From assembly GCF_008035925.1 (NCBI RefSeq), contig NZ_CP036264.1, forward strand, positions 395,774-459,773: a stretch of 64,000 nt of DNA, written 5' to 3'. The notes under the pieces are model-generated. The model was not told the DNA's origin. It was given only the letters and a program-made list of their open reading frames with translations, and searched no databases. Below, piece after piece: positions 1 to 64,000 of the stretch (position 1 is the first letter of the stretch; every line of letters starts with the position of its first letter). The DNA comes from Stieleria maiorica. GTDB lineage: Bacteria; Planctomycetota; Planctomycetia; Pirellulales; Pirellulaceae. A program made the position numbers and the translations under genes.

Positions 1-2244
1 GCCGGTGTCAAATGCCAGACCGCCGACGGCCCGGAGCAGTTGACCGTGATGGTCTTGCCGATCGAAGACCCCAACGGCAACACCCAGCTGTTATTGCAAT
101 TCCAAAGCGATTCCCCGACCGAGGACCCGGTTCAGCCGGCCAACGTCGACGCCAGCACGATGTCCAACGAAGAGTTCGAGGCCATCGAACGGGAACTTCA
201 ATTCACCAAGGACAGTTTGCAGTCGACCATCGAAGAATTGCAGACGACCAACGAAGAGCTTCAATCCGCCAACGAACAATTGACGTCGTCCAACGAGGAG
301 CTTCAAAGTACCAACGAGGAATTGCACAGCGTCAACGAAGAACTTTACACCGTCAACGCCGAACACCAGCGCAAGATCGATGAACTGACCGAGTTGAACG
401 ACGACATGGACAACCTGCTGATCAGCACCAACGTCCACACGATCTTCCTGGATCGCGAACTGTGTATTCGGCGATTCACGCCCGGGATCGCCGAAACGTT
501 CAGTTTGATTCCGCAAGACGTCGGACGACGCTTCGACAGTTTCTCGCACCAGATCTTGTACTCGGGGCTGATCGATGAGATTCGGTCCGTCTTGAAGAAC
601 GGCAAGGCGTTCGAAAAGGAGGTCGTCGATCAGGCGGGCACCTGGCACCTGCTGCGGATTCAGCCCTACATCGCACGCAAGCGGATCGACGGGGTCGTCA
701 TCACGCTGATCGACATCACCACGCTCAAAAACGCCGAGGCGATGTTGCGAGAGATGTCCGAGATCGTCGAGCACTCCGACGATGCCATCTATCGCGTCGA
801 CCTGGACGGCACGATCCGTACCTGGAACCTCGGCGCCAGCCGGCTGTACGGCTACGAAAGCCAGCAAGTCACCGGCAAACACGTCTCCATCCTCGCGCCG
901 TCGGATCGCCCCTCCGAACCCGAATCCTATCTCGAGCGGATCCGCACCGGCATCGCGGTCGACCGCGTGGAAACCTCGCGTGTCCGCCGCAACGGCACCA
1001 GCATCGACGTCTCGCTGACCGTTTCGCCGATCCATGATCACCATCGAAACATCGTCGGCGCATCGGTGATCGCCCGTGACATCACCAAACAGCGTCAAGC
1101 CGAATTCGAGATCCGGGAAGCGGTCCGGCACCGTGACCAATTCCTCGCCACGCTTTCGCATGAGCTTCGCAATCCGCTCTCGGCGATCCTCAACGCGACC
1201 TCCCTGCTGAAGGAAGACGGCATCAATGCGGACACGATCCGCGAAGCCCGTGAGGTCGTCGACCACCAACTCCGGCACGTCGCTCGGTTGCTCGATGACT
1301 TACTGGAAGTGGCGCGATTCACCCATGGCAAGATCGTGTTGCGCAACGAGGTGTTCGACCTGACGGACTTGGTGATGGACGTCGTCGATTGCATTCAATT
1401 TCAAGTCGATGAAAAAAAGCAGCAGTTGCGTGTCGATGTTTCTGATGGCCCGCTTTACGTCGAAGGTGACTTGGGGCGGTTGCAGCAGGCGCAGGTCAAC
1501 TTGTTGGTCAATGCTTCGAAATACAGCGCCGAATCGCGTAGCATTTCCTACGGGGTCGGTCGCGACGGAAACGATGCGGTCATCACCGTTCGGGATGAAG
1601 GCCAAGGCATTCCCGCGTCGCTGTTGCCGTCGATTTTTGAGCCCTTCACCCAGGCCGATCAAAGCATCGAACGTTCCCAAGGCGGCATGGGGTTGGGGTT
1701 GCCGCTGGTGCGGATGATCGCCAAGGCGCACAACGGAACCGCGGTCGCCCACAGCGGTGGTCCGGGGCGGGGCAGCGAGTTCACCATCCGCATTCCGATC
1801 ACCGACAAACGACCGACCGACCAGGTGCCGTCCGACACGGCGGCGACGCCTGGGCGAAAACTGTTGCTGATCGAAGACAACGACGGGATCCGGCGGATGC
1901 TTTCGCGTTCGATGCAGCTGAAAGGGTTCGAGGTCGCCACGGCGGTCACCGGACGCGAAGGCATCGAAGCGATTAAAGAATTCCGTCCCGACATCGCCGT
2001 CGTCGATATCGGTCTGCCGGACATCGACGGTTATGAATTGGCGCGGCGGGTCCGTGACGATCCCGAGCATGCCGGCCTGATCTTGTTCGCGGTGACCGGC
2101 TATGGACGTGAAGAGGATCGCAACAAAGCCGATCAGGCCGGCTTTGACAGGCACCTGGTCAAACCGATCGATCCGGACGAACTGATGCGATCGATCGCCG
2201 ACTTCGATGCTTCGCAAAACACTGCCGAACCGAGCGCAAATTGA
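1..2244 (+). CDS. Hybrid sensor histidine kinase of the CheR/PAS type (5' end outside window)
   Basis: The reading frame is open from base 1, so the N-terminus lies upstream. In order I see a heptad-rich coiled coil built from EELQ/NEEL repeats (bases ~190-420), a PAS-like domain with the RRFTP signature (~420-730), a second PAS domain (~750-1090), a HisKA dimerisation domain with the phospho-acceptor His in SHELRNP (codon 1159-1161), an HATPase domain (N box ~1483-1530, G boxes DEGQGI and GGMGLGL), and a C-terminal receiver whose acceptor Asp lies in VVDIGLPD (codon 2005-2007). The coiled coil followed by RRFTP is typical of CheB-CheR-PAS fusion proteins, so the missing part probably carries CheB/CheR-like domains; that is inference. 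It is likely a cytoplasmic kinase with an internal phosphorelay. The next gene downstream also ends in a similar receiver domain, which makes it a candidate partner. No terminator is visible directly after the stop. Confidence 0.92.
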   Translation, partial: AGVKCQTADGPEQLTVMVLPIEDPNGNTQLLLQFQSDSPTEDPVQPANVDASTMSNEEFEAIERELQFTKDSLQSTIEELQTTNEELQSANEQLTSSNEELQSTNEELHSVNEELYTVNAEHQRKIDELTELNDDMDNLLISTNVHTIFLDRELCIRRFTPGIAETFSLIPQDVGRRFDSFSHQILYSGLIDEIRSVLKNGKAFEKEVVDQAGTWHLLRIQPYIARKRIDGVVITLIDITTLKNAEAMLREMSEIVEHSDDAIYRVDLDGTIRTWNLGASRLYGYESQQVTGKHVSILAPSDRPSEPESYLERIRTGIAVDRVETSRVRRNGTSIDVSLTVSPIHDHHRNIVGASVIARDITKQRQAEFEIREAVRHRDQFLATLSHELRNPLSAILNATSLLKEDGINADTIREAREVVDHQLRHVARLLDDLLEVARFTHGKIVLRNEVFDLTDLVMDVVDCIQFQVDEKKQQLRVDVSDGPLYVEGDLGRLQQAQVNLLVNASKYSAESRSISYGVGRDGNDAVITVRDEGQGIPASLLPSIFEPFTQADQSIERSQGGMGLGLPLVRMIAKAHNGTAVAHSGGPGRGSEFTIRIPITDKRPTDQVPSDTAATPGRKLLLIEDNDGIRRMLSRSMQLKGFEVATAVTGREGIEAIKEFRPDIAVVDIGLPDIDGYELARRVRDDPEHAGLILFAVTGYGREEDRNKADQAGFDRHLVKPIDPDELMRSIADFDASQNTAEPSAN

Positions 2245-2280
2245 ACTTCAATTTATTCGCGGTTTTTGTAGAATAATTGT

Positions 2281-2309
2281 TTGACACTCAGTGGGGCATG
2301 CGTTCTAAT
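2281..2309 (+). promoter_or_regulatory. Sigma-70-like promoter of the CsrA-receiver gene
   Basis: A perfect TTGACA (-35) at 2281-2286 is followed, after a 17-bp spacer, by TCTAAT (-10, five of six consensus bases) at 2304-2309. This predicts transcription starting near 2316 and a leader of about 145 nt before the GTG at 2461. The downstream gene could therefore be expressed independently of the kinase gene. The call rests on motif match only. Confidence 0.6.
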
Positions 2310-2315
2310 CCTAAT

Positions 2316-2460
2316 CATACGGCTTTCCGAGTGGCCGACACTCGGACTTGGCAATGGAGCGCACCTGCCAACTGGTAGGTCAGTCGCAGCAAACAATTGG
2401 TTGACCGGTGGGATTTTTTCCCGGTTGTGACGCTGCAAAATTAACTCCAAGGGGCAAGCC
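2316..2460 (+). promoter_or_regulatory. Structured 5' leader of the CsrA-receiver mRNA
   Basis: The leader contains a 6-bp hairpin (ccgagt at 2327-2332, actcgg at 2340-2345), a possible longer-range pairing of ggtca with tgacc near 2402-2406, and a bulged hairpin around a T-run (accggtggga at 2404-2413 with tcccggt at 2419-2425). The ribosome binding site AAGGGG sits at ~2450-2455. One GGA is present near 2355. Leaders of csrA genes are often self-regulated through GGA motifs in hairpin loops. Here the loops do not show a clear ANGGA, so autoregulation is only a possibility. Confidence 0.4.
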
Positions 2461-3309
2461 GTGTTAGTTCTCTCTCGTCGCACCAAAGACAAAGTGTCGT
2501 TTCCGCAAGTCGGAGTCACGGTTCACTTTATCCGCGTCCAATCTGGACAGGTGAAAATCGGCATCGATGCACCGCGCAGCATCACCATCGTGCGCGATGA
2601 GGTCAGCGATGGGGACGCGATCGCCGAAATGGTCCGCCGCCAAATCGCACAACTGCCACAAGAAACCCGACACGGGATCCGCAACGAACTGCACGAGATC
2701 ACCGTCGGGCTGCACCTCTACCGCGAGCTGATCCGCGCCGGGATTAACGATGAAGCGGAAGAAACCTTCGATTCGCTCCAAGAATCACTGAAACGGCTCG
2801 ATTCCAACGAGGCCTTCCGACGGCCCGACGCACCGCCGGTCACCGACCCCGATCGCGAAACCATCGCCCTGATCGAAGACTCGGCCAACGAACGGCGGAT
2901 GCTGGCCGAAGTGCTGCAATTGAAAGGATACCAGGTCCTGGAATTCAGCAACGGCGCCAACGCGCTGCAGCATTTCGAAGACAATGATGCACCGGGGCTG
3001 GTCCTGGTGGACATGAACATGCCCGAGCTTGATGGTCATCAAACCGTCACCATGATGCGCCAGTCGGAACGCTTCCGCGATGTCCCCATCTTCGCCGTCA
3101 GCGGGACTTCGCCCGAAGAAAATGACCTCGTGATGGGGCGCCAAGGCGTCGATCGCTGGTTGCCAAAACCGCTCAGCCTGGAAACGCTGATGAACTCCAT
3201 CCGCCAAGCCATCGGGGCCCCCAAAGCCAAACAGCCCACTCAAGCACTTCGAAACGAAGCTCCATTATCGCTCAGTCGAGTCCCGTCCGTTGCCGCCGAT
3301 CTGGCGTAA
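2461..3309 (+). CDS. CsrA-receiver fusion protein: RNA-binding regulator with a phospho-acceptor domain
   Basis: 282 residues with a GTG start preceded by AAGGGG. Residues 1-~60 are a CsrA/RsmA domain: the start MLVLSRR, the GQVKIGIDAP strand and the Arg at 45 (equivalent to the RNA-contacting Arg44 of E. coli CsrA) are all present. Residues ~60-130 form a charged helical linker. Residues ~134-250 are a CheY-like receiver with the acidic pair E139/D140, phospho-acceptor D184 in LVDMNMP, switch residue S214 and conserved K236. CsrA alone is normally only about 60-75 residues and acts as an intertwined dimer that blocks or remodels mRNA leaders, so the fused receiver is unusual. It suggests that phosphorylation controls RNA binding or dimer geometry (inference). 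The gene lies 216 bp downstream of a hybrid kinase with a similar receiver. It has its own promoter and terminator. Confidence 0.9.
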   Translation: MLVLSRRTKDKVSFPQVGVTVHFIRVQSGQVKIGIDAPRSITIVRDEVSDGDAIAEMVRRQIAQLPQETRHGIRNELHEITVGLHLYRELIRAGINDEAEETFDSLQESLKRLDSNEAFRRPDAPPVTDPDRETIALIEDSANERRMLAEVLQLKGYQVLEFSNGANALQHFEDNDAPGLVLVDMNMPELDGHQTVTMMRQSERFRDVPIFAVSGTSPEENDLVMGRQGVDRWLPKPLSLETLMNSIRQAIGAPKAKQPTQALRNEAPLSLSRVPSVAADLA

Positions 3310-3353
3310 ATCGGAACCTCAGGGAAGAGGGAGTCTATACGGGATTTGATTTT

Positions 3354-3390
3354 GGCACGCCGTGTTAGGATATGCGGCGTGCCGTTTTCT
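3354..3390 (+). terminator. Rho-independent terminator after the CsrA-receiver gene
   Basis: A perfect 9-bp stem (ggcacgccg at 3354-3362 and cggcgtgcc at 3375-3383) closes a 12-nt loop and is followed by gttttct. It lies 45 bp after the stop codon, in the gap between convergent genes. On the other strand it is not followed by an equally clear T-run. Confidence 0.7.
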
Positions 3391-3419
3391 ATTCACCTCG
3401 CTCGGTCGACGCGATCGCG

Positions 3420-4187
3420 TCAACGGATCCAGCCGTACACGCTGGTGACGATCAACTTCAGCCCCGTTGCGATCATCACCACGATCAGGAACCCGAAGAT
3501 TAAGCGGTTCCCCTTCTTGATCGCCAGCTTAGCACCGACAACACCGCCCAGCAGGTTGCCGCCCGCCATCACCAAACCGGGCAGCCAGTCGATCAGCCCA
3601 TAGATCGCAAACATCACCGTCGCCGCCAGCGTGACCAAAAAACCGATCCAGTTTTTCACCGCGTTCGACGCGACCAAGTCGCCGCTGTTGGTCAGGCTCA
3701 TCGCCAACAGCACCAGGATGCCCATCCCGGCCTGAATGAACCCGACATAGATGCCGATGGCGAAAAAAATCGGATTGACCCACCGGCGGCAACGATCCGA
3801 AGCGACGTTCGCTGCGGCAATTCGCTTGGGGTTCAGCAAGAGCAGCACCGCCATCGCCAGAAAAATAGCACCGAACACGGGCTCGAACGCGTCCGGCGGC
3901 AGGTAGACCGCTAGCCAGGACCCGACCGGCACCCCCAACATCGTCGGAATCGTCAGGCGGTTGGCAAGCCGGTGGTCGAGGTGCCCGTGCTTGTGAAACG
4001 TCGCGACGGCAGCGCCGCTGGAAAACAGCACCGCGACGCGATTGGTTGCGTTGGCAATTTTCGGCTCCAACCCGAACACCATCAGCGCCGGCAACGTCAT
4101 GAAAGATCCCCCACCGGCGATCGTGTTCACGACCCCGGCCAGAAACCCTGCAACGATCAGAAGTAGATACCAGCCGACGACAGCCAC
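3420..4187 (-). CDS. TauE/SafE-family membrane permease
   Basis: 255 residues, almost entirely hydrophobic helices (about seven to eight membrane segments). The N-terminal helix ends in the glycine-rich stretch VVNTIAGGGSF, followed by a P-A-L-M-V-F-G pattern and ATNRVAV, as in the TauE/SafE family. A second, related hydrophobic half carries QAGMGILVLLAMS. Members export or import sulfite, sulfoacetate and other small organic anions across the inner membrane; the substrate cannot be read from the sequence. The start is a GTG with AAAGG immediately upstream, which is close spacing, so a slightly different start is possible. The gene is convergent with the CsrA-receiver gene and shares the terminator gap. 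Confidence 0.88.
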   Translation of the reverse strand: MAVVGWYLLLIVAGFLAGVVNTIAGGGSFMTLPALMVFGLEPKIANATNRVAVLFSSGAAVATFHKHGHLDHRLANRLTIPTMLGVPVGSWLAVYLPPDAFEPVFGAIFLAMAVLLLLNPKRIAAANVASDRCRRWVNPIFFAIGIYVGFIQAGMGILVLLAMSLTNSGDLVASNAVKNWIGFLVTLAATVMFAIYGLIDWLPGLVMAGGNLLGGVVGAKLAIKKGNRLIFGFLIVVMIATGLKLIVTSVYGWIR

Positions 4188-4533
4188 CCTTTCAAACGTA
4201 GAACCATGCGGATCGCGGCCGACGCGTTGAATCTCTCTCCGAATCGGCTCGCAGCAATCTTTCGTAGAATCTGCGAATGTTCGACCGGCAACGTCGCGGC
4301 GTCAAGGTCGCGATCGGTCGCGAAAATCGGGTAAGAAGATTTGGGGGTAAGAATCTAGCGAAATGAACCTTCCATCCGACTCAGCTCATTTTCCTACCTC
4401 CAGAATCTTCTTACCTCTACCTGGCAACTGTCCCAGTGGCCGCATTCGTTCGCCGCGAAAGTCCACGATGGATATACTGGCGGTGGGCGCCAACTTCGCT
4501 CGCTCCTCCTCGCCCGGAACCTCGCCAGAATCG

Positions 4534-5070
4534 ATGAGCACTGAGATTCGCAAGCTGACCTACCAGGATTACGTCTGTTTCCCGGATGACGGGAAGCGGC
4601 ATGAGATCATCGGAGGAGATCACTACATGAATCCGGCACCGAGCACCTACCATCAATATGTGTCACGGCGGTTGCACTTTCAGTTGTATTCGAAGATCGA
4701 ACTTGTCGAGCGAGGCAGCGTGATCTGCGCACCGGTGGATGTGCAATTGACCGAAAGTGACATCGTCCAGCCGGACATCGTCGTCGTGCTGAAAGAAAAC
4801 CGGATCATCACCCCCACCAAGGTGAAGGGGGCCCCCGACCATCTGATTGAGATTCTGTCGCCATCGACCGAATCGAACGACAAGACGCTCAAACGTTCAC
4901 TGTATGAGCGAACCGGAGTCGGGGAGTATTGGATCGTCGACCCGTTTGAACAGACGCTGACGCAGTTGGTGCTCGAGAACGGGCGGTACGTCGACCAGCG
5001 TGTGACGGAAAAGCGTATTTCCGTCACGTACCTTCATGACGTCGATGTCGACTTGAACCAAGTCTGGTGA
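4534..5070 (+). CDS. Uma2-family (DUF820) putative endonuclease
   Basis: 178 residues from the ATG at 4534. The frame is open from 4363, and an in-frame ATG at 4468 is an alternative, but the family homology begins at residue ~3 (LTYQDYVCFPDDGKRHEI). Core features are the Asp in QPDIVVV, the HLIEILSPST strand, and the KR..YERTGVGEYWIVDP helix and strand, which together give a PD-(D/E)XK-like nuclease fold. Uma2 proteins occur in many copies in planctomycetes and cyanobacteria; their substrate is unknown. It stands alone and is convergent with the pseudopilin gene, their stops being only six bases apart (5070 and 5076). Confidence 0.85.
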   Translation: MSTEIRKLTYQDYVCFPDDGKRHEIIGGDHYMNPAPSTYHQYVSRRLHFQLYSKIELVERGSVICAPVDVQLTESDIVQPDIVVVLKENRIITPTKVKGAPDHLIEILSPSTESNDKTLKRSLYERTGVGEYWIVDPFEQTLTQLVLENGRYVDQRVTEKRISVTYLHDVDVDLNQVW

Positions 5071-5075
5071 GTCAA

Positions 5076-6317
5076 CTACTGATTGAGCTGCTCATCAATC
5101 GTTTCGTTGTTGGCACGCGTCCCGAGTGCGCCCCACAAGCCATACGGGCTTTGAGACCCCGGCGAACGTGCATCGGTGCCATTCCAAATCACCATCGGGT
5201 TCGACTTGTTGCCCGCTTCGATCGAGTCGGTGATAAAGATCACGGCGCCGTCACCCATCAAGACGTGGGCGCCGCCCTGGTGCCGGCTGCTGGGACCATA
5301 GATTCCCGGCCGCCAGGTTCCGGCACCGCTGCTGCAGATTGGGCTGTTGGGCGGCAGGATGGTCGTCACTCCGGTGTGCACGCAATAACCGCTGGACCAC
5401 TTGAACCCGCGTTGCCCTTGCGTTCCACCGGTCAATGAGGCGCCGGGAGCCCAGAACTTGGGTCGATCGGGATCGATTTCGGCTTCACAAACCAATGGAT
5501 CGTTCTGCAGCGTGGCCAGGTTGGTCATCCGCGCGGCGTGCGTGAACACGGCTCGGTCGCCAAGATTGGTCGCCATTTCACCGGCCATGATCGTGTTGGA
5601 AAGCCCATCCAGGGTGTCGCGGAATCGCATGTTCACACGCGGGAAAAACATGCCGCGACAAGTGGCCTTGGCACGTGGTGCAGCCGTCCGGTTCGGCCGG
5701 CCGTTCTGGTTGATGCCCCCGGTGTTTTGGAATTGCAGCGCGTCACCGACACAAACACCATAGTTCGTTCGGCCTTGAGCCGGCAAACCGTCGCCCGGGT
5801 CGCTCGGGCAGCGCAGCATCGGGACCGTGGTCAACCACGGATCGTATTGATAGCGACCGTGCTGGGCCAGGCTGATGTCGGCGTTAGGCCCCATCGCGCT
5901 GAATTCGTACTGTCCTGCGGCCGAAGCCGGTTCGCGGACGCGAAACGGATTGCTGATCTGGTCCCACAAACCTTGCTGTTCGACGAATGGTGCCAGTTGG
6001 ACCAGCGAGCTCAGGTTGTTCAGGTTGTTTCCACCGAAGCTGCCACCAATCGTACGCGGCTCGCGGGACTGTGGATTATTGCTCCCGTGGACTCGTGAGG
6101 TCCCGCCGCGGATCGTCGGGAGTCGCTTGTACGCGGAGTGGTAATTGTGGATCCCCAAGCCGATCTGCTTGAAGTTGTTGCTGCAGCTCATCCGCCGCGC
6201 GGCTTCGCGCGCCGCCTGGACCGCCGGCAGCAGTAACCCCACCAAGATCCCGATGATCGCGATCACCACCAGCAGTTCCACCAGCGTGAAACCCCTACGT
6301 TTAATACGGACATTCAT
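5076..6317 (-). CDS. DUF1559 pseudopilin-like protein with prepilin N-terminus
   Basis: 413 residues from the ATG at 6317, chosen because GAGG lies just upstream and because the prepilin motif then starts at residue ~7. The open frame extends to 6410 but adds nothing recognisable. The N-terminus has basic residues, then [17 protein letters not shown] (the prepilin peptidase site at G/F with Glu at +5) and a long hydrophobic helix followed by [13 protein letters not shown]. The C-terminal part carries the DUF1559 hallmark around [20 protein letters not shown]. Such proteins form large paralogous families in planctomycetes and are thought to be handled by type II secretion or type IV pilus-like machinery at the cell surface; the exact role is unknown. 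A small lipoprotein gene lies 132 bp upstream on the same strand and may be co-transcribed. Confidence 0.93.
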
Positions 6318-6449
6318 GACACCTACCTCGAACAAGAACAAACAAGACAATAAAAATCGGTCACCGCCCCTTCGCATGATAGGACGAAAGGTCGGCGCTA
6401 AAAGAAACAAACATTGGAATTGATTTATCGGATCGGCTTCGAACGTTGA

Positions 6450-6659
6450 TCAGCTCGAAGCATCGTTCTCGTCTTCTTCGGACTGAGCTTCATCGGGATT
6501 GTCTTCACGCTCCTCGGGATGCTCTTGCAAGTAAGCTTCCACTGCGTTCATCTCCGGCCCCTGGGGCTCCGACATGTCCTGACCGCATCCTGACATCGCA
6601 ACCGTCAGGGAGAGGGAGAAAAGAATCAGCAGAACGTGAGAGATTGATGAGCGGCGCAT
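6450..6659 (-). CDS. Small acidic lipoprotein
   Basis: 69 residues. A basic start (MRRSS) and hydrophobic stretch end in a lipobox-like VAMSGC, with the Cys near residue 25, followed by a short, very acidic tail rich in Glu and Asp. This fits a signal-peptidase II lipoprotein. GGAG lies about 11 bases before the ATG. It precedes the DUF1559 gene on the same strand; small lipoproteins commonly accompany DUF1559 genes in planctomycetes. No function can be named. Confidence 0.72.
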   Translation of the reverse strand: MRRSSISHVLLILFSLSLTVAMSGCGQDMSEPQGPEMNAVEAYLQEHPEEREDNPDEAQSEEDENDASS

Positions 6660-6902
6660 TGATTCGGCGTCTCCGTGGATCAGTAGAATGAAGCGATCTA
6701 ACGGATCTCCGCGGCGGCACGCAATCGACCACCACGCAACCGATCGCCCCCTGCCGCCAATCCCTTGGATCAGTTTCCAGTGTAACAGTCTGGCAACCGT
6801 CGCTGGTCAAGAAACGGTAACAATCGCGCACCGCAAATCACCGACTCGCTGGCGCATGCACGCCACGTCCGAGGCGACAGACGCTGATCGAATTGCCCCC
6901 TC

Positions 6903-7676
6903 CTACCCGCTCCTCGCCGTCGTTGCGGCGGCGACCGTGATCGGAATGGAATATCGAAGGGTCCCGTCGTCCAACGATGCTTGGACGCCGATCCGATCGA
7001 CGCCCACATCATTCTGCATCAGGTTGCGAATCCGATCCGCACCACCGGGCACCGGAAATGAAACGGCAAGCTGTTCTTCCAATGTCAATTCCACCTTGTA
7101 CTCTTTAAACTGAACACGGTCGAATTCGTCGGATGAGAACAGGTCGGCAAACTCGTCGCGGCTGAGCGCGTGCACGTGCGAGGGGTCACGCAGAAGTTCG
7201 ATCTCGTCGTAACCGGCGACCTTGTCGCTCGGCAGGGAAACATCGGCAACGACGACCCGCCCACCGGGTTTGCAGACGCGTCGCATTTCCGAGAGCACCT
7301 GGGCGGGGGCTTGGAAATGATGAAACGAGTAACGCGTCAACACGAGAGAAAACGTCGCGTCGTCGAACGGCAACAGTGCTGCACTGCCTTCGATCCAAGA
7401 GGCATTTTTGATGCCCTGTTCGGATTGTCGCATCCGTGCTTGGCGAATCATCTCCGGCGTGAGATCAAGCCCGGTCACGGAGCCGACCAACGGGGCAAAA
7501 TGACAGGCAACGATTCCCGGCCCACAGGCGACGTCCAACATGTCATCCTCGGGGCCCGGGGCGGCAAGTTCAACCAGTATGTCCATGGCCGCCGAGTGGC
7601 CGGGCAAGCTTGCAAACGGGACCGCTTGCCGTGTGAACTGTTCAATTGTCAATGCGGAATGGGTGTTCGGATCCAT
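6903..7676 (-). CDS. Class I SAM-dependent methyltransferase
   Basis: 257 residues. Motif I (DVACGPGIVACHF) and the following acidic residue in GLDLTPEMI form the SAM site of a Rossmann-fold methyltransferase of the Methyltransf_11/UbiE-like group. SLVLTRYSFHHF and the KPGGRVVVADV strand match motifs II and III. The C-terminal part (~residues 160-257) would hold the substrate site and is not diagnostic. The substrate is unknown. The gene stands apart, with ~240 bp and ~190 bp of non-coding DNA on either side. Confidence 0.88.
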   Translation of the reverse strand: MDPNTHSALTIEQFTRQAVPFASLPGHSAAMDILVELAAPGPEDDMLDVACGPGIVACHFAPLVGSVTGLDLTPEMIRQARMRQSEQGIKNASWIEGSAALLPFDDATFSLVLTRYSFHHFQAPAQVLSEMRRVCKPGGRVVVADVSLPSDKVAGYDEIELLRDPSHVHALSRDEFADLFSSDEFDRVQFKEYKVELTLEEQLAVSFPVPGGADRIRNLMQNDVGVDRIGVQASLDDGTLRYSIPITVAAATTARSG

Positions 7677-7870
7677 CGCTTCAGTAAAAACCCGGGGGCA
7701 ACGAGAGGGTGCTGGGGATGGTCCTTATGACAACACCGACACAAATAGGTTCGCCATCTTCAGCCACCATGCCACGGTCAGCGTCGCGGCGACTCGTCTC
7801 TTTGCGAGACGACTTTTCGGCCAATTGGCTGACGACCACGTGAAGTCAAATCCTTACTGGTTTCTGACCG

Positions 7871-8302
7871 CTACTCTGTCTCTTCGTCGATTGCAATCAG
7901 TTTAATGTTGGGAACCAAAAGATAGACTTCGTTGGCTATGCTTCCCCACCTTGCAAGTCGCTCCGCATCGGTCTGAATTCGTGCGCCATTCGCGACGGTG
8001 ATCGCACCCCGTTTTGTTGTTCCGTTAGGGGTGATCATTCCGAATTGTGAAGCCTCGTATTTGACCGCGAGTTTGCCGTCACCGACGTAAACGCGCCGCA
8101 CACGCATCGAGATTGGGCCGCTGGAAATCGTCAGCATCATGCCGCGCAGCGTTTCGTCGTGCCGGAAGTGAATATCACCGACCGGAAAATCGATCTCGAC
8201 AACGGCAGGCAAGCGTTCTTGTGCGCCGCTTGAAGCAGGGTGGACCACGTACAACCCAGAAAACGCGAGAGCGACGATCCAGCGATGGAGAGCTTTCATC
8301 AT
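7871..8302 (-). CDS. Small exported protein of unknown function
   Basis: 143 residues. The start MMKALHRW is followed by a hydrophobic stretch and an ASSGAQ cleavage-like site, so a Sec signal peptide of about 27 residues is likely. The mature part has alternating polar and hydrophobic residues suggesting beta structure. I recognise no family. The ATG at 8302 is directly followed by a second ATG at 8299, either of which could serve. The orientation is the same as the sulfatase upstream, but ~165 bp separate them. Confidence 0.6.
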   Translation of the reverse strand: MMKALHRWIVALAFSGLYVVHPASSGAQERLPAVVEIDFPVGDIHFRHDETLRGMMLTISSGPISMRVRRVYVGDGKLAVKYEASQFGMITPNGTTKRGAITVANGARIQTDAERLARWGSIANEVYLLVPNIKLIAIDEETE

Positions 8303-8466
8303 AAGACCGTTGGTGTAGAGGTGTTGTGCGTTTGCTCGGATAACAGCCTGCGGTCGATCGCGTCGGCGCGATTGACCGAAACTCCAACATGATCTCGACT
8401 CGCCGGCTGCGGTTCACCTCTTAAGAACAATTTCGTGTTACCCACCAACGCGTCCATTCAGTTGAT

Positions 8467-9999
8467 TCATTTCTTGGATCCAGCCGGCTTTTTCTTTCGT
8501 GGTTTGGAGGGATCTGGAACCGGCGGCGTTGTCGGCCGACGTTCCAGTGGATCGAAGAAACGCATGTTCTTTCCGACGCGATCGTAATCACCCAGATCCT
8601 CGCGCATGTCTTCGGCCAGGGCGAGCAATCGCCGGACCACTCGGGGATTCGCGTGCGCGACGTCGGTCGTTTCACCGAGGTCGTTTTCCAGGTCGACAAG
8701 GAACGGTTTTTCAAATCCGATTCGATCGGCCGGCGCGATGTGAACATTGCGGCTGAAGGGAGCCGCCCCGACCGGTTCTTCCAGACGTGGCAAATGCAGT
8801 TTCCACTTTCCCTGACGCACCGCTTGGAGATGGACGCGCAAATAATAGAAGTAGGCTTTCTCCGGATCCGCCTGATCAAACTCGCCGTGAAAAAGATGTC
8901 GAATGTCTTCGCCGTCGATGACACGGTTCGATGGGACTTCCGCACCAGCCAGCGCGGCGAAGGTCGGCAACAGGTCCATGGTCGTGGCGATCCGATCACA
9001 GGTCGTTCCGGCGGGGACGCGCCCGGGACCCCACAAGATCGCAGGCACCCGCACGCCGCCTTCAAATGTCGACACCTTGCCGCTTCGCAGCGGCCCGGCC
9101 GAACCGCCATGATCGCCGCCCAGGTGCCCGTCCGCAAATCCTGTGTTCTTGTTCAACCAAGGTCCGTTGTCGCTGGTGAACAGCACATAGGTATTGTCGG
9201 CCAAGCCTAATTCGTCGATCGAATCCAGCAGTCGGCCGACGTTGAAATCGATTTCTTCGATCACGTCGCCATAGAGCCCTCGCGGGCTTTTCCCCTTGAA
9301 CGGCCCGGACGCGTCCAGACGCGTGTGCGGCATCGTGTGTGGCAGATAAACAAAAAACGGCTGCTTTCGGTTCTTTCTGATAAACGCGATGGCTTCATCG
9401 GTATAACGCCGCGTCAGAGACGACATGTCGGACGCCGGTTCGATCAGCGTTTCGTTGCGGTACAGATTCACCACACGGTCGTTGCTGGTCGGCGTTCCAT
9501 AAAAATAGTCAAACCCTTGACGGGTCGGGAAAAGATCGATGAAGAAATCCGTTTGGGAATGTTTCGCCAAGTCCCATTTTCCGAAGCATGCGGTGGCATA
9601 GTCTTTCGTCTTCAGCACTTCGGCGATCGTGATTTCATCCTCGTGCAAGATCGGATGCACCTGTTTGGTGTGCCCTCGCTCTGCGACTCGCATCGGATAA
9701 CAACCGGTCATCAATGCCGCACGCGACGGCCCGCAAATCGGCTGTGCATAGAAACTGGTGAACTTCATGCCGTCCTCGGCCATCGCATCAAGCCGTGGCG
9801 TGCGGATCTCTGGCGATCCGAAACAGCCGACGTCCTGATACCCCTGGTCATCGGTAAAGATGACCACGAAGTTGGGGCTGCCGAGAGCGTCTTCGGCCGA
9901 TTCCGCGGACGACTGCGTCCCAAAGATGATGGCGGTAACGGCGACCAGTGCGAATCGAAACGTCATGGTAGTCATGTCCAAGCTACTGATCCTCTTCAT
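8467..9999 (-). CDS. Secreted sulfatase (alkaline phosphatase superfamily)
   Basis: 510 residues. A signal peptide precedes the catalytic domain; ATGs at 9999, 9975 and 9966 are all possible, and the later ones give a more compact signal. The formylglycine motif C-G-P-S-R with ALMTG is present, so the Cys should be converted to formylglycine in the active site. Metal-ligand regions are visible as FTDDQGY near the N-terminus and TSDNGPW in the middle. The protein ends in a Lys-rich tail. Sulfatases hydrolyse sulfate esters of polysaccharides or small molecules and are strongly expanded in marine planctomycetes; the substrate is not determinable here. No sulfatase-maturating enzyme is in the window. 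Upstream lies the kinase gene, 51 bp away on the same strand. Confidence 0.92.
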   Translation of the reverse strand: MKRISSLDMTTMTFRFALVAVTAIIFGTQSSAESAEDALGSPNFVVIFTDDQGYQDVGCFGSPEIRTPRLDAMAEDGMKFTSFYAQPICGPSRAALMTGCYPMRVAERGHTKQVHPILHEDEITIAEVLKTKDYATACFGKWDLAKHSQTDFFIDLFPTRQGFDYFYGTPTSNDRVVNLYRNETLIEPASDMSSLTRRYTDEAIAFIRKNRKQPFFVYLPHTMPHTRLDASGPFKGKSPRGLYGDVIEEIDFNVGRLLDSIDELGLADNTYVLFTSDNGPWLNKNTGFADGHLGGDHGGSAGPLRSGKVSTFEGGVRVPAILWGPGRVPAGTTCDRIATTMDLLPTFAALAGAEVPSNRVIDGEDIRHLFHGEFDQADPEKAYFYYLRVHLQAVRQGKWKLHLPRLEEPVGAAPFSRNVHIAPADRIGFEKPFLVDLENDLGETTDVAHANPRVVRRLLALAEDMREDLGDYDRVGKNMRFFDPLERRPTTPPVPDPSKPRKKKPAGSKK

Positions 10000-10050
10000 T
10001 CTCTCTCGCTGACTCCGGCGGACTGGATGGAAGGGTTGTGCCGGAAGGGC

Positions 10051-13000
10051 TTACGGATGGGTCTGTCCGGGGATCAACAGCAGGTCGATCCCGCCGTAAT
10101 CGCTGCCGAATTCTAGCATCACGCGGCGGCTGTCGTCTGCGACTTGCCAGCGGAGCAGTGTGCCGACCGCATGCTTGGGTTCGTAGAGCAACCCGAGTTG
10201 TTGACGCGTCGGCAGATGCCAAACGTAGACGCGACCGTCGCGGCGGCCTTCCAGAAGAGTGGTCCCGTCGTCGCTGAAATGCAGCCGTGCGATTCCATGA
10301 AATTGGGGCTTCTCGATCAGCACGTCCGCACTTCGGCGATCGATCACCTGCAGCAGATTATCGGCGATCATCCCCAATCGCCGGGCGTCGGAGTCCAGGC
10401 AGAGGAAGGAGACGCTGACGTCGTTGGCGAGCTCGGTTTGTTGCCCCGATCGCACATCAATCGCCAGGATCCGACGTCCGACGGCGTCGTCCACGATCAA
10501 CGTTTGTCCGCCATCGCAAAGCAGTGGCGGCGCGTCGTGCTGGATCTCGAACTGGTTGACCAATTCGTGTGAGCTCCATCGGTCGGTCGATTTCCAGACG
10601 CACAACGTCGTCGCGGATCCCGCCACCACGGTGTCACCTTCGGCAGAGAGAGTGACGTCGCGGTGTTCGGCCAGCGGTGAGATGATTTCGGCGATCGATC
10701 GTTGGTCGCTGGTCTGGACGATCGAAATGGTTTGTCTGTAAGCGACCGCAAACATTCCATCGACGATCGTCGGAGAAAAGATCGCGGAACGACTGGCAAG
10801 CGGCGGCTGCTTCGTCCGGTGGACGTGATAGACGTGTCCGGTTTCCGGGATCAAATAGGTTGCCAGCACCGAATCGGGCCGCCTGCGCATCTCGGACGAA
10901 CGCAGATCATGTTGATGCCAGCGGTGAAGGTTGCCGTCCTGGCCGCCGGAGACGAACAAGGTATCGCCCGGCAGGGACGCCAGCGGCAAACGCACATCGA
11001 ATGCCGGCCGATGGGCGAGGAACTGTGCGAAGACGCGGCCGGTCACCGAGGCTCCTCCGTCGGACGGAGAAAGCTGAATCACCTGAATCTGACCGTCGGA
11101 GAAACTCATCCGCAGCCACATGCCGTTGCCGGAAGCGCAGAGGGAGCGCGGATATGAGGTGTCCAGCGGCAATTGACCGATCAGTTTTCCGGTTTCGAAA
11201 TCGAGGATGATCAAGGATTCTTTGAATCGCTCGCCGGCGACCAGCCAGCGGTCGTCTTTCCCGGCAAAGCAAAGTGTTCGCACATTGCTTAGCGGCAGCG
11301 GATTGATGCTGCGGATTTTTTTGCCCGACGACATCTCGTAGACAGAGATATCCGCTCGTGTCGGAATGATCAATTTGGTGCTGTCGCGCGAAAACAGCAA
11401 ACTTTCATGGCGATGGTCATTGGCGATGCGAAACGTTTCCTTGCCATCGGCGTCACCGACCCAGACCTCGCTGTAGCGAGCACCGGCGGCCAAATGCCGA
11501 CCGTCGGGGGACCAGCGCAGCGTTTCGACGCCGGTTTCCAGCGGCGGCAATCGACGAATCAGCGTGCCGTCGTCCAGGTTCCAAAAACAGATCGTTCCCA
11601 GCTTGCTGCCGGTGACCGCGGTGTGGCCGTCGGGCGAGATTGCGACGGCGTGAGCGGGTTCGTTGTGGGTCCCGATCAATCGCCCGCTCGCATCGGGTGC
11701 ATTCAAATCCCAAAGCTTGACATCGCCGCGTTCGTCGACACTCAATGCCCGCTTCCCGTCGCGTGTCACCGCCACCCCATTGACAGCGGAGGAATTGGCA
11801 AAGGATCCCGCGGTCGGGCGCGTCGCGACGTTCATCAGCAGTCGCGTCAGTTCGGGCGGCCGGGAGACTCCCTCGATCGGCACGGGTTCGGATTGGAGGT
11901 CGGTGGCCAATTCGTGCAGTCGCACCAGATTGCCGTCCTGCAGCGTCGTCAGGGCGCGTTGCAGTTTGAGTGCCTGGAGCAACTCGACCGCATGACGTTC
12001 GCGTTGCTCGCTCTCGCGTCGCGCCGCATCCACCGCCGCCATCTGCCAGAGCGAGACGCCAGAGATGACGACCAGCGTGACCATCACCAATGCCAACATG
12101 CTGAGTTCGATGCGGTACTGGCGTGCGGTTTTACCGAACCGGTACGCCCAGGACGGCGGGCACGCCTCCACCGGTTCGCCGCCCAGATAGCGCTGCAAGT
12201 CGGCGGCAAACGCGCTGGCCGATGGGTACCGCCGGTCACGTTCCCGGTCGATGGCCTTCATCACGATCCAATCGAGCTCGCGCTTGAGCAGCTTGGTTTG
12301 AAATCCCGCGCCGGGAACGCGCTGGCTGGGGCGTTCAGGTTCTCGTCGCACCAGCAGGCTGTAGAACTGGTCGACACCGATCCGCTTGAGCGTGTCGCGA
12401 TCGATGGGCGTCGCGTCGGTCAAAAGTTCGTACAGCACCACTCCGATCGAATAAACGTCGACGCGTGTGTCGACATCGTAATTGGTCCGTTTCGCCTGTT
12501 CGGGCGCCATGTACAGCGGGGTCCCGATCAGCTGGGAGCCGTGAGTGACCAGCGTTAGTCCGCCCAGATCGCCATGGAGTGCCTTGGAGACGCCGAAATC
12601 GATCACTTTGATGACCGGTTTGTCGTCCTGGTTCATGACCAGGACATTGGTGGGTTTCAGGTCGCGGTGGATCACCCCTCGCTGATGGGCGTGATGGACT
12701 GCCATGCAAAGGTCGGCGCACAGTTCCAGCCGCTGGCGCAGATTTAAATGGTGCTGTTTGCAATAATCGGTGATGGGGATGCCGCGAACCAGTTCCATCA
12801 CAAAGTACGGGCGACCTCGCTCGGTCGTGCCGCTTTCAAAGACCTTGGCGATGTTGGTGTGATCCATCATCGCCAGGGCCTGACGCTCGCCGCGGAATCG
12901 CGCGATCACCTCCTCGGAATCCATCCCCGGCTTGATCACCTTGATCGCGACCTCACGGCGGACGGGCACGAGCTGCTCGGCCAAGTAAACCGTTCCCATC

Positions 13001-13365
13001 CCACCCTCGCCGATCACCCGAACGAGATGGTACGAGGGGATCGAGGGCGGGGCGAAGCGGCTGGAGTCTTCATAAACGGTGGGGGTGTCCGACGTCGATG
13101 ACTGGTTCGTCGCGGCACGCGTCGCACGATCAAGGAACTCCGTTTGCTGCACTTTCGCGCCGACGCTCGCGGATGCCACGGCGCGACGCAACAGATGGTT
13201 CGGCTGTTCACGCCGCGCTAACAGCAAACGCTCGACCCGCTCCCGCAATGCCGTGTCGTCGCCGCATTGCTCGGCGAGAAACGAACGTTGCAACGCTTCG
13301 TCTTCGATCGAGATTGCTTGCTCGAAAAGACGGCGGGCCGGCGGGGGAACGGGTTGCTGGTTCAT
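10051..13365 (-). CDS. Transmembrane serine/threonine kinase with WD40 propeller
   Basis: 1104 residues. Residues ~1-110 are a helical N-terminal region. Residues ~113-400 are a Hanks-type kinase: glycine loop GEGGMGTVYLAE, catalytic loop HRDLKPTNVLV, DFGVSK, and activation segment GTPLYMAPEQA. A single membrane helix follows (~415-440, MLALVMVTLVVISGVSLW). The rest (~520-1100) is a WD40-like propeller with blades such as LWDLNAPDASG and CFWNLDDG, presumably on the outer side of the membrane as a sensor (inference). The start is only three bases after the stop of the ECF sigma gene, so the two form an operon. This pairing is a recurrent planctomycete arrangement in which the kinase is thought to control its partner sigma factor by phosphorylation. 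Confidence 0.94.
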   Translation of the reverse strand: MNQQPVPPPARRLFEQAISIEDEALQRSFLAEQCGDDTALRERVERLLLARREQPNHLLRRAVASASVGAKVQQTEFLDRATRAATNQSSTSDTPTVYEDSSRFAPPSIPSYHLVRVIGEGGMGTVYLAEQLVPVRREVAIKVIKPGMDSEEVIARFRGERQALAMMDHTNIAKVFESGTTERGRPYFVMELVRGIPITDYCKQHHLNLRQRLELCADLCMAVHHAHQRGVIHRDLKPTNVLVMNQDDKPVIKVIDFGVSKALHGDLGGLTLVTHGSQLIGTPLYMAPEQAKRTNYDVDTRVDVYSIGVVLYELLTDATPIDRDTLKRIGVDQFYSLLVRREPERPSQRVPGAGFQTKLLKRELDWIVMKAIDRERDRRYPSASAFAADLQRYLGGEPVEACPPSWAYRFGKTARQYRIELSMLALVMVTLVVISGVSLWQMAAVDAARRESEQRERHAVELLQALKLQRALTTLQDGNLVRLHELATDLQSEPVPIEGVSRPPELTRLLMNVATRPTAGSFANSSAVNGVAVTRDGKRALSVDERGDVKLWDLNAPDASGRLIGTHNEPAHAVAISPDGHTAVTGSKLGTICFWNLDDGTLIRRLPPLETGVETLRWSPDGRHLAAGARYSEVWVGDADGKETFRIANDHRHESLLFSRDSTKLIIPTRADISVYEMSSGKKIRSINPLPLSNVRTLCFAGKDDRWLVAGERFKESLIILDFETGKLIGQLPLDTSYPRSLCASGNGMWLRMSFSDGQIQVIQLSPSDGGASVTGRVFAQFLAHRPAFDVRLPLASLPGDTLFVSGGQDGNLHRWHQHDLRSSEMRRRPDSVLATYLIPETGHVYHVHRTKQPPLASRSAIFSPTIVDGMFAVAYRQTISIVQTSDQRSIAEIISPLAEHRDVTLSAEGDTVVAGSATTLCVWKSTDRWSSHELVNQFEIQHDAPPLLCDGGQTLIVDDAVGRRILAIDVRSGQQTELANDVSVSFLCLDSDARRLGMIADNLLQVIDRRSADVLIEKPQFHGIARLHFSDDGTTLLEGRRDGRVYVWHLPTRQQLGLLYEPKHAVGTLLRWQVADDSRRVMLEFGSDYGGIDLLLIPGQTHP

Positions 13366-13368
13366 CGA

Positions 13369-13932
13369 TCAATCGCCCTCCAGCTCGACGGCGAACCAGG
13401 CGAGGGCGTACTCCCAGTGCTGGTAGGCGACGCTGCGGGAGATCCCCATCACGCCGGCGGCCTCGGTGACCGACAGCCCGGCGTAAAGCCGGAGCCGAAC
13501 GAGTTCGGCGATCACCGCGTCTTCGGCTTCCAGCTTGGTGAGCGTTTCATCGAGTTCGAGCAGTTGGTCGGCCGAAAGATCGCAAACACTTTGCTCTTCG
13601 TAGTCTTCGAGCGCGATCCGGTTCCAATCGCCGCCGCGTTTCAGACTCGCTTTTCGGCGGGCATGTTCGATCAAGATGCGACGCATCGCCTGAGCCGCGG
13701 CGGCAAAAAAATGTGACCGTGACTGCCAACAGCTCTCATTTTGAGACCCCACCAGTCGCAGATACGCGTCGTGGACCAGCGCGGTCGACTGCAACGTGTG
13801 GTCGGACCGCTCACGACGCATCCGTTGAGCGGCCAACCGGCGAAGTTCGTCGTAGACCAGCGGAAGCAATTCCTGTGTCGCACGGCCGTCACCGGCGTCG
13901 ATTCGGCCGAGAATCTTCGTGACGTCAGACAT
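13369..13932 (-). CDS. Planctomycete-type ECF sigma factor (sigma-70 ECF subfamily)
   Basis: 187 residues from the ATG at 13932; a GTG at 13947 would add five residues. The start SDVTKIL, then LLPLVYDELRRLAAQRM and HTLQSTALVHDAYLRLV, match the family's region 2. MRRILIEHARRK follows in the linker. The region 4 helix-turn-helix runs over LSVTEAAGVMGISRSVAYQHW. The protein directs RNA polymerase to an unknown regulon. No anti-sigma gene is present; instead a kinase gene follows three bases downstream, consistent with phosphorylation-dependent ECF groups. Neither start has a convincing ribosome binding site. Confidence 0.9.
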   Translation of the reverse strand: MSDVTKILGRIDAGDGRATQELLPLVYDELRRLAAQRMRRERSDHTLQSTALVHDAYLRLVGSQNESCWQSRSHFFAAAAQAMRRILIEHARRKASLKRGGDWNRIALEDYEEQSVCDLSADQLLELDETLTKLEAEDAVIAELVRLRLYAGLSVTEAAGVMGISRSVAYQHWEYALAWFAVELEGD

Positions 13933-13947
13933 GCTGTAGCTATTCAC

Positions 13948-14540
13948 ACGCGTGCCGTGGAAGACACACGATTCCGTTTCGTACAGGGAGCGGTGGTTGG
14001 TGTTTTCCTTAAAGCGTTGCGGTCATTGTAACACAGCGTCCATTTGATTCAGAGAAAAATCAGACGCTCTTGTTGGGCTCACGGCGCAGTCGGCGCCGTG
14101 CGTTGTCAAAGCCGGGTCTCGGGCATCCTGTTTTCCGAAGGATCCGTTGGCACCTGAAAGTTTCTTAAATTTTCTCGGACAATCGGCGCGATGTTCGCGC
14201 TAGTACTGATGGAGCGTGCTCGCAACGCGTGGCACGGGTGAAGGATCACAGGACACATCCATTGTAGTGTGTTTTCCGATTCCCCCACGGCGGGTGACCG
14301 GAAGTACAATCGGCCTCGGGGCAAAAGGCCAGACGACCAATGCAAGATTGCAGCATGAACCGCCCCTCCGATCCCGCCCGCCCTGGCAGTGCCTTCTACA
14401 GCCGCAAACTGCGGCGTCTTTTCGCCAGCTGCCGGCCTCTACTCCCGGCCGTGTCGCTGCGGCTTCTGACGACCCGATGTCCCAACGCGGCTGGAGATCG
14501 GGCATGACTTTTTTGGTGATCCATTGGACAAGGTGACACC
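13948..14540. promoter_or_regulatory. Divergent intergenic region between the ECF operon and the giant gene
   Basis: About 590 bp with no convincing gene. It holds a perfect 8-bp hairpin (cacggcgc at 14080-14087, gcgccgtg at 14093-14100) and, just before the giant gene, AAGGTGA as ribosome binding site. A 50-codon frame at 14355-14507 is weak and not called. Promoters for both directions must lie here, but I cannot place them with confidence. Confidence 0.5.
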
Positions 14541-17500
14541 GTGAAGAACGTGAAGAACACGATCAACCGGCCTCGAAGACAAAACCGCAAGCGACGAAAA
14601 CAACGTTTGCGTTTGTCTCGCAAGCAGCTCCGCCTGGAACTGCTCGAAGACCGCCGAATGCTGGCACAGGTCGATTGGGACGGCGGAGGCGATGGTCTGT
14701 TGTGGTCTGACCCGATCAACTGGAGCACCGATCAACTGCCCGGCGTCAACGACGATGTGCGCATCAACCTGGCTGGTGACTACGAAGTCATCATCGATTC
14801 GGACGTTTCCGTGGCATCGATCGCGATCGGAAACGCCGTCGGAACCCAAACCTTGGCGATCGATTCGTCGACGTTGGAGCTGACCGCCGGACCGCTCGTG
14901 GTTGCATCGGGATCGACCGTCGATGTCATTGCACCGGCAAGTATCCGGGGCCAAGTCGACAACAGCGGCCAGTTCGACCTGTCATACGACGTGTTCTCCA
15001 GCTCTCAGCCGCCCGAATCGGTGACACTGTCCGGAGCTTTCATCAATCGCCCCGGAGGGCTGATGACGCTCTTCCCTGGCGTCAATGCGACCAACACCAC
15101 CGCTGCAATTACCCAAACGTTCACGGCGGATTTCCAGAACGGTTTGACCAACGCGGGGACGATCCGGCTGAGCGAGGGTGTGGGGTCTTCAAAGGACGCC
15201 GCCAACACCGAGCTTCGCATCAGTGGTGGAACACTGCTAAACCAGGCGAGCGGTGTGATCGAATCGGTGATCGGCGACGGGGCCGGATCGATCGGTTCAC
15301 GCACGATCTCCGGAACGATCAACAACCAGGGAACGATCGAAGCGGTCGATCGTGATTTGATCCTGACCGATGCCACGCTTTCTGATAACGGCGAGCTGAA
15401 AACCAATCCCGGGACTTCGATCGTGGTGTCGAGCGGTTCGCGATTCAATCCCGGGACCGGCCAGATCACCGGATCGGGTACGCTTGAATTGCGCGGCGGT
15501 GCGGAGCTGGGCGACGGGACGATCACCGGCGATGTCGAATTCTACGATGCCGGTATGCCCGCCGGAACCAGTGTGACCAACGCGGGGGTGCTGACCTTTC
15601 ACGAGCATTTCAGTTTCTCATCGAGTGCTGACGTCACACGAACCATCGCCGGGACATTCACCAATGCCGCGACCGGAATGCTGCGGCTGATGCCAAGCGT
15701 CAACGCGGTCAATACAACTGCGGCGATCACCAAAACCTACACGGTCGATTTCCGAAACGGATTAACCAATGCCGGAAGGATTGAGCTGAGCGAAGGCAAC
15801 AGCGCCAACGTTGACTCCGCGATCACCGTCCTGCGAATCAGTGACGGAACACTCCTCAACGAGTCGACCGGGGTGATCGCGTCTCTCCTTGGCGGCGGCA
15901 ATGGAAGCGTCCGCCCTCGAGAAATTGATGGAAATCTGAGCAATTCGGGAATGCTATCGCTTTCCGAAGATCTCGTGCATCGTGGCGTCGGAGCGATGTT
16001 GGACAATCGGCAGACGATCCAAAACACTGCGACGGGAAGGTTGATCGTCGCGGGGTCGACGCTCAACAACGAAGGCACGCTGGAGACTCCCACGGACATC
16101 GTCGCGGAAGTCCGCGGGGGCATGTTCAACCCGCTGACGGGCGAGTTAACCGGTGACGGATTCTTGCTGTTGGACGATGCAGCAGTACTGGGTAGCGGCA
16201 CTCTGAAAGGAAATCTGCGTTATGACGATGCGGAATTCCCCGAAAGTTCGGTGTTTGTCAACGAAGGAATGATCGAATTTGTCCGCCACCACCCATTCAG
16301 CTCGTCGTCCGAAGCGACCAGAGTGATGGCGGGCACCTTTACCAACGCATCGACGGGGACATTGGAATTCAAGCCCAGCGTCGGCGCGACCAATACAACG
16401 GCGCCGATCAGTAAGACGCTGACGGTCGATTTTCAGAACGGCCTGACGAACGCGGGAGCGATCCGGTTAGGTGAGGGTGCGAGCGATTCAAGCGACTCCG
16501 CCAACACGCTCGTCCGAATCAGCGGAGGCGTGTTGGACAATCGGCCAACGGGTGTGATCGAAACGATCCTCGGCGACGGGGCCGGAACGATCGGTTCACG
16601 CGCGATCTCCGGAACGATCGACAACCAGGGGACGATCGAAGCGGTCGATCGTGATTTGATCCTGACCGATGCCACGCTTTCTGATAACGGCGACCTGAAA
16701 ACCAATCCCGGGACTTCGATCGTGGTGTCGAGCGGTTCGCGATTCAATCCCGGGACCGGCCAGATCACCGGATCGGGGACGTTTGAATTGCGCGGCGGTG
16801 CGGAACTTGGCAACGGGACGATCACCGGCGATGTCGAATTCTACGATGCCGGTATGCCCGCCGGAACCAGTGTGACCAACGCGGGGGTGCTGACCTTTCA
16901 CGAGCATTTCAGTTTCTCATCGAGTGTTGACGTCACACGAACCATCGCCGGGACATTTACCAATGCCGCGACCGGAACGCTGCGGCTGATGCCGAACGTA
17001 AACGCGGTCAATACAACTGCGGCGATCACCAAAACCTACACGGTCGATTTTCAAAACGGATTGACCAACGCCGGAAGGATTGAGCTGAGCGAAGGCAACA
17101 GCGCCAGCATTGACTCCGCGATCACCGTCCTGCGAATCAGCGGCGGAACACTCCTCAACGAGTCGACCGGCGTGATCCTCTCCGCACGTGGCGAGGGCAG
17201 TGGTAGTTTGCATCCCCGTGTCATTGACGGCGACACGATGAACCTGGGGACGATCTTCATTTCCCACGATTTGAAGCACCAAGGCACCGGCGACACCCTC
17301 GTCAATCAAAACTCCATCGTCAATACCTTCGGTGGCAGCCTGATGGTTAACGGATCCACGTTCAACAACGAAGGGACGATGGAAACTCCGGTGGGCGTGA
17401 TCGCCAGGGTCGACGGCGGCACGTTCAATCCGCTCAGCGGAGCGTTGATCGGGGATGGATTCTTGTTGCTTGACGGCGGCGCTGCACTGGGGGGAGGGAC

Positions 17501-20500
17501 TCTTCAAGGCAATCTCCGGTTTGACAATGCGGAATTCCCTGCCAGTTCGGTCCTGGTCAATGAAGGTTTGATCGAGGTTGTTCGCCATCACGCGTCAAGC
17601 ACGACTCCGGAAGTCACCCGCACCTTTGCCGGCAGCTTCACCAATGCGGCTACGGGCACTCTGGCGATCAAACCCAGTGTCAACGCAACCAACACCACCG
17701 CCGCGATCAACAAGACGCTTTCAGTTGACTTTCCAAATGGGCTCACCAACGCGGGAACGATCGAGCTGGGTGAAGGTCCCAGCGGCAACAGCGACGCTGC
17801 CAACACGACGCTGTCGATCAGTGGCGGGATGTTACTCAATCTTGCCACCGGGACGATCACGTCCCAGGCAGGAGAAGGCAGCGGAACACGCGGCGCCCGT
17901 CACATTTCGGGACCGATCACCAACGACGGAACGATCCTGGTCCAGTCGCAAGATCTCTCGCTTAGCGAAGCACCGTCCAACTACACCGATGGACGACTCG
18001 CTGGTGGAAACTACGTGATACACAATAGGTTCGTCTTTCCGAACCAAGGCATTACCAATCTCGCGTCGTCGATCGAGCAACACGGCAACGGAAGAATCTT
18101 CGACGGTAGCGGCAACAATTCTTTGGTGTCGCTGAGCACCATCGAGACCGATGGCGAGCTTCAACTCCTGGACGAAACGGGCCTGTTTATCAATGGGGCG
18201 TTGGAGAATCGTGGTCTGTTCCGGCTAGATGGCTTGAGCGCGTTCGCGACCGGTTTCTTTACCGACCTTGTCCAGACCGATGGATTGACCGAAATCACGA
18301 ACGGCGCGGAGATGCTGACCGGGACATTTTTCCTGGATGGCGGCAGTCTTCGCGGTGACGGGACCCTCCTGGGTAACATCAGCAATCGCGTCGGCGTTGT
18401 CCAGCCGCTCGGCGGTGGCTTGGTCGTGCTGGGACGGTTCGAGCAAGGGAACGCAGGGACACTGCAAATCGCGCTCAATGGCCCGCCGCCGGATCAGTTC
18501 GGTTTCGTTCGAGCCGATGAAGTGAGCCTCGATGGCACGCTGAGCGTTTCGGTGGCGGACGGATATGCGCCCGGTGCCGCAGATTCGTTCGAGATTCTCG
18601 ATTACCCGTTGTTTTCACGATCCGGCGATTTCGCGACATTCACGGGACTGGACTATGCCCCGAACCGACTGTTGGTCCCCAACAATACGGGCGACGGCTA
18701 CTTCCTGGACGCCGATTTCGTCAGCATCAGTGTCGAGCCGTTCGAAAACCTGGCGACCACCGAAGCCGGCGGCAGTGTCACGTTTTCGGTGACCTTGGAC
18801 CAGCAACCCACCGCCGATGTCACGGTCGGGATCTCCACCAGCGACCCGAGCGAAGGAACGGTCAGCGTCGACTCGGTCACTTTCACACCTACCGACTGGG
18901 CGTCCAAGTCGGTCACGGTGACCGGGGTCGACGACTTCGATGACGACGGGAACATCGGGTACCGAATCGTCACCAGTGCGGCGGTCAGTGACGACCTGAA
19001 CTTTAAAGACTTTGATCCGGTCGACGTTTCGCTTGTCAACCAGGATGACGACGAAACTCAAATCATCATCACCCCGTCATCGTCCACCGAGACCACCGAA
19101 ACCGGCGGCACGACTGAGTTTTCCGTCTCGCTTGGCAGCCGACCGACCGCCGAGGTGATCGTCGACGTCCGATCCAACCTCACCCGCGAAGGCCAGGTGT
19201 CGGTCGAGCAACTCGTGTTCACACCGGAGAACTTTAACACGCCACAAACGGTCACGGTGACCGGTCAAGACGATTCGGTCGACGACGGTGACACCGACTA
19301 CGCGATCACACTCAGCATCGCCGCCACCGCCGACGCGGACTATCAATCCGCTTCCGACCAAACGATCACGCTTCGGAACATCGACGACGACACCGCGAAC
19401 TTTGTCTGGGACGGCGGCGGAGATGGAACCAGCTGGCACGACCCGCTCAACTGGCTCGGCGACGCGGTGCCCGACGCAACCGCCGATGTCCTGATCCCCG
19501 ATCAATCGGGAGACATCACGGTCGCAGTGACGCAGTCAATCACGATCAACAGTCTGTATGCGGAGGAGAATGTTGCCGTTTCGCAAAGCAGTCTCAGTGT
19601 TTCGGGTGGGGCACTCTTAACTCGATTAGAAATCAGCGGCACGCTGACCGGCAGCGGCGACGTGACGATCACGGATCGACTGGATTGGCCGCGGGGGGCA
19701 ATGCGTGGATCGGGAAAGACGATTCTCGCCAGCGGCGCGACCGCATCGGCCAACACAGCGTTTTACCAGAACGGTCTGTACCGAACGTTTGAGAACTATG
19801 GCGCGCTCGCGGTCACCGGCACCATCAATGTGCTCAGCGATGGGACGGCAACCGGCACCGGCGTGCTGGCCAACATGCCCGGGGGAACGCTGACGCTGAA
19901 CAACCGAGCCACCCTCTCTTTCCGACAAGATGGTCAAAGCGGGATGGCAGCAGGGCTGGTCACCAACGCGGGGACGCTGCAGCAGATCGGAGTCGATGGT
20001 TCCAGTGTCTCCATTCCGTTTGACAATGACGGCGGCACGATTGAAATCGTCGAAGGCAGCCTGGGTTTGGTCAGCAGCCCCAACCTGATCGACACCACGG
20101 TCGTCGGTAGTGGACTGTCCGCCCAGGGAACCGTCACCATCGATCACCTGACGTTCAATGATCCCTTGGCCCTGACGGGCGGAACCCTGAATCTTGTTCC
20201 CGGTTTCGATCTCATCGGCGATGGAGTCCTCAGCATCCAAGGCGTGGTTTCGATCAACGAGGACCAGACGCTGGAGCGATTGCACCTCAGTGGCACGCTG
20301 ACCGGCAGCGGCGATGTGACGATCACGGATCGACTGGATTGGCCGCGGGGGGCGATGCGTGGATCGGGAAAGACGATTCTCGCCAGCGGCGCGACCGCAT
20401 CGGCCAACACAGCGTTTTACCAGAACGGTCTGTACCGAACGTTTGAGAACTATGGCGCGCTCGCGGTCACCGGCACCATCAATGTGCTCAGCGATGGGAC

Positions 20501-23500
20501 GGCAACCGGCACCGGCGTGCTGGCCAACATGCCCGGGGGAACGCTGACGCTGAACAACCGAGCCACTCTCTCTTTCCGACAAGATGGTCAAAGCGGGATG
20601 GCAGCAGGGCTGGTCACCAACGCGGGGACGCTGCAGCAGATCGGAGTCGATGGTTCCAGTGTCTTCATTCCGTTCGAAAACGAAGGCATCGTGGAGGTGT
20701 TCGAGGGTCGGCTGGATATTGCGAGTAGTTTTTCAAACTTTGCCAACAACCGCTTTGCAGGTGGTCGCTACATCATCGCCGGCGAGCTGCGGTTTCCCGG
20801 TGCCGACATCCAGTCCAACGCAGCGACGATCGAATTGATCGCTCCCGGCGCCGCGATCCGCGACACCGGTGGCAATGACGCCCTGCGTGGTTTTCGTTTG
20901 AACGAAGTTGACGGGACGTTTGCGATCGCCGACGGTGTCGATATCACGGTTCCGGCGGACTTCACCAACGCGGGGATCGTCGATGTGGGGTTTGGCAGCA
21001 CGTTCTCCGTCACCGGTGACTTTATCCAAACCGGCGGCGAAACGGGCGTCGCCGAAGGCGGCTGGATCGACCCGTCAAATCAGTTCCTGCTTCAAGGCGG
21101 AACGCTCGAAGGCAACGGAATCGTCTGGTCCGATACGGTCAACTCCGGCGGTGATGTCATGCCGGGATTCGATGGGCCGGGGATACTGACGATCCGAGGA
21201 AACTACACCCAAACTTCCGGCGGCAGTCTGTCGTTCGACGTCGCGGGTACCGAATTCGGTACTCAATATGATCGCCTGGGCGTCTTCAATTCCGTGACGT
21301 TGGACGGCACGCTCAACGTGGATGTTGCCAGTACGTTCCTGCCCAGTCGCGGCGACGTCTTTGAACTGATCACCAGTTTTGGAATTCAAACGGGAGGCTT
21401 TTCGGCTTTCAACGGCCTGGTCATCGACAACAATCGTGCCCTCGTGCCGGTCCGAACCGACAACACCTATTCACTGGCCAGTGTCGTGGCCGGGATCAAA
21501 ATCGAGCCGTTGACCGGACTGACCACCACCGAAGCGGGCGGCACGGCGACCTTCACGATCCAGTTGGAAGACATTCCGGCCGCACCGGTCACGATCAACC
21601 TACAGCCCAGCGATCCCGGTGAAGGCAGCTTGGATGCCTCTTCGGTCACCTTTGACGAGAACAACTGGAACGTGCCACAAACGGTCACCATTACCGGCTT
21701 GGATGACGATGTCGACGACGGTGACAAACCCTATTCGATCCTCACCGCTCCGATCATCAGTGACGACCCGCTGTACAGCGGCCTGGATCCGTCGGACGTC
21801 AATGTGGTCAACGTCGATGATGACCAAGCCGGACTGGTTGTCAGCTCGCCCACAACGAATCAAACCAGCGAAGCAGGCGGAACGAGCGAACTGACGATCG
21901 CGTTAGAGAGCGAGCCGACGGCCAACGTGATCGTATCGGTCAATTCCAATGATTCCGGCGAAGGCGCACCGTCTCCGAGTTTGATCACGTTCACGCCTGA
22001 GGACTGGAACGTGGCACGCGCCGTCACCATCGCCGGACAGCCCGACGATGTGGACGACGGCGACATTCCGTATCAGGTGACCGTCGCGATTGAGTCATCC
22101 GCCGACACGGCCTACGCCGCGGTGGCGAGTCAAACTTTCGACCTGACCAATGCCGACGACGACACCGCCGGCATCACCGTCGCCGCGCCGACCAACTTGC
22201 AGACCAGCGAATCCGGCGCCACAGCCAGCTTTACCGTCGTCCTCGACAGCGAGCCCACCGAAAATGTCACGCTGACCGTTGAATCCAACGATTCATCCGA
22301 GGCGACGGTCACACCGCCGACCTACACCTTCACGCCGACCAATTGGGATCAGCCGCAGACGTTCACCGTCACCGGACTCGATGATTTGCTGGACGATGGT
22401 GACGTGCCCTACCAAATCACCTTCACCGCAACGACCAGCTCGGATCCGCTGTACGACGGAATTCAGCTCGATCCGCTGCCAGCGATCAATCTGAACACTC
22501 AAACCTATGACTTAGCGTTGATCGACGTCGACACCAGTGGATTGGTGTACGACTCACAAACACTGACCGTCGGCGGGACCGTTTCCGCAACGGTCACGAA
22601 CGCAGGCCCGACCGATGTCCCGGGACCGATCGAAGTCGCGTTTTTTGAGGACACGGATCGAAACGGATCGTTCAACCCGGCGGTCGACGCTATTCTCGGA
22701 ACGACCACGGTCACCGAGTCGCTGGCCAGCGGTGCAAGCCGTTCGCTCTCTGTCGCGCTGTCGGGAAGCGTTCTGTTTGTCGACAACGTGATCTGGGGCG
22801 TCGTCGATTCCGCGGACGTCGTCACGGAAATCGACGAGCTGAACAATTACGCGCGTCATGAGTGTTTTGTCGGTGGACAGCTGATCGACGTGTCCAGCAA
22901 TCTAGACGGCAGTGCACTGACCGCCAGCGGTGTCTACCAAGCAAGCGTCCCGGCCAACGCGTTCGATCGCAATACCAGTACAGGGTGGAATGCCGGCTCA
23001 CATCCGCCTGAATGGATCGAGGCCGATTTGGGAGGCACCTTCCCGCTGTCGCGCATCGAACTCTTGCCCTCACAATTACCCCAAACGGCGACGACGACGC
23101 ACGAGATTTGGGTCTCCGACACACCGATCGGGAGCAACCGTGCCGGTGCCGTCTTGGCCAAGCGGTTGACCTCCGTGACGACCAGCGGCCAATCCTTTCA
23201 CATCGAGTTTGATGAAACGATCCCCGGCCGGTATGTCCAGGTCCACACGACGTCGTCGGCCTCGTGGGTGAGCTGGTTCGAAATCAGTGTCCTTGCACAA
23301 GAACAACAGCCCGCACCGGACCTGACGGCTTCTTACATTCGAACCAACCCGGCCGGGGCATCGGTTAATGTTGTCGCGAGAGTCGGCAACGGCGGGCAAG
23401 TGCACACCGAAGCCGGTGTTCCGGTCGCATTCTACGACGGAGACCCGAGTGCCGACGGAACCCTGCTCGGCACCGTCAACACGACTCGGCGCCTCGATCC

Positions 23501-26500
23501 CGGGGAATTCGAAGATGTCACCATTTCGGTCCCCAGCAGCTTCACCCAGCTGTACGTCGTCGCCGACGACGACGGGACGGGCACCGGCACGATCGCCGAG
23601 TGCGACGAGGAGAACAATCAGGCCTTTGTCGACGCACAGCCCCGGCCCGACCTGGACGTCGATTCGGTCACCGCCGTCGGTTCGGCCCAAACCGGTGATG
23701 TGATCTCCGTCGCGTGGCGCGTCAACAACATCGGGCAAGCGTTCGCCGAAGCGTCGTGGACCGATCAAGTTTTCTTGTCCTCCGACCAGGTGCTCGATGC
23801 CGCCGACACGCTGCTCGGTCAATTGAGTCGTACCGATGATCTCGCCTTCAGCTCGCGCTACGACGCACAGATCGACGTCACGATACCGCAGGATGCGACC
23901 GGCGACCTGTTTTTGATCGTCGCAACCGATGCCGCCGGCGCTGTGATCGAACTTGATGAAGCAAACAACATTGCGACGTCAGCGATTGCGATCAGCCCCG
24001 CTCCGACACCCGACCTGCGTTTTGCATCGGCGTCGACCAGCAGCGATTCGATCCAGCCCGGTCAGCAGGTCGTGCTTCGCTGGACGGTCGAAAACCTTGG
24101 CACCGCAATCGCCGCGGCCGACTGGACCGACCAGGTCTACCTCTCGACCGACGGAACCGTGGCCGGTGGCATCCCGATCGCCAGCGTGATCCAAGACATG
24201 GCGTTGGACGTCAATCAGAATCGCACGGTCGAAAGCACCATCGTGATCCCCGATGTCGCCGACGGCCAATATCGGCTCGTCTTTACACTCGACCGAAACG
24301 ACGACTTGTTCGAGCGTGATGGGGAAACCAACAATGAATTTGTGCTGCCACAAACGATCACGGTCGGCCATCCCGACCTGACCGGAGATCTTGTCGATCC
24401 GCCCGCGGAAGTCGTCGCCGGAAGCACGCTGACGATTGATTGGATCGAAAGCCAAATCGGGTCGACGGCGACGCTCAGCGGGTTCGCGACGCGTCTGTAC
24501 CTGTCGCAGGATGATCGAGTCGACACGGGTGACGTGCTGCTCGCCGAGCGACTGGAGACGGAAATCTGGCAACCGGGAAGAACGCTGAACTCTCAAGCAG
24601 AAGTTGCCATTCCGATCGAATTGAGCGGCAATTATTTCTTGGTGTTGAGCACTGACGCGGACGACGAAATCTACGAACTGGGTGCAGAAGAGAACAACCT
24701 AGCCGCCAGCCCGATCACGCTGACCGTTCCGCCGCACGCGGATCTGGTGGCCAGCAACGTGGCCAATCCCACCATGGTGATCGGTGACCCCGCGTCGATG
24801 ACCGTCAGTTGGACGGTGACCAACAGCGGCGACGCCCCGACGAACGCCGACCGCTGGGTGGATTCGATCATCCTGTCGCCTGACGAAATCTTTGGAAACG
24901 ACGACGATCGCGTCGTCGGGCAATTCGAACGCGAGACGGCGTTGGCCAACGGCGACAGCTACGATGCTTCGGTCGACCTGACGCTGCCGTTAGGGATGTC
25001 CGGACTGTTCAACGTCTTTGTTCAGTCGGACTCGCAGGGAGACGTGTTCGAAGACGGCAAAACAGCCAACAACAACGCCCGCGCTGCGGGACAGGTCGAC
25101 ATCACACCGGCGCCGTACGCCGACCTGGTCGTTTCTTCGATCACGGTGCCGCCGCAAGCATCCAGCGGCGGACCGCTCGAGGTCAGCTGGGAAGTGGCCA
25201 ACCAGGGCATCGCCGCAACCGACGTGGCGAGTTGGAGCGACATCATTCGGCTTGCGCGTAAACCCGACGGGACGGACCTGTTGCATGCATTCGATCTGGT
25301 TTCCGGGGATCGAAGCATCGCCGTAAGCAGCAGCCACTTTGGCGTGCTGGATGTTGATCAGAGCTATCGGCGGACCAGCCAGATTGCGTTGCCCAATGGA
25401 CTGGAAGGCACGTTCTATGTCGTCGTTTCCACCGGAACGTTTTCCAGTGTTTTCGAACATCGTTTCGGCGGCAACAACGGTTTGATCTCCGATGCGACCG
25501 ACGTCACCGTTGCGCCCTCGCCCGATCTGGTTGTCGAGTCGATCACCGCACCGCCCGAAGCCAAGTCGGGTACGAAGATCGATGTCGAGTGGACGGTCCG
25601 CAACACCGGTAGCGCAGCGGCCGATGGGCGTTGGAGTGACCGAGTGTCGCTCAAGCCCGTGGGCGATCCCGATGCGAATCTCATCAGCTTGGGCATTTTC
25701 GAAACCTCGCTGTCGCTCGACCCCGGTTTGTCCTACACCCGCGCCGAACAGTTTTCGATTGCCGCCGAACTGGAGGGTGCGTTCCAGGTCGTCGTGCATT
25801 CGAACTTTACCGACGCACTGTATGAACACGCGGATGCCGCCGACAACAACGTCAGCGAAGACGATGGAATCATCGTCGTCAGTCACCCTCCACGTCCGGA
25901 TCTTCAAGTCACCGATATCATTGCGCCGACGAACGTTCCGGCGGGTGGAACCATCGCGGCCACCTACATCGTGACCAACCGCGGAACGGAGACGACGAAG
26001 GGACGCTGGAAAGATCGGGTTTACCTGTCGCTCGACAATCGGATCACCAGCGACGACATCGAACTGGGCACCTTTGGCAATGCTGCCGCTTTGGCTCCCA
26101 ATGAATCCTATCAGGTTTCGATCGATCCGTACGTTGTCCCGGGGCGGTTCCGCGGCGATGTGTTTGTGTTGGTGCAAACGGACATCGACGATTCGATCGA
26201 AGAATACCCGGATGAAGACAATAACGTTGCCACGCATTCGTTCTTCGCCGAAGCACTTCCCCCGGCCGACCTGGTCACCTCCGGCGTCGTCGCCCCTGAC
26301 GAAGTCTTTGAAGGAACGACGATCGACGTTTCCTACACCGTCACCAACCTCGGACTTGGCGAGACAAACGTCGACTCCTGGAATGACACGATCTGGCTGA
26401 CCGTTGATCGAAACCGTCCAGACGTTCGGACCGACGATATTTTGTTGGGCACGTTCTCGCACTCCGGATCACTGGCCATCGGCGAAGACTACCAGGCGAC

Positions 26501-29500
26501 TCATCGGGTGACCCTGCCGAGAATCGATGGCCGCGATTTTAATGCCGGCCAATGGCAAATCACTGTTTGGTCGGATGCCTACGACGTCGTGATCGAAGAC
26601 ACCCGAGACATCAATGCGAATCCCGATGACCCGAACGAACTGGATAGCAACAACTACAAGTCGCGGTCGATCACGGTGCTGCCGATACCACCTGCGGATT
26701 TGGTCGTCGACAGCGTCGTTGCACCGGCAAACGTTGTCGCCGGTACGGCCCTCGCCGTCGAGTGGACGGTACGAAACCAAGGCGATACCGCAACTCAAGG
26801 GGATACCTGGTACGACTCGGTCTATGTTTCGACGCATGCCGATCGGCGGCATCCTGACGCCCGAACGTGGAGCCTTGGGACGTTCACTCATCAGGGTCGG
26901 TTGGATGCAGACCAACATTACAGCGCGGAAGCCGTCTTTGATTTGACACCGGAAATCTTTGGCAACCACGTCATTGTCGAGACCGACACCAGATCCCCCG
27001 GCATCTATGAAGGCCTGTTCGAAGACAACAACGAGCGATCGACCGAGATCGAGATCAGCCGGGCCGCCGCCGACTTGCAGATTACCAACATCGACTTGCC
27101 AGCGTCGAGCGAATCGGGCGAATACGTCGATCTCAGTTGGACGGTGACCAACGTCGGTGCGCCCGTCTGGTCCGGCACCACGTACTGGACCGATTATGTG
27201 TACCTGTCACGGTTTCCCGAGTTCCAACTCAGCGAGTCGACGCTGGTTCGAAAACAAATCCATCGCAGTGACACCCCGCTGGGAACCGGGGAAAGCTACA
27301 CCGAGTCAACGCAAATCCGCATGCCTCGCGGTGCCGATGGCGAATATTACGTGTATGTCTGGACGGATGCACTGCCGATTCCGGATCCACGCCCCCACGA
27401 ACCGGTCGTCCCATCAATGGACAACGGTTCCAGTGAAGCGTTTTATGCGGGAACGAACGGATGGGGACGCGGTGCAGTGTACGAAGGTGGGCGATTGCAA
27501 AACGGTGGGTTCGCCGCCAATGAATTCAACAACCGAGATTCTCGCGCCATCGAAGTCTCCTATTCGGAACCAGATCTAAGCATCACCTCGTTGACCGTCC
27601 CCTCGGGCACCGCTGAATCCAGTCAATCCATCACCGTTAATTGGACCGTGCAGAACATCGGCACGGCCGCTACCTACTCGCGCCCCGGCACGGATCTTGC
27701 TGAGACCGCGTGGCCGGATCGCGTCTTTCTTTCCCGCGATGAATCATTGGACTCGTCTGACTGGTTATTAGGTTCAAGAGACGGCTTCGGTGCCAACGGA
27801 AAGGTGCTCGGTGTCGGTGAAACCTACAGTCGGTCGCTCGATGTGCGCCTACCTCAAGGGATCGACGGCGACTTCTATCTGATCGTCGACGTCGACTCAA
27901 AGTTCACCCGTGCACGCTTCCCCAAAGTCGACGGAAGCGGTATTGAGTTCAGGGCCGGCGGCTCTTCGGCAACAGATTGCTTGGCGATCTTCCGCAACGA
28001 CATCGTCAGCTGCGGCGACACTCCGATGGCAGTCGTGCTGGAATTCGACGGCGAGGCTGATAACACGGCCAAGGCATTCTTGCCGATCGAACTGACAGAC
28101 CCGCCGGACCTGCAGGTGACATCCGTCGCGGTGCCGCCGCGTCTGCTCGCCGGAAAGTCCTTCGACGTCCAATACACCGTCAGCAACCTTGGCGCAGGAG
28201 ACACGCCGCCGAACCAGGCCAGTTGGACCGATTTAGTTTATCTCTCTCGCGACCCATTCCTGGACAGAAAGACGGATCTGTACCTCGGATCGGGATCTCA
28301 TTCGGGTGGATTAACGACGGGGCAATCCTATACGGCGACGCAATCCGTTCGCGCCCCGCGGGATCTGCAAGGTCCTTACTACGTGATCGTCATCACTGAC
28401 CCAATTCTCAATAACCGTTTCCCCGATGGCAACGTGTTTGAGTTGGACAAGGAATTCAACAACTGGTTCGCCGGCAAGCCGCCGACCGTGATTGAGCTTC
28501 CTCCGCCGGCGGACCTGCAAGTCGATTCGATCAGCATTCCGCAAACTGGAAAATCGGGCGAAGACGTCCAGATCACTTGGTCGGTCACCAATCATGGCCC
28601 CGAACCGGCAACCGGTCCATGGTCGGACGCGTTGTATCTTTCCGAGGATGCGATCTGGGACATTGGTGACATCCCACTGGGGCGAACTGCGTTTCCGGGA
28701 ATCGTCGAAAACAACGCAACCCGCTTTTCGATGGCCGTCGGTGAGACCTACACCTCCACGCTGACCGCCACGTTGCCGCCGGCGAAACCTGGGCAATACC
28801 GCGTCATCACGCGGACGGATATTTTCGATGATGTCTTCGAAGCTGAAAACGAACTCAACAATCAAACCGCGTCTCCCGGAACCATCGAGCTTTCCGTCGA
28901 TGCATTGACGCCCGGAGTCCCGCTGGCAACCACGCTCAGCACCGGCCAGGTGCGTTTGTACGAAGTCCAAGTCGGTGCCGGCGAGACCTTGCGTGTTTCG
29001 ATTGAGTCCGACGCTAAAGATGCAGCCAACGAAATCTTCATTCGCTTTCGTGATGTTCCCAATGGCATCGCCTACGACGCAGCCTACTCCGGTCAATTGG
29101 CTGCCGATCAGAGCGCGACCATCGCGACCACCGAACCCGGATCCTACTTCGTCTTGGTGCGGGGTTATTCCCAGCCCGCCGATGACACGCCGGTCACACT
29201 CACCGCGGAGTTGCTTCCGTTCCAAGTGACGGATGTGAACACCGATGTCGGTGGTGATTCGCGTTGGGTGACGACCACGATTCACGGCGCAAAGTTCGAC
29301 GAGAACGCGATTCCGAAACTGGTTCGACCGCGGTTCGGTGAATTCGAACCGGTCGACTACAAAGTCCTCGACAGCACTCGGATCCTCGCGACGTTTGATT
29401 TGCGCGATGCCCCCCGTGGTCTGTACGATGTCAAGGTCATCAACCCCGACGGCGAAGAAGCTTCCTTGCCGTACCGATATCTGATCGAACGCGCGATCGA

Positions 29501-32500
29501 GCACGACGTGTCGGTCGGACTGGGAGGACCACGAGTTCTCAATCCCGGCGAAGTGGGCACCTACAGCTTCTCCGTCGACAACCGCAGCAACGTCGACACT
29601 CCCTACGTGTATTTCACGATTGGCGTTCCTGAACTCGGCACCAATCCCGATCTGTTTGATTTCCGTTACGCCGCGTTCACATCGAACTTGCGTGGTCGAC
29701 CCGATGGCGAAGCGTTGGATGACGTGCCGTGGGCGAGCCTGGATTCAGCGATCACGACACCCCAGGACGACAGCTTTCAGACCGACGCGATTGGCCAGAT
29801 CACCGCCGCCGGAGTGATTCCGGATCTTACGGTGGGCGATTTCGCAGGACTGACATTTAACGTCCACACCTATCCCGGCCTGCAAGAGCTGATTGATCAA
29901 GAAGAAAATGAGTTTCTTGCCGCAATGGATCGGTTCTACGAAATGCTCAGCACGCTCGTCAGCGATCAACAGAAGCTTGATGAATTGTTTCCGCAACTGA
30001 GCGAAGCCTACGCCGAGTATGCCGGTTCGTTCATGGATACGATCGACCCGATTTTGATCGCGTTCCAGTTTCACATCCGAGCGTCGGCCACCGCAGTGGA
30101 TCGCGACGAGTTCATCGCATTGCAAACCCAGGAGTCACTGGCGCTTCGCGATGCCGTTTTGGACGATCCCGATGCCTCGCCCGCGCTGCGTGTTCTGGCG
30201 GCCGACCGTGATACCTGGGCTGACGCTTATCTTGCCGCACTCGAAGAAGGCGGTTTACTGCGTCCCGAAGATGATGTGCCGCCGGTGCGCGAAAACCCGA
30301 AGGTGATCAGTCTTGCGGCCGTGTTGTCGACCGGTGTCCTCGCCGGCCCCGTCGGCGAAGAAATTCAGACCGCTGGCAGTCTGCTCGAATTCTTCGATCA
30401 CATCCGTCGCTGGTACGGTGACGATGCGGGACTCGCGGAAACCTCCAATCCCGAGGCGACGTATGCCAACGAAGTGGATCCGGCCGCATTTGACTTGAAT
30501 CAAAGTCGGCAGACGCACTTTCAATCCTTCAATATCTACGTTCCTTTTTCGAACAAGCTGGGATCGGCGGCACTCGACGTTCCTCCCGGCGCCGAACTCT
30601 CTCCGCCGAACTTTGCCCGCTTCTTAGAGGGGACGGGTGCCGAAACGCCGGGTGCGACCTTGATCGGCCCCTTTGGTTTTGGCGAACAACAATTTGTTCC
30701 CGCGACGGCGCCGTTGCCCTACACCATCCAATTTCAGAACGATGCATCCGCATCTTCGGCAACGAACGATCTGCGTGTGATCACGGAACTGGATGAAGAT
30801 GTCGATATCCAGTCGTTCCGCCTCGGTGATTTGAAGCTCGGCGATGTTCAAGTACACATTCCCGACGACCGGGCAACGTTTCAAGGCGATTTCGACTTTA
30901 CCGAAAGCAAGGGCTTTGTGCTCCGTGTCACGGCCGGCGTCGACTTGGGAACACGGATCGCAAGCTGGAGACTGCAAGCGATCGATCCGGCCACCGGTGA
31001 ATTGGTGCGAGACGGCGACATCGGCTTATTGCCGCCAAACGATGCACGTGGACGCGGCGCGGGTTTTGTCACTTACGAAGTCAATCCCGCCGCGGATCTG
31101 GACGTCGACAATGAGGTCACTGCCTCGGCACGTGTCATCTTGAACAACGCACCACCGATGCAGACCAACGCGACCTCGCATCGCGTCGACGTCGCCGCTC
31201 CGCTAACCACTCTCTCGACGACTCCGATCGGCGCCGACGGCAGTCGATTCCAAGTTGATTGGAATGCAAATGATGAAACCGATGGATCGGGTGTCAAGCA
31301 CGTCACGGTTTACGTTGCCAAAGACGGCGGCGATTTCGAGATCTGGCAACGTCAGTCCACCGAATCGAGTGGTATTTATGTGGGGACTCCCGGCAGCACC
31401 TACGAGTTCCTTGCGCTTGCGACCGACAATGCGGGTAATCAGGAATCGCCTCGCTTGGGGACCGCGGTGCCGGCTGACGGTTCGCAAGTGAATCTGGGCA
31501 CGACCAATCGTTTTGATCGAACCAGCGCGCCGCTGCCACCGGCGCCCGAACCGGTCGAGACGCCGTCGACCAACGAACTGTTTCTTGCCGCTCAGTCGGC
31601 AGTCCCATCTGCCGGAAATACGTCCGAGTTCGCGAGCGTGTTGCATCCCTTCGCCGCTCGCCAATTCGCCAGCGGCATCCCGACCAGCGAAGCGGGAATC
31701 GGGCCGATGGCAATCGCGGTTCGAGACGACGGGACGACGCTGATCAGTGGCGGCGTCGGACGCAATTTCTTGTACGAGGTGTCGATCGAAGGCGGCAGCG
31801 TCGGCAACGCAGTCACCGAGTTGTCCCATCCCATTTTCGATCTCCAGTTCGATACCAATGGTGGATTGTGGGCGGCAACCGGTGGCGGACCGCTGTTGCT
31901 ACTTAACGGGGAAACCGGGGCGATCGAGCGAGAATTTGGTGAAGGGGTCACGCAATCACTGGCGGTCGACCCGACCAGCGGTGACGTGTTTGTCTCCACC
32001 GCTCGCGGCATTGCCCGCTTTGATCCGGTCGACGAGACCTTCACTCCGTTCAGCAATTTGCGTGTTGGCAATCTGACATTCGATCCCGAGGGCGTGCTTT
32101 GGGGAGCGACATGGCCCAGCCGTGAGACGGTCGTACGTTTCGCCGACGACGGAACGCCGGAACCGATCCTGGATTTCGAAATCCCGATCGACAGTTTGAC
32201 CTTCGGCGTCCCCGGAACCGACCTGGAAGGCTTGCTGTTCATCAGCAGCAACAGCGGCAAGCGAGGCGCCGGCGGCGAGCTCATCATGGTCGACCTCGCC
32301 ACACGGCAACAAACCCCAGTCGCCACCGGAGGCACCCGCGGCGACATCGTCAAAGCCACCGCCGACGGCCGACTGTTGATCAGCCAAACCAACCAAGTCG
32401 ACGTCCTCCAACCCCTCGTCGCCCCCAAAGTCGCCTTCACCAACCCACCTCAAGACGCCGTCGTCGCGCTGCCGCAATTTCAGATCATGGTGACTTTCGA

Positions 32501-35500
32501 TCAGCGTATGAATACCGAGTCGGCGACCGATTCGGGATCGGTGCTAAACCCCTACAATTATCTCTTGACCTCGGGTGTGTCCGGCTCGCTTGAAATCGAA
32601 GAAATCCAATACGACGAGGTGACAAACACGGTCGCTATTTCGTTCTCTAGTTTTGAGCCTGGGCAATATGACTTTGTGGTGTTCAACACGGTTGAAAGTG
32701 CCAGCGGAATTCTATTGGCGGAGGAATATGCGACGTCTTTTCTCGCCATCTCTGACTTCTCTCAGTTTCTTGACATCGAATTTGACGCATCGCGATCTCA
32801 CCGAGGTGCAGAAACAGTTTCCATCGACGTGACACTCACAAACTCATCGATTAATGATGTTGCCGTTCCACTCTATCTGGTCCTGGACCCCATTTCGGGT
32901 TTTAGCGGTGTGCCTACGGCAACGATATTCGATCAAAACAACGATGTCTGGTTGCTCGACCTGAGCGACAGTGTCGCTGGCGGATTTCTGTCCCCCGGCG
33001 AAACCACGATAGCCAAAACAGTCTCGGTGCAAAACAGTGAGATCCAACGGGTATTGTTTGAATACGGGATCTACTCTCTTCCGAGTAACAACCAAAAGCC
33101 CGTTTTCGCATCGACCCCCAACACCCAGGCCGATGTGGGGACGATGTATCAATATACGGCGCAAGCGAACGATCCAGATGGATCGCATCTGCGTTACTTG
33201 TTGGCGAAGGGGCCGTCAGGCATGCAGATCGACGACAATTCCGGTTTGGTGACTTGGCAGCCCGACGCCGGATCCAAAGAATCGGTGGTGGTGGAGATTC
33301 ACGCCTACGATACGAGGAACGCATATGCCACCCAAAAATTCATCATCAACGTTTCTGGCGTCAACCAACCTCCGGTCATCGAAGGGCTACTCGATTCGTA
33401 CACGGTGAGCGAAGGCCAAGCGTTGACGATTCCGATCCTGGTCAGCGATGACAACGCGGATCCGATTTTCGTGTGGGCATCCGAGCTACCACCAGGAGCC
33501 GTTTACGATGACCAGATCAAAGCGATCGTTTGGACACCGGGCTTAAACGATGCCGGCATCTACCCCTCGGTCAGTATCTTTGCCGACGACGGCCTTTCCA
33601 TTTCCAAGTCGACCACCACCATCGTGGTCGAACCACTCAACCAACCCCCACAGTTATTGTTACCCGAACGTCTGCCCGGACGAGAGGGCGAGACCATAAG
33701 GTATCACGTTGACGCGTTTGATCCCGAGGGCGAGCGTCTGGCGTTTCGAAGCAACTCACTGCCACCAGGCGCGGTGCTGGATCCAGAGACTGGGATCTTT
33801 TCGTGGGTACCGGAGTTTTTCCAGGCCGGAGACTATGACGTTGTATTCGAAGTCAGCGACGGCTTGCATTGGACACAAGAGTCTGTCCTCGTCTCGGTTT
33901 CGAACGCCAATGCAGCGCCCTACTTTGGTGGGGCTCGGGACTTCGTCATTCAAGAAGGCCAGGACATTCGGTTTCGTACGACCGCGTTCGACCCCGATAA
34001 TCCAGGCTACATCGGACCCCTGCCTGCTTCCGACGGTTCGCTCGAATTACTCGATGGCGACGCATCCACCGTCACTTACGCGGCCACAAACCTTCCGCCC
34101 GGATCTCAGTTCGATCCGACATCGGCAGAGTTTTATTGGCAGACCGGATTCAACGAATCGGGATTTTACCGCTTTACGGTCCGAGCCAGCGACGACGGCG
34201 ATGGAGTTGACACGGGGCAATCGGCTGCCGCGGAGTACACCGTCACGGTCCTCAATGCAAACCGCCCTCCGGTAATTGAGCCAATTAACAACGTACAACT
34301 CGATCGCGATGAAACGCTCACACTGGCGATCCGCGCCACGGACTTGGACTTTAATCCGATTACTTTGTCTGCGAGTGGTCTACCTGGATATCCGCTACCG
34401 GACTTCGTGAGTTTTGCTGCGGGAAACGACGGTCGCGGGACCTTCACCTTCACACCTGGGATCAACGATCGCGGCAATTATCCAATCACCGTGCGAGCCG
34501 AAGACGATGGAGACGGAGATCCGAGCAAAAGTCATGTTGATTTTCAAACCTTCGTGGTGACCGTAAATTCAACAAACGAGCCACCGGTGCTCTCACCCAT
34601 CGGTGATAAAGTGGTCATCGCTGGTGAAACAGTTCAGTTTTCCGTCAACGTCACAGATCTGGACGAAGACGGACTGACGTTTTCAACGGCTGGACTTCCT
34701 CAGGGAGCCACTTTGGTCCCAACGTCAAGCTACGGCCAGGCGATTTTCCTTTGGACAACCGGTGGCGACGACATCGGTATTCACCCGGTGACGGTGACCG
34801 TCCAGGACAGCGGGAACGGCAATCCTGCCAACCTCTTCTCTGCCGAAGAAACGATTCGGCTGCTTGTCAGGGAATCGAACCAGTCTCCCTCGCTGGATCC
34901 TCCGAGCGGCCTTCAGCTTCACGAACTCGAGGACTGGTCGCTTCAGCTGACGGCCTCGGATCCCGACGGTGACACGGTGACATTTTCGGCTCAAGGACTG
35001 CCGCCGGGTGCCAAACTCAATGCGGCGACGGGTCAGGTTTCTTGGACGCCCAATCTTTTCCAAGCCGGCCGGTATCCCGATGTGGTTTTCTCGGTATCAG
35101 ACGGCAATGCCGTTGCTTCCGCATCGGTTGAGTTGGTGGTCCACAACAACAATCAGGCTCCCATCCTTACACCACCTCAGATGGAAACCATCTTTGAAGG
35201 TGAAAGGATCGAATTGACGCTCAATGCGGATGACATTGATGGCGATGCGATTCGACTGAGTGCCGCAAACTTGCCAGCAGGCGCCGCACTGGACACCGCT
35301 TCGGGCGAATTCGCGTGGCAGCCCAACTTTGAGCAAGCGGGGACATACGTCATCGACGTCACTGCCAGTGACGATTCCGGCGGTTCCGACACGGTGGAAT
35401 TGGTTCTCTCGGTCGTCGATGTCAATCTCGCCCCCTCGATTGACGTCGGGAATCAGGAAGCAATCGTGGGGCAACCGCTTCAGTTCGTGATCGAGGCGTT

Positions 35501-38500
35501 GGATCCGGATTCGGATGCCCAACTGACTTTCGACGCCATCGGACTGCCGTTTGGCGCCGCTCTCGATACAACCTCGGGAACTGTCACCTGGACTCCAAAG
35601 CCGGCTGATCTCGGTGACCGCGTGGTCGTCTACTCGGTCGATGACGGGAGTGCGGTCGTTCAACGATCTGCCATCCTACGCGCCGCCTACGAGCCTAGCG
35701 AACCGAGTGTCTCGATCGAAATCACTCCGAGTTTTCCCTCAGTTCCCGGACAACAAGTGTTCGTGACCGCGCTGGTGGACAGCTTTCTCACGATCGAACA
35801 ACTTGAGATCATGGTCGATGGAGTTTCCCTGGAACTCGACGAGCGAGGACGCGGCCGATTCGTCCCGGATCGACCGGGCAAATTCAATGTGGTCGCAACT
35901 GCGGTTGATGTGGCGGGAACCGTTTCAGTCCAGCAACAGCAGATTCGAGTGAAGAGTGGGGTTGATAACCAACCTCCCTCGGTGTCATTCGACGGGCATG
36001 CAGAGGGGTTAGTGATCGACAATCCAACTCCCATTCGTGCAACCGTGTTAGACGAGAACCTCGACGAATGGGTCTTGGAATTGCTTCATCGCGTCGATGG
36101 GCCGGCCATCGAGATCGCTGGTGGCATCGATGCGATTGCGAATACACCAATTGCGACTATCGATCCTGGCGAATTCGCCAACGGATTCTATCTGCTTCGT
36201 TTGACCGCGGTCGACTACGATGGCCGGACTTCCACATCCGTTGTCTCGATCGAAGTCAACAGCGCCGACAAACGTCGCCATGTCCGCAGCGAGGTTGACT
36301 TGTCATTTGAGTTTTCAGGGCAGACGATCACCCTGACGCGACAGTACGATTCGCTCAATCACCTTGCAGAGAGCAGTTTCGGAGGTGGCTGGCGGTGGAC
36401 CGACCATGACTTCATGATCGAGACGAATGTCGACGCGGCCGGCTCAGGAAGCACAGGGATCGTCACGCCCTACACAACGACGACCCGTCTCTATTTGACA
36501 CTTCCAAACGGAGAGCGGACGCGTTTTTGGTTCGACCCGGAGCCACTTCAATTTGAGCATCTCAACCTCTTTCGACCGCAATGGCGGAGCGATTCGGGCG
36601 ACAACACGCTTGAATCGAAGGACGCGTTATTGCTTCGCGCGGGGAATCGCTATTACGAATACGTTTCCGGGCGTCCCTACAATCCGACTTCGCAATCTCC
36701 TGGCAAAAACAGCTTTGAGTTGTCTACGGCGGACGGGATTCGTTATCAACTCGATCCGGCTGGCCGGGCAACGAGAATGATTTTGCCGACGGGGCAGTCG
36801 TTGATTCTCTCCGAATCAGGAATCCTGATGTCCTCCGGCGAACGCATCACGTTGGTAGGAAACGAGAATGGGCACATCGCGTCCGTGATCTCGCCGTCCA
36901 AAAGACTTGACTACGGATACGATCTCGGGAACCGATTGACTTCCGTCGTCGACAGTGAATTACAAACCGCGACGCAGTACGGATATGCCGAATCATCCGG
37001 CCGACGACTCAGTCTCGTGGTCACGCCGAGTGATGGTGATCTCATCGCATACAATGGACCAACAACAACCACACCTCTTGCGGGAAATCTCGGCACTGCC
37101 TTCCGCTTCGCGTCGCAAGGATTATCAGGGACGTTGAATCCAAATGTCAGCGACCAGTGGGCGTTTGCATTGAGACCGTCTGAGTTGGGAACCACCCGAT
37201 TGGGCACGGTGCTCATCGGGGTTGAAATCGAATCGCAATCAGTCACTTGGTCACCCTCCGGAGAAGTTGCCGGAGCGTCATCCGTCCTTCGGCACGACGG
37301 CCCAGGGTCAAGTTATGCCGTTTTCCCGATTTCAACGGCGGGGCTTCAACAATTGACGGTCGACGGCACCGGCGACCTCACCGACGGACGGTACACCGTC
37401 GCGTTGTCTGTGGTTGGTGATGTCAATTTCGACGGCAAAGTCGATGGTACCGACGAGCAACTGGTCTCCACCGCGTTGGGAAGCCAACTCGGCGAGTCCA
37501 GCTATCACCCCGAGTACGACTTGAACAGGAACGATCGTGTCGATGCGGCAGATCTAAGCCTCCTATCTGCAAACTTTTCGTTCCAGGCGAACCGCCCTCC
37601 ACAGGCGGTCGATGCCTCAATCAGGACCCACGAGGATCTTCGACTTTCGGTCCCGTTGAAATCAATTCTTTCAGACCAGGAATTCGATCCGATCTTTCTG
37701 AGAATTGACGCGGTTGGCGGCGGATCCGCGCGTCTGACAAAAGATCGGCGATCCGTCCTATTCCAACCGAATGACGGATTTATCGGCACCGGAAACCTGT
37801 CGATTACAACGAGCGACGGATTCAACGCATCAGCACATGAGTTCTCGATCGATGTCAGCAGCGCGGCATTGGTCGAACTGCAACTGGTCACGCGGCAATT
37901 GTCGCTGGAACTGGGGGAATCTGCGGAGATTGAAATCGTTGGGACATTCGAAGATCAAGAGTCCGTCCGTTTGCCCCCCGACTATGTCACGCTTTCGCTC
38001 ACTGATTCTTCAATGATCGAACTCGATTCCAGTGGAAGGCTCGTAGCCCGTGGCAATGGGACGTCGGTCATCGTTGCGAACCGGGGAGCGTTAAGCGATG
38101 CAACCACCGTGGTGTCAGGTTCCGGCGATGAGACCACTGGCATGCTACGTCTTGTCGGTATCGACGTGTTTCCTGAATCCGTCTCGCTGCCGACGACAAG
38201 CGGTGTTCGACCGCTAAGCGTAACGGTAAACGAACAACTGAATCTGACCGCGGCTTCCGAGGGAACGATCTATGTTTCGTCGGACAATCGAGTAGCGGCC
38301 GTTTCAGACAATGGCTTGATCACCGCGACCGGACCGGGACAAGCCACAATCATCGCGCTCAACGGGCCGTCCGAGTTTCGCGTCGCCGTCACAACGCAGG
38401 AGCCGGTGCCAGGTCCTGCCCTGATTGGAACCGACGGCGGAGTCGTGTTTCAGGACGGGCTGACCGTTCAAGTCGCGCCAAACTCATTGTCTGACGATGT

Positions 38501-38906
38501 GACTATCTCCGCAACCAAAGTCGAGGAAGCGAACCTCAGCCTGGCCGTTCCCGAATGGCTGGATTTCGTAGCGGCGTTTGAATTGCAACTGGGAGGCGAC
38601 GATCTTGCGGTTCCCGCCCAGCTAATGTTTCCCACCCCGGCGGGTGTCGATCCTGGAACACCGGTCTTCTACTATCGGCTGTTCGAACTCCCCAATGATG
38701 CCGGCGTGTTCGAACCGATCTGGCTTCAGGAGGAGGTTGGGATCGCCGGCGTTGATGGCTACGTGCGAACCTCTTCCCCGCCGCATCCAGGAATCAAAAC
38801 GACCGGGACCTACCTGATGGCGGAGGGAGCCATACGAACCACGGTTGGAACTGTGCAAGCGACCGTTTCCAGTGTCAATCGTTATACCCCAGTTGGCTAT
38901 GGTTAG
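14541..38906 (+). CDS. Giant secreted/surface multidomain protein (8121 residues)
   Basis: GTG start with AAGGTGA upstream. Residues 1-31 are very basic; 32-42 (LELLEDRRMLA) is the LEPR-XLL-like signature of planctomycete exported giants. In order: beta-helix, filamentous-adhesin-like repeats (~47-1390); two Calx-beta-like repeats (~1394-1619); a second W-D-G-G-G-D-G-opened beta-helix (~1620-2314); three more Calx-beta-like repeats (~2314-2654); a first CARDB-like unit and an F5/8 type C (discoidin-like) domain (~2779-2917); fourteen more CARDB-like repeats (~2924-4784); a PPC-like domain; a beta-propeller (~5690-5970); putative-Ig/cadherin-like repeats (~6180-7050); an RHS/YD-like segment (~7250-7510); a dockerin-like Ca2+ pair (~7626-7679); Big_2-like and ZU5-like domains at the end. 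No catalytic domain is seen, so an adhesive or structural role is likely. The frame stops shortly before an IS110 transposase, and the true C-terminus may lie beyond it. Confidence 0.93.
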   Translation: MKNVKNTINRPRRQNRKRRKQRLRLSRKQLRLELLEDRRMLAQVDWDGGGDGLLWSDPINWSTDQLPGVNDDVRINLAGDYEVIIDSDVSVASIAIGNAVGTQTLAIDSSTLELTAGPLVVASGSTVDVIAPASIRGQVDNSGQFDLSYDVFSSSQPPESVTLSGAFINRPGGLMTLFPGVNATNTTAAITQTFTADFQNGLTNAGTIRLSEGVGSSKDAANTELRISGGTLLNQASGVIESVIGDGAGSIGSRTISGTINNQGTIEAVDRDLILTDATLSDNGELKTNPGTSIVVSSGSRFNPGTGQITGSGTLELRGGAELGDGTITGDVEFYDAGMPAGTSVTNAGVLTFHEHFSFSSSADVTRTIAGTFTNAATGMLRLMPSVNAVNTTAAITKTYTVDFRNGLTNAGRIELSEGNSANVDSAITVLRISDGTLLNESTGVIASLLGGGNGSVRPREIDGNLSNSGMLSLSEDLVHRGVGAMLDNRQTIQNTATGRLIVAGSTLNNEGTLETPTDIVAEVRGGMFNPLTGELTGDGFLLLDDAAVLGSGTLKGNLRYDDAEFPESSVFVNEGMIEFVRHHPFSSSSEATRVMAGTFTNASTGTLEFKPSVGATNTTAPISKTLTVDFQNGLTNAGAIRLGEGASDSSDSANTLVRISGGVLDNRPTGVIETILGDGAGTIGSRAISGTIDNQGTIEAVDRDLILTDATLSDNGDLKTNPGTSIVVSSGSRFNPGTGQITGSGTFELRGGAELGNGTITGDVEFYDAGMPAGTSVTNAGVLTFHEHFSFSSSVDVTRTIAGTFTNAATGTLRLMPNVNAVNTTAAITKTYTVDFQNGLTNAGRIELSEGNSASIDSAITVLRISGGTLLNESTGVILSARGEGSGSLHPRVIDGDTMNLGTIFISHDLKHQGTGDTLVNQNSIVNTFGGSLMVNGSTFNNEGTMETPVGVIARVDGGTFNPLSGALIGDGFLLLDGGAALGGGTLQGNLRFDNAEFPASSVLVNEGLIEVVRHHASSTTPEVTRTFAGSFTNAATGTLAIKPSVNATNTTAAINKTLSVDFPNGLTNAGTIELGEGPSGNSDAANTTLSISGGMLLNLATGTITSQAGEGSGTRGARHISGPITNDGTILVQSQDLSLSEAPSNYTDGRLAGGNYVIHNRFVFPNQGITNLASSIEQHGNGRIFDGSGNNSLVSLSTIETDGELQLLDETGLFINGALENRGLFRLDGLSAFATGFFTDLVQTDGLTEITNGAEMLTGTFFLDGGSLRGDGTLLGNISNRVGVVQPLGGGLVVLGRFEQGNAGTLQIALNGPPPDQFGFVRADEVSLDGTLSVSVADGYAPGAADSFEILDYPLFSRSGDFATFTGLDYAPNRLLVPNNTGDGYFLDADFVSISVEPFENLATTEAGGSVTFSVTLDQQPTADVTVGISTSDPSEGTVSVDSVTFTPTDWASKSVTVTGVDDFDDDGNIGYRIVTSAAVSDDLNFKDFDPVDVSLVNQDDDETQIIITPSSSTETTETGGTTEFSVSLGSRPTAEVIVDVRSNLTREGQVSVEQLVFTPENFNTPQTVTVTGQDDSVDDGDTDYAITLSIAATADADYQSASDQTITLRNIDDDTANFVWDGGGDGTSWHDPLNWLGDAVPDATADVLIPDQSGDITVAVTQSITINSLYAEENVAVSQSSLSVSGGALLTRLEISGTLTGSGDVTITDRLDWPRGAMRGSGKTILASGATASANTAFYQNGLYRTFENYGALAVTGTINVLSDGTATGTGVLANMPGGTLTLNNRATLSFRQDGQSGMAAGLVTNAGTLQQIGVDGSSVSIPFDNDGGTIEIVEGSLGLVSSPNLIDTTVVGSGLSAQGTVTIDHLTFNDPLALTGGTLNLVPGFDLIGDGVLSIQGVVSINEDQTLERLHLSGTLTGSGDVTITDRLDWPRGAMRGSGKTILASGATASANTAFYQNGLYRTFENYGALAVTGTINVLSDGTATGTGVLANMPGGTLTLNNRATLSFRQDGQSGMAAGLVTNAGTLQQIGVDGSSVFIPFENEGIVEVFEGRLDIASSFSNFANNRFAGGRYIIAGELRFPGADIQSNAATIELIAPGAAIRDTGGNDALRGFRLNEVDGTFAIADGVDITVPADFTNAGIVDVGFGSTFSVTGDFIQTGGETGVAEGGWIDPSNQFLLQGGTLEGNGIVWSDTVNSGGDVMPGFDGPGILTIRGNYTQTSGGSLSFDVAGTEFGTQYDRLGVFNSVTLDGTLNVDVASTFLPSRGDVFELITSFGIQTGGFSAFNGLVIDNNRALVPVRTDNTYSLASVVAGIKIEPLTGLTTTEAGGTATFTIQLEDIPAAPVTINLQPSDPGEGSLDASSVTFDENNWNVPQTVTITGLDDDVDDGDKPYSILTAPIISDDPLYSGLDPSDVNVVNVDDDQAGLVVSSPTTNQTSEAGGTSELTIALESEPTANVIVSVNSNDSGEGAPSPSLITFTPEDWNVARAVTIAGQPDDVDDGDIPYQVTVAIESSADTAYAAVASQTFDLTNADDDTAGITVAAPTNLQTSESGATASFTVVLDSEPTENVTLTVESNDSSEATVTPPTYTFTPTNWDQPQTFTVTGLDDLLDDGDVPYQITFTATTSSDPLYDGIQLDPLPAINLNTQTYDLALIDVDTSGLVYDSQTLTVGGTVSATVTNAGPTDVPGPIEVAFFEDTDRNGSFNPAVDAILGTTTVTESLASGASRSLSVALSGSVLFVDNVIWGVVDSADVVTEIDELNNYARHECFVGGQLIDVSSNLDGSALTASGVYQASVPANAFDRNTSTGWNAGSHPPEWIEADLGGTFPLSRIELLPSQLPQTATTTHEIWVSDTPIGSNRAGAVLAKRLTSVTTSGQSFHIEFDETIPGRYVQVHTTSSASWVSWFEISVLAQEQQPAPDLTASYIRTNPAGASVNVVARVGNGGQVHTEAGVPVAFYDGDPSADGTLLGTVNTTRRLDPGEFEDVTISVPSSFTQLYVVADDDGTGTGTIAECDEENNQAFVDAQPRPDLDVDSVTAVGSAQTGDVISVAWRVNNIGQAFAEASWTDQVFLSSDQVLDAADTLLGQLSRTDDLAFSSRYDAQIDVTIPQDATGDLFLIVATDAAGAVIELDEANNIATSAIAISPAPTPDLRFASASTSSDSIQPGQQVVLRWTVENLGTAIAAADWTDQVYLSTDGTVAGGIPIASVIQDMALDVNQNRTVESTIVIPDVADGQYRLVFTLDRNDDLFERDGETNNEFVLPQTITVGHPDLTGDLVDPPAEVVAGSTLTIDWIESQIGSTATLSGFATRLYLSQDDRVDTGDVLLAERLETEIWQPGRTLNSQAEVAIPIELSGNYFLVLSTDADDEIYELGAEENNLAASPITLTVPPHADLVASNVANPTMVIGDPASMTVSWTVTNSGDAPTNADRWVDSIILSPDEIFGNDDDRVVGQFERETALANGDSYDASVDLTLPLGMSGLFNVFVQSDSQGDVFEDGKTANNNARAAGQVDITPAPYADLVVSSITVPPQASSGGPLEVSWEVANQGIAATDVASWSDIIRLARKPDGTDLLHAFDLVSGDRSIAVSSSHFGVLDVDQSYRRTSQIALPNGLEGTFYVVVSTGTFSSVFEHRFGGNNGLISDATDVTVAPSPDLVVESITAPPEAKSGTKIDVEWTVRNTGSAAADGRWSDRVSLKPVGDPDANLISLGIFETSLSLDPGLSYTRAEQFSIAAELEGAFQVVVHSNFTDALYEHADAADNNVSEDDGIIVVSHPPRPDLQVTDIIAPTNVPAGGTIAATYIVTNRGTETTKGRWKDRVYLSLDNRITSDDIELGTFGNAAALAPNESYQVSIDPYVVPGRFRGDVFVLVQTDIDDSIEEYPDEDNNVATHSFFAEALPPADLVTSGVVAPDEVFEGTTIDVSYTVTNLGLGETNVDSWNDTIWLTVDRNRPDVRTDDILLGTFSHSGSLAIGEDYQATHRVTLPRIDGRDFNAGQWQITVWSDAYDVVIEDTRDINANPDDPNELDSNNYKSRSITVLPIPPADLVVDSVVAPANVVAGTALAVEWTVRNQGDTATQGDTWYDSVYVSTHADRRHPDARTWSLGTFTHQGRLDADQHYSAEAVFDLTPEIFGNHVIVETDTRSPGIYEGLFEDNNERSTEIEISRAAADLQITNIDLPASSESGEYVDLSWTVTNVGAPVWSGTTYWTDYVYLSRFPEFQLSESTLVRKQIHRSDTPLGTGESYTESTQIRMPRGADGEYYVYVWTDALPIPDPRPHEPVVPSMDNGSSEAFYAGTNGWGRGAVYEGGRLQNGGFAANEFNNRDSRAIEVSYSEPDLSITSLTVPSGTAESSQSITVNWTVQNIGTAATYSRPGTDLAETAWPDRVFLSRDESLDSSDWLLGSRDGFGANGKVLGVGETYSRSLDVRLPQGIDGDFYLIVDVDSKFTRARFPKVDGSGIEFRAGGSSATDCLAIFRNDIVSCGDTPMAVVLEFDGEADNTAKAFLPIELTDPPDLQVTSVAVPPRLLAGKSFDVQYTVSNLGAGDTPPNQASWTDLVYLSRDPFLDRKTDLYLGSGSHSGGLTTGQSYTATQSVRAPRDLQGPYYVIVITDPILNNRFPDGNVFELDKEFNNWFAGKPPTVIELPPPADLQVDSISIPQTGKSGEDVQITWSVTNHGPEPATGPWSDALYLSEDAIWDIGDIPLGRTAFPGIVENNATRFSMAVGETYTSTLTATLPPAKPGQYRVITRTDIFDDVFEAENELNNQTASPGTIELSVDALTPGVPLATTLSTGQVRLYEVQVGAGETLRVSIESDAKDAANEIFIRFRDVPNGIAYDAAYSGQLAADQSATIATTEPGSYFVLVRGYSQPADDTPVTLTAELLPFQVTDVNTDVGGDSRWVTTTIHGAKFDENAIPKLVRPRFGEFEPVDYKVLDSTRILATFDLRDAPRGLYDVKVINPDGEEASLPYRYLIERAIEHDVSVGLGGPRVLNPGEVGTYSFSVDNRSNVDTPYVYFTIGVPELGTNPDLFDFRYAAFTSNLRGRPDGEALDDVPWASLDSAITTPQDDSFQTDAIGQITAAGVIPDLTVGDFAGLTFNVHTYPGLQELIDQEENEFLAAMDRFYEMLSTLVSDQQKLDELFPQLSEAYAEYAGSFMDTIDPILIAFQFHIRASATAVDRDEFIALQTQESLALRDAVLDDPDASPALRVLAADRDTWADAYLAALEEGGLLRPEDDVPPVRENPKVISLAAVLSTGVLAGPVGEEIQTAGSLLEFFDHIRRWYGDDAGLAETSNPEATYANEVDPAAFDLNQSRQTHFQSFNIYVPFSNKLGSAALDVPPGAELSPPNFARFLEGTGAETPGATLIGPFGFGEQQFVPATAPLPYTIQFQNDASASSATNDLRVITELDEDVDIQSFRLGDLKLGDVQVHIPDDRATFQGDFDFTESKGFVLRVTAGVDLGTRIASWRLQAIDPATGELVRDGDIGLLPPNDARGRGAGFVTYEVNPAADLDVDNEVTASARVILNNAPPMQTNATSHRVDVAAPLTTLSTTPIGADGSRFQVDWNANDETDGSGVKHVTVYVAKDGGDFEIWQRQSTESSGIYVGTPGSTYEFLALATDNAGNQESPRLGTAVPADGSQVNLGTTNRFDRTSAPLPPAPEPVETPSTNELFLAAQSAVPSAGNTSEFASVLHPFAARQFASGIPTSEAGIGPMAIAVRDDGTTLISGGVGRNFLYEVSIEGGSVGNAVTELSHPIFDLQFDTNGGLWAATGGGPLLLLNGETGAIEREFGEGVTQSLAVDPTSGDVFVSTARGIARFDPVDETFTPFSNLRVGNLTFDPEGVLWGATWPSRETVVRFADDGTPEPILDFEIPIDSLTFGVPGTDLEGLLFISSNSGKRGAGGELIMVDLATRQQTPVATGGTRGDIVKATADGRLLISQTNQVDVLQPLVAPKVAFTNPPQDAVVALPQFQIMVTFDQRMNTESATDSGSVLNPYNYLLTSGVSGSLEIEEIQYDEVTNTVAISFSSFEPGQYDFVVFNTVESASGILLAEEYATSFLAISDFSQFLDIEFDASRSHRGAETVSIDVTLTNSSINDVAVPLYLVLDPISGFSGVPTATIFDQNNDVWLLDLSDSVAGGFLSPGETTIAKTVSVQNSEIQRVLFEYGIYSLPSNNQKPVFASTPNTQADVGTMYQYTAQANDPDGSHLRYLLAKGPSGMQIDDNSGLVTWQPDAGSKESVVVEIHAYDTRNAYATQKFIINVSGVNQPPVIEGLLDSYTVSEGQALTIPILVSDDNADPIFVWASELPPGAVYDDQIKAIVWTPGLNDAGIYPSVSIFADDGLSISKSTTTIVVEPLNQPPQLLLPERLPGREGETIRYHVDAFDPEGERLAFRSNSLPPGAVLDPETGIFSWVPEFFQAGDYDVVFEVSDGLHWTQESVLVSVSNANAAPYFGGARDFVIQEGQDIRFRTTAFDPDNPGYIGPLPASDGSLELLDGDASTVTYAATNLPPGSQFDPTSAEFYWQTGFNESGFYRFTVRASDDGDGVDTGQSAAAEYTVTVLNANRPPVIEPINNVQLDRDETLTLAIRATDLDFNPITLSASGLPGYPLPDFVSFAAGNDGRGTFTFTPGINDRGNYPITVRAEDDGDGDPSKSHVDFQTFVVTVNSTNEPPVLSPIGDKVVIAGETVQFSVNVTDLDEDGLTFSTAGLPQGATLVPTSSYGQAIFLWTTGGDDIGIHPVTVTVQDSGNGNPANLFSAEETIRLLVRESNQSPSLDPPSGLQLHELEDWSLQLTASDPDGDTVTFSAQGLPPGAKLNAATGQVSWTPNLFQAGRYPDVVFSVSDGNAVASASVELVVHNNNQAPILTPPQMETIFEGERIELTLNADDIDGDAIRLSAANLPAGAALDTASGEFAWQPNFEQAGTYVIDVTASDDSGGSDTVELVLSVVDVNLAPSIDVGNQEAIVGQPLQFVIEALDPDSDAQLTFDAIGLPFGAALDTTSGTVTWTPKPADLGDRVVVYSVDDGSAVVQRSAILRAAYEPSEPSVSIEITPSFPSVPGQQVFVTALVDSFLTIEQLEIMVDGVSLELDERGRGRFVPDRPGKFNVVATAVDVAGTVSVQQQQIRVKSGVDNQPPSVSFDGHAEGLVIDNPTPIRATVLDENLDEWVLELLHRVDGPAIEIAGGIDAIANTPIATIDPGEFANGFYLLRLTAVDYDGRTSTSVVSIEVNSADKRRHVRSEVDLSFEFSGQTITLTRQYDSLNHLAESSFGGGWRWTDHDFMIETNVDAAGSGSTGIVTPYTTTTRLYLTLPNGERTRFWFDPEPLQFEHLNLFRPQWRSDSGDNTLESKDALLLRAGNRYYEYVSGRPYNPTSQSPGKNSFELSTADGIRYQLDPAGRATRMILPTGQSLILSESGILMSSGERITLVGNENGHIASVISPSKRLDYGYDLGNRLTSVVDSELQTATQYGYAESSGRRLSLVVTPSDGDLIAYNGPTTTTPLAGNLGTAFRFASQGLSGTLNPNVSDQWAFALRPSELGTTRLGTVLIGVEIESQSVTWSPSGEVAGASSVLRHDGPGSSYAVFPISTAGLQQLTVDGTGDLTDGRYTVALSVVGDVNFDGKVDGTDEQLVSTALGSQLGESSYHPEYDLNRNDRVDAADLSLLSANFSFQANRPPQAVDASIRTHEDLRLSVPLKSILSDQEFDPIFLRIDAVGGGSARLTKDRRSVLFQPNDGFIGTGNLSITTSDGFNASAHEFSIDVSSAALVELQLVTRQLSLELGESAEIEIVGTFEDQESVRLPPDYVTLSLTDSSMIELDSSGRLVARGNGTSVIVANRGALSDATTVVSGSGDETTGMLRLVGIDVFPESVSLPTTSGVRPLSVTVNEQLNLTAASEGTIYVSSDNRVAAVSDNGLITATGPGQATIIALNGPSEFRVAVTTQEPVPGPALIGTDGGVVFQDGLTVQVAPNSLSDDVTISATKVEEANLSLAVPEWLDFVAAFELQLGGDDLAVPAQLMFPTPAGVDPGTPVFYYRLFELPNDAGVFEPIWLQEEVGIAGVDGYVRTSSPPHPGIKTTGTYLMAEGAIRTTVGTVQATVSSVNRYTPVGYG
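15272..15880 (+). repeat. Intragenic repeat, copy 1 (offset 1299 bp)
   Basis: This ~610-bp segment of the giant gene recurs almost unchanged 1299 bp (433 codons) downstream at 16571-17179. It encodes part of the beta-helix region. Because the offset is a multiple of three, the repeat keeps the frame. Confidence 0.9.
16571..17179 (+). repeat. Intragenic repeat, copy 2 (offset 1299 bp)
   Basis: Second copy of the segment at 15272-15880, with few base changes. Around it, shorter and more diverged units of the same type (each with a D-F-x-N-G-L-T-N-A-G core) alternate in an A-B-A-B-A pattern from ~15100 to ~17900. Confidence 0.9.
19638..20020 (+). repeat. Intragenic near-identical repeat, copy 1 (offset 654 bp)
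   Basis: 383 bp of the second beta-helix region. By eye it differs from the copy 654 bp downstream at only about four positions. Confidence 0.92.
20292..20674 (+). repeat. Intragenic near-identical repeat, copy 2 (offset 654 bp)
   Basis: Second copy of 19638-20020; the offset is 218 codons, so the frame is kept. The near-identity at silent positions points to recent duplication or gene conversion. Confidence 0.92.
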
Positions 38907-38929
38907 CGGCATGGATATTTCAAAAAACA

Positions 38930-40476
38930 GGGGATGCCCCGAAACTGGTGTCTTTGATTCAAAAGACCAGGAAATTGGAGGTCATCCCCATGTCTGCTAA
39001 GAGAAGGTATCGCCGCACGTCCGTCAAGAAGATTTCACTTGAGACACTCAAGGATCTCGCCCTGGAGAAAGCAGGTGCCGGCACTTGTGTCGGTCTGGAT
39101 ATCGGCAAAAACGAGATCGTCGCTGTGGTACGCTGGGCCGACGGAGCATTTGAATGTCCCTGGAGTGTCAAAAACCCATCGGAGATCACAGAATTAATCG
39201 GACTCCTCAAGATGCTTAGAGAAACTGGTGATAGCCTGACGATCGGATTGGAGTCTACCGGGACCTACGGCGAAGTGGTTCGTGCCGCAATGACAGCGAC
39301 GTCGCTAGAGGTCCATCGCATCAGTGGCAAAGCTTCCAGTGATTATAAGGAAATCTTCGACGGTGTCCCGAGCCAGCATGATGGAAAGGATGCTGCGATT
39401 ATCGCCGAGTTGACTTGCTTTGGAAAAGGAACGCCGTGGCCGTTTGAGCCTCGGAGCGAAACCAATCAGGAGATGCGTTATCAGTTACAGCGGCTGGATG
39501 TCTTTGATCGTCATGCCACCGAGTGGTGCGGTCGTCTCGAGGCAGTTCTAGCGGCGCATTGGCCGGAGCTCTCGGGTTTGCTGTCACCGAAGAGCTCGAC
39601 ATTGATCAATATCATGCTGCACTACGGTAGTCCAGCAAGACTTGCCGCAGACGTCGACGCCGCAAAAAACCTACGGTTGTGGGGTGGCTCTTTTTTGGGA
39701 GCTCGGAAGATCGATCAGCTGATTGACTCGGCTCGTACGACGCAGGGAGTTCCGGTCGGAGAGGCTGATTTGTCTTGGATTCAGGAAATCGCGAAGGAAT
39801 TGAAACAATCAATTTTGCAGGTCAAATCCAGTAAAAAGCGGCTTGAAACGATCGCCCAATCACACGCCGGAATGAGCAATTACGTTGACCCTGTCGGTGC
39901 TGTTACGCTTTGCATGATCTGGTCTTCGGTCGGCGACCCGCGCAACTACGACAGCAGCGGCGCCTTCCTGAAGTCTCTGGGGCTGAATCTCAAGGAGCTC
40001 AGCAGTGGTAAGCGTCAAGGCCAGCTTGGGATCACCAAACGCGGTCCGAGTCTAGCCCGCAAATTCCTCTACTTGTGGGCGATGCGAGCGTTGAAGCGGC
40101 CTGAGCTACAACGCTGGTATCTGGACTTTCAAAAAGTAGGTCGCAGCACGAGCACACAGCACCGCAAGATGAAAGGGCTTGTCGCGTTGATGCGTAAGCT
40201 AAGTCGCTCCCTTTGGTACGTTTGTCAACATGACCAAGAGTTTGATTATGCAAAAGTCTTTCCCGGGCGTCCGTTAGAGAAACGCAAACGTCGCCGTCGC
40301 AACAAACGAGTTGCCGCCTGAATTTTAAGTTGATTTTCCCACAACACGTAAATCGAGGAACCTACTGAGTTACCCAACACTGTAGTCCAGCCGTTTGTTT
40401 AGGGATGACCTTCAACAGGTAGCCATCGACACCGCGTTTTTTTCGTGAGGTCCGACCCCAGTCTCAAGGCATCCCC
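38930..40476 (+). mobile_element. IS110-family insertion element (limits provisional)
   Basis: The transposase gene is bracketed by two nested inverted repeats: an outer 9-bp pair (ggggatgcc at 38930-38938, ggcatcccc at 40468-40476) and an inner 10-bp pair (aggtcatccc at 38979-38988, gggatgacct at 40402-40411). A bulged hairpin lies at 38945-38970. IS110 elements lack long terminal repeats and usually make no target duplication, so the exact ends cannot be fixed from one copy. Subterminal inverted repeats resemble the IS1111 subgroup. The element sits between the two giant-protein ORFs, all on the same strand. Confidence 0.6.
38990..40321 (+). CDS. IS110-family transposase (DEDD recombinase)
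   Basis: 443 residues from the ATG at 38990; the frame is open from 38948, but the ATG follows GGAGGTC. The N-terminal RuvC-like domain shows GLDIGKNE (first Asp), GLESTGTY (Glu) and HDGKDA (Asp) of the DEDD set. The C-terminal Tnp domain has SSGAFLKSLGL and GQLGITKRGPSLARK, which contains the conserved Ser. The tail is strongly basic. The enzyme excises and inserts the element, in this family guided by an element-encoded bridge RNA. The length is at the upper end for the family. The reading frame is intact, so it may be active. Confidence 0.92.
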   Translation: MSAKRRYRRTSVKKISLETLKDLALEKAGAGTCVGLDIGKNEIVAVVRWADGAFECPWSVKNPSEITELIGLLKMLRETGDSLTIGLESTGTYGEVVRAAMTATSLEVHRISGKASSDYKEIFDGVPSQHDGKDAAIIAELTCFGKGTPWPFEPRSETNQEMRYQLQRLDVFDRHATEWCGRLEAVLAAHWPELSGLLSPKSSTLINIMLHYGSPARLAADVDAAKNLRLWGGSFLGARKIDQLIDSARTTQGVPVGEADLSWIQEIAKELKQSILQVKSSKKRLETIAQSHAGMSNYVDPVGAVTLCMIWSSVGDPRNYDSSGAFLKSLGLNLKELSSGKRQGQLGITKRGPSLARKFLYLWAMRALKRPELQRWYLDFQKVGRSTSTQHRKMKGLVALMRKLSRSLWYVCQHDQEFDYAKVFPGRPLEKRKRRRRNKRVAA

Positions 40477-40703
40477 GAACACGGTTCTGAAAGCAATCTT
40501 CAATGAAGCCAATTCAGTGCCCGCGTCGAGCTTCGGTATTCATTCAATCAATGCCGCTCCGTTGGGACACTCAAGGTAAAAGGTTGAAGCCATTTCAGAG
40601 TATTCGCCGTGAGGCAAACAGTTAGGACCACAGCAAGAGGTCACTCACACCAGCCGAACATCGCCCAAATCGATTATCAGTACGCGCCGCACGTTTTTGA
40701 ATC
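40322..40703 (+). other. Non-coding region after the transposase; possible bridge-RNA region and junction
   Basis: 382 bp without a convincing gene. The first ~155 bp include both right-hand inverted repeats and would be the right flank of the element, where IS1111-type members encode their bridge RNA. The rest (~40480-40700) looks less GC-biased than its surroundings and matches nothing I recognise. An in-frame TGA at 40698-40700 closes the frame just before the next ORF. Confidence 0.35.
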
Positions 40704-43700
40704 GTGATCAAAAACAGTCCGATATCGGTGCGCAAATACGGCTCCGAAAAATATTTCCAAACGAGACTTGACCATGTTAGAAAAGGCCTAGTGACCGGAT
40801 TTGCCAACATCGGAATCGGTGCGGCGCTGACCACCGCGGGTGGGTTGGGGGGAATTCACCTGCCGACCAATGCGGGCATTCTCAATTACAAGGTCTACAG
40901 CGCCGATCCCTCCAGATCCGTGATCGCGGAGGGATCCGTGGCGGAGGTAACACCGGATAACAACCTCTTGATCATCGACGTGCCGTCCGACTCCCCCGCT
41001 CCCGGTGAACCAAGCGTCAATAGTGTTACGCTTCGCTACGAAAATGATCGGACGGTTGCAGTTGTCGATGGCACAGGGTTTCAAGGTCCTGAGGAGCTAG
41101 ACCGAGCATCCGTGTTCTTCAGCATCGATGGCGAACGTTTCGGACCGTATTTCCCATTGGTGGTGACCGAAAGTGAAATCCAGTTCGAGCTTCCTACGGA
41201 TCTGGTTATCGGGGAATCGACGATTCAGATCGCCAGGAGCTACAACACCATTCAAGGGGCAGCGGCGCAGGTGCTGTCGAAGCCGTTTTCGATCCGATCG
41301 GCAGGCGGCTTCGCGTTCGTTGCCAAGCCGGTGGACGGTTCCGTGGCGGTCGTCCACGCTGATCGTGCTGCGCACAACGTACCTGGAGAGGCGCCGACGA
41401 CCTTCAAAACGATCGAGCTTTCCGGCCTAAAGCCATCATCGGTCACCATGTCGCCCGATCGCAAGCTTCTATTCGCCCTCGACCAATCCTCAAAAATGGT
41501 TTCGCTGATCGATCCGATCAATCTCCAAGAATTGACCGGTCCGCAGGGTCGGTTGAGACTTAAACTGCCCGGCAAGCCGCATGCGATCGCAGTGGATCCT
41601 CTCGGCCAATATGCCTATATCTCGGACGAGAATAAGAACTCGATTTACGTGATCGATGTTGATTTTTCCTCGGACAGTTTTTTGACCAAGGTTCGCACGA
41701 TCAATGTCGGCGGAGGTTTTGTGTTCGGGCAGGTCGGACTAAGAGGTCTGGCGATCGATCCGACGGGCAGGCACCTGATCGTCGCCGATCCGGTAAATCT
41801 TCGTAGCGATGGATATTTTGGACGCACCCCCGACGCGAATGGAAAACTCCACGTCTATGACGTATCTCCCCACAGCAAGGCTCGTTGGGCCCATTTGCAA
41901 TCACTTGAGGCGGGGAATTATCCATTTGCCGTGAGAGCCACGGGATTCGCCGACACGATCGCAGTAACGAACTTTCTGTCTGATAATCAGGGCGTACAGA
42001 TCTTTCAGCGTGACGTGGGAGGTGAGTGGTCGAAACTCACCGACATCAGGCTGGTGCTCGGCGAACGTCAAGCAATTTCCCCGGGGCCGATCTCGGACTC
42101 TTTCGACGTCAACAATGCCCGTGACGTGATTATCACGCCAGATGGGAAATGGGGATTCGTCGCCGGGTTCAATGTCCCCGATCCAAAAAACCAAGTGACA
42201 TTGAATCCGGGAATCGGTGTCAAATTCACCGGCGGCGGTGATCCGAGCAAGCGACATTCCTATCGCTTCCGTAGTCCTCACTTCGCTGGAAGCAACGTCG
42301 GCATCATTCAAAATCCTCTCTCCACCAATGCGAAGCTTGTCGCGGCCACACGGCCCATCCCTAACAGCTATGTTTCAAGCTTAGCGCTTTCGAGCGATGG
42401 CAAGTATTTGCATGCCGCCTATCCGGGCGTTCAGTTCGTGCCGAACGTCGACGAGCAGGAAGGTGGGAATGAGCCAACAGCTACGGCAAGCCAAAGGGGG
42501 GCACTGCTTGTATACGACGTGGATGCGATCGCCGAGTCTGTTGTCGCCAATGCGGAAATCACGGTCGCCGTTCCCGTCTTGTGGGGAGGCCCAACGGCGC
42601 CAATCCTCGCACGACATTCGATCAACGATGTCAACGATGGACAGTGGTCGCCGGAAGATCCGCAAACGGTGAATCAATCGATCGATATCAACGCCGCGTT
42701 TCGTCCGGTTGCGTTCACCGGCGATGGATTCGTCAACCTGGAAGTTTACTCCGAAGAGAATTCTCCACTGTTTCTCGGAGGAAACGCCAAGAGTGTTGCG
42801 ATCGATACCGATGCAGGCCCGCAGATTCGTGTCTTCGGTCAGGATAATTTCAATCTCGAAAACTCGAGTTCGGCCGACACGGACTACGCGACCGAACGCA
42901 TCGATGTATTCGATCTAGGTGAAATCCGCCGACTCACTGATGCCAAGTTGATTCTCGAAGCATCTGTTTTAGCTGCGAACGTTGGGAACCCATTTATTGA
43001 AATCAAGAGCATTCTCGAGAAATACTTCGATGTCTCAACCATTGAGTTGCCGGTTACGAATGAGCCGATTTTCGCAGCGGCCGAACACCTGCGGCACTTT
43101 CTCGACAACGTTGGGACGCCGATCCACCACCCGCTCGGCAGCCGACTGTCGGACTTGATTGCTGAAGATCGGGCTCATGTAAACAATCATCTGGCGACGA
43201 CCGTCGCCGTCTCGCGTTTGCTCGACGAACAAGTCGCGAATAGCTCAGGCACCCTAACGATCGATCCCTACGATTTTGACAAAGTCAATATTGTACGGCC
43301 GCAGTTCACCTTGCCCGACCCGTTCTACGCGATCGGAGGAACGCAGGGACTTCAAATTACGGGAAATGCTCGACTCGTCGACGGTCGTTACAACGGATTC
43401 CTCACCTACACTTACATCGACACGTACGGGTACGGGCAGAACGACAGCGAAGAATTCGCGTGGCCGGACAGTTTTGCCCGGGACCTGCAGGTCCACGGCT
43501 TGGCACGTCCCTTCACGGTGACCGTGACTGTGATGTCACCTTTCGACATCAAGGCGAAACCTCAGGCCCCCCCTCCGCCGCCTCCGGCTTTGCAAGAGGC
43601 AGGTTCGATACATTCCATAACGCCCCCACCTGCCCACTCGGTCGAGGCTGTCGACGGCGCATTCACACTACGCGAAACACTCGGCGGACAACTTCGCTCC

Positions 43701-46562
43701 ACCCACCCGATCTTTCTTCCGGCAGGAGCAACTGCCATTCAGTTCGACGTGACGCAACTCAATCTTGTCGACGATGTCGTCGGTCCCAGTGACTCGTTCG
43801 AAGTCGCCTTGATTGACGATACTACTGGGCAATCAGTGGTGTCCACGATTTCGCTTTCCGATACGGATGCCCTGTTGAACCTGCAGTCGGACATGACTCT
43901 TTACTTCGGAACCGAGATCTCTATCCCGAATGTTTCTCAATCGGGACAACCATCGTCATTGGATGGTCCTTTCACGGTGACCATCGATTTGACCGCAATC
44001 GATGTAGACAAGGCCGCGACCCTCTACTTTGACCTGCTCGGATTTGGTGATGCTGCGAGTTCGGTGGCGATCGACAATCTTCGACTTGTCAATGACTCCG
44101 TCGTTGATGTCGAGTTTGGACTCGCCGCCGAAAGTGATTCTGGCATCCTCGGCGATGGGCTCACCAACCAAACCGTCGTGCGTCTAGAGGGTTCGACCGC
44201 GCCAGGGACCGCTCTGTTGCTTGATGTCGACGGTGACGGATTTGACGACGGGACAGCAACGGCGGACAGCGATGGCCTGTTCTTCTTCGCTGAGATCGTA
44301 CTTGCCCATGGCGCAAACTCTGTCCGGGTCGAGGCAAATAATGGTGACCAACGGTTGCTCGCCACCCAACGCATTGAAGTGGATTCCAACCGACCGTACG
44401 CCCAGTTAAGCGATCCAATCGCTGCATCGTTGGTTTCATCCGAGCGGGGCTATGTTGACATACAATGGACAGATGAAGGTCTCGCAGGCACGGATGAAAA
44501 CTCAATCGACGCCGACGACGTGACCGTTGGCGATGTCTCCATCGATCGTGCGGAAGACCTCGGCGGCGGGCGGGTTCGGTATTGGTACAACGACGATGGC
44601 GAGACGCTCGGTGATGGGTTGATCGAGGTCACGTTCGTGGCCGGCCAAGTGGCCGACTTGGCCGGGAATGTCAATGCGGGTGGGATCGAGTCGTTCTCCT
44701 TCGATGCGTCTGGGCCCGTGGCCCATCTGGTTTCTCCCGCGGCGGATTCGACCATCAGCGCTGACCCCGGTTACATCGATTTGGCTTGGTCCGACATCGG
44801 GCCGGCCGGGATCGATGAAGCAACCCTGGGGACGGATGACTTGAGGATCACGGGGGTCTCCGTCGATGCGATCGAGACGCTCGCCGATGGAGTGACGCGG
44901 TACTGGTACAACCAAGACGGCGAGACACTGCCCGGTGGCAGGATCGAAGTCGTCGTCCGTGAGAACATCGCCCACGATCTGGCCGGGAATTCCAACGCGA
45001 CCGCCAGTTGGGGCTTTACGGTCCAGTCCAATGATTCGGACTCGGTCGATGTCACCGACAAAGTGAACGTGCAGTTCACCGGGATTCGCTACATCGGTGC
45101 GTTCGGGTCCTATCTGTTCTTCGGAACGGTCGAAAACCGATCCGCCGAGCCGCTGGCAGGTCCGCTGCGAATGTACTTTCAAAACCTGACGCCGGCCGAT
45201 GCGGTTCCCGTCGGGGCGTCCGTCGATGATGAGGGTGTTTACTTCATCGACATCACCGACTACACCGGCGACGCAGCACTCCTGCCGGGTGAAATGACCG
45301 CTACGATTCCGCTGCAATTGCGAATGACGCCGGTACCATTCCACTTTGATCCCATCGTCACCGCGTCGGTCGCCGCACCACCGTCTGCCGGACTGACGCT
45401 GTCGGCCTCGTTGCTTCGTCCGGATCAGTCGATCGACGTGACGCTGGTCGGTGGTCCCGGAAACGCCTCCGATCGGATCGGATTGTTTGCCGTGGGGGCC
45501 GCCGATGACGCTCCGATGGAGTCACTGTACCTGGATGGCACGCCAACTGAGCCGGCCGATGCACTGACCGAGGCGATGTTGACCTTTGACGTCCCCGATG
45601 CAGAAGGCAGCTACGAGTTCCGGTTGTTGACCGCCGCTGGCGTGGCACAGACCAGTCCGACCTTTGTCGTCGCAGACTCGCGTCAACCGGTGCTGTTGGA
45701 TGTTTCTCGTTACGAACCGCTGGACGCCGTGACGAACTCGGATGAGTTGGTTTTCCGTGTGCTGCTTGATCAGCACGTGATGAACCTGTCCACGCTTGAG
45801 TTTGATGTGGTGGGCGGAACCACGGCGGAGGTGTTCGCGATCGAACCGGTTCAGGGCACCGGGGAGGCGTTGTATCAAGTGACCGTCGCGGGCGGAGACC
45901 TGGCGTCGTTTAACGGGGTGGTCGGGTTAACGCTGCAGTCGCCGGCCCCGCCACCTGTCGCATCGTTCCGCGTCGACGGCGGTCTGACGATGGTCGGCCA
46001 GTTCTTCCAAGTCGACAACATCGCACCGAGCGTGGACGGCGTGAATCTGGACGACGGCCAGCACAGCGTGGTCCGCTCCTTGGACCTGGTCTTCGACTCC
46101 GAAGTCGCCATCGGCGAAACGGCGTTCCGATTGCACGACGGCGCGGGGCGCGAGGTTATGATCAGCCAGACCCTGCGAATCGTGGACGGAAAAACGATCG
46201 TGTCGTTGAGCTTTTCCGGTGATCTGGTCGACGAATCGGGGTCGTTGATCGATGGAGCTTACGTGCTGACCGCCTTGCAATCGGAGATTGCCGACCTTGC
46301 CGGCAACCTCTTGAGCGGCAGGCGGGACGCGGAACCGGAGCGTGTGGTCGTCGACGAGTTCTTCCGGTTCTTCGGCGATTCCGATGGCGACCGCGACGTC
46401 GACGGCCAGGACTACGGCCGTTTCGGTCTGTCGCTGTTCAGCCGGCAAGGCGATGAACGCTACGACGGCCGATTCGACTTCGACGGCGATGGGGATGTCG
46501 ACGGGCAGGATTACGCCCAGTTCGGTCGCCGATTGCTGCGAACTTTGCCCCCCAATTCATGA
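40704..46562 (+). CDS. Giant surface-protein ORF without export signal; probable 3' part of the interrupted giant gene
   Basis: 1952 residues, first possible start GTG at 40704. There is no signal peptide or LEPR-type motif; the first ~30 residues look unrelated to the rest, and surface-protein-like sequence begins near GLVTGFANIG (~40780). In order: a glycine/alanine-rich hydrophobic patch; an IPT/TIG-like domain (~98-193); a YVTN-type beta-propeller (~200-620, with MSPDRKLLFALD and AIDPTGRHLIVAD blades); beta-rich regions with a proline run near 43570; two tandem Ig-like repeats sharing the RYWYN and DGETL motifs (~1235-1440); further Ig-like segments; and a C-terminal dockerin-like pair of Ca2+ loops (~1888-1950, both DVDGQDY). 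Lacking an export signal, it cannot reach the surface on its own. Its position and strand fit the displaced C-terminal part of the 8121-residue protein (inference). It may be untranslated. Confidence 0.8.
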   Translation: MIKNSPISVRKYGSEKYFQTRLDHVRKGLVTGFANIGIGAALTTAGGLGGIHLPTNAGILNYKVYSADPSRSVIAEGSVAEVTPDNNLLIIDVPSDSPAPGEPSVNSVTLRYENDRTVAVVDGTGFQGPEELDRASVFFSIDGERFGPYFPLVVTESEIQFELPTDLVIGESTIQIARSYNTIQGAAAQVLSKPFSIRSAGGFAFVAKPVDGSVAVVHADRAAHNVPGEAPTTFKTIELSGLKPSSVTMSPDRKLLFALDQSSKMVSLIDPINLQELTGPQGRLRLKLPGKPHAIAVDPLGQYAYISDENKNSIYVIDVDFSSDSFLTKVRTINVGGGFVFGQVGLRGLAIDPTGRHLIVADPVNLRSDGYFGRTPDANGKLHVYDVSPHSKARWAHLQSLEAGNYPFAVRATGFADTIAVTNFLSDNQGVQIFQRDVGGEWSKLTDIRLVLGERQAISPGPISDSFDVNNARDVIITPDGKWGFVAGFNVPDPKNQVTLNPGIGVKFTGGGDPSKRHSYRFRSPHFAGSNVGIIQNPLSTNAKLVAATRPIPNSYVSSLALSSDGKYLHAAYPGVQFVPNVDEQEGGNEPTATASQRGALLVYDVDAIAESVVANAEITVAVPVLWGGPTAPILARHSINDVNDGQWSPEDPQTVNQSIDINAAFRPVAFTGDGFVNLEVYSEENSPLFLGGNAKSVAIDTDAGPQIRVFGQDNFNLENSSSADTDYATERIDVFDLGEIRRLTDAKLILEASVLAANVGNPFIEIKSILEKYFDVSTIELPVTNEPIFAAAEHLRHFLDNVGTPIHHPLGSRLSDLIAEDRAHVNNHLATTVAVSRLLDEQVANSSGTLTIDPYDFDKVNIVRPQFTLPDPFYAIGGTQGLQITGNARLVDGRYNGFLTYTYIDTYGYGQNDSEEFAWPDSFARDLQVHGLARPFTVTVTVMSPFDIKAKPQAPPPPPPALQEAGSIHSITPPPAHSVEAVDGAFTLRETLGGQLRSTHPIFLPAGATAIQFDVTQLNLVDDVVGPSDSFEVALIDDTTGQSVVSTISLSDTDALLNLQSDMTLYFGTEISIPNVSQSGQPSSLDGPFTVTIDLTAIDVDKAATLYFDLLGFGDAASSVAIDNLRLVNDSVVDVEFGLAAESDSGILGDGLTNQTVVRLEGSTAPGTALLLDVDGDGFDDGTATADSDGLFFFAEIVLAHGANSVRVEANNGDQRLLATQRIEVDSNRPYAQLSDPIAASLVSSERGYVDIQWTDEGLAGTDENSIDADDVTVGDVSIDRAEDLGGGRVRYWYNDDGETLGDGLIEVTFVAGQVADLAGNVNAGGIESFSFDASGPVAHLVSPAADSTISADPGYIDLAWSDIGPAGIDEATLGTDDLRITGVSVDAIETLADGVTRYWYNQDGETLPGGRIEVVVRENIAHDLAGNSNATASWGFTVQSNDSDSVDVTDKVNVQFTGIRYIGAFGSYLFFGTVENRSAEPLAGPLRMYFQNLTPADAVPVGASVDDEGVYFIDITDYTGDAALLPGEMTATIPLQLRMTPVPFHFDPIVTASVAAPPSAGLTLSASLLRPDQSIDVTLVGGPGNASDRIGLFAVGAADDAPMESLYLDGTPTEPADALTEAMLTFDVPDAEGSYEFRLLTAAGVAQTSPTFVVADSRQPVLLDVSRYEPLDAVTNSDELVFRVLLDQHVMNLSTLEFDVVGGTTAEVFAIEPVQGTGEALYQVTVAGGDLASFNGVVGLTLQSPAPPPVASFRVDGGLTMVGQFFQVDNIAPSVDGVNLDDGQHSVVRSLDLVFDSEVAIGETAFRLHDGAGREVMISQTLRIVDGKTIVSLSFSGDLVDESGSLIDGAYVLTALQSEIADLAGNLLSGRRDAEPERVVVDEFFRFFGDSDGDRDVDGQDYGRFGLSLFSRQGDERYDGRFDFDGDGDVDGQDYAQFGRRLLRTLPPNS

Positions 46563-46653
46563 GCCTAAGGATGCCGCACCGTCGCCAATCCGAAGAACCC
46601 AACTACAATGTCAGACCGGCTCTTGCGCCGCGTTTCATCGTGAGGTATCACCC

Positions 46654-47358
46654 GTGTTAAAGATCCCAACCTGTCTGTGCATCGTGCTTGCCTTCGCCGG
46701 CGTGGAGGCGACTGCGGGGGTGATCGTCAACGGCGATTTCTCCAGCCCCGTCGCTTTGCAGGGGTATTCGTCCGGTGGTTCGGTCACCCAGCCGTCTCCG
46801 GGGGATTTCGCCCAGTTCGATGATGTCGGCGTGCTGACGCAGACGTTCACGATTCCTGGCGGAGGTTCGTCGCTCTCGTTTGATTTCGCCTTTTCAACGA
46901 CGACGCCGATCGGGTCAATATTTGGCGACACCTTTGCGGCGGAACTGACGACGTCACCCGACGCGGATGTCTTGGATCTTTTTTTCGTCGATGTCTCGGG
47001 CGTGACGAAGGATCCATTGGACGGCATGGAGGGCCTTTTCCCGAACGTGGTTCCGATCGATGTCGATTTTGATCCCTCGATCTCCATCGCTGGTTTCCCA
47101 AGCAAGCCGGGTGGAACAGACTTTTCCGGGCGAATCTCGCTGTTGCTGCCCAGTGAAGTGCTCGCTGAGTCGGCAACAATCACATTTCGGCTTTTTGATA
47201 GCGGACCCGCATTCGAAACGGTTGCCGCAATCGACAATTTTTCGGTCGTGTCATCCAACACGCCGATCCCCGAACCGGCAAGTCTTGCGGTCTGGATTGT
47301 CATGGCAGCCGGTGGCCTGGCGCGACGCCGAAAACGGGTCCGAGCAAGTTTGGAGTAA
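46654..47358 (+). CDS. PEP-CTERM exported protein
   Basis: 234 residues from the GTG at 46654, with GAGG eight bases upstream; the longer open frame only overlaps the previous gene. The N-terminus is a signal peptide (LKIPTCLCIVLAFAGVEATAG). The middle is a beta-rich domain opening with NGDFSSP. The C-terminus has the full sorting signal: PIPEPASLAVWIV, a hydrophobic helix and the basic RRRKR tail. Such proteins are processed by an exosortase and are tied to extracellular matrix formation. No exosortase gene is in the window. The function of the mature domain is unknown. Confidence 0.88.
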   Translation: MLKIPTCLCIVLAFAGVEATAGVIVNGDFSSPVALQGYSSGGSVTQPSPGDFAQFDDVGVLTQTFTIPGGGSSLSFDFAFSTTTPIGSIFGDTFAAELTTSPDADVLDLFFVDVSGVTKDPLDGMEGLFPNVVPIDVDFDPSISIAGFPSKPGGTDFSGRISLLLPSEVLAESATITFRLFDSGPAFETVAAIDNFSVVSSNTPIPEPASLAVWIVMAAGGLARRRKRVRASLE

Positions 47359-47844
47359 CAAGCTGGGGCATGCGTTAGGCTTTGTCCCTCAACCCGGCAA
47401 GGGTTGTATGTGGTAGCGGAATTCGCCAAGAATTTCGGCTTTTCCTGTATGAGTTGCTGCGAGACGAAAGCCTTGGCGGTTTCCGCTACGGACCTAGTCG
47501 TTCTCTTTCGGCAGGGGCCCGTAGGCTCGCGCCAGACGGCTGATCATCGATTGACATCCGCCGGTTCGCGCCAGCGCGAGCGGCCTTAACTTAGCGGTCT
47601 TGGGCTTTAGCCGCCCACTGTCGCTGCGGAGCAGCGACCGGGAATCGCCTGAAGGCTAGACACCAACACTCATGCTCGCGTCATTCCGGGGCGGGAGCCT
47701 TTTCTCGCACACAGGGTGCTGGGATCGCTCTTGTCGGGGGGTGGGCGAAGTCTCTACGATCGCCGCACGCGGCACGGCAGCCGCGGCTGCGTCGTGCGTG
47801 GCGGAGTTGGGTTCCGGATTTCGTTGGACTTTTGCTAATTCACC
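47359..47844. repeat. Repeat-rich intergenic region upstream of the glycosyltransferase-like gene
   Basis: 486 bp without a gene. It holds an inverted repeat (gtagcggaattcgccaag at 47413-47430 and its near-complement at 47472-47489, 16 of 18 matching), copy 1 of a ~150-bp direct repeat (47515-47667), and a perfect 14-bp palindrome gcagccgcggctgc (47777-47790) within a larger imperfect hairpin that ends ~45 bp before the next start codon. Confidence 0.8.
47515..47667 (+). repeat. Direct repeat flanking the glycosyltransferase-like gene, copy 1
   Basis: 153 bp beginning gggcccgtaggctcgcgcc. It recurs in the same orientation at 48775-48926 with roughly a dozen differences and one single-base gap. 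It contains the perfect hairpin gtcgctgcggagcagcgac. Confidence 0.93.
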
Positions 47845-48741
47845 ATGAAACGTCCCATTGTGTTTGTGCATTGTGGCCGCGGCGAGCATCTCCATTTGGC
47901 GACCCGTCAAGCCAAACTGCACAACCCGGATTCACCAATCGTACTGCTGGGTGATGACTCCAATCGATCGCTGCGATTCGTCGATCAACATTACTGCACC
48001 AGCGACTATTTCGACGCCGCGGCTCGATTCGCCGAGCGTTACGCGCACCACAGCCGGAACCGAGTCGATTGGGAACGGTTCTGTTTCGAGCGTTGGTTCA
48101 TTCTGAACGAGTGGATGGACAAACAGGGGTGCCAGTCCGCCTGGATCTTTGATTCCGACGTGTTGGTCTACAGCGATCTGGACGATGTGGCCGGCCACTT
48201 CGCCGACGACGCCCTGGCCTACTGCAGCTGCAGCGGACACGCGATGCTGGTCGCAAAGCGTTCCGGTTTGCATGCGTTTTGTCGCTTTTGTGAGTCGATG
48301 TACGAACCCGCAGCCGAGAAACAGCAACGGTTGGTTGACTACGCCAAGTCGCAACTGGAGTTGGACGGCCAGGGTGTATCGGACATGACCGCACTGGTTT
48401 GGTTTCGCGAAGAGTCGCCGTTGCCGATCGGGAATCTCTCCTATCCGACCGACGGTCGATTTTTCGACGACAACATCTGCCTGTCCCAGGGATACGAGGT
48501 CGCCGATCGCAAGCGAATTCGATGGCGTGACGGCGTGCCATACGCCACGGATGCCGCGACCGGAGACTTGGTCGGCATGCACGCGATTCACTTCCAAGGG
48601 AACGCAAAGAAGTTGATGCCGGCCTACTCCAGCCAGCCGGACTTTACGGTGCTGGGCAGTTATCTGCGCCGCAAACTGCACTCGCCGCTCCACCGAATCC
48701 GTCGCAAATTTGCGAAGGTCCGGGCGTCTCAAGCGGCTTAG
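47845..48741 (+). CDS. Glycosyltransferase-like protein (GT-A type, putative)
   Basis: 298 residues. The N-terminus PIVFVHCGRGEHLHLATRQAK is a Rossmann-like first strand and helix. The segment AWIFDSDVLVYSDL contains a DxD motif typical of metal-dependent GT-A transferases. FCFERWF and the His-containing GMHAIHFQG near the C-terminus fit the same fold. The protein ends in a basic tail (RRKFAKVRASQAA). No signal peptide is present, so it is likely cytoplasmic, acting on cell-surface glycans. Donor and acceptor are unknown. It stands alone between two direct repeats, which makes it look like a separately acquired or mobile unit (inference). Confidence 0.65.
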   Translation: MKRPIVFVHCGRGEHLHLATRQAKLHNPDSPIVLLGDDSNRSLRFVDQHYCTSDYFDAAARFAERYAHHSRNRVDWERFCFERWFILNEWMDKQGCQSAWIFDSDVLVYSDLDDVAGHFADDALAYCSCSGHAMLVAKRSGLHAFCRFCESMYEPAAEKQQRLVDYAKSQLELDGQGVSDMTALVWFREESPLPIGNLSYPTDGRFFDDNICLSQGYEVADRKRIRWRDGVPYATDAATGDLVGMHAIHFQGNAKKLMPAYSSQPDFTVLGSYLRRKLHSPLHRIRRKFAKVRASQAA

Positions 48742-49082
48742 TACCGCTAAGTGAAGCGTCGTTTCTTCTGGGGAGGGCCCGTAGGCTCGCGCCAGACGGC
48801 TGATCATCGTTTGACATCAGCCGGTTCGCGCCAGCGTCCGGGCCTTAACTTAGCGGTCTTGGGCTTTAGCCGCCCGGTGTCGCTGCGGAGCAGCGACCGG
48901 AAATCGCCTGAAGGCTAAACACCAACGTTAATGTCTGAACCCTTTTCGCTTGGCTGTCTGATCCCAGACGACTTTGCCAGGCGGACATCGTTGCGTCGAA
49001 TTTGTCACGCGGGGCTCTTGCTGTCGCTACAATGGCGAGGTTTCGATCTTTCCGATGCGTCTGAACGTATCGACGTTTGAAG
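48742..49082. repeat. Intergenic region with direct repeat copy 2
   Basis: 341 bp. Most is the second copy of the direct repeat (48775-48926). The remaining ~155 bp up to the next gene carry no feature I can place beyond a presumed promoter. Confidence 0.75.
48775..48926 (+). repeat. Direct repeat flanking the glycosyltransferase-like gene, copy 2
   Basis: 152 bp, same orientation as 47515-47667 and about 1260 bp away, just after the stop of the gene. It also contains the gtcgctgcggagcagcgac hairpin. Confidence 0.93.
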
Positions 49083-51713
49083 ATGAGGCCTCTCGTGCAT
49101 CTGCGGAATCTGTTGACGCTGGCATTGCTGGCACTTGCCGCCCCGATTCTCCCTGCCGCCGACCGGGTCGAGCGTGGATTGCTGGTCCGATATGACATGG
49201 GAGACGGAGACGGGCAGACGATCGAAGATCGCAGCGGCGTCGGCAAGCCGTTGGATCTGGATATCGATCGGTCCAGCCGTGTGCGGCGTTCGGGCGGGGG
49301 ACTCGTGATCGAATCGTCCTCCATGATCGCGTCTTCGCAGCCGGCCACCAAGATCATCGATGCGGTGAAGCGATCCAATGCAATCAGCGTCGAAGCCTGG
49401 TTGCGGCCGTCCGACACGCCGCAATCCGGGCCGGCTCGGATCGTGTCGATCTCTGCAAACACCAGCAACCGCAACCTTACGCTGGGACAAGACAAAGACG
49501 CCTACGATGTCCGGTTGCGGGCGACCGGAAGCGACAACAATGGCCTGCCGTCGACGGCCAGTCCGAAGCGGACGGCGCGAACCAAGCTGACCCACGTCGT
49601 GTTCACCCGCGATGCCAATGGTAAGGCGACGCTGTCTGTCGACGGCAAACCGGTAGCCCAGAAAACGGTTAAAGGAAAACTGCGGAACTGGAACGATCGG
49701 TATCGACTGGTGTTGGGCAACGAAGCGACCGGCGACAGGCCGTGGTTGGGCGAATTGCATTTGGTCGCAATCTACGGCCGCGCACTCTCACAGCAGGAGA
49801 TCCGGCAAAATTTCGCGGCGGGAAGTCAAGTCCGGGCTGCCGAGCCGATTAGCCAGAAGGAGCAAATCGCGAGAACCAATCGACGGATGTTCGACCGGCA
49901 TGTCGCCCCGCTGCTTGCCACCCATTGTTTGGAATGCCACGACGCGGCGATCAAACAGGGCGAATTGGATCTATCGCACAAGGCGGCTGCGTTGGCGGGC
50001 GGGGAGAGCGGGAATGCGATCGTACCCGGCAACGCGGCGGAAAGCTTGCTGTGGGAATTGGTGGCGTCGGATGACATGCCCAAAGACCGCCCGCCGTTGT
50101 CGACCGAGGAGAAAGCCGCACTGCGAAAGTGGATCGACGCGGGCGCGGCGTGGTCGGTCGATGCGATCGATCCGGCGGTCTACCTGAACGGCGGACACGC
50201 GGGTGAAGTCTGGCTGCAGCGGCTGACGGTCAATGAGTACATCGAGACGGTGCGCAGTGCGGTGGGTGTCGAGATCGGTGACGAAGCGCGTCGCATCCTG
50301 CCGCCCGACTTGCGCGCCGACGGATTCAACAACACGGCCTACAACCTGAACATCGATCTGAAACACGTCGAGGCGTACAACCGGTTGGCCGAGATCATCG
50401 TCGATCGGATGGATATCCTGAAATTCGCCGGTCGGTTTTCAAAGAGTCAAAAGTTGTCGACCGACGACACGATGCGCGATCACGTCGCCGCGATGGGGAA
50501 ATGGCTGTTCCGCGGTCCGTTGGATTCCCGGGAGATCGACAAGTACAGCGGGATCGCGACGACGGTCGCCAGCGCCGGCGGTGATTTCGGCGAAGCGATC
50601 CGCTACATCCTCCAAGCGATGTTGCAGTCGCCGCGGTTTATCTATCGGATCGAATACCAACACGGCGATGGGGATTCGCGACCGGTCGATGATTACGAAC
50701 TGGCATCGCGGATGAGCTACATCCTCTGGGGAGCGCCGCCGGACGAAGCACTGTTGAAAGCGGCGGACGAGGGCGAGTTGGGCGACGGCGATGCGGCCCG
50801 AGCCCAGATCAAGCGGATGCTGCACGATCCGCGGACGATTTCCCGGTCGCAGGAGTTTGTTTGGCAGTGGCTGAATCTGGGTCGGCTGTCCAACTTGCGC
50901 CCCAACGCAAAACGATTCCCAGATTGGAACGCCCAGTTGGCGGCGGACATGCAACAGGAGACACTCGCTTATTTCAAAGAAGTCGTCTGGGCCCAGAATC
51001 GCCCGCTGTCGGATCTGTTGAACGCACAGGTCACGTTTGCCACGCCGGAGCTCGCAAAGCACTATGGATTGAAACCGATCGACAAGCGGATCGCACGCTA
51101 TGACCTGGCCGAAGTTCCCAGCCGCGGCGGTATCTTGACTCAAGCCAGCGTGCTGACGATCGGCGGGGATGAAGCGTCGATGGTCTCTCGCGGCCTGTTT
51201 GTACTCAGCGACCTTTTGCGCGGTACGATCAATGCGCCTCCACCTTGTGTCAACACCGTTCCGCCCCCGACCAAGACCGGATTGACACAGCGAGGCATCG
51301 CGGAGTCTCGAATCGCGGACCAAAAGTGCGGCGTTTGCCACAGCCGATTCGAACCGTTGGCGTTCGGGTTGGAGAAGTTCGACGGCATCGGTGCCTATCA
51401 CGAACAGGACGAGCATGGGAACAAGCTTCGCGACGACGGCGAGGTGCTGTTTCCGGGCACGGCCGAGCCGGTCGCCTATCGGACGTCGGCAGAACTGATG
51501 GATCTGTTGGCCGGCAGTGAACGCGTGCAGCAAAGCCTGACGTGGAAACTGACGCAGTTCGCCTTGGGGCGACCGTTGGTTGCTGCCGATGCGCCCGTGG
51601 TCGACCGGATCCACCAACAGGCCCAGAAACACGGTGGAACCTATACCAGTTTGATCACCGAGATCGTGATGAGCGATCTGGTGCGGCGGGCCAGAACCGA
51701 AGCGGCGCCCTAA
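49083..51713 (+). CDS. Exported DUF1587/DUF1592/DUF1588/DUF1585 cytochrome-type protein with LamG-like domain
   Basis: 876 residues from the ATG at 49083; a TTG at 49077 is possible. After a signal peptide (LLTLALLALAAPILPAAD), residues ~30-240 form a LamG/concanavalin-like domain. A planctomycete cytochrome C domain follows (HVAPLLATHCLECHD, a CxxCH heme site), then a DUF1587-like segment (RLTVNEYIETVRSAVG), DUF1592 (DDYELASRMSYILWG), DUF1588 with a second CxxCH (KCGVCHSRFEPLAFGLEKFD) and DUF1585 at the C-terminus. The protein is likely periplasmic and heme-binding, but its substrate is unknown. It is paired with the DUF1552 gene 112 bp downstream, the usual genomic partner in this phylum. 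A perfect palindrome lies between them. Confidence 0.93.
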   Translation: MRPLVHLRNLLTLALLALAAPILPAADRVERGLLVRYDMGDGDGQTIEDRSGVGKPLDLDIDRSSRVRRSGGGLVIESSSMIASSQPATKIIDAVKRSNAISVEAWLRPSDTPQSGPARIVSISANTSNRNLTLGQDKDAYDVRLRATGSDNNGLPSTASPKRTARTKLTHVVFTRDANGKATLSVDGKPVAQKTVKGKLRNWNDRYRLVLGNEATGDRPWLGELHLVAIYGRALSQQEIRQNFAAGSQVRAAEPISQKEQIARTNRRMFDRHVAPLLATHCLECHDAAIKQGELDLSHKAAALAGGESGNAIVPGNAAESLLWELVASDDMPKDRPPLSTEEKAALRKWIDAGAAWSVDAIDPAVYLNGGHAGEVWLQRLTVNEYIETVRSAVGVEIGDEARRILPPDLRADGFNNTAYNLNIDLKHVEAYNRLAEIIVDRMDILKFAGRFSKSQKLSTDDTMRDHVAAMGKWLFRGPLDSREIDKYSGIATTVASAGGDFGEAIRYILQAMLQSPRFIYRIEYQHGDGDSRPVDDYELASRMSYILWGAPPDEALLKAADEGELGDGDAARAQIKRMLHDPRTISRSQEFVWQWLNLGRLSNLRPNAKRFPDWNAQLAADMQQETLAYFKEVVWAQNRPLSDLLNAQVTFATPELAKHYGLKPIDKRIARYDLAEVPSRGGILTQASVLTIGGDEASMVSRGLFVLSDLLRGTINAPPPCVNTVPPPTKTGLTQRGIAESRIADQKCGVCHSRFEPLAFGLEKFDGIGAYHEQDEHGNKLRDDGEVLFPGTAEPVAYRTSAELMDLLAGSERVQQSLTWKLTQFALGRPLVAADAPVVDRIHQQAQKHGGTYTSLITEIVMSDLVRRARTEAAP

Positions 51714-51736
51714 GGGGCCAGTTAAACAGAACACAG

Positions 51737-51765
51737 CTCGTTCCAAGGCGGAGCCTTGGAACGAG
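51737..51765. repeat. Perfect 13-bp-stem palindrome between the DUF1592-type and DUF1552 genes
   Basis: ctcgttccaaggc, a 3-nt loop, then gccttggaacgag. No T-run follows, so it is not a classical terminator. It resembles the palindromes in 55056-55165 and probably belongs to a dispersed REP-like family. As RNA it could protect the upstream mRNA end. Confidence 0.75.
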
Positions 51766-51825
51766 AGTCAAGGCGGGCGAGAGCACTATGAAACGACGGG
51801 CACATAAACTGAGGGGAAAAGATTG

Positions 51826-53268
51826 ATGAATCGACCACGAATCAGCCGCCGCACGATGCTCAAGAGCACGGGAATCAAGACCGCCGGAGCGGTGACGATC
51901 GGATTGCCGCTGCTTGAGGAGATGACGTTGGCGACGGCATCCGCTGCCGAGCAGGCGGAAGTTCCGGTCCGCGCGTTCAACGTCTTCTTCGGGCTGGGGA
52001 TCCCCGCACCGCTGCAACAGGAAGGCTACGACGGAGTGCTGGAGCCGCTCAAGCCGCTGCGTGACAAGCTGCTGATCATGCGTGGGGTCGATCAGTTGCG
52101 GGCCGACGAAAAAGGCATCAACGCGCACTACGACGGGGCCACCGCGGCCTTCACCGCCCAGCCGCCCGACGGGGAAGCCAAGGCGGGCGGGGCGTCGATC
52201 GATCAAGTGATTCGCCGCGACCATTATCCCGACGGCATGCCGGCAGGTATGGTGCCGACGCTGGTCGCCGGCACATTTTTTCGCCGCAGCCGGATCGGCC
52301 GTTATGTCCACAGCTTCAACGCCGACGGGACCGTTGCCGCGACGATGCAGGAAAAGCCGCGGGACCTGTTCGAGCGAGTGTTCGGAACCGTCGAAGCATT
52401 CGGCGACGATCCTGATCAACGCCGCGCGCGTCTGCGGCGCAGTGTTCTCGATACCGTCGTCGATCAGTACAAGTTCTACACGGGTGCGAATTCACCACTG
52501 GGTAAAACGTCCAAAGCGCGCGTCGCCGAGCACCTGGACCGCATTCGTGAATTCGAGCAGCGTGCATATGCGATGAAAGGCAAGATCGAGGGGGCGCCAG
52601 CTCTGCCCGAACGGTCGACGTTGTTGCACGGCGGTTCGGCCGATCCCGGTGGCGAAGGGATCGACATCACGCTCGACGAACTCTCGTCGGAATGGCGGTT
52701 GATGGCCGACCTGTATGCCTTGGCCATCCAAACCGATCGAACTCGATTCGGCGCGCTGACGTTCTTGGCCGCGGGAGAGCGGATCCGGTTGACCGGAGAT
52801 TACCACTACGACGGCCGAAAGGTCTTTCAGTTCGACGACGAGGGACAACACAAGAAATCAGGCTCGGCGGGTTGTAGTCACGAGTGGTGGCATCAGTTCA
52901 ACGAGAAAAAGGCGAACGAAGCGCTTCGTGCCCACGCGCACCTGAAGATGCGCGAGGTCGCCTACTTCCTCAGTCGACTGGACACCGAGGAATCGAGGGA
53001 TGCCAACGGAAAAACTATCTTGGAGAACTCGCTGATCACGATCTCCACCGAGTCCGGCGACGGCCGACACAACGACGTCAAACGCGAGCTTTCGGGGGTG
53101 TTTCATGCCATCAGCGGTGGCGGCGGACGATTCAAAACGGGACAAATCGTCGACGTCGGTGCCGAAGGGGTCGACGTGTACAACACGATGCTGACCGCGA
53201 TGGGATGCAATCAGCGAATGGGGCCCGAAAAACGCGAGTCCAATCCCGTCGATGCGATTCGTGCTTAG
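51826..53268 (+). CDS. DUF1552 protein with Tat signal
   Basis: 480 residues from the ATG at 51826; a TTG at 51823 is possible. The N-terminus has a twin-arginine motif (SRRTMLKS) and a hydrophobic segment, so it is exported folded. The body follows DUF1552: FNVFFGLGIP, the LKPLRDKLLIMRGVD segment, and SLITISTESGDGRHND near the end, which resembles the metal-site region of the related sulfatase-like DUF1501 group. The biochemical role is unknown. It is partnered with the DUF1592-type cytochrome protein upstream, suggesting a joint periplasmic oxidative or degradative function (inference). Confidence 0.92.
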   Translation: MNRPRISRRTMLKSTGIKTAGAVTIGLPLLEEMTLATASAAEQAEVPVRAFNVFFGLGIPAPLQQEGYDGVLEPLKPLRDKLLIMRGVDQLRADEKGINAHYDGATAAFTAQPPDGEAKAGGASIDQVIRRDHYPDGMPAGMVPTLVAGTFFRRSRIGRYVHSFNADGTVAATMQEKPRDLFERVFGTVEAFGDDPDQRRARLRRSVLDTVVDQYKFYTGANSPLGKTSKARVAEHLDRIREFEQRAYAMKGKIEGAPALPERSTLLHGGSADPGGEGIDITLDELSSEWRLMADLYALAIQTDRTRFGALTFLAAGERIRLTGDYHYDGRKVFQFDDEGQHKKSGSAGCSHEWWHQFNEKKANEALRAHAHLKMREVAYFLSRLDTEESRDANGKTILENSLITISTESGDGRHNDVKRELSGVFHAISGGGGRFKTGQIVDVGAEGVDVYNTMLTAMGCNQRMGPEKRESNPVDAIRA

Positions 53269-53270
53269 TG

Positions 53271-53444
53271 CTACGTTTGCACGGAGAAAGCGGCGCTAGG
53301 GCAGAGCAAGGTGTCTTCAAACGCGATAACCGGGGCGCCCGCTTGACGGAGTTGTTGCCAGTCGATCTGTTTCAGGTTGTCTGTGCGACGAGAGTGACGC
53401 CGTAACAGCAGGTTCACCTTGGTGGGCTCGTCGGCACGCAGCAT
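53271..53444 (-). CDS. Possible small ORF or gene remnant (57 residues)
   Basis: A 57-codon frame with codon choice resembling the real genes (many C/G-ending codons) lies opposite the gap between the DUF1552 gene and malQ. The product begins MLRADEPTKVNLLLRRHSRR and has no signal peptide. No family is recognised and no ribosome binding site is evident. It may be the remnant of a larger gene. Confidence 0.3.
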   Translation of the reverse strand: MLRADEPTKVNLLLRRHSRRTDNLKQIDWQQLRQAGAPVIAFEDTLLCPSAAFSVQT

Positions 53445-53467
53445 GATCGCCCATCAAAAGGTATCGC

Positions 53468-55018
53468 ATGACCGCCCCGCCCCAGCCAAGCAGCCTGCCC
53501 AAGAGTCTGTTTCCAGCCGACTACCGCGCCGCCGGCGTGTTGTTGCACGTCACGTCACTGCCGTCACGCTTCGGCATCGGTGACTTCGGTCCCCAGGCGC
53601 GGACCTGGATCGACTGGCTGCACGACGCCGGCCAGTCTTGGTGGCAGGTCCTGCCGCTGGGGCCGATCGGACGCGGCCACTCGCCGTATTCTTCGCTCTC
53701 CTCGTTCGCCGGCAACTGGCTGTTGATCAGCCCGGATGATCTGGTTCACGACGGTTTGCTGCAGGCCGGTGAGGTGACGCCGCGATCGTTCCCGGAGCAC
53801 GCCGTCGATTTCGAAGCCGTGATCGCCTACAAAAATGAACTGCTGGCGAAGGTCTGGGCGAACGTGCAATCCGGGGCCGGCGGTGGAGAACTGACTTCGG
53901 CGTACGAACAGTTCTGTCACGATTCGTCGCACTGGTTGGACGACTTTGCGATGTTCAGCGTGTTGCGTGACCGGCACGGTGAACATTACCTGAAGTGGCC
54001 CAGTGAGCTGGTCCATCGCGACCGTCATGCGTTGGCACAGGTCGCACAGGAGCTGGCAAAGGAGATTGATCAGGTTCGTTTGGCGCAGTTTCTGGTGTTC
54101 CGCCAGACAGACCGGTTGAAGGCCTATGCCCATGGCAAGGGCGTGCGGCTGATCGGGGATTTGCCCTATTTCGTTTGTGCCGATTCGAGTGACGTGTGGG
54201 CCAATCCGGAATTGTTCTTGTTGGACCAACAGCGTCGACCGAGTTTTGTTGCGGGGGTTCCGCCGGATTATTTCAGTGCCGACGGGCAACTGTGGGGCAA
54301 CCCGGTTTATGACTGGTCGGCGCTACGGGGGACCGGGTACCGATGGTACATCGATCGCCTCCGTGCCCTGCTGGACCAAGCCGACTTGATCCGCTTGGAT
54401 CATTTCCGTGGATTCGCGGCCGCTTGGCATGTCCCGGCGGGAGCGCCGACGGCACTCAACGGCCAATGGGTGACCGGCCCGGGAGCCGAATTCTTTCACG
54501 CCCTGCAATCCGATTTGGGGTCGCTGCCGGTGATCGCCGAAGACTTGGGATTGATCACACCGGACGTGATCGAGTTGCGCGACGCGTTTGACATCCCCGG
54601 CACACGTGTGTTGCAGTTTGCGTTTGACGGCATGGAAGACAATCCCTACCTGCCGGAAAACTACGTGCACAACACGGTCGCTTTCACCGGGACGCATGAC
54701 AACAACACGACGCGGGGTTGGTTCGACTCGCTGGGCGAAGCGGAACAAGAAAGCGTCCGTGTTGCTTTGTCGATTCCTGAGGGCGATGGCGTTTCGGTCG
54801 CCGGGGAGATGCTGCGACAGGTCTGGTCGTCTTCGGCTGCGCTGGCGATGGCGCCGCTGCAGGACCTGCTGGGCTTGGGGGAAGACGCCCGCATGAACGT
54901 GCCGGGGACGCCCGAGGGCAATTGGTGTTGGAGGACGACGTCGGAGATGCTGTCCGCTTCTGCCGCGCAACGGTTGAGAGAATTGACGGAGGAGTCGGGG
55001 CGGTTGATTTCCGCGTGA
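53468..55018 (+). CDS. malQ: 4-alpha-glucanotransferase (amylomaltase, GH77)
   Basis: 516 residues. It moves alpha-1,4-glucan segments between maltodextrins, in cytoplasmic glycogen/maltose metabolism. The start region GVLLHVTSLPSRFGIGDFG is typical of the family. GDLPYFVCADSSDVWANPELF and GVPPDYFSADGQLWGNP line the substrate cleft. Catalytic positions are present: the nucleophile Asp in IRLDHFRG, the acid/base Glu in IAEDLG and the stabilising Asp in GTHDNNT. The length is normal for bacterial MalQ. It is not in an obvious operon; a repeat cluster follows the stop. Confidence 0.96.
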   Translation: MTAPPQPSSLPKSLFPADYRAAGVLLHVTSLPSRFGIGDFGPQARTWIDWLHDAGQSWWQVLPLGPIGRGHSPYSSLSSFAGNWLLISPDDLVHDGLLQAGEVTPRSFPEHAVDFEAVIAYKNELLAKVWANVQSGAGGGELTSAYEQFCHDSSHWLDDFAMFSVLRDRHGEHYLKWPSELVHRDRHALAQVAQELAKEIDQVRLAQFLVFRQTDRLKAYAHGKGVRLIGDLPYFVCADSSDVWANPELFLLDQQRRPSFVAGVPPDYFSADGQLWGNPVYDWSALRGTGYRWYIDRLRALLDQADLIRLDHFRGFAAAWHVPAGAPTALNGQWVTGPGAEFFHALQSDLGSLPVIAEDLGLITPDVIELRDAFDIPGTRVLQFAFDGMEDNPYLPENYVHNTVAFTGTHDNNTTRGWFDSLGEAEQESVRVALSIPEGDGVSVAGEMLRQVWSSSAALAMAPLQDLLGLGEDARMNVPGTPEGNWCWRTTSEMLSASAAQRLRELTEESGRLISA

Positions 55019-55055
55019 TCGCAGGTTCCGTCAGCGGTCGGCAATCCGCAAGCGA

Positions 55056-55165
55056 CTCGTTCCCAGGCTCCGCCTGGAAACGGGGTGGTCCGGAGGCTCC
55101 GCCTCCCAGTCGCGCGAGGCGGAGCCTCCGCGACAGTGTGTTCCCAGGCAGAGCCTGGGAACAAG
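55056..55165. repeat. Cluster of REP-like palindromes
   Basis: Several adjacent GC-rich palindromes with shared ggctccgcc/ggcggagcc cores: one near 55061-55078, one around 55091-55106, one around 55115-55130, and a perfect 10-bp stem (gttcccaggc at 55140-55149, gcctgggaac at 55153-55162). They resemble the palindrome at 51737-51765. Confidence 0.75.
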
Positions 55166-55232
55166 GATGAATGACAAATTTTAAATCTTCCTGCCTCTCC
55201 CCCCCGCCACGAGCACCGGGAGCAGCGACCGC

Positions 55233-56756
55233 ATGAAAGCACTTCAGCCGCGCGACGAGCACAACCAGCAGCTCGAAGCGAACGTTCATCCGCCGACGTG
55301 GGACAATCCGACGCCCGGGTCGCCATACCATTTGGTCGTGATCGGCGCGGGAACGGCCGGTCTGGTCACGGCCGCCGGCGCGGCCGGGCTGGGCGCTCGC
55401 GTGGCGTTGATCGAGCGAGAATTGATGGGCGGCGACTGCTTGAACGTCGGCTGTGTGCCTTCCAAAGGCGTGATCAGTTCGGCGCGGATCGCAGCAACTG
55501 TCAAGCAGGCGGCAGAGCACTGCGTCAACGTTCCCGAGGGTGTCGAGGTTGATTTTGCGGGCGTGATGCGGCGGATGCGCTTTTTGCGGGCCGGGATCAG
55601 CCACAATGATTCGGCAGACCGCTTTCGTGAGCTTGGCGTCGACGTGTATTTCGGCCAGGCCAGCTTCGTCGACTCAGAAACCATCGACGTTGCCGGGACG
55701 AAACTGAAGTACAAACGGGCGGTGATCGCGACCGGGGCACGAGCCGCGGCGCCGCCGATCAGCGGGCTGGACGGAGTCGACTATCTGACCAACGAGACGG
55801 TTTTTTCGTTAACGGAGCTTCCACGGCGGTTGGGAATCATCGGCGCCGGGCCGATCGGATGCGAGCTGGCGCAGTCGTTCGCCCAGTTAGGTTCGGAGGT
55901 GTTGCTGGTCGAATCGGAACACGGAATCCTGACCAAAGAGGATCGTGACGCCGCGGACGTCGTACAACGGGCGATTCTTCGTGACGGCGTTCGGCTGTTG
56001 TGCTGTGGTCGAGATCTCCAAGTTCGACGGGATGATCCGATCCGGCTGACGGTCCAGTCGCACGACAATCACTACGACGAGCCGATCGATCAATTGTTGG
56101 TCGCGGTCGGCCGTGCGCCGAACGTCGAAGATTTGAATCTGGAAGCGGTCGGCGTCGATTTCGACAACAAGGGCGTTCGTGTGAACGACTACTTGCAAAC
56201 CACCAACTCGCGGGTCTTTGCCGCAGGGGACGTTTGTTCGAAGTACCAATTCACGCACGCGGCCGACTTCATGGCTCGGATCGTGATCCAAAACGCACTG
56301 TTCGCCATCGGCCCGTTGGGCAGAAAGAAGGTCAGCGACCTGATAATCCCCTGGGCGACCTACACCACGCCCGAAGTCGCCCACGTCGGGGTGCACGAGC
56401 ACGCCGCCGCACAAGCGGGGATAGAGATCGATACCTACGTTCAACCCTTCCGCGAAGTTGATCGCGCGATTTTGGAAGGTGACCAAGAGGGGTTTGTGAA
56501 GGTCCACACCAAGAAAGGGACCGACCGAATCGTCGGAGCAACGATTGTGGCCGGGAACGCCGGCGACATGATTTCGGAAATCACCCTGGCGATGGTCCAC
56601 GGTGTGGGGCTGGGCAAGATCGCCAGCACGATTCATCCCTACCCGACCCAAGCCGAAGCGATCCGCAAGCTGGGGGATCAATACAACCGAACGCGGTTGA
56701 CGTCGACCAGCAAGATGGTGTTGGGTTGGTTGCGTCGATTGAACGTGGGACGGTAG
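55233..56756 (+). CDS. Pyridine nucleotide-disulfide oxidoreductase (mercuric reductase / lipoamide dehydrogenase-like)
   Basis: 507 residues. FAD site VIGAGTAGLVTAAGAAGLG near residue 35; redox-active disulfide in GGDCLNVGCVPSK; NAD(P) site IIGAGPIGCELAQ in the middle; second FAD motif with VFAAGDVCSKYQFTH. The C-terminal dimerisation domain has HPYPTQAEA, supplying the catalytic His-Glu pair. There is no N-terminal heavy-metal domain and no C-terminal Cys pair, so mercury reduction is unlikely despite common annotation of such relatives. The physiological disulfide substrate is unknown. It stands between two repeat-bearing gaps with no operon partner. Confidence 0.9.
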   Translation: MKALQPRDEHNQQLEANVHPPTWDNPTPGSPYHLVVIGAGTAGLVTAAGAAGLGARVALIERELMGGDCLNVGCVPSKGVISSARIAATVKQAAEHCVNVPEGVEVDFAGVMRRMRFLRAGISHNDSADRFRELGVDVYFGQASFVDSETIDVAGTKLKYKRAVIATGARAAAPPISGLDGVDYLTNETVFSLTELPRRLGIIGAGPIGCELAQSFAQLGSEVLLVESEHGILTKEDRDAADVVQRAILRDGVRLLCCGRDLQVRRDDPIRLTVQSHDNHYDEPIDQLLVAVGRAPNVEDLNLEAVGVDFDNKGVRVNDYLQTTNSRVFAAGDVCSKYQFTHAADFMARIVIQNALFAIGPLGRKKVSDLIIPWATYTTPEVAHVGVHEHAAAQAGIEIDTYVQPFREVDRAILEGDQEGFVKVHTKKGTDRIVGATIVAGNAGDMISEITLAMVHGVGLGKIASTIHPYPTQAEAIRKLGDQYNRTRLTSTSKMVLGWLRRLNVGR

Positions 56757-56781
56757 CGGAAGCGGCATCCGCAGTCTTAAC

Positions 56782-56844
56782 CGTAGCTACCTTCGCCAGA
56801 AGGTGGATTCCCCTGCACCCCTCGCTCTGGCGAGCGTAGCTACG
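56782..56844 (+). repeat. Bipartite palindromic repeat, copy 1
   Basis: It starts cgtagctac and ends gtagctacg. Inside are two small hairpins with a GCCA/TGGC core (accttc-gcca-gaaggt and the gctc-tggc-gagc arm). The reverse complement of the same element is found at 59754-59817. Confidence 0.85.
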
Positions 56845-56861
56845 TAAGAGCCGCTGTCCAG

Positions 56862-57719
56862 CTACGCCCGCTTTCGGGCGATGACCCGATGGAAATGCAA
56901 TTCGACTTCGCGATCGACGACCCGTCGGACCCCTTCGGCCAGGCACGCCGGTTCGTTTTCCCTTTCGCCGCGGGCGATGATCGTTTCCAGATCGGTGCCG
57001 GGATCGACGCTGAAGGTGCGTTGGTTGATCGTCTGGTTTCCCGCATCGAGTTCGGGAATGATGAAGTGGCAGGTCGCGCCGTAGGTCAACATGCGGGCGC
57101 CAAAGGCATCGTGGTATGGGCGAAACCCGGGAAAGCCCGGCAGCAATCCGTGATGCAGGTTGATGATCCGACCGCCGGCGAATTGCCAGCAGGTGCTCGG
57201 GGGCAGCACGCGCATGTAGCGGGCCAGGATCACATAGTCGACGTCGTATCGGTCCAACAGGCGAACCATCTCGGCGTCATCGGCCTTGCCCGAATCGTCA
57301 CCGATGCGGTGGTAGGGGACATCGAATTCCTCGGCCAGCGAGGCCAGTTTCTTGCGGTTGGACAAGATGACGGAGGCTTCGGCGGCGATCCGCCCGTCAC
57401 GGATCGAATCTAAAATGGCCCGTGGAGTGTGGTCGACGTAGGTGCAGCAGATCGCCAACCGTGGTGTTTTCCGGCGGTCGGGGCTCCAAACCCGGATGGC
57501 CAATCCGGTGTGGTCGCCGATTTGCACCATGGCCGACTGGAGCGTCTGGAAATGGTCCTGATCGATCGAAATCCGGCACAACATCGCGAACAACTGTTCT
57601 TCGTCGTGGTCATACATTTGGATTTCGGTGATCCGTGCCCCCTGACCGGTGACGTAGTGAATGATCGGATCGGCCAGACCGACATTGTCAGGCCCGAGTG
57701 CAGTGATGACGACTTCCAT
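56862..57719 (-). CDS. purU: Formyltetrahydrofolate deformylase
   Basis: 285 residues from the ATG at 57719. The frame is open much further upstream, but homology starts here with the ACT domain (VVITALGPDNVGLADPII). The C-terminal formyltransferase domain (~90-285) carries YVILARYMRVLP, INLHHGLLPGF with the catalytic His, RPYHDAF, and an Asp in ELDAGNQTI, all in PurU positions. The enzyme hydrolyses 10-formyl-THF to formate and THF, balancing one-carbon pools and supplying formate for purine synthesis. The start is divergent from the YkgJ-type gene, with 86 bp between. Confidence 0.92.
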   Translation of the reverse strand: MEVVITALGPDNVGLADPIIHYVTGQGARITEIQMYDHDEEQLFAMLCRISIDQDHFQTLQSAMVQIGDHTGLAIRVWSPDRRKTPRLAICCTYVDHTPRAILDSIRDGRIAAEASVILSNRKKLASLAEEFDVPYHRIGDDSGKADDAEMVRLLDRYDVDYVILARYMRVLPPSTCWQFAGGRIINLHHGLLPGFPGFRPYHDAFGARMLTYGATCHFIIPELDAGNQTINQRTFSVDPGTDLETIIARGERENEPACLAEGVRRVVDREVELHFHRVIARKRA

Positions 57720-57805
57720 TAAACTGTTTCCTCTGATATCCAGATTGTCGCTCGAATTCGACTTTTGTTCCATCCCCAGTTTCGCTCCCCGCCAGGCCGG
57801 ACGCC

Positions 57806-58291
57806 GTGAACGCACTCCCCCCCATTGATGCCGCTGCCAATCCGATTCGCCTGAAACGCGATCAGGTGCCCCAAGGCGACAATTTGTGCGACCATTGCAC
57901 CGCCAAGTGCTGTCACTACTTTGCCTTGCCGATCGATGAACCGGCGAATCGCAAGGATTTTGACTATATCCGCTGGTATTTGCTGCATGAGCGGGCGACC
58001 GTCTTCGTGGAAGACCACAGCTGGTATCTGTTGGTGCACACCACTTGCAAGCATCTCCGCGATGATCACCGCTGTGGCATTTACGAAACCCGGCCCCAGA
58101 TTTGTCGCGACTACACGACCGACGATTGCGAGTTCGACGACGACTGGTGCTACGAACAGTACTTTGAAACCCCCGAGCAGATCGACGAATATGCCGACGC
58201 GCTGTACGGGCCTCAATTCCCAACACCCGACCTGGACCCGAAAGATTCTCTGCGCAGCCGGCGGCCGAGCGGTTTGCCGGTGGTGAACTAG
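57806..58291 (+). CDS. YkgJ-family cysteine cluster protein
   Basis: 161 residues, GTG start. CDHCTAKCC near the N-terminus, a middle Cys in TTCKHLRD, and CGIYETRPQICRDY form the conserved cysteine cluster of the YkgJ family, thought to bind zinc or an iron-sulfur centre. The function is unknown. The C-terminal ~50 residues are acidic and aromatic. It ends 53 bp before hisS on the same strand, so co-transcription is possible. Confidence 0.87.
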   Translation: MNALPPIDAAANPIRLKRDQVPQGDNLCDHCTAKCCHYFALPIDEPANRKDFDYIRWYLLHERATVFVEDHSWYLLVHTTCKHLRDDHRCGIYETRPQICRDYTTDDCEFDDDWCYEQYFETPEQIDEYADALYGPQFPTPDLDPKDSLRSRRPSGLPVVN

Positions 58292-58344
58292 TGGTCCGTC
58301 AACCCAGACGGACCACTCGCTGTCCAACAACAACCCCCAACCAG

Positions 58345-59691
58345 ATGTCATTGATTAAGCCACGAACGCTGAACGGATTTCGCGATTACCTGCCTGCGGT
58401 GATGATCCCGCGAGAACGATTGATGGAGACCGCCCGGGGCGTCTTTCGCTCCTACGGTTTCGCACCGATCGACACACCGACGCTGGAGTACTTGGAGATT
58501 CTGACCGGCAAGGGCAGCGACGAAACCGACCGCCAGATCTATCGCTTTGAAGACAACGGCGGCCGCGCCGTCGGCATGCGTTTCGACCTGACCGTTCCCT
58601 TGGCTCGATTTGCGGCACAGCACATCAGCCAGCTCGGTACACCGTTCAAGCGTTATCACATCGCTCCGGTGTGGCGCGGCGAGCGACCCCAGGCCGGACG
58701 TTACCGCGAATTCGTGCAATGCGACTTCGATACGATCGGGACGAAAAACGTGATGGCCGATATCGAGACCGTCGCGGTGATCAACCGCCTGCTCAGCTCG
58801 ATCGGCTTCGACGCCTTTACGATCAGCGTCAACAACCGCGCCGTTTTGACAGAGTTGTTGCGTCATTTGGATCTGGCCGCTCAGTCCGTCGCCGTGCTTC
58901 GTTGCCTGGACAAGCTGGGGAAGATCGGACGCGAAAAAGTGGCCCAGGAGATGTGTGAGGTCGCAGACGTCTCGGCCGCACAAGCCGACAAGGTGTTGCA
59001 ACTGGCCGAACTGGACGGCGAACCCGAATCGATCTTCGACGCACTGCCCGCGATCACCGGCGGCAGCGAACAAGCGTTGGCGGCGATCGAACGTTTGAAA
59101 GACGTGTTCACCGGGGCGCTCGCCGCCGGCGTGCCTCGCCGACGGATCAAGATCGACGTCTCGATCGCCCGCGGCTTGGATTACTACACCGGCGTGATCT
59201 TCGAAACCACGCTCGACGATCTGCCCTCGATCGGCAGCGTGTGCAGCGGCGGTCGCTACGACAACCTGGCCGGGCTGTACACCAAACAGGAACTGCCCGG
59301 GATCGGCGCCTCGTTGGGGCTGGATCGGCTCCTTGCGGCGATGGAATCGCTCGGGTTGCTATCCGACTCCGCAACGACGGCCCCCGTTTTGATCACGTAC
59401 TTCGACGCCGATCACCGAGATGATTACTTGAAACTGTCGGCGCGATTGCGTGATGCCGGGATCGCCAACGAGTTGTACCCCGACGCCAAAAAACTGGGTG
59501 TCCAACTGAAATACGCCGATTCCCATGGTTTCCGGGTCGCTCTGATCGCCGGGGGCAGCGAATGGGGGGCGGGGACCGTGCAAGTCAAAACGCTGGCAAC
59601 GAAGGAATCGGCCGAGATCACCTATTCTCACGACGCGCCCGGTGAACTGACGGACTCTCTGAATCGAATCCTTGCGGGCGAGTTACAATAA
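58345..59691 (+). CDS. hisS: Histidyl-tRNA synthetase
   Basis: 448 residues from the ATG at 58345; an upstream in-frame start at 58291 overlaps the previous stop and adds unconserved residues. Class II signatures: motif 2 around KRYHIAPVWRGERPQAGRYREFVQCD, split here by description only, with the ATP-binding Arg; the histidine-specific ARGLDYYTG; SGGRYDNL; and motif 3 GIGASLGLDRLL. The C-terminal anticodon-binding domain (~360-448) is complete. It charges tRNA-His in the cytoplasm and is an essential single-copy gene in most bacteria. Confidence 0.96.
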   Translation: MSLIKPRTLNGFRDYLPAVMIPRERLMETARGVFRSYGFAPIDTPTLEYLEILTGKGSDETDRQIYRFEDNGGRAVGMRFDLTVPLARFAAQHISQLGTPFKRYHIAPVWRGERPQAGRYREFVQCDFDTIGTKNVMADIETVAVINRLLSSIGFDAFTISVNNRAVLTELLRHLDLAAQSVAVLRCLDKLGKIGREKVAQEMCEVADVSAAQADKVLQLAELDGEPESIFDALPAITGGSEQALAAIERLKDVFTGALAAGVPRRRIKIDVSIARGLDYYTGVIFETTLDDLPSIGSVCSGGRYDNLAGLYTKQELPGIGASLGLDRLLAAMESLGLLSDSATTAPVLITYFDADHRDDYLKLSARLRDAGIANELYPDAKKLGVQLKYADSHGFRVALIAGGSEWGAGTVQVKTLATKESAEITYSHDAPGELTDSLNRILAGELQ

Positions 59692-59753
59692 AGCGTCTGG
59701 GAACAAATGACGCGGGCAGGCCCGTTGGTGTTTCGCCAGACAGCGCCGTTTGA

Positions 59754-59817
59754 CGTAGCTACGCTCGCCAGAGCGTGGAAATCGCGGAGAGACCACCTTC
59801 TGGCGAAGGTAGCTACG
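59754..59817 (-). repeat. Bipartite palindromic repeat, copy 2 (inverted)
   Basis: Reverse-complement orientation of the element at 56782-56844: the gctcgcca-gagc arm comes first and the ccttc-tggc-gaagg arm second, with cgtagctac-type ends. The central spacer differs between copies while the arms are conserved. Confidence 0.85.
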
Positions 59818-59846
59818 CCACTCCACTTCTCCATCCACAAGGCACC

Positions 59847-62800
59847 ATGTCCACCGTCGCACCACCCGTCTCGCCGTCGCAGCATACAGGTGAACCAGCG
59901 CGACGCTCGGCCGCCGAGCAGTTGATCGAGCAGCGGATCGAAGAGGCGCGTCGCGCGCTGTGGTGGAGCGAATTGACACGCACGTGTCTGATGGTCGTGA
60001 TCGGTTCCATGCTGGCCCTGTTGGTGTGGCTGGTGATGGACCACTGGTTCTATTCCCCAGGCAGGCTGGTCCGTTCGATCAGCTTTGTGTCCCTGGTCGC
60101 CGTCGCGTGTTGGTTTCTGATCCGCCGCGCCTGGCCCGTGATGACCTCGCGCGTCACCCGCGAATATGCGGCCTGGGCGTTGGAACAGGATCACCCCGAC
60201 TATCGCCAGCAATTGACCAGTTATGTCACGCTTCGGGATGACCAAGCGCGACGCGGCATTCGCGCCCGCGTCGTCAAGGTGATCGGCACACGAGCGGCTT
60301 CGTTGCTGAAGTCGCATGACATGTTGCCGCGCGAAGCGACCGGTACGTTCAAGTGGTGGATCACCGCGGCGGCGGTGTTTGCACTGTTGGCCGCCTACTG
60401 TGTCGCTTCGCCCAAAAGCTCACTCGCATCGGCCAAACGATTGGCGGCTCCGCTGGCGTCGATCGATCCGGCGCGGCGGGTCAAAATTGATGACGTCCGT
60501 CCCGGCGACGCCGAAGCACTTGCCGGTCGCGAGCTCGAAGTCTCGGCCGCCGTCGATGGGCTCCGCAACGGCGAGGCGGTGATGTGTCGCTGGTCGGGAA
60601 GCGGGACGACGCAAGAGTCGGAGTTGGTGCTTGACCCCAGCTCCAATCGTTTTACCGGAACGCTGCGGCTGGATCATGCCGCCTCGGGGATCGTTCGCTA
60701 CACCGTCGCCGCCGGTGATGCGGTCGCCGGGCCGTTCGAATTGTCGGTCGAAAACGTTCCGGTTGTTGCCGTGGAAAGTGTTCGCTATCAGCCGCCCGAG
60801 TACACGCGGCGAAAGCCGCGCACCACGTCCAGCCCGGCGATCACCGCGATCGATGGGACCAAGATCCGGATCACGGCGAAAACGAATCGTCCGATCGCCC
60901 GTGCCGAGCTGCAATTCAATCCGAAACCACTCGGGGACACCGTCCGCGCAACCGCCGGTCGCATGCCGATTGCGATCGGAGACGATGGGGTGACGTTAAC
61001 CGCCGACGTGACGCTGCGCTGCGCCCGCGGGAAAACGGCGAGCGTCGAATTGGAAAGTTACCGGATTCGTGTTTGGGACTCGAACGACCAATCCAACCCC
61101 GATCCGATCGTCTATCCGATCAAGGTCATCGCGGATCTGCCACCCGAAGTCGCGATCGTCGTTCCCAAAAAGTCGCCGATCGAAATCCCCGTCGGTGCTC
61201 AACAGATCATCGAAGTCCATGCGATGGACGCCGACTTTGAACTGGAACGCGTGACGCTGCGGATCGAGCGCGGGATCGACACCTTGGAAGACCCGGTCAT
61301 TTGGGTGAAGCCCGAAGACGGCAGCGGCAAGGGCAACCAAGTCATGGAGTATCGGTTCCGCCCGCTGGAACATCTCTTACGAGCCGGTGATGTCGTCCGA
61401 ATCTCGGCGACCGCGATCGACAATCGCATGATCCCCGGCGATCAGAGCGTCCAACCGAATCAGACCACGACCGATCCGATCGAAATTCGCATCGTTGACG
61501 ACGCCGAACCCTTGCCCGAAGACCCAACGGGAAACGACGGTCTGTCACGCCCCGATGACCGCCCGGCCAGTGATGTCGAGAAGTCGCAGCAGGGAGACGG
61601 TCAGCAAAACTCCGGCGAAGGTGGCCAGGGTCAAGGTTCCACCGGCCAGGGTGAGACTGGTCAGGGTGATCAAAGCCAACAAAACGGCGGTGGCGAGGGG
61701 GCGGCCGGTGAGCCGTCGGGAGAACAACAAGAACCCGATCAAGGCGATCAGGGTGGCAGCTCCCCACAATCATCCGGCGGCGAAAATGCCAGCGGCGAAA
61801 ACATGGGGAAAGACGCCCAAGGCCAATCCAGCGACCAACCGGCGTCCGGCGACCAAGGTGGTGATCCATCAGGCGAGCAGCAATCGGAGCCCAACGACAC
61901 TGGCAACAACGAAACCGGCAACAACGAAACCGGCTCCGATCCTTCTGACGCGACCCAAACCGACGCACAGAGATCGCCACAGGGCCAAGGGGATCAAAAC
62001 GCTGCCGATGGGGCGAGCGGTGATCCGAGCGGGCAGTCCCCGAGCGGTGATCAAGGTAGCGGCACACCAAAAACTGACGGCTCCGAACGCCAAAGCGACG
62101 GCGGCGCCGATGCGCCGCGTGGCGAAAGCGATGGGGCCGGCCGCACCGGAAAACCCGACGGTCAGGGCGGGCAGTCTGGATCCGATGCGCCTGAACCGGG
62201 CAGCGAGCCGTCCAGTGCACCGCCCGAACACGACGGGCAAGCCTTTGAACGGATCAAAGACTTCATCGAAAAACAGAAGCAGAATCAAAACCGATCCCAA
62301 GAGGATTCGGCAGCGGGCAAGTCCGATCCCTCGAAGCAGGATGGCGGCGATTCTCAATCGGGCGACTCACAGACCGGTGACGCTGAAAACGCTGACTCTG
62401 AAACCGGCGACGCCGGAGACCGTCCCTCGCAGACCGAGCAAGCCGACGCAAGCGAAAACAGCCAAACATCGAAGTCGTCCGACCCGGGATCGGACGCTCG
62501 CGACTCGGCGGACGGTCAAAAGACGGAACAAGGCTCGGGGGACTCAAAGTCGCCACAAGGTGAATCATCCGACGGCCAAGAAGGTGGTGAAAGCGGTGAC
62601 GCCACGCAGTCGGACTCGGAAGGTGGCCAACCGGGATCCAACGAGCAGGAATCGGGAGAGCAGGGATCGGGAGAGCAGATAGCGGGAGAGCAGAAAGCGG
62701 GAGACGGTCCGGAGAGCGAATCTCGACCGGGGGATTCACCACGACAGCCCGGTGACCAGGAGGGCCAGCCGTCCGGTGGCGATCGCAGTTCGGACCAACG

Positions 62801-63308
62801 TTCGGATGCGACCGGCGAATCGAATTCATCTCAATCGACCAATTCGCCGACGGGGCCGTCGGAATCGCCCAGCGAGTCCTCGGGCAGTCAAGGCACGGGA
62901 ACCGGAGCATCCGACGACGCCGCAGATTCTGGAGCCGAAACACCGCCCGAACCCGATTTGGAGTACGCGAAGAAGGCGACCGACATGGTGTTGGACTACC
63001 TGGATGAAACACGCGACCAAGTGGACGAAGACTTGCTCAAAGAACTCGACTGGACCGAGCAGGACCTGCAGCGATTTCGCGAGCGATGGGAAAAGGTGCG
63101 TCAGTTAGAACAACCGACACAGCAAGGTGAGTCGACCGACGAGCTTCAAGATGCCCTCCGCAGTCTCGGATTGCAGCAACGACAGGGGCCGAGTCAATCG
63201 GCGCGTGAATCGGCCGACTCGCTACGAAACCTGCGGGATTCGGGGAACCGCCGCAAAGCCCCGCCGGCAATTCGCGACGCCTTCGATGCCTTCCGGCGCC
63301 GCAGATAA
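59847..63308 (+). CDS. Large membrane protein with Gln/Ser/Gly/Asp-rich segment (DUF4175-like)
   Basis: 1153 residues from the ATG at 59847. Residues ~15-45 form a charged helix. Membrane helices lie at ~48-70, ~78-95 and ~170-187. Residues ~195-550 are beta-rich, with Ig-like character. Residues ~552-1035 are extremely biased: Gln, Ser, Gly, Asp, Pro and Glu in short repeats such as GDQG, SGEQ and NNETG, with almost no hydrophobics. The last ~115 residues return to charged helix (YAKKATDMVLDYLDETRDQ) and a basic end. The layout matches DUF4175-type proteins often seen near MoxR/DUF58/VWA genes in planctomycetes; those partners would lie outside this window. The function is unknown. Confidence 0.8.
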   Translation: MSTVAPPVSPSQHTGEPARRSAAEQLIEQRIEEARRALWWSELTRTCLMVVIGSMLALLVWLVMDHWFYSPGRLVRSISFVSLVAVACWFLIRRAWPVMTSRVTREYAAWALEQDHPDYRQQLTSYVTLRDDQARRGIRARVVKVIGTRAASLLKSHDMLPREATGTFKWWITAAAVFALLAAYCVASPKSSLASAKRLAAPLASIDPARRVKIDDVRPGDAEALAGRELEVSAAVDGLRNGEAVMCRWSGSGTTQESELVLDPSSNRFTGTLRLDHAASGIVRYTVAAGDAVAGPFELSVENVPVVAVESVRYQPPEYTRRKPRTTSSPAITAIDGTKIRITAKTNRPIARAELQFNPKPLGDTVRATAGRMPIAIGDDGVTLTADVTLRCARGKTASVELESYRIRVWDSNDQSNPDPIVYPIKVIADLPPEVAIVVPKKSPIEIPVGAQQIIEVHAMDADFELERVTLRIERGIDTLEDPVIWVKPEDGSGKGNQVMEYRFRPLEHLLRAGDVVRISATAIDNRMIPGDQSVQPNQTTTDPIEIRIVDDAEPLPEDPTGNDGLSRPDDRPASDVEKSQQGDGQQNSGEGGQGQGSTGQGETGQGDQSQQNGGGEGAAGEPSGEQQEPDQGDQGGSSPQSSGGENASGENMGKDAQGQSSDQPASGDQGGDPSGEQQSEPNDTGNNETGNNETGSDPSDATQTDAQRSPQGQGDQNAADGASGDPSGQSPSGDQGSGTPKTDGSERQSDGGADAPRGESDGAGRTGKPDGQGGQSGSDAPEPGSEPSSAPPEHDGQAFERIKDFIEKQKQNQNRSQEDSAAGKSDPSKQDGGDSQSGDSQTGDAENADSETGDAGDRPSQTEQADASENSQTSKSSDPGSDARDSADGQKTEQGSGDSKSPQGESSDGQEGGESGDATQSDSEGGQPGSNEQESGEQGSGEQIAGEQKAGDGPESESRPGDSPRQPGDQEGQPSGGDRSSDQRSDATGESNSSQSTNSPTGPSESPSESSGSQGTGTGASDDAADSGAETPPEPDLEYAKKATDMVLDYLDETRDQVDEDLLKELDWTEQDLQRFRERWEKVRQLEQPTQQGESTDELQDALRSLGLQQRQGPSQSARESADSLRNLRDSGNRRKAPPAIRDAFDAFRRRR

Positions 63309-63353
63309 TTACCGGCCGCAGGTTACGCGTTACAAAGCTTCTCAGTTTCGACC

Positions 63354-63998
63354 CTATCGAGCGATCGAAGTCTTTTCACCGTCGTGGGTGATCTGTCGAG
63401 CCATCAGCACGACTCGATCCTTGACCTTCACCGGGACGCCTTGCACCGTGATCGATGCGCCATCGGTGACTTTGGCATCCAGTTTGTCTTTCGGCCCAAG
63501 ATCGACCATCAGCGTCTTGTCGTCCTCGGTGTTGATTTTGGCAAGCTGGTGATCTGAACCGCGGAACTTCACCGTCTTGGTCTTCTCGATCTTCCCGTGG
63601 TACTTTTTGCCGTTGCGGTCGATCGTGATGGAGCCATTGTCGGTGGTCGCGTCGGTGGCGATCAAAATCGGGGTCTCACCGACATTGGTTCCATGACCGG
63701 AAACGTAAAGCTTGTCGCCGGACGACAGCTGAAGCTGATCCTGTTTGGGTCCCAGATCGACCATGATCGAGCCCTTGCCCGGTTGATTGACCTTCGCCAC
63801 CAAATGGGTTCGGTCGCGAACGGTCACGGTCTTGGTCTTTTCCACCGTTCCGCGAGCGGTCGTCGGAGTTGAGACCATTTGCTTCTGTTGATTACGGCCT
63901 TGTTCTTTCGCCTGGGCGTGTGCTTTATCGGCGTTCTTGCCGCCGGCTTTCTCATCTGACGCGGCGTCAAAGGCGAAGTAGTCGTAATCCTCGTACAT
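63354..63998 (-). CDS. Unrecognised protein, probably truncated at the window edge
   Basis: At least 214 residues; the first visible Met is two bases from the window end, and the real start, perhaps with a signal peptide, may lie beyond. A Gly/Lys/Gln-rich stretch is followed by two related beta-rich units. Each has KTKTV, a polar strand and a MVDLGPK motif, and they are joined by VSGHGTNVGETPILIATDA. This internal duplication suggests two OB- or SH3-like modules (inference). It is convergent with the preceding gene, 45 bp between stops. Confidence 0.6.
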   Translation of the reverse strand: MYEDYDYFAFDAASDEKAGGKNADKAHAQAKEQGRNQQKQMVSTPTTARGTVEKTKTVTVRDRTHLVAKVNQPGKGSIMVDLGPKQDQLQLSSGDKLYVSGHGTNVGETPILIATDATTDNGSITIDRNGKKYHGKIEKTKTVKFRGSDHQLAKINTEDDKTLMVDLGPKDKLDAKVTDGASITVQGVPVKVKDRVVLMARQITHDGEKTSIAR

Positions 63999-64000
63999 CC

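Follow-up and report, generated by a model that had tools for sequence, protein, structure and literature searches.

A gene at the 5′ end of the window (the whole 64,000-nucleotide stretch of Stieleria maiorica DNA analysed here) joins an N-terminal CsrA domain to a receiver domain in a single chain, and lies 216 bases downstream of a gene encoding a hybrid histidine kinase. We read its product as a response regulator with a CsrA output, which would be phosphorylated by the adjacent kinase, and from the sequences at hand we give this reading a probability of about 75%. The features concerned are as follows.

1-2244, + strand: 3′ part of the gene for a CheB-CheR-PAS-PAS-HisKA-HATPase-receiver hybrid kinase of 1341 aa, whose start lies upstream of the window (complete gene, L009:13993-18018).
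2461-3309, + strand: csrA-receiver fusion gene, 282 aa, GTG start (open reading frame and Pfam).
2461-2607, + strand: CsrA domain, residues 1-49 (Pfam PF02599 and alignment of relatives).
2659-2805, + strand: two-helix hairpin, DHp-like, residues 67-115 (AlphaFold2, HisKA matches in relatives, shuffled control and profile comparison).
2863-3201, + strand: receiver domain, residues 135-247, with the phospho-acceptor D184 at 3010-3012 (Pfam PF00072 and Foldseek).
3353-3384, + strand: terminator-like hairpin of 13 pairs with a T-rich tail, after the stop codon of the fusion.

The 282 codons of the frame contain no stop, and both domains score well above their Pfam cut-offs, CsrA with an E-value of 1.2e-13 (51.2 bits against a cut-off of 27) and Response_reg with 1.2e-18 (67.8 bits against 30.2). 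The fusion claimed by the first-pass annotation is therefore borne out, and the stop or frameshift between the domains that it named as one way to undo the claim is absent. A frameshift or assembly artefact was ruled out as very unlikely, since full-length copies exist in other genomes, one at 91% identity in Rhodopirellula sp. JC639 and six more aligned copies at 45-55% identity, including those of Rhodopirellula baltica BR-MGV and Rubripirellula obstinata. The residues singled out in that annotation are likewise all where it placed them: the receiver has the E139/D140, D184, S214 and K236 expected of a response regulator, and the CsrA part has the RNA-contact arginine of its family, R45. The equivalent residue of E. 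coli CsrA, R44, is described as essential to RNA binding (PMC7366521). The NCBI equivalog model for the carbon storage regulator CsrA gives the window fusion 39.8 bits, below the cut-offs of 70.1 and 73, so that we speak of a homologous domain and not of a standard CsrA protein. The AlphaFold2 monomer has a mean pLDDT of 68.5 and models the CsrA part poorly (block pLDDT 41-64).

The residues needed for both functions are conserved in the same chains. We aligned 62 fusions, namely the better-scoring hits in the family together with the copies from the same genome, filtered by a CsrA profile, with identical proteins merged and with frames shorter than 150 aa and one 126-aa CsrA without a receiver omitted. 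R6, A37, P38 and R45 are present in all 62, and D140, D184 and K236 each in 61, counts that lean high because of the choice of better-scoring hits and the CsrA filter. A wider set of 74 was obtained by adding 12 proteins (L100, L143 and L145 were left out); R45 is found in 71 of the 72 rows that retain a CsrA part, this part having been lost in the alignment for L134 and L137 although those proteins possess it. Some relatives appear, from their residues, to have lost one function: L018 is without D184, the receiver pocket of L142 is degraded, L029 (a fusion of the window clade, locus L054) has lost H71 and S214, and L144, the one exception for R45, also lacks P38. L144 (7755-8523, − strand) is a CsrA-hairpin-receiver protein adjoining a CheB-CheR-HK-REC gene, and may naturally be suspected of having lost RNA binding.

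The layout, whose frequency the first-pass annotation could not judge, is common in the family and recurs in further families of the class. Within the family, 63 of 149 genomes match the window fusion at E ≤ 1e-15, some of them through the receiver alone, and in 53 the match runs from residue 1-2 to residue 239 or beyond (a hand count, in which eight genomes figure only through a match running over a stop codon). Across the phylum, 128 of 292 genomes match a profile of CsrA plus hairpin, mostly by CsrA alone (up to 15 candidates were scored in each genome, and matches were listed to an E-value of about 6e-14). Among the matches listed, at least 16 genomes reach model position 113 or beyond, of 125, with no internal stop (hand count); all 16 are labelled as one class, which we take to be Planctomycetia, and the 91 matching genomes from other classes contribute none. 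A scan of a named genome collection with patterns of the window clade gave 13 loci, seven of which are full-length relatives, and a tblastn search of plasmids with the CsrA-plus-hairpin part found nothing. Genomes of the class tend to have many CsrA matches each, with as many as 14 at E ≤ 1e-10 for one genome of the phylum search (G191). A CsrA-receiver form of 186-190 aa (frames of 190-194 aa), without room for the hairpin, was also seen at L052, L053 and L095 (the last judged by length alone), and this short form shares gene clusters with the long one.

The fusions are commonly found beside histidine kinases. In a scan of 46 fusion genes at 39 loci with flanking DNA (L145 left out; several loci with less than 5 kb of flank on one side), 40 genes have a histidine kinase at 5 kb or less, 35 of these at 1 kb or less, and 29 have CheB-CheR at 5 kb or less. 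The genes do not count as independent, since L093 and L051 stand for a single record and L135/L136 and L138/L139 are near-identical pairs. The scan found no kinase within 5 kb at the remaining six (L058, L059, L061, L062, L068 and L142). Among the standalone csrA loci of the S. maiorica genome, none of the five scored has a kinase within 5 kb (L011 and L016, of seven, were unscored because short frames were dropped). The arrangement is most regular in the window clade: at 11 of its 12 loci with flank (L009, L049-L053, L089, L091 and L093-L095) the fusion follows a co-oriented CheB-CheR-HK-REC gene at a frame-to-frame distance of 86-670 bases, and at L054, the remaining locus, the gene in that position encodes HK-REC and shows no CheB-CheR match. 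In other families kinase adjacency is often kept and orientation varies. The CheB-CheR-histidine kinase-receiver proteins that adjoin fusions in several families measure about 1200-1420 aa.

This suggests that mRNA may be controlled directly through kinase signalling, and the hybrid kinase at 1-2244 is the likely partner of the window fusion. The same-strand order of the genes identified is second fusion, ETR1_N-PAS kinase, single receiver, CheB-CheR-PAS-kinase, hybrid kinase and window fusion. Between positions 2100 and 3500 we found no terminator-like site separating the hybrid kinase from the fusion and no promoter-like site; the single terminator-like site in this interval, the one listed above, compares with a mean of 1.9 in shuffled sequences, a count not above chance. 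No match to an Rfam family, whether of sponge RNAs or others, is above threshold within the window. Binding of the fusion to its own message was considered and dropped, one ANGGA and three GGA motifs in 2245-2490 being too few to argue from.

Post-transcriptional control under two-component phosphorylation, as the first-pass annotation proposed, would thus be the natural reading, given RNA-contact and phospho-acceptor residues conserved in the same chains and kinases next door; that annotation was silent on the adjacent kinase as likely partner and on the hairpin described below. The upstream hybrid kinase would sense a signal and autophosphorylate, and the phosphoryl group would pass to D184 in the fusion, straight from the kinase or via the hairpin histidine. 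Two features make a dimeric fusion probable: CsrA proteins form dimers, and the hairpin looks like one half of the four-helix bundle of a DHp domain. In the phosphorylated state the receivers could then alter how the two RNA-binding faces of the CsrA pair are placed or exposed, with an effect on binding to presumed GGA-type sites of target mRNAs. That phosphorylation activates RNA binding, and does not inhibit it, is a guess.

The segment between the two domains had been described as a helical linker. Helical it is, with AlphaFold2 helices at residues 67-93 and 96-115 packed as an antiparallel hairpin, but the idea of a plain spacer was rejected, since the hairpin (about 67-115) is conserved and carries an H-box-like motif, H71-x-x-R74-N75-x-L77 (H71 codon, 2671-2673). 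In the 60 hairpins of the aligned set (62 fusions minus two without a hairpin), the consensus HxxRNxLN resembles the H-box of kinases, H is present in 46, and the least variable non-hydrophobic positions are R74 and H71, with entropies of 1.08 and 1.39 bits (1.87 for N75). Foldseek is uninformative on the hairpin, since the best 50 of its 1466 matches are all receiver-domain proteins except 9ckx_A (rmsd 14). A DHp-like origin of the hairpin is plausible, on the balance of the matches set out below, but unproven.

As for its function, the hairpin could well serve for dimerisation alone, as a bundle perhaps left over from a kinase DHp, with the kinase phosphorylating D184 directly; we rate this a little short of probable. 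Such a role agrees with the modelled helical hairpin, with the absence of the histidine from 15 of 72 rows of the wider set, most of which keep the receiver residues, and with the hairpin-less short form (L052, L053 and, by length, L095), although R74 and H71 are conserved beyond what a spacer seems to need.

It is also possible, but in our judgement rather unlikely, that the hairpin itself carries out phosphotransfer, in a relay running from the kinase histidine to the kinase receiver aspartate, H71, D184 and finally CsrA, in the manner of Spo0B or ChpT. When the hairpins were scanned alone, HisKA was the family matching most of them (17/60, best E-value 9.3e-5, below the curated cut-off), with 0/60 for composition-matched shuffled controls and no other family above 5/60. 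Of the ten hairpins detailed, seven match HisKA, each with equal starts in protein and profile, which should put H on H if the HisKA histidine lies where we take it to be. Against these matches must be set that none of the ten passes the curated HisKA cut-off (best 22.8 bits versus 26.9), that the window hairpin on its own matches neither HisKA nor SPOB_a, and that other families also appear: Caudo_TAP, a phage tail-fibre assembly family, in five of the 60 (best E-value 1.1e-4, above its own cut-off in L045), SPOB_a in four (12.1 bits versus 28.1 in one detailed hairpin) and several TPR families in two to four each.

When the hairpin profile was compared with that of 35 DHp sequences from the neighbouring kinases, the probability was 51.6% for the 60 rows and 95.4% for the 46 rows with H, with no column shuffle as good as the real alignment (0/500 and 0/200, respectively), but only 0.7% for the 14 rows without H. 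The signal comes mostly from the H-box, since masking the H column lowers the probability to 9.8% for the H rows and 5.7% for all rows. A circular-shift control was discarded as uninformative, local alignment recovering the same match. A PDB profile search with the hairpin returned no histidine kinase among the matches listed, the best being short pentatricopeptide-like stretches. In the wider set, the asparagine at +4 accompanies the histidine, being present in 49 of 57 rows with H versus one of 15 without (hand count; the rows are not independent, as the losses cluster in a few clades, with six parsimony changes). An acidic residue directly after H, however, occurs in just 15 of the 46 H rows, and the window protein has none there. 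The histidine itself is missing from the second fusion of the cluster, whose receiver is intact. Finally, the C-terminal domain of the hybrid kinase is a receiver. All 15 Hpt matches listed for the genome belong to frames of 463 aa or longer, so that none represents a free Hpt, and the vacant phosphotransfer step could be filled by the hairpin. Were this so, CsrA, phosphotransfer hairpin and receiver would together make up the terminal half of a phosphorelay that switches mRNA binding directly (from kinase receiver through H71 to D184), an output class expanded in one planctomycete class and with several paralogues in some genomes; we regard this extended proposal as doubtful.

Of the ten CsrA domains in the genome (9,894,293 bases, single contig), three stand N-terminally in long proteins: the window fusion, the second fusion about 11 kb upstream of it, and a third copy at 790 kb (L018:4469-5209, − strand), in which CsrA is intact and a receiver-like part is without the phospho-acceptor aspartate, Pfam giving no receiver match. 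The other seven have no receiver. Known controls of CsrA are sponge RNAs and FliW. The sole FliW match of the genome is found some 450 bases upstream of a standalone csrA, and the fused form therefore looks like an additional route of control. That the fused CsrA no longer binds mRNA and acts instead as a dimerisation or docking module, for example by pairing with and controlling standalone CsrA, is improbable: it would fit the seven receiver-less copies, the RNA residues lost in L144 and an FP-x-LGI-like segment seen in the fused CsrAs and not in the seven standalone copies, but R6 and R45, kept in all 62 fusions of the first alignment, are not obviously required of a pure dimer module.

Compared with known systems, the window fusion shares with CsrA/RsmA (PF02599) the domain family, the RNA-contact arginine and R6, and differs in being joined to a hairpin and a receiver, in its FP-x-LGI-like segment and in having the FliW match elsewhere in the genome. 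The ANTAR response regulators (AmiR, NasR and PdtaR) also have an RNA-binding output, but theirs is a different domain, C-terminal and acting by antitermination, whereas the CsrA of the fusion is N-terminal; PdtaR is presented as the regulator of a two-component pair in a review (PMC12471899). BarA/UvrY-CsrB/C-CsrA likewise links a two-component system to CsrA, the regulator there making RNAs that sequester CsrA, according to PMC4682653, whereas in the fusion receiver and CsrA are one molecule. For the hairpin, the comparison is with Spo0B and ChpT, whose helical hairpins form a dimeric four-helix bundle with a phosphate-shuttling histidine (for ChpT, PMC3433190), the counterpart in the window being putative. 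ChpT also has an atypical ATP-binding-fold domain that is missing from the fusion, and the window hairpin, unlike either protein, is fused to a receiver and CsrA, its phosphotransfer remaining putative.

Among the papers listed on CsrA, on receiver and output domains and on planctomycetes, none appears to describe a CsrA-receiver fusion, judging from titles and the starts of abstracts. Censuses of response-regulator output domains may count CsrA as a rare output. The description of E. coli CsrA as an orphan response regulator appears erroneous. It is given in one review (PMC12471899).

If the response-regulator reading is true, a phospho-switchable CsrA family would put mRNA under the direct action of a kinase, with no transcription step between, and would explain part of the multiplication of CsrA in these bacteria, where three of ten domains sit in long proteins in this genome. 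The fusion also makes a directly testable system, with one aspartate, one histidine and one RNA-contact arginine. Elsewhere in the window, a single open frame at 14541-38906 (+ strand) would encode a giant protein of 8121 aa.
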